From positions 1 through 24,647 of the forward strand of contig MUCU01000006.1 of the NCBI GenBank assembly GCA_002817055.1: 24,647 nucleotides of DNA, in the 5' to 3' direction. Numbering within the stretch: position 1 is the stretch's first letter; each line of letters opens with the position of its first letter. The translations under genes were made by a program, and so were the position numbers. The notes under the pieces are model-generated. The model was not told the DNA's origin, searched no databases, and was given only the letters and a program-made list of their open reading frames with translations. Origin of the DNA: SAR202 cluster bacterium Io17-Chloro-G7 (lineage in GTDB: Bacteria; Chloroflexota; Dehalococcoidia; UBA3495). This document shows, piece after piece, positions 1 through 24,647 of the stretch.

Positions 1-81
1 CGCTTGAAGCGGCTGGTTGGGTGGGACTGGATCAAGCAGGCTTTCGAGCAACTTCCCACAGCCTATTCACGAAGCTTTTAA
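1..81 (+). CDS. 3' end of an unidentified gene (partial, enters from the left edge)
   Basis: Frame 1 is open from the first base to a TAA at 79-81 and encodes 26 residues ending in LPTAYSRSF. The composition (Trp, Lys, aromatic residues) looks like a real protein C-terminus rather than random sequence. It is too short for a family assignment. A TATAAT-like hexamer at 92-97 and a small inverted repeat at 126-141 (ATACCA, 4-nt loop, TGGTAT) follow, without a clear -35 box or T-run, so neither is called as a promoter or terminator. Confidence 0.45.
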   Translation, partial: RLKRLVGWDWIKQAFEQLPTAYSRSF

Positions 82-218
82 GCAGAGTTGGTATAATTAG
101 CACGCATGAAGCCCGAATCCCGTGAATACCATAGCTGGTATTAACCCAAAAACCATCGTGCGATCCGCCGAACCAAAACCCAGTTCCCGCACTGGAATTT
201 GCGGCGCTTGCAAAAACC

Positions 219-737
219 TCAGATGGCGTACCCCTTAACTCCCTGCAATCCCTTCAGGCAGGAAATCTCGCCGGTGTGGTTGTGGGTATGCCCGATAATT
301 GCCCCGCTGATCAGGAACTGGACGGTGGAACTGCCAAATGGCGTCTCGACGGTGCGGCTTAACCCGGTGTCGGTTAGCGACGCCAACATCTGGTCCACCG
401 AAGCGGCTACAGCCTGACCGTAGGCTTTCAACGCCTCCAAGTCGACCTGTACTAAGCGGGCCCACTTGGCCCAAGCGGTGATTTCTTCGGAGGGTGGCGG
501 TTCGCTGAGCCCAAGTTTTTTGGCCCATGTAGTCGTTGCCAAGGGCGCCCCGGCTTGAATGTCCAAATTAGCCACATAGTCTTGGGTCATCAAGGCGTGG
601 GCGTAGGTAGCGCCCAAGGGATTTGCGCTGCCAGCAGGTTTCCAGTGGGCTTGATCCGATGTCACACCCACCATGGTGGCATTGAGCCATTCGTTGCACT
701 CTTTGTACTGCTGCCGAAGTAAAGAGAGGGCGTCCAT
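219..737 (-). CDS. DinB-family (DUF664-like) metal-binding four-helix protein
   Basis: The protein has 172 residues from the chosen start. DinB-like proteins are four-helix bundles that bind a divalent metal through three His; some are bacillithiol- or mycothiol-dependent transferases, but most have no known substrate. Here His47 in YAHALMTQDY and the cluster HTHNH (His150, 152, 154) before GEISCLKGLQG match the usual HxxxxxxxW...HxxxHxGE pattern. An earlier in-frame start exists at 809, but the ATG at 737 is preceded by GGAGGAAACT, a near-ideal ribosome binding site, and fits the family N-terminus. The gene lies downstream of the thiolase operon but is separated from it by a strong hairpin, so it is probably expressed separately. 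Family is well supported; the reaction is unknown. Confidence 0.85.
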   Translation of the reverse strand: MDALSLLRQQYKECNEWLNATMVGVTSDQAHWKPAGSANPLGATYAHALMTQDYVANLDIQAGAPLATTTWAKKLGLSEPPPSEEITAWAKWARLVQVDLEALKAYGQAVAASVDQMLASLTDTGLSRTVETPFGSSTVQFLISGAIIGHTHNHTGEISCLKGLQGVKGYAI

Positions 738-824
738 AGTTTCCTCCAAACATCTTGTTGAAACCGGGTTGTTCAAAATTGGCGGACGCATCGCTAGCGG
801 ACGCTTCAATTAAGAAATGCGCAC

Positions 825-903
825 CAAAGAAAAGAGCGCTCGGAGGCTTCGGAATCGCAGCCACAACCCATGAGGTGGCTGCATCCCTGCCTCGAGCGCT
901 CTT
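825..903 (-). terminator. Nested-hairpin transcription terminator after the thiolase operon
   Basis: An imperfect outer stem pairs 832-847 with 889-903 (about 15 bp with one bulged base). It encloses a perfect 8-bp inner hairpin, GCAGCCAC (857-864) with GTGGCTGC (875-882). Read on the minus strand, the outer stem is followed by TTTTCTTT, so it fits a Rho-independent terminator about 65 nt past the thiolase stop. The plus-strand side has no comparable T-run. Confidence 0.65.
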
Positions 904-967
904 ATTGTTTCATCCCCAGTGTCTAAAATCGAGCCGCGTCCGGCTCAACTTTGGGCATCGACCAAGG

Positions 968-2140
968 TCAGTCACGGGTGCCGAAAATGGCCACCGAGCA
1001 GGTGAATGAACCCGGCCGGCCCCCCAAGTTGTGGGTCAAACCCAACGTGGGGTCTTTCAGTTGGCGGCCCTCCGCCTTCCCCTGAAGCTGCTTATAGACT
1101 TCATAGATCATGCGTATACCGCTGGCGCCGATGGGATGGCCAAAACACTTTAGCCCACCGTCGGTGTTTACCGGCAGGTCACCTTCCAAAGTGAAAGTGC
1201 CGGCTTCAACGTCCTCGCTGGCCCGGCCCCTCGGGCTAATGCCCAGGTCTTCGTAGATAATCAACTCGGTGATGGTGAAACAGTCGTGGACCATCGCCAT
1301 ATCCAGTTCTTCTCTGGGGTTGGTGATGCCCGCCTCTTGGTAGGTGGCTTGAGCGGCCCTGACGGTTTCGGGAAAGTGGGTGAAATCCCAGTCGTTGCGA
1401 AGGGTCCCGAAGGCCCCTACAGCCAGGCCCAATCCCTTCACCAGTATATAGTTGTCCCTAAAAGTCTTGGCGATTTCAGGCGTGGTGATGATAGCCGCAG
1501 CGGCACCGTCGCTGACGCCACAGCAATCGAACAACCCTAAGGGCCACGCCACCATAGGCGCGTTTACTATTTGTTCCGTACTGACCTCCCGCTGGAAGTG
1601 GGCTTTGGGGCTGAGCGTGCCATTGTGGTGGTTCTTGCTGGCAATCTGGGCTAGCGTAAGTTTTCCATCATCGTAGGGAATCCCGTACTGGTGGAAGTAT
1701 CGGGTGGCGGCCATGGCGAACTGGGAAGGAGGGGGTGCTGGTGGCGCAACGTCGGAGCCCGGCGCTTCGGGGATGGCCAACCCCGAGAAGCCCGAATCCT
1801 TGAGCTTTTCCACGCCCAAGGCCAACACAATGTCGTAAATACCCGCCGCCACTGCGTAACAAGCATTCCGGAATGCGTCGGTTGCGGTAGCGCAAGCGTT
1901 TTCCACCCGGGAGATGGGTATGTAGTCCAACTTTAGGGCCTCGGCCAAGGGTTGGCCGGTGCGGAAAGAGCCGACAGTCCCCAACCAAGCGGCCTGAACG
2001 TCTTTCCCTTCGATACCCGCGTCGTTGAATGCCTCATAGGCTGCCTCGACCATGAGGTCGGAGGAACTGGCATCCCACCTTTCGCCGAATTTGGTGCAAC
2101 CCATCCCGATGATGGCTACCCGGTCTCTAATGCCGCTCAT
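968..2140 (-). CDS. SCP2/SCP-x-type thiolase (acetyl-CoA acetyltransferase family)
   Basis: The protein has 390 residues, normal for the lipid-transfer/SCP-x branch of thiolases, which condense or cleave acyl-CoA thioesters. The nucleophile is Cys83 in ENACATATDAF. His285 lies in HDCF, the signature replacing the NEAFA loop of classical thiolases. Cys332 and His335 lie in CFGHPIGASG, and the C-terminus has NLGGRPGSFTCSVAIFG. All catalytic positions are present. The ATG at 2140 has GGAGG six bases upstream. It sits 61 nt downstream of the HMGS-like/DUF35 gene in the same direction, presumably one operon. In archaea, thiolase, HMG-CoA synthase and DUF35 protein form one channelling complex, so the two products here may associate. 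The natural acyl-CoA cannot be read from sequence. Confidence 0.9.
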   Translation of the reverse strand: MSGIRDRVAIIGMGCTKFGERWDASSSDLMVEAAYEAFNDAGIEGKDVQAAWLGTVGSFRTGQPLAEALKLDYIPISRVENACATATDAFRNACYAVAAGIYDIVLALGVEKLKDSGFSGLAIPEAPGSDVAPPAPPPSQFAMAATRYFHQYGIPYDDGKLTLAQIASKNHHNGTLSPKAHFQREVSTEQIVNAPMVAWPLGLFDCCGVSDGAAAAIITTPEIAKTFRDNYILVKGLGLAVGAFGTLRNDWDFTHFPETVRAAQATYQEAGITNPREELDMAMVHDCFTITELIIYEDLGISPRGRASEDVEAGTFTLEGDLPVNTDGGLKCFGHPIGASGIRMIYEVYKQLQGKAEGRQLKDPTLGLTHNLGGRPGSFTCSVAIFGTRD

Positions 2141-2201
2141 TATGCGCCTCCGTTATGTAAAGTGCGCCTGGGTAAATTACAGGAACTATTAATTGGGATA
2201 C

Positions 2202-3611
2202 CTAATCTATGGTCCGCTGCGGCACGGCTTTCCAATAATAATTGTGAATACCGTTAACTACCCGCAGTTTGCGGAAGCTCATCTCTATGGGCATGTCCAC
2301 TCGCACCTCTTCCAATTCGCGGTCGGTCATCATGCAGAGCAAGCGTCCGCCTCCTTCAAAGTCCACCGTTGCGATGACCAAGGGTTTATCCGTTGTGGCG
2401 GCCAAATAGTCCATTGAATAGGTGAAAACGGTGCCCTTGCGGTCGCTAAAGCGGGTGGGAGTGGTGTCGTCTTTGGCCTGGCAGTAAACGCAGACACGCT
2501 GCGCAGGATACTGAACGTAGCCGCAGTTGTTGCAGGTTGCGCCGTAGAGGCGTAGGTTCTTGTCGCCCTCCCGCCACAACGCAGTAACCGAAGGTGAATT
2601 GGGCTCGGGACGGCGTGCTCCATCAGTTGCCCAAACCTCCCGCCATCCTGCGAAGGTCTCATAGCTGTCAAGCTGGGATTTAGCGTTGAGATAGCCGGAG
2701 ACGCCCATGCGTGGGGTCAGGTTTGATACGGCGTCCGTGGTCCGGAACCCCAAAACATCGCTGCCGTCACCATAGGAGACGGCCAGCAGTACTTGGCCTG
2801 GGGTTGCCGATTCTAGGGCGGCTGCCAGCAACATCAAAGAGAATGCGGCTCCTGTATTGCCTAGCTTGCCGAATAATGGGTCTTGAACTTGCTCCGGCGT
2901 AAACCCGGTCTTCCTGGTCAACTGACCATGGCGGCGGCCGTCGGGAGCGTAGAAGGCGACTTTAGCCACATCTTTAGCTTCCACACCGTATTTACTGAAA
3001 TAGCCGGAAAGAGCGTCGCCCAGAATGCGATCCAAGCCTTCCTCGGTGGCGAACCGGTCTTCCCAGGTGCGGACAAAGGAATCACCGGAGGAGCGCCAGG
3101 AATCCATCAGGTTTTCGGTGATGGAGTAGGAGCCAGTTAGCTCGGCAATGACCCCGCTGTTGGATACTAAGAATGCGGCTGCGCCGTCGCCCAAGTTGCG
3201 TTCGGTATCCCCTCTGGGCGCGCCCTGACGGTTGTCGCTGGCTATAACCAGCACGTTATTTGCCGATCCGGCGACCACCGAATTCAGCGCCGACATCATT
3301 GCGGTGGTGCCGGCCCGAAGCACGTCGGTTGTGTCGGCGGCGAAAATGTCCCGGCGCAAATCCAAAGCCGTGGCGATTATCGCAGCGCATTGCTTCTCAG
3401 CGTATGGAGTCGTGGTGGTGGCGAAAATTATGCCGTCAACCGATTGGCGATCTTGGCCGCGCAAACAGTCGATGCCCGCCGCAACCGCCATCGTCACGCT
3501 GTCTTCATCAAAGTTGGCGACAGACCGCTCTTGGGGCGAGTTCCACCCATCCGTTTCCGCGCCGAGGCGGTACCTGGGGACGTAAGCTCCGAAAGACGAT
3601 ATTCCTGCCAA
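2202..3611 (-). CDS. HMG-CoA synthase-like protein fused to a DUF35 Zn-ribbon/OB-fold domain
   Basis: The protein has 469 residues. Positions 1-330 are a thiolase-fold HMG-CoA synthase-like domain (start SSFGAYVPRYRL, GDGAAAFLV near 141, GNTGAA at 251-256). Positions 350-465 are a rubredoxin-like Zn ribbon (Cys360, 363, 374, 377) followed by an OB fold, the DUF35 arrangement. The segment that carries the nucleophilic Cys in HMG-CoA synthase reads DVLRAGTTA, with Leu98 at the Cys position, and the catalytic His region reads FYAPDG, with Tyr221 in place of His; the Asn in GNTGAA is kept. It is therefore unlikely to be a normal HMG-CoA synthase and may act as a scaffold or in decarboxylative chemistry with the adjacent thiolase. 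The start is TTG, supported by GGAG eight bases upstream and by the family N-terminus. Confidence 0.85.
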   Translation of the reverse strand: MAGISSFGAYVPRYRLGAETDGWNSPQERSVANFDEDSVTMAVAAGIDCLRGQDRQSVDGIIFATTTTPYAEKQCAAIIATALDLRRDIFAADTTDVLRAGTTAMMSALNSVVAGSANNVLVIASDNRQGAPRGDTERNLGDGAAAFLVSNSGVIAELTGSYSITENLMDSWRSSGDSFVRTWEDRFATEEGLDRILGDALSGYFSKYGVEAKDVAKVAFYAPDGRRHGQLTRKTGFTPEQVQDPLFGKLGNTGAAFSLMLLAAALESATPGQVLLAVSYGDGSDVLGFRTTDAVSNLTPRMGVSGYLNAKSQLDSYETFAGWREVWATDGARRPEPNSPSVTALWREGDKNLRLYGATCNNCGYVQYPAQRVCVYCQAKDDTTPTRFSDRKGTVFTYSMDYLAATTDKPLVIATVDFEGGGRLLCMMTDRELEEVRVDMPIEMSFRKLRVVNGIHNYYWKAVPQRTID

Positions 3612-4065
3612 CCTATCTGCTCCAGCTAACGCTCGAACTCCGTGGCGTTGAGCGCTTTTTGTTATTGGTGCGGGCTTGTTGAAATTGGTTACGTAACAAT
3701 CCTAAACTAATACCAAGGTGAAAACTACATCGCCTACGTACGAATCTATGTGGATTCCACTTTGGCTTTGGTTTAGCAGTAGCCAAATTGCGGTGTCAAC
3801 GATAGTCGTACGGCCATAAAGCGACAAGCGAACCGGTTCCGGTGAATATAGATGTAACTCCCCGGTTCTAGGTGGAGCGTGGAGGCTATGGTCAGGCGTG
3901 CGTCCAGCGCCTTCGAAGCTAGAATCAGAGTTAGCTATGTTACAATTGAGTCCGGTGAACCCGCAGTCCGGTGAACCGGCAGCCTTGGGGGAGCGTAGCT
4001 AAAGAGGTACCCAGCTTGCAAGCAAATTTCTCGTTTGAATAGGCTTTGGCCGGGAGTCCGCTTTT
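3612..4065. promoter_or_regulatory. 454-nt divergent intergenic region
   Basis: This spacer separates the minus-strand HMGS-like/thiolase operon from the plus-strand ctpA-smpB operon, so it must hold promoters for both. No convincing -35/-10 pair was found. Visible elements are a perfect 10-bp palindrome GTTACGTAAC at 3688-3697 and a 16-bp tandem duplication at 3949-3980. No gene was recognised inside it. Confidence 0.4.
3949..3980. repeat. 16-bp direct tandem duplication
   Basis: Two adjacent copies (3949-3964, 3965-3980) of a unit beginning AGTCCGGTGAACC lie about 90 nt upstream of the ctpA start. They could be an operator pair or replication-slippage debris; the sequence does not decide. 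Confidence 0.6.
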
Positions 4066-5283
4066 TTGATCAGCCATAAATGGCGCAGCCGCAAGTCCAT
4101 CATCGGAGTTTTGGCTGCCATTTCGTTAATGATGGCGCTGATAGCCATTATCGGTTGCAGTTCTCGCACTTCCGGTGACTCAGGCAACGTCTCCGCAGGC
4201 GACGAGGCGTTGGAGGGCCTACCTTCCGACTTCCAACGTTTGGCCGAAGTCTGGCGCTTGTTGGAACGAGAACACATCGACGGCGAAGGGCTGAACGGCA
4301 AGGAGCTGAGCAACGGTGCGATTCGCGGGATGTTGCAGGCGTTGGGCGATCCTTATGCGGCGTTTTTAACCGAAGACCAGTTTGACGTAGAGTCCCAGGA
4401 CATCAAAGGCTTCTTTGAAGGTATAGGCGCGGAAGTAGGCTTAAGGGACGGTAGGATCACCATCATTGCTCCCATGCCCGACGCTCCAGCAGAGAAAGCA
4501 GGCATTCGCCCCGGCGACATCATTCTGGAAATCGAGGGCGAGAGTACCCAGGGACTCAGCTTGATGGAAGCGGTAACCAAGATACGAGGCGAAAAGGGCA
4601 CTCCTATTGAGCTTTTGATTCTGCATCTGGACAGCAGCCAACCTCAACTTCTGAAAATCATCCGGGGGAAAATTCCCTTGGTGAGTGTCCGTTTGGTAAT
4701 GCAAGTGGGCAATATCGGTCACCTTCGAATTTTCACTTTCACCGGCACCACAAATGATGAACTCGAGACTGCTCTGGAACGGTTTGATGCGTCCCGTGGA
4801 GCCGGGCTAGTGCTGGACTTGCGTAATAATCCGGGAGGGTTGCTCTCTTCTGTTGTCGACGTAACCAGCCAGTTCTTGGGAGACGGTTTGGTGCTGTACC
4901 AGATCGACGCCCAAGACCGTCGCACCGACTGGAAGGTCAAGAGCGGCGGCAAAGCCAAGGAAATCCCCATGGTGGTGCTGGTCAACGATTTTAGCGCCAG
5001 CGCCAGCGAAGTGTTCACCGGCGCAATTATGGACAATGGCAGAGCCACCGTGGTTGGCACATTGACCTTTGGCAAAGGCAGCGTCAACAATCTGTTCCGT
5101 CTTACCGACCGTTCCGGAGTCAACTTCACAATCGCAAGGTGGTTCACCCCCAACGGCGCATTGATCGAAGGCGAGGGGCTGACCCCCAATGTGATACAGG
5201 AAGCTTCAGATGTTGAAGGTGAGGACATTCAACTGGATCTTGGCATCGAGTTGCTGAAAGAGTTAATCGAGCGGGGCGGCTAA
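4066..5283 (+). CDS. ctpA: S41 C-terminal processing protease (CtpA/Prc family), lipoprotein
   Basis: The protein has 405 residues. A basic N-terminus and hydrophobic segment end in the lipobox IIGC (Cys31), so it is an exported, lipid-anchored protease. A PDZ domain (about 115-185) gates substrate C-termini. The S41 domain carries the nucleophile Ser312 in NDFSASASE and the general base Lys337 in FGKGSVN; the 25-residue spacing matches B. subtilis CtpB (Ser309/Lys334). The third member of the Ser-Lys-Gln triad, four residues after Lys, is Asn341 instead of the usual Gln. The start is TTG at 4066 with GGGAG upstream; starting later would damage the signal peptide. Its TAA lies 3 nt before the smpB ATG, so the two are co-transcribed. 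Family certain; substrates unknown. Confidence 0.93.
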   Translation: MISHKWRSRKSIIGVLAAISLMMALIAIIGCSSRTSGDSGNVSAGDEALEGLPSDFQRLAEVWRLLEREHIDGEGLNGKELSNGAIRGMLQALGDPYAAFLTEDQFDVESQDIKGFFEGIGAEVGLRDGRITIIAPMPDAPAEKAGIRPGDIILEIEGESTQGLSLMEAVTKIRGEKGTPIELLILHLDSSQPQLLKIIRGKIPLVSVRLVMQVGNIGHLRIFTFTGTTNDELETALERFDASRGAGLVLDLRNNPGGLLSSVVDVTSQFLGDGLVLYQIDAQDRRTDWKVKSGGKAKEIPMVVLVNDFSASASEVFTGAIMDNGRATVVGTLTFGKGSVNNLFRLTDRSGVNFTIARWFTPNGALIEGEGLTPNVIQEASDVEGEDIQLDLGIELLKELIERGG

Positions 5284-5286
5284 ACA

Positions 5287-5778
5287 ATGGCTAAGTCGGC
5301 AAAGAAAAAAGCAGATGGCGGTAAGTCTAACGGAGGCGCCGTTGCGACCAACAGGCGCGCCTTTTTCGACTATGAGATACTTGACCGGCGCGAAGCGGGC
5401 CTGGTTCTAACCGGCACCGAGATCAAGTCGGCGCGGGCAGGGAAAGTGGACCTTCGCGAGGCATATGCCAGGCCATTGAACGGTGAGCTTTGGCTAATGA
5501 ATGTCCACATTGCCACCTACGACCCGGCGAATATTTACAATCATGAACCCAAAAGGTCCCGCAAGCTGTTACTCCACAAAGACGAAATTACCCACCTGGC
5601 CGCCGAGGTCGCAGAAAAGCGCTTAACCATCATTCCACTGCGTATGTACATCAAGAACCACGTCGCCAAAGTGGAAATTGCCGTAGCCCGGGGAAAGCGC
5701 CAATATGATAAGCGGCGGGCCATCATGGATAAAGAAATGGATTTGGCGGCGCGGCGGGCATTGCGCTCGGAGGAATAG
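5287..5778 (+). CDS. smpB: SsrA (tmRNA)-binding protein SmpB
   Basis: The protein has 163 residues. SmpB binds the tRNA-like end of tmRNA and brings it to stalled ribosomes for trans-translation. The conserved core starts at FFDYEILDRREAGLVLTGTEIKSARAGKVDL, continues through the YNHEPKRSRKLLLH segment and ends with KKGK-type basic residues (here RGKRQYDKRRAIMDKEMDLAARRAL), the tail that enters the decoding centre. A Lys/Ala-rich extension of about 24 residues precedes the core. It follows ctpA with a 3-nt gap. The tmRNA gene itself was not seen in the following spacer. Confidence 0.97.
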   Translation: MAKSAKKKADGGKSNGGAVATNRRAFFDYEILDRREAGLVLTGTEIKSARAGKVDLREAYARPLNGELWLMNVHIATYDPANIYNHEPKRSRKLLLHKDEITHLAAEVAEKRLTIIPLRMYIKNHVAKVEIAVARGKRQYDKRRAIMDKEMDLAARRALRSEE

Positions 5779-5835
5779 CTGCGCGGCGGGGTAACGGTCG
5801 GCTGGGTGACGGCCGGTTGGGATTGCGCTTACAGT

Positions 5836-5948
5836 GAAATAACTAACGGGGTGGGATAATCTAGTAACTGCCCGGCGGGATACCTGGTGGTTGGAACTGC
5901 GTTCCCGCAGAAATAACTGCCGGGGTGGGAAAACCAAGTAACTGCCCG
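5836..5948. repeat. 39-bp direct repeat pair, 74-bp period
   Basis: Copies at 5836-5874 and 5910-5948 agree at 34 of 39 positions. Both begin GAAATAACT, contain CGGGGTGGGA and end GTAACTGCCCG. The 35-nt interval contains further GC-rich pieces. Function unknown. Confidence 0.75.
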
Positions 5949-5994
5949 ATCTTACAGTCGAACACTCGAGAAGGCCCCGCAAATTCAAAACTCC

Positions 5995-6028
5995 GGCTCC
6001 CGGCGACAGATGCCGGGGGCCTGTTTTT
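5995..6028 (+). terminator. Rho-independent terminator of ctpA-smpB
   Basis: A 10-bp stem, GGCTCCCGGC (5995-6004) with GCCGGGGGCC (6012-6021), contains one G-U pair, has a 7-nt loop and is followed by TGTTTTT. It stands ahead of the carbonic anhydrase-like gene, which therefore needs its own promoter or read-through. Confidence 0.88.
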
Positions 6029-6139
6029 CGATTATGGATAACAGTTCGGAGCAAACAGCCCGGTTGGCGGTCTCGCTGCGCCGTACCTGTAGGCCTAATC
6101 ACTTGCGCCAAATCATCCTAAATATTTCGGGAGAGAGAA

Positions 6140-6646
6140 TTGATAAGAACGCTGGGGGACCAAACGCCCAGAGTGGCGGAAACGGCCTGGGTTAGCGAGT
6201 TCGCTTACGTAGTGGGCAACGTGGTAATAGGGGAGTATGCCAGCATTTGGCCGGGTGTCACCATACGGGGAGACGGTCCTACTACCATCGTCATAGGGAA
6301 CCACGTCAATGTCCAAGAAGGCTCCGTAGTCCACGGCGACGGTTTGGTGATTGAGGATAACGTAAGTGTCGGACACTGTGTAGTTGTCCATTGCGACCGA
6401 GTGGGTGAAGGCTCCCTTTTGGGTAACAACAGCACCGTGCTTCCCCGGGTGGTACTTGGTCCCCAGTGTCTAGTGGCCGCTAACTCGGTGATCCTTTCCG
6501 GGACAGACATTCCCCCGCGGTCTTTCGTCACAGGTGTGCCAGGTGTGGTCAAAAGGGAAGTTACGCCGCAGCAAATAACCGGGATGCAGCATACGGCCCA
6601 AGAGTTGGTACAAAGGGCCAAAATTTTTAAAGACAGCGGTCTGTAG
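6140..6646 (+). CDS. Gamma-class carbonic anhydrase-like left-handed beta-helix protein
   Basis: The protein has 168 residues, a usual length for the YrdA/PaaY/CaiE branch of gamma-carbonic anhydrases. Hexapeptide repeats run from about residue 20 to 135 (VVGNVVIGEYASIWPGVTIRGD and so on). The three Zn ligands of the trimer match His65 (SVVHGD), His79 and His84 (VGHCVVVHCD), with the usual 5-residue spacing between the last two. Arg43-Gly-Asp45 and Gln59 are also kept. This is consistent with CO2 hydration, though many members show little activity in vitro and may have other roles. The start is TTG at 6140 with GGGAG upstream. It stands alone, after a terminator and convergent with the methyltransferase gene. 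Confidence 0.9.
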   Translation: MIRTLGDQTPRVAETAWVSEFAYVVGNVVIGEYASIWPGVTIRGDGPTTIVIGNHVNVQEGSVVHGDGLVIEDNVSVGHCVVVHCDRVGEGSLLGNNSTVLPRVVLGPQCLVAANSVILSGTDIPPRSFVTGVPGVVKREVTPQQITGMQHTAQELVQRAKIFKDSGL

Positions 6647-6734
6647 CCGAAAGGAATAACAGGAGCCTCAGCCTAAGCAAATCCCAACCGTGCCATGTTT
6701 CGTCGTAAGTATGGTTGCCGGGCTTTGGCAGTTG

Positions 6735-7514
6735 CTAAAGGGGTTTGCTAGCCCGGAAATTGATACCCAAGGTGCCGAAGTTGGCGGCGCTGGACGCTTG
6801 AGGCGCACCGCCGAACACATCCTCCCGCCAAGTGATCTCGAATCCTAAGAAGCCCGACGCATTTACCACCGCCGCGAGCTCTGCTTCCAGCAGAGCGCCA
6901 GCGATTCAACCCGTCCAGAGATCAATCTCTAACTTGGCTTCTTCCGGCACTTGCACCTGCACCAAGATGTCGCCTATCTGCAGGCGCCCTCCCGGTTTCA
7001 ATACCCGGTACATCTCGGCTAGAGCAGCGCTTTTATCCGGTACGAGATTTAGCACCCCGTTGGAGATCACTACGTCGGCCCAGCCGTCGGGTACAGGCAG
7101 AGATTCGGCGTAGCCATCGCGGAACTCAACATTGGTCAGCCCCGCCTCCACCGCTGCGTGCCGGGCTCTTTCCCGCATCTCTGGGGTCATGTCCACACCA
7201 ACCACTTCGCCATTAGTGCCGGTCATGCGCGCAGCAATGAGGCTGTCAATGCCTGCGCCGCTGCCGACATCCACAATGTTCTCTCCAAGGCTGATTGGTC
7301 CGAGGCTGAACGGGTTGCCAGTGCCCGCAAACGCCTCGATTGAGGATTCTGGGATGCCTTCCAGCCATTCCTCGGAATAGCCCACCAGCCGAGTCAGGCG
7401 TCGACCGGTGTGGAAGTGAAATCCTTGATGCGGGTTTTGGGCAACCGCTTTGTACTCTTTGATGATGGCATCTCGTAAGCTGCCCAAGTCAACGGTTATC
7501 TCAGGTTGAACCAT
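6735..7514 (-). CDS. ArsM-like SAM methyltransferase with in-frame TGA (candidate selenoprotein)
   Basis: Reading from the ATG at 7514 (GGAGG eight bases upstream) through one TGA at 6906-6908 to the TAG at 6735-6737 gives 259 residues. Residues 23-72 (AVAQNPHQGFHFHTGR ... AFAGTGNPFSLGP) and the SAM motif VDVGSGAGID (81-90) match an ArsM-like branch of class I methyltransferases. The TGA is codon 203 in IDLWTG-(TGA)-IAGALLEAEL, where relatives have Cys; this aligns with Cys156 of AS3MT (LWGECLGGAL), an arsenic-binding residue. After the TGA, 56 codons with family-like sequence (VVNASGF, DVFGGAP, FGTLGINFRASKP) follow without another stop. A SECIS-like hairpin begins immediately. The gene could encode a Sec enzyme; a fresh nonsense mutation giving a 202-residue product, or a sequencing error, is the alternative. 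Methylation of arsenic is inferred, not shown. Confidence 0.75.
6870..6903 (-). promoter_or_regulatory. Candidate bacterial SECIS hairpin downstream of the TGA
   Basis: In mRNA sense, the upper stem GCTCTGC (6896-6890) pairs with GCAGAGC (6884-6878) around the 5-nt loop TGGAA (6889-6885). A lower stem CGCTG (6903-6899) pairs with CGGCG (6874-6870), with one mismatch and one bulge between. The loop begins 16 nt after the TGA and has G at its second and third positions; E. coli fdhF has a similar distance and loop guanines. The hairpin is real as base pairing; SelB recognition is inference. Confidence 0.5.
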
Positions 7515-7608
7515 GGACTCATCCTCCAAGCCATTCCAGGTTGTTCCTGGACCCTGCGGGGATAACTGAACTTCTTGCGAACTTATTGATCGAACGAGCT
7601 CCAATTAT

Positions 7609-7637
7609 AGCTTAAATTAGCTACAGCTTAAATTAGC
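7609..7637. repeat. 13-bp direct repeat, near-palindromic, 16-bp period
   Basis: AGCTTAAATTAGC occurs at 7609-7621 and 7625-7637, between the oxidoreductase stop and the methyltransferase start. Each copy is close to its own reverse complement, so it could be an operator for the methyltransferase or simply a duplication. Confidence 0.6.
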
Positions 7638-7655
7638 CAAAGTCTGCCGCAGCCA

Positions 7656-8591
7656 TCATAAACGCTGGGCGACGGGCAACACCTTGTCGGCCAAGTGCTC
7701 CATCACCCGGATACTATCGTCCAGACTATTGGTGCGAAAATCGAAAGTCAGTTGGTCGATGCCGATTTCGCAGCAGGCATAAACGTCGTCAATTATTTGC
7801 TGAGTCCCGGCTATCAGAGAGCCGCCGCTCCTGATCGAGTCGCTTTCGGTAATGCCGATATCGGTAAAGTGCAGGCTGCGCTTCAAAGAAATTGAAACGG
7901 ATTTTACATCGCGCTGGGCCCGGTCTATCCGCTGTCGCAAGTAGGGCAGATTTTCACCAACAAATTCCGGTGTTTGGCGTGTGGTGTGCCAGCAGTCGCC
8001 GTATTTTGCGGTCCGGCGAAGGGCGGCCTTAGTGTGGCCCCCCACCCAGATGGGGATATGGGGTTTTTGCACCGGCTTGGGGTAGAAATGGATCTTGTCA
8101 AATTGGTAGTGTTTGCCGTGGTACTCGGGTAGGTCCTCTTCCCACAAAACTTTGAATATCTCTATGAATTCGTCGCTCATCTGGCCCCGCTCCGCGTAGG
8201 GCACGCCCAAGACTTCGAACTCCTTCTCCAGCCACCCCACTCCTACGCCGCAAATAATACGGCCTCCACTCAAAACGTCAAGAGACGCAAACATTTTGGC
8301 TTGGACCACTGGATTGCGGTAGGGAAGGATTACGACGGTGCTGCCTATTTTAACAGTGTCGGTGCAAGCAGCCAAAAACCCCAACAGGGTCATGGTCTCG
8401 AGGAAGGGGGCGTCAGACGCGCTGGAAAACGAACCGTCGGCGGTGTAGGGATATTGGTTAGTGCCACCGGTTGGCAAAACGACATGATCGCCCAACAGAA
8501 CCGACTCAAAACCCAACGCTTCGGCCCGCTGAGCAAAGCGCTTCAAACCGGCTGGGTCGGGTATGCGGGGTATGCTGATGCCTATGTTCAT
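7656..8591 (-). CDS. LLM-class F420-dependent oxidoreductase (luciferase-like TIM barrel)
   Basis: The protein has 311 residues with the full luciferase-like monooxygenase pattern: MNIGISIPRIPD at the first strand, ALGFESVLLGDHVVLP, then LLGFLAACTDTVKIGSTVVILPYRNPVVQAK, LDVLSGGRIICGVGVGWLEKEFEVLGVPYAERG and the HIPIWVGG strand. This pattern marks the F420-dependent (TIGR03619-like) branch rather than FMN luciferase, though cofactor choice cannot be proved from sequence. Such enzymes are very abundant in SAR202-type Chloroflexota, where they are thought to attack recalcitrant organic matter. The ATG at 8591 has a purine-rich AAAGGA upstream. Substrate unknown. Confidence 0.9.
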   Translation of the reverse strand: MNIGISIPRIPDPAGLKRFAQRAEALGFESVLLGDHVVLPTGGTNQYPYTADGSFSSASDAPFLETMTLLGFLAACTDTVKIGSTVVILPYRNPVVQAKMFASLDVLSGGRIICGVGVGWLEKEFEVLGVPYAERGQMSDEFIEIFKVLWEEDLPEYHGKHYQFDKIHFYPKPVQKPHIPIWVGGHTKAALRRTAKYGDCWHTTRQTPEFVGENLPYLRQRIDRAQRDVKSVSISLKRSLHFTDIGITESDSIRSGGSLIAGTQQIIDDVYACCEIGIDQLTFDFRTNSLDDSIRVMEHLADKVLPVAQRL

Positions 8592-8729
8592 ATCGAAAAT
8601 CCTTTATTTGCCGAAGAAGTATTTTATCGCAGAGTGCGCCGAGAAAATAAAATTGTGTTCCGCCTCTGAGGTATCTGCGTGATCTGGGGTAAATATGCTG
8701 GCGAGAGAGACTCAACGCAGCTTCTATCA

Positions 8730-8990
8730 TCATACGGTGATTACATTTCTGCCCAGAGAGTTGCCTTGGCGCAGGGCATCGAAAGCCGATTCCACGTCTT
8801 CCAACGAAAAAACCTGGTCCAGAATGGGCTTTATCCTACCTTGAGAGACCAGGTTCATTGTGTCTTGCATCTCCTGTTTCGTGGTCGCCCTAGAGCCCAT
8901 AATCTCGAATTCGTTGCGCTGAGCAGCCTCATCATGACCCAGGCCCGGAACGAGTTGAGCCCCACCGGCGATGGTTGGAGCAAATCTTGA
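8730..8990 (-). pseudogene. 3' remnant of an MDR-type (zinc-binding) dehydrogenase gene
   Basis: About 87 codons in one minus-strand frame, ending at TGA 8730-8732, read RFAPTIAGGAQLVPG ... FEIMGSRATTKQEM ... LVSQGRIKPILDQ ... FSLEDVESAFDALRQG and end NSLGRNVITV. This is the typical C-terminus of medium-chain dehydrogenases: the (I/L)xGSxxxTxQ turn, the GKIKP strand and the final VEEAFxxLxxGxxxGRxVI helix. The GroES-like catalytic domain and the NAD(P) motif are absent; about 14 nt further upstream lies the stop of the DUF2779 gene in another frame. No good start codon or ribosome site is visible, so it is called a truncated remnant. The upstream boundary is approximate. Confidence 0.75.
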
Positions 8991-9004
8991 CTTAGGAAGA
9001 CCGC

Positions 9005-10474
9005 TTAAGCGGCTCCACGCACAAACTCATCCAACCGCTGGTGCAGCATCACCATGGCCATGGTGTCCTGTTTACAGTACTCAAGTAGATTTTGCCTTTC
9101 GGTTTCGGCAAATTGACCGCTGTAGCGACCCATGGCCAGATAGGCGAAGGTTACCATGGCGGTCTCACCTTCCGCGATGTTCAAGTGGGAGTAGGACATA
9201 CTCGGCACCAAAGCCGGCAGGGTGCTCTTCAACGAAACGCTGCCGCCAAAATCTGGGTGGTAAAAATTCTTAATTATTATGTCTTGCAAGTCTACGATGC
9301 GGCCAAGCAGCGATTCCAAAGACGGAGCCAATGGAGGAAGTATATTTGCCAACCCTTTGATTATCGTCTTCTCAAAATTGGAATATACAATAATGCTCCC
9401 TTCACCCGGCAAGTCCTCAATCAGCCGTTGGGCCAACTCGAGCCTGGAATCTTTGGTGTGATCGCAGAGGAATTCGGCATGGGAGATAACATTGCCGACA
9501 TCGTCGCAACAGTGGGAGGAGTACTGGGTTGGGATCTGGCTGTACGGCGCAATATCGGGATACAGTGGAATTGCGGTCATTACCGATTCAAAGTCCAGGT
9601 AGTGGGCTGGCCACATGACTTGGGCAAGCTCATTCCCGAGCCCATCGCGCACCGTTGGTTTTTGAGCTTGAACCGATTCCCACATTATTGTTTGGCGCTC
9701 GGTCAGAGGAAAGGTGGCGGGTATGTCTTCAATACGCACGATGCCGGCTTCGGTTAGCTGGTCGAACTTCTTAGGACTCAACCTGGGGATTTTGAACACA
9801 TGGTTTTCTACCTCGTTCCCCATGCACTGGGAGAACAGAGGGCACTTGCGGCATGCAATCTTAAGCACCGGCTCCGGCTTTTTGGTCCTGCTGGTTTCTT
9901 CAATGATGTTCGGCCAGATTTGACGTAATGCCTCGGCGCGAATTAAGACCTCCTCGGTGTGGTCCACTTCCACGAAAAGGTCGCTGTTACTCATACCCAG
10001 GCGATAATCCTTGGAGATAAGCAACAGAGACGCTTGAGTAATCTCTATCCTAGCCTGGGAAAGCACCATGACGGTGTAAGCCATGTCGTCAATGTAGTTC
10101 CCCCGGTCATTCGCACTGGACTTAACCTCCACCAGACGCCATCCAGCGCCGTCTCTAATCAAGACGTCAGCCCTGGCGGCTGTCCCGTCCACACGAAACG
10201 CGGCTTCGAAAATGATGCGGTTGCTGGGGTCTGCCATCGCCTGCCGAGTGGAAGCGGCGGCCTTATCCATGTCCTTTTCTTCAATAAGTAGACCGGTGGG
10301 ATAAAGGGTCCTAGCGCGACTTCCAATTTCCAAGCCCTGTTCGACCCGAAATAACTCTCCCCTGGTTTTAGGCGCCTGGAGATCTTGGTCGATTATATCT
10401 TCGTTTCGCAGCTCCCAGCCCAAGGTAGGACAGGTGATAGTGTTCAAGAACAGGGTTTTGGAAAGGTTTCGCAT
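9005..10474 (-). CDS. DUF2779 protein: Cas4/AddB-like PD-(D/E)XK domain plus DEDD exonuclease-like domain
   Basis: The protein has 489 residues from the ATG at 10474; a TTG 24 nt upstream is possible but less like the family start (NLSKTLFLNTITCPTLGWE). The N-terminal half has a PD-(D/E)XK nuclease pattern: Glu90 (IIFEAAF), Asp103 (RADVLI) and Glu116-Val-Lys118. Cys15 together with Cys208, 211 and 217 (ACRKCPLFSQC) forms the one-plus-three Cys layout of the 4Fe-4S cluster in Cas4, AddB and Dna2. The C-terminal half looks like a DEDD 3'-5' exonuclease: HYLDFES (Asp294, Glu296), VYSNFEKTII near 363-372, and YCKQDTMAM (Asp470). No Cas or helicase gene lies nearby. A DNA repair or defence role is plausible; biochemical function is unknown to me. 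Confidence 0.85.
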   Translation of the reverse strand: MRNLSKTLFLNTITCPTLGWELRNEDIIDQDLQAPKTRGELFRVEQGLEIGSRARTLYPTGLLIEEKDMDKAAASTRQAMADPSNRIIFEAAFRVDGTAARADVLIRDGAGWRLVEVKSSANDRGNYIDDMAYTVMVLSQARIEITQASLLLISKDYRLGMSNSDLFVEVDHTEEVLIRAEALRQIWPNIIEETSRTKKPEPVLKIACRKCPLFSQCMGNEVENHVFKIPRLSPKKFDQLTEAGIVRIEDIPATFPLTERQTIMWESVQAQKPTVRDGLGNELAQVMWPAHYLDFESVMTAIPLYPDIAPYSQIPTQYSSHCCDDVGNVISHAEFLCDHTKDSRLELAQRLIEDLPGEGSIIVYSNFEKTIIKGLANILPPLAPSLESLLGRIVDLQDIIIKNFYHPDFGGSVSLKSTLPALVPSMSYSHLNIAEGETAMVTFAYLAMGRYSGQFAETERQNLLEYCKQDTMAMVMLHQRLDEFVRGAA

Positions 10475-10673
10475 TATTTTTCCAGACCAATCTCCCAAAC
10501 GGACCTTCCCGACTAAGGTTCCGGGAAAAGATTGATTTTTAGTCTAGTGAACCTGAAATCCTAAGAGCGATTCCCAGGCAACCGTTTGCAGGGCGGTCGA
10601 ATGGGTGACCACGAATGGCAGTATAGGGCGAGGAAACAATTGCGTCAAAGCGGTATTTTGTGCCCGGATTAGG

Positions 10674-12284
10674 CTACTCCCCGCAACCCGGCGGGTAGGA
10701 TTTTGTAGAAACCCGGATACCTTGATTATTAAATAGGCCTGCCGTATCCGGAGACGAGTTTGCCCATATCGCCCTTCCTCGAGAAAATGAAAAGCCACCC
10801 CATTCCGGATGGACTTCGTTAGTGTATATGCGGGCCCTGGCTCCGGTGGCCAACGAGTAGGCGGGGAAAGTGAATGTGGGTCCACCGTCACTAACGTCGG
10901 TCAGTGTCCAGCCATCCAAGTCCACGGAACCACTTCCTTGATTAAGCAACTGAACGTATTCGTCCGCTTCGCTTACCGGGACGATGCCGTCGAAAAAGAT
11001 GCATTCGATCATTACCTGGGCTGGTCCTGGCGCCGGTAATGGCGTAGAAGTGGGCGTTGGAGTGGGCGTTGGAGTGGGCGCCTCGGTTGGAATAGCGGTT
11101 GCCGCAAGGCTGGGTACGGTGGTGGCGGTTGGGTTAGTGCCAGGGGTTGCCGTCGGAAGAGGAACGAATGTAGCCGTTGGCAAGGGAACTACGGTGGCCG
11201 TTGGAACCGGAACCCCAGTGGCGGTGGGAGCAGCAGGAATTGGTGTCTCAGGAATTGGTGTCTTCGGGGCAGGCGCCGGAGTTTCGATTGGACTAGTAAT
11301 AGCGGTGGCGGCGGGATTCGGTTTCGCCGGATCCGGTTTCGGAGTAAAAGCAAAAGCGGCGGTAGGCGCCGGCGTCGGCGTCGGCGTGGCAGTGGGAAGC
11401 ACTATCGTTGGCAAGGGATTGGGCGCCGGTGTCGGCTCAAGAACCGGTGACGGCGTAGGTGTATATCCTACGGGCGGCATCGAAGTAGGACTTGTTCTTG
11501 GCACCGTTGAATTAGGGATTGTTGAATTAGGGATTAAAGTAATGGTTGCGGGAGGATTTGCTTGCCGACAACTCCAAAGGCCAGCATTCTTCCCTTGCGC
11601 TTGCTGCTGTAGCAGTAGAAAGCTTTCTTCCCGGCTGCTTTGGCCCTCGCTATAGACTCTGGCCAAGCCGAGCCGCACCAGCTCTGCATTAAAGTCTTGG
11701 CCCTCTACTTCAACAAATGCCAACAATCTGCCGAACGAGAACAACTGACTGAATGTCAGGCCTCCACCTGGCCCTAGCTCTCCCAATTCCTGATCTAGGT
11801 ACAAGGTCACAGTCCGGTCTAGAATATTATCGACTACGAATTGCTTCGCAGTTACGCCCCAACTGTCCAAACAGCCAGTATCAATAACTCCTCGGTATTC
11901 ATTGGGTTTGTTGGCTTGAAATGTTTCGGGGGCATCCACTCCCAGCAACCGGACCCTATCCCGGTTTCCGTCGCTGGTTTCGACCTCTATCGTATCTCCA
12001 TCAATGACTCCCACAACCTTCACCTCAATCGTCGAAGGTATCCCGAGGATAGTCAGCCTTGCGGGCTGTAGGGTTTCGGGTGGAGGAAATACCGATTCGG
12101 GCCTACCCGCCGGGGAGGTAGAATGGGTTGGGTAAAGGGTAACATCAGGGAAGGTAGTCGCCGCCACAACCCCGTCCCGAGGCAGGGCGATTTGAGTAGA
12201 AGGGTTCGGCGACGGCTCAGCGACGCAACCGACGACGAGGTATACCCACCGCAGAGACAGAATGTGGGAGAATAAGCACTTCAT
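10674..12284 (-). CDS. Lipoprotein with thermonuclease (SNase) domain, Pro/Thr-rich linker and lamin-tail domain
   Basis: The protein has 536 residues. A hydrophobic N-terminus ends in the lipobox LVVGC (Cys20), so it is probably lipid-anchored outside the membrane. Residues 85-240 are a staphylococcal nuclease domain with every key position: Asp97 (DGDT), Arg112, Asp117 and Glu120 (VRLLGVDAPET) and Arg186 (FGRLLAF); these correspond to Asp21, Arg35, Asp40, Glu43 and Arg87 of SNase. Residues 241-422 are low-complexity, built of PTPTP, VPLPTAT and similar short repeats, a wall-spanning type of linker. Residues 423-534 are a lamin-tail (LTD) beta-sandwich (EYVQLLNQGSGSVDLDGWTLTD). It likely degrades extracellular DNA or RNA at the cell surface. 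The upstream ribosome site is weak and a triple 21-bp repeat lies just ahead. Confidence 0.9.
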   Translation of the reverse strand: MKCLFSHILSLRWVYLVVGCVAEPSPNPSTQIALPRDGVVAATTFPDVTLYPTHSTSPAGRPESVFPPPETLQPARLTILGIPSTIEVKVVGVIDGDTIEVETSDGNRDRVRLLGVDAPETFQANKPNEYRGVIDTGCLDSWGVTAKQFVVDNILDRTVTLYLDQELGELGPGGGLTFSQLFSFGRLLAFVEVEGQDFNAELVRLGLARVYSEGQSSREESFLLLQQQAQGKNAGLWSCRQANPPATITLIPNSTIPNSTVPRTSPTSMPPVGYTPTPSPVLEPTPAPNPLPTIVLPTATPTPTPAPTAAFAFTPKPDPAKPNPAATAITSPIETPAPAPKTPIPETPIPAAPTATGVPVPTATVVPLPTATFVPLPTATPGTNPTATTVPSLAATAIPTEAPTPTPTPTPTSTPLPAPGPAQVMIECIFFDGIVPVSEADEYVQLLNQGSGSVDLDGWTLTDVSDGGPTFTFPAYSLATGARARIYTNEVHPEWGGFSFSRGRAIWANSSPDTAGLFNNQGIRVSTKSYPPGCGE

Positions 12285-12304
12285 TTACGATAAGGCTTTC
12301 ACTG

Positions 12305-12367
12305 ACTGACATCACCACAACAAAGACTGACATCACCACAACAAAGACTGACATAACCACAACAAAA
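12305..12367. repeat. Three tandem copies of a 21-bp unit in the divergent promoter region
   Basis: Copies at 12305-12325, 12326-12346 and 12347-12367 each start ACTGACAT and end CCACAACAAA plus one base; the third differs at two positions. They lie between the start of the SNase/LTD gene (12284, minus) and the unknown duplicated-domain gene (12501, plus). The 21-bp period equals two helical turns, which would place repeated protein sites on one DNA face; slippage expansion is the simpler reading. Confidence 0.9.
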
Positions 12368-12368
12368 G

Positions 12369-12397
12369 TTGCGTTGGCCGCTGAGAGTTGGCATAAT
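12369..12397 (+). promoter_or_regulatory. Possible sigma-70 promoter for the duplicated-domain gene
   Basis: TTGCGT (12369-12374) and CATAAT (12392-12397) are spaced by 17 nt, directly after the 21-bp repeats and about 100 nt before the ATG at 12501. The match to consensus is moderate, so this is tentative. Confidence 0.3.
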
Positions 12398-12500
12398 AGT
12401 CTACAATCTTCCGGACGGTGAACCAAGCTAGAAGTTCACAGACGGAGAATTCTCGAATAAGAGATACCCTGCACACACCAAAATTATTTGGAGGCATGTA

Positions 12501-13400
12501 ATGGAAAAGGGCGACACAGTTATAGACGCTGGTGATGTTAGCATTGCCATGAGCTATCGGGCTGAGATTATGGACGACCAAGGCCTCTGTCTTCAGGTCT
12601 ACAGCGAGATCGACGGCAAGGATACTGAAATACTGAGGTTCGATTGCTTTGACCAGGCACCACATTATCACTATGGTCCGGAGAATCTTAATGTCAGGCT
12701 GTTCATGGACAAGACGACAGCCGGGAACCCTCTGGGTTGGACCTTGAGTCAACTGCGCAACAACCTCCCCGCAATGTTCGAACGGTCGGGCTACGACGAA
12801 TTGGCTGAGAAGGTTACGACAAAGCCCGTGGCCATAGAGACCCTCGATCAGGTGGAAGCAACGGCTCGCGCCATGTCCCGGGATGGGCGGCGCACGGTTC
12901 ACCACAAGTTCGAGCGGCAACTGGACGGCGACCGCTTTGAAGCCGGGAACATTGCCATCGGATTGGAATACCGGATCTTATCCCAGATTAATGACGAAGG
13001 TATGGCTATTCACGTCGTGTCCAATGTTGCTGGACAGGAAGTGGAGTTGCTGGCTTTCGACTGCTTCCAGAACGGTCCCCACTATCACTATGGGCCCCGC
13101 AACCAGGATATCCGGATTTATTGGGACACCACCACGTCCGGTGAGACCCTACGCTGGACCTTGGACCAGTTCAAGGCCGGTAACCTGCGCAAGATGATCG
13201 AGCGGGCTGGCTACCCAGCCATCGCCAGCGAGTTGGATGAAAATCTAGTGCAGTCGATCCTGCCAAAGATAGAAAAGAGGGCATTCGATTTGGTTGCTGA
13301 GAACAAGGCAGCCCAAGCCAAGCCCAATGACGAAAAGAAGACCAAGGCTCAGTTGATCCAGGAAATCGAGTCTCTCCGAGATCAAGTAGCAGCCCTCTAA
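12501..13400 (+). CDS. Unknown protein with two copies of a HYHYGP domain and a C-terminal coiled coil
   Basis: I do not recognise this family. The 299-residue protein contains an internal duplication: residues 9-98 and 147-238 share the pattern (D/E)AGN-IAI-YR-I, then FDCFxxxPHYHYGPxNxxxRxxxDxTTxGxxLxWTLxQ, then MxERxGY. HYHYGP occurs at 55-60 and 194-199, each preceded by an invariant FDCF. The His/Tyr/Cys clusters could bind a metal or a ligand. Residues 279-299 (KKTKAQLIQEIESLRDQVAAL region) should form a coiled coil. There is no signal peptide or membrane segment, so it is cytoplasmic. The ATG has TGGAGGC just upstream. It is monocistronic, with a strong terminator after it, and diverges from the SNase/LTD gene across a repeat-bearing spacer. 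Confidence 0.85.
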   Translation: MEKGDTVIDAGDVSIAMSYRAEIMDDQGLCLQVYSEIDGKDTEILRFDCFDQAPHYHYGPENLNVRLFMDKTTAGNPLGWTLSQLRNNLPAMFERSGYDELAEKVTTKPVAIETLDQVEATARAMSRDGRRTVHHKFERQLDGDRFEAGNIAIGLEYRILSQINDEGMAIHVVSNVAGQEVELLAFDCFQNGPHYHYGPRNQDIRIYWDTTTSGETLRWTLDQFKAGNLRKMIERAGYPAIASELDENLVQSILPKIEKRAFDLVAENKAAQAKPNDEKKTKAQLIQEIESLRDQVAAL

Positions 13401-13468
13401 ATATCCCCAAAATGAAGGGAACCTAATTAGGGTAGGCGTATACCTCGCCTCTTGGTTGGCAAAACGCA

Positions 13469-13508
13469 GAAACGGCCTGGGCAATTGCCTAGGCCGTTTC
13501 TTTTCTCT
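13469..13508 (+). terminator. Rho-independent terminator, long perfect palindrome
   Basis: The palindrome 13469-13500 has arms GAAACGGCCT and AGGCCGTTTC around GGGCAATTGCC-type inner pairing, followed by TTTTCTCT. It ends the duplicated-domain gene. Its symmetry means it could also stop transcripts from the facing SDR gene. Confidence 0.9.
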
Positions 13509-13544
13509 GAATGAGTCCAGGAATGAGTCCGGGAATGAGTCCAG
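13509..13544. repeat. Three tandem copies of a 12-bp unit
   Basis: GAATGAGTCCAG, GAATGAGTCCGG and GAATGAGTCCAG follow each other directly after the terminator and before the 3' end of the SDR gene. Being between two convergent genes, a regulatory role is unlikely; slippage expansion is likely. Confidence 0.85.
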
Positions 13545-13576
13545 ATAACCGGCATCAATCCCAAGCTCTGCGAAGC

Positions 13577-14371
13577 TCACATCATCGTGTAGCCGCCACT
13601 GACGCTAAGCGTCTGCCCGGTAATAAAGCTTGCGGCGTCGGAAGCCAAGAACACTACGGCGTTGGCGATTTCGCTGCTGGTAGCCAGTCGACGTAGGGGA
13701 TAGCTTCGCTTTACCCGTTCCCGCACGTCTTCGGTGAAAATGTCCTGCATCTGGTTCCACATGCTCTCTTCGCTGATGGACTCCTCCTCCGGAGGCACCA
13801 CCACACCAGGGCAGACGACGTTAAGACGGATGCCGTAACGACCGGTTTCCCTGGCAACCGATTTGTTTAGCGCAATTATTCCCGCTTTACAAGCCGAATA
13901 AACTGCTTCCCGGTATTCCCCCATGCGGCCAGCATCGGAACTTATGCTAACAATCGCACCCGACTGGCGCTCGACCATAGACGGCAACACGCTATGAATG
14001 CAATTTATCGCTCCCCAAAGATTTACCTGAACTTCCTTTTCCCATTCTTCTCGAGGCTTTTCCAGGAACAACCGATCGATCGTCCATCCGACGTTATTGA
14101 CGAAAACGTCGATACTGCCAAATTCAGCGAGAGATTGCTCCACCATTCCTTCAACCTGCAGGTGGTCCGAGACGTCTGTGCTAATCACCTTGACTCGGCT
14201 GGCGCTACCGGTGGCCGCTACCTCGACCGCCACCTTTGCTCCCTGCTCAGGCGCCAATTCGGCAATGGTGATGTTGCTGCCTTCGGCGGCGAAAGCATGA
14301 ACAATGGCCCGGCCAATATTAGAACCTCCGCCGGTGACAATTACGTTCTTGCCCTTCAGTCCCAGCTCCAT
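13577..14371 (-). CDS. Short-chain dehydrogenase/reductase (SDR, classical)
   Basis: The protein has 264 residues, within the classical SDR range. It has the nucleotide motif TGGGSNIG (13-20), NNVG (92-95), the active-site Asn117 in QVNLWGA, Ser144/145 in SISSDAG, and Tyr158-x3-Lys162 in YSACK. The second strand ends in AEL, an acidic residue that favours NAD(H) over NADP(H). The C-terminus GQTLSVSGGYTMM resembles hydroxyacyl-CoA or hydroxycyclohexanecarboxyl-CoA dehydrogenases (BadH-like), suggesting an acyl-CoA or alcohol substrate, but that is inference. ATG at 14371 is preceded by GGAGGATATCT. Confidence 0.92.
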   Translation of the reverse strand: MELGLKGKNVIVTGGGSNIGRAIVHAFAAEGSNITIAELAPEQGAKVAVEVAATGSASRVKVISTDVSDHLQVEGMVEQSLAEFGSIDVFVNNVGWTIDRLFLEKPREEWEKEVQVNLWGAINCIHSVLPSMVERQSGAIVSISSDAGRMGEYREAVYSACKAGIIALNKSVARETGRYGIRLNVVCPGVVVPPEEESISEESMWNQMQDIFTEDVRERVKRSYPLRRLATSSEIANAVVFLASDAASFITGQTLSVSGGYTMM

Positions 14372-14533
14372 AGATATCCTCCGGGATTATTAACCTTTTC
14401 AGTGATCTGCGGGACACGGTACCACATTCTTTGTTGCAAACACTGAGTGGTTATGTCGGCTAAGGAAGAGCGGTGCGGAGCGATTCGCACATTTACGGGG
14501 GGGTTGGTGATAGTATTCAGCTTGGAGCAGTGT

Positions 14534-15271
14534 TCAGCTTGGCTCGTTACCTGGTGCTGATACGTTGGGTATCCCGCCAATGCGCAATCGAAGTAGCCCC
14601 TTTATATCCTCAGTGGCCGTGCTGGATATATGCACGGTGCTGTTGGGGTCGTCGTCCCATTTCACCGGTACCTGGTTGATCTTGTAGCCACGTTTTGCAG
14701 CGATGATCAGCAACTCGGTATCGAAAAACCAGTTGTCGTTTTTGATGTGAGGCACAATAGCCTGGGCCGTCTTTCGGGTCAGCGCCTTGAACCCGCACTG
14801 GGCGTCCTGAAAAGGGGTGAAAAACATGGATCTAATCAGCATGTTGTAGCTGCGGGAAATGAACTCACGTTTGATGGACCGGGTCACCCGAGAGCCCTTA
14901 CTGAGCCGACTGCCAATGGCGACGTGATAGCCTTCCTCCAGCGAGCCCACTAAGCGAGGGAAATGGCTAAGGTCGGTGGACAAGTCTACGTCCATATAGC
15001 TAACTATGTCGGCGGTGCTGTCCAGCCACGCCACCTTGAGGGCCCGACCTCGGCCCTTTTGAGGGATGTGCAGATAATTAATGCCCGAGTATCGCTGGCA
15101 TAGCATTTCGGATACCGATTTTGTGTTGTCGGTTGATGCGTTGTCGGCGATGATAATTTGCCAGGGATTTCGCAGGTTGGCCTTGAGGAAGTCGGCCAAG
15201 ATTACGATATTCCTTGGCAGGGCTTTTTCTTCATTAAAAACTGGAATTACTACATCAACGGTGCCACTCAT
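14534..15271 (-). CDS. Family 2 glycosyltransferase, dolichyl-phosphate glucosyltransferase (ALG5)-like
   Basis: The protein has 245 residues. It shows GT-A features of GT2: VDVVIPVFNEEKALP (5-19), ADNASTDNT (42-50), KGRGRAL (72-78), and the metal-binding DxD as Asp94-Val-Asp96 in YMDVDLSTDL. QDAQCGFKALTR and NDNWFFDTELL follow, the pattern of the ALG5/polyprenyl-phosphate glycosyltransferase branch that moves a sugar from a nucleotide donor onto a lipid phosphate. No transmembrane segments are visible, so it would act at the inner membrane face as a soluble or peripheral enzyme. It is on the same strand as purH upstream (203-nt gap) and SDR downstream (162-nt gap); no functional link is evident. 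Confidence 0.88.
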   Translation of the reverse strand: MSGTVDVVIPVFNEEKALPRNIVILADFLKANLRNPWQIIIADNASTDNTKSVSEMLCQRYSGINYLHIPQKGRGRALKVAWLDSTADIVSYMDVDLSTDLSHFPRLVGSLEEGYHVAIGSRLSKGSRVTRSIKREFISRSYNMLIRSMFFTPFQDAQCGFKALTRKTAQAIVPHIKNDNWFFDTELLIIAAKRGYKINQVPVKWDDDPNSTVHISSTATEDIKGLLRLRIGGIPNVSAPGNEPS

Positions 15272-15474
15272 CCCACCATCCCCTTAGCAACCCGAAATCA
15301 CTTCCTCGATATCAATCTGCCGGTCCTCTGCCGAACTATCGTTCATTTCCGCGCATTTTGGCGAAACAACAAATCCCCGGGTCGACAACGCCAGTGCATG
15401 TAGCACGCTCAGGCCTTATGAGTAAGTAGCCTAAGCCAGTATTCAGAGCCGGTTTGCCGCCGATAAACCAAGGG

Positions 15475-17007
15475 TCAGTGGCGGAAGTGGCGAACGCTGG
15501 TAAAAACCATTGCCAGGCCCCGTTTGTTGGCCTCGGCAATAACCTCGTCATCCCTAATTGAGCCACCGGGTTGGACCACCGCAGTAACACCTGCTTCCGC
15601 TGCCAACTCGATATTATCCGGGAAAGGAAAGAAAGCGTCGGAAGCCAATACGCTGCCTGCGGCCTTGTCTCCTGCAGTCCTCTGGGACAAGTGAACGCTG
15701 ACCACACGGTTGGGTTGGCCTGCTCCCATGCCTACCAAAGTTCGGTCTTTAGCAAAAACGATAGCGTTGGACTTGATGTGTTTGGCAGCGGTCCAAGCGA
15801 ACGCCAAATCCTTAAACTCGGCTTCAGTGGGAGTCCGGTCCGTCACCGTTTTCCAGGACGCCGGGTCTTCACTAATATTGTCGGGACCTTGAACCAGCAA
15901 CCCGCCGCTAATCGGTCGCAGGTCGTACGCTTGCGCTCCGGTGTTTAGCTCGACGGAGAGGATGCGCAGATTACGTTTCTTTTGCAAAATCTCGAGAGCT
16001 TCCGGCTCATAGCCTGGTGCGACCACCACCTCATAAAACACGGCCTCCATGGCCTTAGCAGCCGCCGCCGTTACCGTTCTGTTATAGCCAACTATTCCGC
16101 CAAACGCAGAGATGGAGTCGCCCTCATAGGCGCGTTGGTACGCAATGACCTGGTCTTGATGGCAGGCCAGCCCACAAGGGTTGGCGTGTTTGACCACCGC
16201 AACCGCTGGGTCGGCAAAATCGGACACGGTGCGCCAGACAGCGTCGGCATCCATCAAGTTGTTGTACGACAACTCTCGTCCGTGAAGTTGGCGTGCTCCG
16301 GCGAGCCCTCCAACTGAAACACCTTGAGGCACGTATAGGCCACCCTGCTGGTGGGGATTTTCCCCGTAACGCAGGGTAGCGGTTTTGACCATCTGTATGC
16401 TTAGCTGCTCAGGGAGTTCCTGAGTATCGGCTTCGGCGCCCGTCAGGTAGGCGGCGACCGCAGTGTCGTAGACCGAAACGTGATGGAATGCCTTGGCCGC
16501 AAGATTGCGGCGGTTCTCGGGGGTTAAGCCGCCATCGCCCATTTTTTCGGCGATCCAAGAGTAGTCGGCAGGGTCTACTACCACGGCTACCGAGGGGAAA
16601 TTTTTGGCTGCCGCCCGCAGCATGGTGGGACCGCCAATGTCTATATTTTCCAGCGCATCGTCCATGGTCACGCCGGGTTTGTTGATGGTCTCGACGAAGG
16701 GATAAAGATTGACCACCACTAAGTCGATGGGATCAATACCGTGCTCGGCCAGTTCGGCCAAGTGGGCAGGCAAGTCCCGGCGCGCCAGCAAGCCAGCGTG
16801 GATAACCGGGTGAAGGGTTTTAACCCGGCCATCCAGTATCTCCGGGGACCCGGTAACTTCGGAAACCTGCTTTACCAGCAGCCCACCGTCTCCGGATAAA
16901 GTGCGATGAGTTCCGCCGGTGCTAATTAGTTCAAAGCCCGAATCCACCAAGCGCTTGGAGAATTCGACGACCCCGGTTTTGTCGTAAACGCTGATAAGTG
17001 CTTTCAA
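15475..17007 (-). CDS. purH: Bifunctional AICAR transformylase / IMP cyclohydrolase
   Basis: The protein has 510 residues, full length. It performs the last two steps of IMP synthesis: formylation of AICAR with 10-formyl-THF and ring closure. The N-terminal MGS-like cyclohydrolase domain (1-190) has [38 protein letters not shown] and [16 protein letters not shown]. The transformylase domain has [22 protein letters not shown] (the catalytic KH region), [23 protein letters not shown] and the end FTSVRHFRH. The start is TTG, with GGAGAAGA just upstream. It is the last of the three pur genes here, 133 nt after purM, with a small tandem repeat in between. Confidence 0.97.
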
Positions 17008-17026
17008 ATCTTCTCCACTAATTAAA

Positions 17027-17068
17027 CCTACCCGGTCAAGCCTATCCGGTCAAACCTACCCGGCCACT
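17027..17068. repeat. Three tandem copies of a 14-bp unit between purM and purH
   Basis: CCTACCCGGTCAAG, CCTATCCGGTCAAA and CCTACCCGGCCACT follow one another about 20 nt upstream of the purH start (minus strand). The repeat sits in the purH leader and could affect its mRNA, or be slippage debris. Confidence 0.8.
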
Positions 17069-17140
17069 GTGGACGATACCGGCATTCAGATAGACCGCCG
17101 TAGCTACTGGTTGGGCCTGATCCGGCCGGGGATCATAGGG

Positions 17141-18163
17141 TCAGACGCCGTTTAGGAATACTTGGGCATCGCCTTCCCGCTTGATGATGCGCCCAACCAC
17201 GGTGCTTTCCGGAATCAACTTCTGGAATTGGCTTAAATTATTCTCGTTGCAGACCGCCACCATACCGAGGCCCATGTTGAAAACACGGTACATCTCGTCG
17301 TTGCTAACAGATCCTTCCCGTTGGATCACATCGAAAATCGGCAGCACCGTCCAGCTTTCCAACTGGAACGACGCCGCCAAATCGTCAGGAAGTATTGCTG
17401 GCATCTTTCCCGGCAGTCCGCCCCCGGTGATATGGGCCAGACCGGTTACTAACTCCAGCACAGGGGCCAACAGCGGGTAATAACTGCGGTGGCGGACCAA
17501 GAGCTCCTCACCTAATTGATGGTTAAGCTCCTGGTACCGATTGAACAAAACCGATGGTTCATCATCAATGTTAAAAACGCTGCGGATTAACGAGAACCCG
17601 TTGGTGTGGACCCCGCTGGATGGGATTCCGACAAGGTAATCGCCACCGCACATATTCTCGTTATCGATCATCCGGTCGCGCTCAACTGCGCCGACCACAA
17701 ATCCTGCTAGGTCCAGTTCTCCGGTCGTGTAGGTCCCCGGCATCTGCGCCGTTTCCCCACCGATAAGGGCACAGCCTACTTCCCGACAACCCCAAGTGAT
17801 TCCTCTGATGAGGGTGTCCATCATCTGGGGGTCCATGTTACTGAACGCGACGTAATCCAAGAAGAAAAGGGGTTTGGCTCCCCGGGTCAGAATATCGTTA
17901 ACATTGAGGGTTACCAAGTCCTGGCCGACGGACTCGAAGTGGCTAAGGCGGGTGGCTATCTTTAACTTGGTCCCAACGCCGTCGGTGCTTGCCACCAGGA
18001 CCGGATTGTTGTAGCCAGCTAGCTGGTACAGACCTGCGAAGCCGCCCCCGCTATTCAAAACCTCAGGTCCGTGGGTGATTGCAGCGAAGGCCTGAATCCG
18101 GTCTTTTAGGCCACTCATCAGGTCCAAGTCTACGCCGGAAAGCCGGTAGGCTTCACTCGCCAA
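17141..18163 (-). CDS. purM: Phosphoribosylformylglycinamidine cyclo-ligase (AIR synthetase)
   Basis: The protein has 340 residues, full length. It closes the imidazole ring: FGAM + ATP gives AIR. Visible family features are AYRLSGVDLD at the N-terminus, the GGGFAGLYQL loop, STDGVGTKLKIA (ATP/substrate site), GQDLVTLNVNDILTRGAKPLFFLDY, ALIGGETAQMPG, and the C-terminal HITGGGLPGKMPAILP and MYRVFNMGLGMVAV. The start is TTG at 18163, supported by GGGAGGACC nine bases upstream; no ATG is available before the conserved N-terminus. It lies between purF (409-nt gap) and purH (133-nt gap), so co-transcription is possible but not certain. Confidence 0.97.
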   Translation of the reverse strand: MASEAYRLSGVDLDLMSGLKDRIQAFAAITHGPEVLNSGGGFAGLYQLAGYNNPVLVASTDGVGTKLKIATRLSHFESVGQDLVTLNVNDILTRGAKPLFFLDYVAFSNMDPQMMDTLIRGITWGCREVGCALIGGETAQMPGTYTTGELDLAGFVVGAVERDRMIDNENMCGGDYLVGIPSSGVHTNGFSLIRSVFNIDDEPSVLFNRYQELNHQLGEELLVRHRSYYPLLAPVLELVTGLAHITGGGLPGKMPAILPDDLAASFQLESWTVLPIFDVIQREGSVSNDEMYRVFNMGLGMVAVCNENNLSQFQKLIPESTVVGRIIKREGDAQVFLNGV

Positions 18164-18572
18164 TTACAAGGTCCTCCCACGCCCGACTTTGCCAGGCAAT
18201 CCAGGGGTATTTGCCGCATTTAGAAGGTTAAATGAAGATGTTCCCGATGGCAAGGGGTGACCCGGCGGAGAGCATAATTTGGTGCAAGGGAAGGCTGTCG
18301 TCGATCCGTCCCAATTTGAGCGGCCAGTGGAATATCGTCGGAATTCTACGTATTTGGTTTAGAAAAATGCAACTGGGTCTCGGTAGCTTGGCGCCGTGGG
18401 TTGGCGAACGCCACCTATCGATGACTGAAACGAACCGCGCCAGAGCAATGAGATGCATAAAAGAGGGACGGAAATATTAGGGTGAGGTACGTACTCTATG
18501 GCGGTTAACAAGCTGAGTTATCCGGTAATCACGCAAATTAAGCCGAGCAATAGGCAGATCAAAAACTAACAG
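18164..18572. other. 409-nt spacer between purF and purM without a recognised gene
   Basis: Both strands have short open frames (76 aa minus at 18228-18458, 82 aa plus at 18232-18480), but they overlap each other, lack convincing ribosome sites and resemble no family I know. No terminator with a T-run or known riboswitch pattern was found. It may be decayed coding sequence or hold a promoter for purMH. Confidence 0.45.
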
Positions 18573-20063
18573 CTAATCGGAATCCCCAAAGAGCTTACCT
18601 TGCTCCAGAACCAACTTGCTCATTTCCAGCTGAATGGGCACGGGATAGTTGCCGGTAAAACATGCATCGCAGAAGCCACCATCCGCGCCACCAACCACTT
18701 TCATCAGTCCTTTGACACTGAGGTACCCTAAGGAATCTGCATTGATCAAAGTGCGGATCTCCCCCTCTTCCAACCTAGCTGCGATCAACTCTTCCCGGGA
18801 GGCCATGTCCACGCCCATGTAGCAAGGGTGCTTGATCGGCGGAGCGCACACTCTCATGTGCACTTCTTTGGCCCCGGCCTTGCGTAAGAGCCCAACCACG
18901 TGGGGAGTTGTGGTCCCGCGGACAATGCTGTCGTCCACCACGACCAACCGTTTGTTCTTTATTACTTCCACCAGTGGGTTGAACTTTTGCCTAACGCCCA
19001 AATCCCGCATCCGTTGGTCGGGTTCGATGAAGGTGCGGCCAACATAGCGGTTCTTGATCAAACCCTCGCTGTAGGGGATACCGGATTCTTGCGCATATCC
19101 TACCGCCGCTGCCACCGAAGAATCAGGTATGCCAATGACCAGATCGGCCTCCACCGGGTGCTCCCGAGCGAGTTGGGCCCCCAATTCTTGGCGGGCCGAA
19201 TGAATCAAACAATCATCAATGATGCTATCGGGCCGGGCAAAATAAATCAGCTCGAAAACACACAAGGCACGGCGCCCTTGGCGACCCGTCCAAATGGACG
19301 AGTGCAAGCCCTTGCTGTCGATCACCAGCGCTTCGCCGGGTTCCAACTCTCGCAGGAACGTGGCCCCTAAGTGGTCCAAGGCGCAAGTTTCCGAAGCTAC
19401 AATCCAGCCTCCATTCAACTGACCCAGGCACAATGGACGGATTCCCAATGGGTCCCGGGCGGCCATAAGGGAATCTTTGGTCAGCGCCACCATGGAATAA
19501 GCCCCTTCAAGCTGGCGCATGCAGGAGAAAATGCGCTCTTCCCAGTCGGAACCGCTGGCATTGGCCAGCATATAGGCGAATACCTCGGAATCGGTGGTCG
19601 AGTTGAACGTACAGTCCCAAGCGTCTTGGAGTTGTTCCTTCATTTGCAGGGAGTTGATAATGTTGCCATTATTGGCCAGAGCCAATTTACCGTGGGTGCC
19701 CTGAACCAACAAGGGTTGAGCGTTGCAAAGAAGGCTGCTGCCGGTGGTTGAGTAGCGGGTGTGGCCAATGGCTAACCCGCCGGCGAGGGGGTAAAAATCG
19801 GGTTCGCGAAATATTTGCGTAACCAGGCCCATTTCGGCGTGGACGTTTATCTCCTCGCCATTGGATGCGGCTATGCCTGCGCTTTCCTGCCCACGGTGCT
19901 GTAGAGCGAACAGGCCAAAAAAGGCCAACCTGCTAGCTTCGGCTCCAGGCATATATATCCCAACGACACCACATTCTTCCTTTGGATGATCGAACGGGGG
20001 ACTATCGACCGGAGGAAGGTGACGACTGGGAACTAACTCCGGAGAGCTCAACTCACTATTCAC
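18573..20063 (-). CDS. purF: Amidophosphoribosyltransferase (glutamine PRPP amidotransferase), Fe-S type
   Basis: The protein has 496 residues. It makes phosphoribosylamine from PRPP and glutamine, the committed step of purine synthesis. A 30-residue propeptide (ends HPKEE) precedes Cys31, the Ntn nucleophile in CGVVGI, as in B. subtilis-type enzymes that self-cleave. The glutaminase domain shows LQHRGQESAGIA, GHTRYSTTG and NNGNI. The PRPP site is VVVDDSIVRGTT (374-385). Four Cys (268, 414, 465, 468) match the 4Fe-4S ligands of the B. subtilis enzyme, so this is the oxygen-sensitive cluster type. The start is GTG; AAGGA stands somewhat far upstream, leaving a small doubt about the first residues. 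Confidence 0.97.
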   Translation of the reverse strand: MNSELSSPELVPSRHLPPVDSPPFDHPKEECGVVGIYMPGAEASRLAFFGLFALQHRGQESAGIAASNGEEINVHAEMGLVTQIFREPDFYPLAGGLAIGHTRYSTTGSSLLCNAQPLLVQGTHGKLALANNGNIINSLQMKEQLQDAWDCTFNSTTDSEVFAYMLANASGSDWEERIFSCMRQLEGAYSMVALTKDSLMAARDPLGIRPLCLGQLNGGWIVASETCALDHLGATFLRELEPGEALVIDSKGLHSSIWTGRQGRRALCVFELIYFARPDSIIDDCLIHSARQELGAQLAREHPVEADLVIGIPDSSVAAAVGYAQESGIPYSEGLIKNRYVGRTFIEPDQRMRDLGVRQKFNPLVEVIKNKRLVVVDDSIVRGTTTPHVVGLLRKAGAKEVHMRVCAPPIKHPCYMGVDMASREELIAARLEEGEIRTLINADSLGYLSVKGLMKVVGGADGGFCDACFTGNYPVPIQLEMSKLVLEQGKLFGDSD

Positions 20064-20237
20064 GGTGCTATCTTATTTTCCTTCGATACTAAGGTCAACC
20101 GCAATTGCAGCCATTAATCCGCCAGATTCACGCACGACCGCCTCTGGATTTCTCAGGCTCACCTGGGTTGGCCCATCCCTCTACACTTGGTGCCGCCGGA
20201 TCCTGTTTATACACGAGGGAAGCAGTATCCAAACCTT

Positions 20238-20270
20238 ATCAAATTCGATCCAACATCAAATTCGATCCAA
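20238..20270. repeat. 16-bp perfect direct repeat, 17-bp period, upstream of purF
   Basis: ATCAAATTCGATCCAA occurs at 20238-20253 and 20255-20270, about 175-205 nt upstream of the purF start. It could be a paired operator (TTCGA is itself near-palindromic) or a duplication. The rest of the 266-nt purF-jag spacer shows nothing recognisable. Confidence 0.75.
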
Positions 20271-20329
20271 CCGTATTGATGTAAGTTATTCGATTTTTTT
20301 CAAATAATGTCCTGAATCAGTAGGAAAAT

Positions 20330-20974
20330 CTAGTCATTTGGCTTCGGAAGAATAGTGACCTTCCTATTCTCGCCCACTCCCGAGCTTTCCGTGGCTACTC
20401 CGGGAAAGTCGGTAAGTGTCGTGTGCACGATGCGGCGATCGGCTGGCGACATGGGCTCCAAAGTAACGCTCCGGCTAGACTGGGCAACGCGGCTGGCTAC
20501 TTTGGAAGCCATATCCCTTAAAGATGTTTCCCTGCGCTCCCGATAGCGTTCCACATCCAATGCGACCCGGACTTCGTCTCCGTACTTTTTACGGACGATT
20601 AGGTTGACCAGGAACTGCAGCGATTGCAAGGTTTGGCCGCGTCGCCCGATCAACAGGCCCGAGTCTTCGCCGCTTAGGTCAATTATAGGCCCTCCGACGT
20701 CCGGATCGTTAGCCGCCCTTAGCGTCCTGCTAACGTTCACGCCCGCAGCTTCCAAAATTCGACCCACCGCCTCGGTGGCCAAAGCCGCAGCGCTACCGCC
20801 TTGTGGTATTTTAGTTACCCGAACCCGGGCCAGTTCCGCCCCGATGCCTAGAAACCCCGACTTTCCCCTACTTAGTACTTCGACCTCGGCCTCGTCGCGG
20901 TCGACGTCGAGCTCTTTCAGGGCTAACTCTATTGCTTCTTCTACGGACCGGCCGGTCATCACTCGTACTTCCAT
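20330..20974 (-). CDS. jag: RNA-binding protein KhpB/Jag (Jag_N, KH, R3H)
   Basis: The protein has 214 residues in the canonical order: Jag_N (1-52, SVEEAIELALKELDV ... SGFLGIG), a KH domain (about 68-146, with SGLLIGRRGQTLQSLQ), and R3H (about 150-212, RRIVH at 180-184). KhpB pairs with KhpA and binds many RNAs, affecting cell elongation and envelope synthesis in Gram-positives. The ATG at 20974 has GGAGGAAAG eight bases upstream. Its first 35 codons overlap the 3' end of yidC in another frame; the ribosome site and conserved Jag_N support this start. The yidC-jag order is standard. Confidence 0.95.
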   Translation of the reverse strand: MEVRVMTGRSVEEAIELALKELDVDRDEAEVEVLSRGKSGFLGIGAELARVRVTKIPQGGSAAALATEAVGRILEAAGVNVSRTLRAANDPDVGGPIIDLSGEDSGLLIGRRGQTLQSLQFLVNLIVRKKYGDEVRVALDVERYRERRETSLRDMASKVASRVAQSSRSVTLEPMSPADRRIVHTTLTDFPGVATESSGVGENRKVTILPKPND

Positions 20975-21794
20975 CGCTACTTTCCTCCTCCGAAGGGACG
21001 TTCGAAATTGGTTCTGGAGGTATATCGGCTGCGTCTGACGCTTTGGGGAACAATGGGAACAACGGTTGCCATCCGGTTATGAAGTATTGAATGCCAACCC
21101 CTATTATGTTCGAAACAATCCAATACAACGCCAAACCGGTGGGGAAGCTGAAAGAAAACACGGCAATCAACAACGGCATCATCCAGAGCATCATTGTCTG
21201 GTTGCCCTGCGATCTAGCGTCCGTCGCCGGAGTCATCGTCATCTTTTGCTGCACCCAAGAGGACACAAAGACCAAGACCGGTATTATTACTATGGTGGCG
21301 CCGACGGGGCTATTAGCCAAGTCCATGCCCAGGAAGGTGGCGCCCAACGGCGCGGCCTCGTATATTGGGAAAAAGCCGAGCCAGGAGTAAAGCTTCTCCG
21401 AAAGCCCAACCAACTTGTCAGGATCACTGAAGAGCGTCTGAATCAGCACCCTGAATAGACCCAGCAGGATGGGCATCTGGATCACCAAAGGTCCAATGCA
21501 ACCAATGGGGCTTACGCCGGCATCCCTGTAAGCCTGCATGGTTTCCCGGGAGATCCGGGCCTTATCGCGAGCGTAGCGTTGTTGTATCTCCCGAAGTTTA
21601 GGTTGCAGCCCGCTCATCATCCTCATCTGGCGGATCTGGCGCACGGTGAGAGGGAGCGTAACGATCCGAACCAGCAGGGTAAAGAGGATTATCGCAATAC
21701 CCATCTGGCTAAAGCTGATGACGTACAACACCAATAGGGTGTTGAGCATCGGCCGAATAATAAATTCGGTCCAGACGAAATCTAAGGCTTCCAA
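20868..21794 (-). CDS. yidC: Membrane protein insertase YidC/Oxa1
   Basis: The protein has 308 residues and lacks the large periplasmic domain of Gram-negative YidC, like Gram-positive forms. The insertase core shows LFTLLVRIVTLPLT with the groove Arg43, the cytoplasmic hairpin RQIRQMRMMSGLQPKLREIQQRYARDKAR, SPIGCIGPLVIQMPILLGLFRVL, and the last helices (MMPLLIAVFSFSFPTGLALYWIVSNIIG). From about residue 245 there is an acidic then strongly Arg-rich tail (RRRPRRGRGRSTK), probably contacting ribosomal RNA. The start is TTG with GAGGT upstream, giving a normal first helix. The last 107 nt overlap jag. Confidence 0.95.
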   Translation of the reverse strand: MEALDFVWTEFIIRPMLNTLLVLYVISFSQMGIAIILFTLLVRIVTLPLTVRQIRQMRMMSGLQPKLREIQQRYARDKARISRETMQAYRDAGVSPIGCIGPLVIQMPILLGLFRVLIQTLFSDPDKLVGLSEKLYSWLGFFPIYEAAPLGATFLGMDLANSPVGATIVIIPVLVFVSSWVQQKMTMTPATDARSQGNQTMMLWMMPLLIAVFSFSFPTGLALYWIVSNIIGVGIQYFITGWQPLFPLFPKASDAADIPPEPISNVPSEEESSDGSTSDDRPVRRRSNRVSPERARRRPRRGRGRSTK

Positions 21795-21870
21795 ATAGCC
21801 CTACCTCACCTTGCCTATAATTTGGATTACCGGATCACCCTAATATTCGCACCGGATTCTTCGCACCCGG

Positions 21871-22962
21871 TTAGTTGCATTCCAAATTTTGATCGGTGTC
21901 AAAGCACCAAGCTTCGTTTAAATCCAAGCGCCCAGCCCGGTTGGTATTCACATTGATCCGGATAATTGTGCTTCCTTGGGTCCCAAAATAAATGGTGTTA
22001 CCGGAAACGAACATGGGGGATTTTATTTCGGAATCGCTAACAAACTCGGTATCAATCACTCGGTTTGAACCGGCTGTGTCCGGCTTGGTGTCCAAGAGAT
22101 TGACCACCCGGCCGTTTTTGCCCGCTGCGATTAAACCGCCAGCGACCAAGGCTGGCCTGGAAACTATCGCGGAACCTAAATCATATATCCAGAGAAGGAT
22201 TCCCTCACCATCAACGGCGTAAATATTTCCGTCCATGTTGCCGGCGAATATGCTTCTTTCGTCGGCAACGGCTCCAGCCCAGAACCAGTTGTCTCCTCTT
22301 ACCGACCAACGAAACGATCCGTCGTTGGCGTCGATGGCGTAAAGCATCTTGTCAAATGAGCCTATGACGATCATATCCCTGAAGATCAGCGGTCGACCAG
22401 CTATGGTTCCTCCGGTCTTAAAGCGCCATTTCTCGGACCCGTCGCCAACCCTCAGCGCATAGACATACTTATCGTGGGAACCGAAATAAACGATCCCATC
22501 CCTTACCACCGGTGTCGACCAGATCCTCCCACCCGTGGTGAAAGTCCACAATGGGTCGCCCCCATTATCGGCATCAAATGCGTAAAAATTGCCGTCTTCG
22601 GAACCCACCAAGACCATGGGTAAATCCGGGTCGGGGACAAAAACCGGCCCACCAATCAACGGTTCGGGTTCCGGCTCGCCCCCAACCGCCACACGCCAAT
22701 TGAGACTCAATATATCCGAGCCAATTTGGGATTCTCCGGATTGGGATGCAGTAGAATTTACGGAAAAACCCATGTCCATAGAGTACAAATAACCATCGAT
22801 TCCGCTTACGTACAAATTCGAATCGCCGAAGGCCGCGTTGTCGAACGACCCTCTCAATCCCGTTATGCTCGAACCACCCGGTATGCATGCCGCCAGTCCC
22901 ATAATTAATGCTGCGGATGCGGCTGCCAAAATCCCAATTTTGCCGGACAACCGCACTATCAT
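21871..22962 (-). CDS. PQQ-type beta-propeller repeat lipoprotein (BamB-like fold)
   Basis: The protein has 363 residues. A signal peptide ends in the lipobox GLAAC (Cys26). It contains repeated propeller blades of the PQQ/BamB type: VGSEDGNFYAFDADNGG-PLWTF, FGSHDKYVYALRVGDGSEKWRF, IGSFDKMLYAIDANDGSFRWSV, AGNMDGNIYAVDGEGILLWIY, and a weaker last blade. These blades are protein-interaction surfaces; enzyme activity is not expected. The ATG overlaps the TGA of the preceding lipoprotein gene (ATGA), so the two are translationally coupled. The location next to yidC suggests an envelope-assembly or surface role, which is inference. Confidence 0.88.
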   Translation of the reverse strand: MIVRLSGKIGILAAASAALIMGLAACIPGGSSITGLRGSFDNAAFGDSNLYVSGIDGYLYSMDMGFSVNSTASQSGESQIGSDILSLNWRVAVGGEPEPEPLIGGPVFVPDPDLPMVLVGSEDGNFYAFDADNGGDPLWTFTTGGRIWSTPVVRDGIVYFGSHDKYVYALRVGDGSEKWRFKTGGTIAGRPLIFRDMIVIGSFDKMLYAIDANDGSFRWSVRGDNWFWAGAVADERSIFAGNMDGNIYAVDGEGILLWIYDLGSAIVSRPALVAGGLIAAGKNGRVVNLLDTKPDTAGSNRVIDTEFVSDSEIKSPMFVSGNTIYFGTQGSTIIRINVNTNRAGRLDLNEAWCFDTDQNLECN

Positions 22963-23432
22963 TGAGATGCGCCTGCGGGAATAAAAGAAGCATCTACTTC
23001 TGGGGCCGAAGATCCATCGTCCACCATCGCTTGGATTTCACCCTGCTTGGTCGTGACGAAAACCACGAACTGTTGCCCTACTGATAATATTGGCAGTTGA
23101 CCCGGATGAGATACAGGCCTCGTCCCGTTTACGCCCCGTTCAACAACTAACTCGTCGTCCCGAGTCAGGGTTACTAGCATCAGTTCTTGTTCGATTTGAA
23201 TGACTTGCCCCAGTTCAAATGCAAACCCATTGGTTACCGACAGGGTGTTATCCAACGGGGATAAGCGGCTGGTTTCAACAAGGCGAATGCCGCTATCCGA
23301 AGGCAGGGACAAGGCGGAAACGGGGGACCAGCCATTGCTGTCACTCCGCAGTCCGGCCGTGCATCCGGTTGCGGCCAAGACGATTAGGATCAGCAAAAGC
23401 GCCAATAGACCCGATTTAAGTCTTCGAGTCAC
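22959..23432 (-). CDS. Small lipoprotein of unknown function
   Basis: From a GTG start at 23432 (AAGGG upstream) the protein has 157 residues with a textbook signal: MTRRLKSG, a Leu/Ile-rich core and the lipobox AATGC (Cys24). A TTG 60 nt earlier extends the frame but lacks a ribosome site and would add a charged leader. The mature part contains GQVIQIEQELMLVTL followed by DDELVVERGVNGTRP, a beta-rich motif also seen in phage and surface proteins (ELMxVTxxxGNxLTVERGxNGT). I do not recognise the whole family. It is coupled to the beta-propeller gene by a 4-nt overlap. Confidence 0.75.
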   Translation of the reverse strand: MTRRLKSGLLALLLILIVLAATGCTAGLRSDSNGWSPVSALSLPSDSGIRLVETSRLSPLDNTLSVTNGFAFELGQVIQIEQELMLVTLTRDDELVVERGVNGTRPVSHPGQLPILSVGQQFVVFVTTKQGEIQAMVDDGSSAPEVDASFIPAGASQ

Positions 23433-23554
23433 TGGGTTGCCCTTGTCTGGCTCTAGACTGGGATTAGAGGAGTCGAGGTTGGAAATTCGCAACAGATTAA
23501 ATCAATAAACCGGCGTTATTTTTCGTCGCGTTATTTTTTGTCCGTTATTTTCTG

Positions 23555-23764
23555 TCATGGTACTGGGTCGTAACCTTGTCCGCCGAAAGGACGGCACCGG
23601 GCCAGGCGTCTTGCTCCCAGCCAAAATCCCTTCAACACGCCGTGTTTGTCCACGGCCTCTTGGGAGTAGTGGGAACAGGTTGGGTAAAAGCGGCAGGACG
23701 AGGGCAAATAGGGCGATATGGTGCGTTGATAGACCTTTATAGCCACAATCACGGCGCTTTTCAT
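23555..23764 (-). CDS. yidD: Membrane protein insertion efficiency factor YidD
   Basis: The protein has 69 residues from the ATG at 23764 (an ATG at 23806 would add [14 protein letters not shown]; the family usually starts as here, [20 protein letters not shown]). It has the YidD signature [24 protein letters not shown], with paired Cys, and ends [14 protein letters not shown]. YidD is a small amphipathic membrane-associated protein that helps YidC-dependent insertion. It sits between rnpA and the lipoprotein pair, as usual upstream of yidC. Confidence 0.93.
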
Positions 23765-23899
23765 TAAGGTCCGAAGCCACCACTGCCCGAACTCCCGAGG
23801 CCACATTTACTCAAAACGGCACAATCAAGACCGGAACAAGTAAACCCGGCTGGTCTAATTCTGGGCACTGGCAAGGACGTCACCTTTGGCTGTGCTGAA

Positions 23900-24232
23900 T
23901 CAAGGTTCCACCAGTCTAGTACGTCGCAGCAGGTTGGTGGTGGCTTGTCTCAATTCCTGAAAGTTTGCTTTTCCCGAGCCTCTGCGGGCTATGAACAGGG
24001 CATCCCACCCAACATGAACCTGGCTTGAACGGACGACCTCCCGCAGTCTCCGTTTCATTCTGTTTCGAACCGCTGCGTTCCCTATCCGCTTGCTAATTAT
24101 GAAGCCAAACCGGCTATAGTCTAGGTCATTTGCCAGGAAACGGATAACTAGGAGGTTATTCGCAGCGCTGTTGCCACCCTGATGAATCTGGGAAAACCGA
24201 GGGCTTCCGGTCAATCTAGACCTGCGTTGCAT
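23900..24232 (-). CDS. rnpA: Ribonuclease P protein component
   Basis: The protein has 110 residues. It binds the RNase P RNA and pre-tRNA leader for 5' maturation. Features are the N-terminal RRSRLTGSPRFSQIHQGG, the FGFIISKRIGNAAVRNRMKRRLREVVR helix holding the RNR motif, and the DALFIARRG strand. ATG at 24232 follows the rpmH stop by 16 nt. No separate promoter is seen, so it depends on the rpmH promoter. Confidence 0.96.
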   Translation of the reverse strand: MQRRSRLTGSPRFSQIHQGGNSAANNLLVIRFLANDLDYSRFGFIISKRIGNAAVRNRMKRRLREVVRSSQVHVGWDALFIARRGSGKANFQELRQATTNLLRRTRLVEP

Positions 24233-24248
24233 TAAAAGGGGATGAAAT

Positions 24249-24386
24249 CTAGACCGTCAGTTGGTGGCGTCCCTTGAACCGCCGTCTACGCAGGATAGCT
24301 CTACCGTCGGAGGTGCTGGAACGGGCGCGAAATCCGTGCACTCGAGCACGGCGTCGTTTCTTTGGTTGATAGGTACGTTTTGGCAT
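24249..24386 (-). CDS. rpmH: 50S ribosomal protein L34
   Basis: The protein has 45 residues: [19 protein letters not shown], ending [13 protein letters not shown], full length for L34. The frame extends upstream, but the ATG at 24386 has the GGGAG ribosome site and the conserved N-terminus. rpmH-rnpA-yidD-yidC-jag is the classic near-origin gene order. No DnaA boxes or dnaA gene were seen in the 260 nt upstream. Confidence 0.97.
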
Positions 24387-24410
24387 AATTAGGCTCCCTC
24401 TTAGATTGGG

Positions 24411-24440
24411 ATTATATGGCCCCCGCGAATCAAACGTCAA
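24411..24440 (-). promoter_or_regulatory. Sigma-70 promoter of the rpmH-rnpA operon
   Basis: On the minus strand TTGACG (24440-24435) and TATAAT (24416-24411) are spaced by 18 nt, a near-consensus pair ending 24 nt upstream of the rpmH ATG. It fits the strong transcription expected for a ribosomal protein gene. Confidence 0.8.
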
Positions 24441-24647
24441 GGGCGCGGAAGGCTATTGAAACGGAGATTGAGAGAATTTTCACATAGTGCGGATTCTGCT
24501 TCAAGTCATTATGCTGGTGAGGGCGAACGATTAGCAATCACCGGCATCAATAGACAGGGCAATCGCGTCTTAACTAAGGAGCACCTTTAGGAGGTAGTCC
24601 TCGACCCATCCGGCTTTATGCCGTTTACCTTGGATACCCCGTTTGAG

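Follow-up and report, generated by a model that had tools for sequence, protein, structure and literature searches.

A gene on the minus strand of the window (the whole 24,647-nucleotide stretch of contig MUCU01000006.1 from SAR202 cluster bacterium Io17-Chloro-G7 analysed here) encodes an ArsM-like SAM methyltransferase whose reading frame contains an in-frame TGA at codon 203. Sequence comparisons strongly support reading this TGA as selenocysteine (Sec), and thus the gene as a genuine selenoprotein gene. In the proposed explanation, to which we assign a probability of roughly 0.94, UGA203 would be decoded as Sec through SelB and tRNA-Sec under the guidance of a SECIS hairpin a short way 3' of the codon, and the full product would be a single-domain methyltransferase of 259 residues. 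The features concerned are as follows.

6735..7514, minus strand: coding sequence of the predicted selenocysteine-bearing class I SAM methyltransferase of ArsM-like type, 259 residues counting Sec203 (open reading frame, profile matches, AlphaFold and Foldseek).
6906..6908, minus strand: in-frame TGA, codon 203, predicted to be read as selenocysteine; aligned to CmArsM Cys224 / AS3MT Cys206.
6878..6896, minus strand: predicted bacterial SECIS hairpin with an 8-bp stem and a GGA apical loop starting 17 nt after the TGA (folding, alignment and codon simulation).
7523..7527, minus strand: GGAGG, likely ribosome-binding site, 8 nt 5' of the ATG (sequence read directly).
7404..7421, minus strand: FHFHTG motif, residues 32–37 (119 of the 120 relatives listed).
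7056..7058, minus strand: Gly153 codon, at the place of the As-binding CmArsM Cys174 / AS3MT Cys156 (HMMER alignment).

The frame opens with an ATG at 7514–7512, has one internal TGA at 6908–6906 and continues for 56 more codons to a TAG at 6737–6735; the coordinates given in the first-pass annotation for the start, the TGA, the continuation and the final stop (7514, 6906–6908, 56 codons and 6735) are correct. From base composition, the chance of 55 stop-free codons is ~0.12, so the open frame beyond the TGA is weak evidence when taken alone. The read-through protein fits the family right up to the C-terminus, and the earlier description of family-typical sequence beyond the TGA is borne out by its match to relatives over this region. 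The protein matches Pfam Methyltransf_31 (1.1e-29), which indicates a class I SAM methyltransferase. An AlphaFold2 model built from a 64-row alignment has a mean pLDDT of 88.8 and a pTM of 0.89, and its structure is still mostly confident past residue 203. The first 13 Foldseek matches in the PDB are all ArsM or AS3MT chains (TM to query 0.65–0.74), so that profile, model and structural matches agree on an ArsM-type class I SAM methyltransferase fold. Upstream of the gene, at 7604–7637 on the minus strand, GCTAATTTAAGCT is present twice as direct copies whose starts lie 16 nt apart, running into a TATAAT-like box. Scans of positions 6500–7800 for consensus promoters and terminators found nothing, and a plasmid search with the window gave no match. 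Elsewhere in the window (12501–13400, plus strand) a hypothetical protein shows an internal duplication in which FDCF...PHYHYGP is present twice.

The TGA is well conserved among relatives. The aligned set comprises 45 distinct rows, i.e. the window and 44 relatives at 49–85% identity, and codon 203 is TGA in 42 of these rows (41 of the 44 relatives) and TGC in 3. A database comparison, in which 120 relatives were listed of 8000 scored, shows Cys at the Sec site in 100 of those listed, Trp in 4, Arg in 1 and Tyr in 1, while 14 others (81–90% identity) end exactly at the residue before it. The four with Trp are presumably gene calls made with a code in which TGA specifies Trp; those with Arg and Tyr are P0029 and P0037. 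Several relatives of ~360 residues (P0002, P0006, P0012, P0030 and others) have a PF01206 (TusA-like) domain in their precomputed annotation, presumably at the C-terminus, which is a possible functional hint. In a search of 393 genomes of the class (E ≤ 1e-60) matches were found in 45 genomes, and of the 48 matches 45 have one internal TGA and 3 have none. The TGA form occurs in MAGs labelled KSB1 (two copies), Chloroflexi B17T3L14, Nitrospinota UBA8248 and Acidobacteria, where the phylum labels are as given in the records and mis-binning is possible; the TGC form was found in one Dehalococcoidia MAG. The two Sec-type copies of the KSB1 MAG (L001) lie ~4 kb apart, at 10001–10750 and 13966–14718. 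Two TGA copies also occur on contig C18 of genome G450 (113316–113966 and 114102–114860, with 135 bp between them), one of which is diverged, with 37% identity to the window protein.

Of the genomes searched, G433 contains the closest relative (locus L072, contig C148), at 85% identity. When 20 kb of the window and of G433 were compared, the methyltransferase gene was the sole syntenic match. The PurH protein of the window has a 94% homologue (P0122), whose own best match in the 393 genomes is in G382 (78%), and the gene order GT-purH-purM-purF is common to the window and the G382 locus. G382 was drawn from the class of the 'Dehalococcoidia bacterium' G004, so the host of the window probably belongs to that class, which lies in Chloroflexota. 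Nine of the 50 genomes in G382's family have a TGA form closer than the 37–47% paralogues, the best being that of G433; of these nine, the one in G441 also has a TAG, and that in G445 is a fragment. A quick tree of 86 proteins, with Trp counted as Sec, implies at least five changes between Sec and Cys, just two of which are forced by starred branches, and suggests the Sec form at the base of the tree.

Downstream of the TGA, where the hairpin is predicted, the mRNA reads AUCGCUGGC-GCUCUGCU-GGA-AGCAGAGC. The 43-nt stretch after the TGA folds at -24.0 kcal/mol (z -3.34), and 1 of 200 shuffled versions was equally good; the tighter 31-nt stretch folds at -13.3 kcal/mol with a z of just -1.70 and 15 of 200 shuffles equally good. 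The matching stretch of the TGC gene of L004 has a z of -0.51. The GGA loop, 8-bp stem and 17-nt spacing agree with the bSECIS description in section 5 of PMC13188914. A hairpin is present in 41 of the 42 TGA rows (window included), the exception being L079, which has N letters in the stem, and it is missing from that place in all 3 TGC rows. The first two loop positions include a G in 40 of the 41 hairpins. At a fixed offset the stem is CTCTGC/GCAGAG in 33 rows, CTCTCC/GGAGAG in 4 and a single G-U variant in 2; a register-shifted stem, CTCCTC/GAGGAG, is found in 2 more. On these alignments the stem changes are compensatory, with the hairpin kept as a stem. The codon for Ala207 is GCT in 39 of the 42 TGA rows versus GCG in all 3 TGC rows. 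In 200,000 synonymous versions of this stretch simulated with the codon usage of the window, the combination of an 8-bp stem, a G in the loop and a loop start 16–25 nt after the TGA arose at a rate of 0.0009 (0.09%). The window contains 23 TGA-ended stretches of at least 60 codons that can be extended by at least 30 codons, and the codon-203 TGA alone is followed by such a stem of more than 4 bp. Rfam searches returned no family at gathering score for the whole window, and for the 81-base hairpin stretch a chance match to H19_2 alone (E 0.85).

The one hairpin lacking the loop G is that of L072 in G433, in which the loop, ATCCA, is the exact reverse complement of the TGGAT loop of some relatives and the stem arms are unchanged. 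This change replaces Leu-Glu with His-Pro. It looks like an inversion at a palindrome, which could have arisen by template switch or as an assembly artefact.

Codons downstream of the TGA are under purifying selection. An alignment of close homologues had been proposed as a check on the selenoprotein reading, and the TGA and TGC counts among the relatives (41 and 3 of 44) are accompanied by dN/dS values of 0.09–0.20 downstream of the TGA in 11 pairs (the window against 11 of the 44 relatives, one a Cys form). Upstream, dN/dS is 0.05–0.19 in the 7 unsaturated pairs of the 11. These values are rough because synonymous sites are near saturation.

The Sec machinery was sought in 80 genomes, comprising 47 TGA carriers, 3 Cys carriers and 30 non-carriers. 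A selA match is present in 40 of the 47 TGA carriers (39 over cut-off), in none of the 3 Cys carriers and in 14 of the 30 non-carriers (40/47 vs 14/30, Fisher p 0.0007). A strong tRNA-Sec match, counted by eye over a threshold of 55 bits chosen in this analysis, was found in 41 of 47 TGA carriers, 1 of 3 Cys carriers and 18 of 30 non-carriers; 64 of the 80 genomes score above the Rfam cut-off of 47 bits, and the weaker matches were judged to be other tRNAs. Since 14 of the 30 non-carriers have selA too, the machinery is an enriched but not an exclusive partner of the TGA form. The selA match is missing in 7 of the 47 TGA carriers, two of which (G126 and G224) are also without a strong tRNA-Sec match; these genomes are fragmented, and their completeness is unstated. 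The selB gene is over cut-off in G001, G003 and G004 and under it in G002 and G005. Among the nine TGA carriers of G382's family, selA and tRNA-Sec are each found in 7 and selB over cut-off in 5 (missing in 4), while G433 has selA, selB, selD and tRNA-Sec. The Cys carrier G004 nonetheless has tRNA-Sec and selB. All 11 genomes tested for selD have it, and in each of them (L088–L091 and others) the best selD match itself contains an internal TGA. Visual inspection of the ORF translations of neighbours in the window and in five relatives' loci (L001–L004 and L098) revealed no recognisable ars or sel genes.

Two other readings of the TGA have to be weighed against selenocysteine. It could be a true stop, with the gene either a recent nonsense pseudogene or the source of a working 202-residue protein, and the fact that the evidence for Sec machinery comes from relatives' genomes leaves this reading some room. 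However, relatives bearing the labels of several phyla share this TGA, with dN/dS of 0.09–0.20 beyond it, the TGA forms keep the hairpin at the nucleotide level and the 3 TGC forms do not, and the AlphaFold model stays mostly confident past residue 203, all of which makes a true stop highly improbable. A pseudogene was rejected since the TGA, the downstream coding selection and the hairpin are all conserved, and a sequencing error was likewise rejected as unlikely given the conservation of the TGA. Reassignment of TGA to an ordinary amino acid throughout the genome finds some support in the Trp at the site in 4 of the 120 listed relatives, presumably the outcome of gene calls with a TGA=Trp code. 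Against it, TGA terminates 9 of the 20 other predicted genes of the window, tRNA-Sec, selA, selB and selD are found in relatives, and 100 of the 120 listed relatives have Cys in place of the TGA codon. Because TGA serves as a normal stop in the window, we consider such a reassignment very unlikely, with hardly any probability left to it. The selenocysteine reading, which the first-pass annotation had offered as a candidate, is thus favoured by a conserved TGA with TGC counterparts, purifying selection, a SECIS hairpin and Sec machinery in relatives.

The identity of the residue was assessed by HMMER alignment to the ArsM of Cyanidioschyzon (CmArsM, PDB 5eg5), with residues counted by hand. Codon 203 had been equated with AS3MT Cys156; it aligns instead with CmArsM Cys224, which is Cys206 of AS3MT, and the place of the 'SNC' Cys174 of CmArsM (Cys156 of AS3MT) is taken by Gly153. 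Gly is found at this place in 116 of the 120 listed relatives, the other 4 not being matched by the pattern. According to passages of PMC3877260, the As-binding sites of CmArsM are Cys72, Cys174 and Cys224, and those confirmed in human AS3MT are Cys156 and Cys206; the C174A, C224A, C156S and C206S enzymes are reported there as inactive, and dimethylarsenite, methylarsenite and arsenite as bound by one, two and three Cys, respectively. The window protein has no Cys, leaving Sec203 as its sole chalcogen side chain besides methionines. The number of Cys per protein in the 120 listed relatives, the site's own included, is 0 in 12, 1 in 20, 2 in 58 and at least 3 in 30, and in the 64-row alignment no Cys column besides the Sec site reaches full or near-full conservation. 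His33 and His35 are invariant in this alignment and absent from two Cys-rich ArsM paralogues; FHFHTG adjoins the place where these two paralogues carry a CC cluster. Of four paralogue loci examined in the same genomes, two (G002 and G003) fit the Cys-rich pattern of SNC plus Cys clusters. The Sec site is therefore an As-ligand position whose essential partner Cys is missing. With Gly at the Cys156 position and no Cys anywhere in the protein, arsenite coordination is unsupported, as is the earlier proposal of a Sec at an arsenic-coordinating site.

A related question is that of the substrate, on which the gene could be a canonical arsenite methyltransferase in which Sec just improves As(III) binding alongside partner Cys; this is compatible with the Sec explanation. 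Its fold and motifs are ArsM-like, the Sec site corresponds to an As ligand of CmArsM (Cys224, as described in PMC3877260), and the name is the one used in databases and reviews. Yet there is no Cys in the window protein, Gly takes the place of Cys174 in 116 of the 120 listed relatives, the paralogues' CC cluster is missing beside FHFHTG, and the enzymes altered at that Cys (C174A and C156S) are among those reported inactive in PMC3877260. The criterion for ArsM given in PMC5552862 is at least three of four Cys at CmArsM positions 44, 72, 174 and 224, of which position 224 alone has a counterpart here, and that a Sec. The protein scores 220.8 bits against NF008823 (arsenite methyltransferase), under the cut-off of 263, versus 299.7, over the cut-off, for the Cys-rich paralogue of G002; the Cys-form relatives P0018 (232.1) and P0053 (246.5) and the TGA relative L072 (211.2) are all under 263. 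Nor were ars genes recognised by eye among the neighbours read. A canonical arsenite methyltransferase thus seems unlikely, at perhaps one chance in four.

A more novel reading, which we put at somewhat below even odds, is that the branch marked by FHFHTG, SNG and (U or C)IAG is something other than an arsenite methyltransferase: its one conserved chalcogen ligand (Sec in many members, Cys in others) would serve a substrate needing one soft ligand (dimethylarsenite or another thiophilic element or compound), possibly with the two invariant His as co-ligands. Since dimethylarsenite binds one Cys and arsenite three (PMC3877260, in the passages noted above), a one-ligand substrate fits better than arsenite. 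In the selenocysteine explanation itself, Sec203 would be the only soft ligand close to the methyl group of SAM and would most likely hold a soft, thiophilic substrate that is methylated by SAM, both this step and arsenic as its substrate being presumed; His33 and His35 might, more speculatively, act as co-ligands.

Whether Sec forms of this family were already catalogued had been left open, and they are. A Sec arsenite methyltransferase is listed in the GOS survey (PMC2398784, first count 8) and by Peng 2016 (PMC5029168, counts 39 and 41, presumably organisms and genes), and PMC9312934 also lists a Sec arsenite (S-adenosyl)methyltransferase. Table 1 of a 2026 review (PMC13188914) gives the Sec form as 'Experimentally verified' with the motif UxxG, citing Fomenko et al. 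2007, and the review cites Haft and Tolstoy 2025 for double-Sec relatives; NCBIfam has NF041536, NF041537 and NF047649. Comparison with the Sec arsenite methyltransferase family was by NF008823 score and the UxxG motif. The window protein resembles the Sec 'arsenite (S-adenosyl)methyltransferase' (PRK11873 / NF008823, UxxG) in being ArsM-like with one Sec in UIAG, and differs from the Sec 'arsenite methyltransferase' (reference protein WP_011987699.1) in its NF008823 score under the cut-off and in having no other Cys. Its four best NCBIfam models are NF041537 ArsM_AhpD_UU (244.0 bits), NF008823, NF041536 ArsM_DUF2284_UU (217.4) and NF047649 MTase_UXPK_star (212.2). The methyltransferase parts of the three double selenoproteins are thus among the four best-scoring models, although the protein is far under their cut-offs (NF041537 510, NF041536 575 and NF047649 460), and their names and lengths (345, 459 and 283 positions) imply a further domain, whereas the window protein ends after the methyltransferase, at residue 259. 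With CmArsM, CrArsM and human AS3MT the window model has its fold in common, as well as the alignment of Sec203 with CmArsM Cys224; unlike them it has no Cys174 equivalent or any Cys, and it has 259 residues versus 299–333 in the listed targets. A literature search on selenoproteins of SAR202 or Chloroflexota found no paper. Because Sec forms had been published by 2008 at the latest, the gene is an added case of an already known selenoprotein type.

Automatic gene callers end these proteins immediately ahead of the Sec, as in 14 of the 120 listed relatives, and annotation therefore misses both that residue and the C-terminus. The family is widespread in the class: 45 of the 393 genomes drawn have a match. 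Because the 'arsenite methyltransferase' label rests on fold and homology, with most As ligands missing, metagenome counts of arsenic-methylation genes may include an enzyme with another job. The remaining interest of the gene lies in the missing arsenic ligands of a Sec-only branch.
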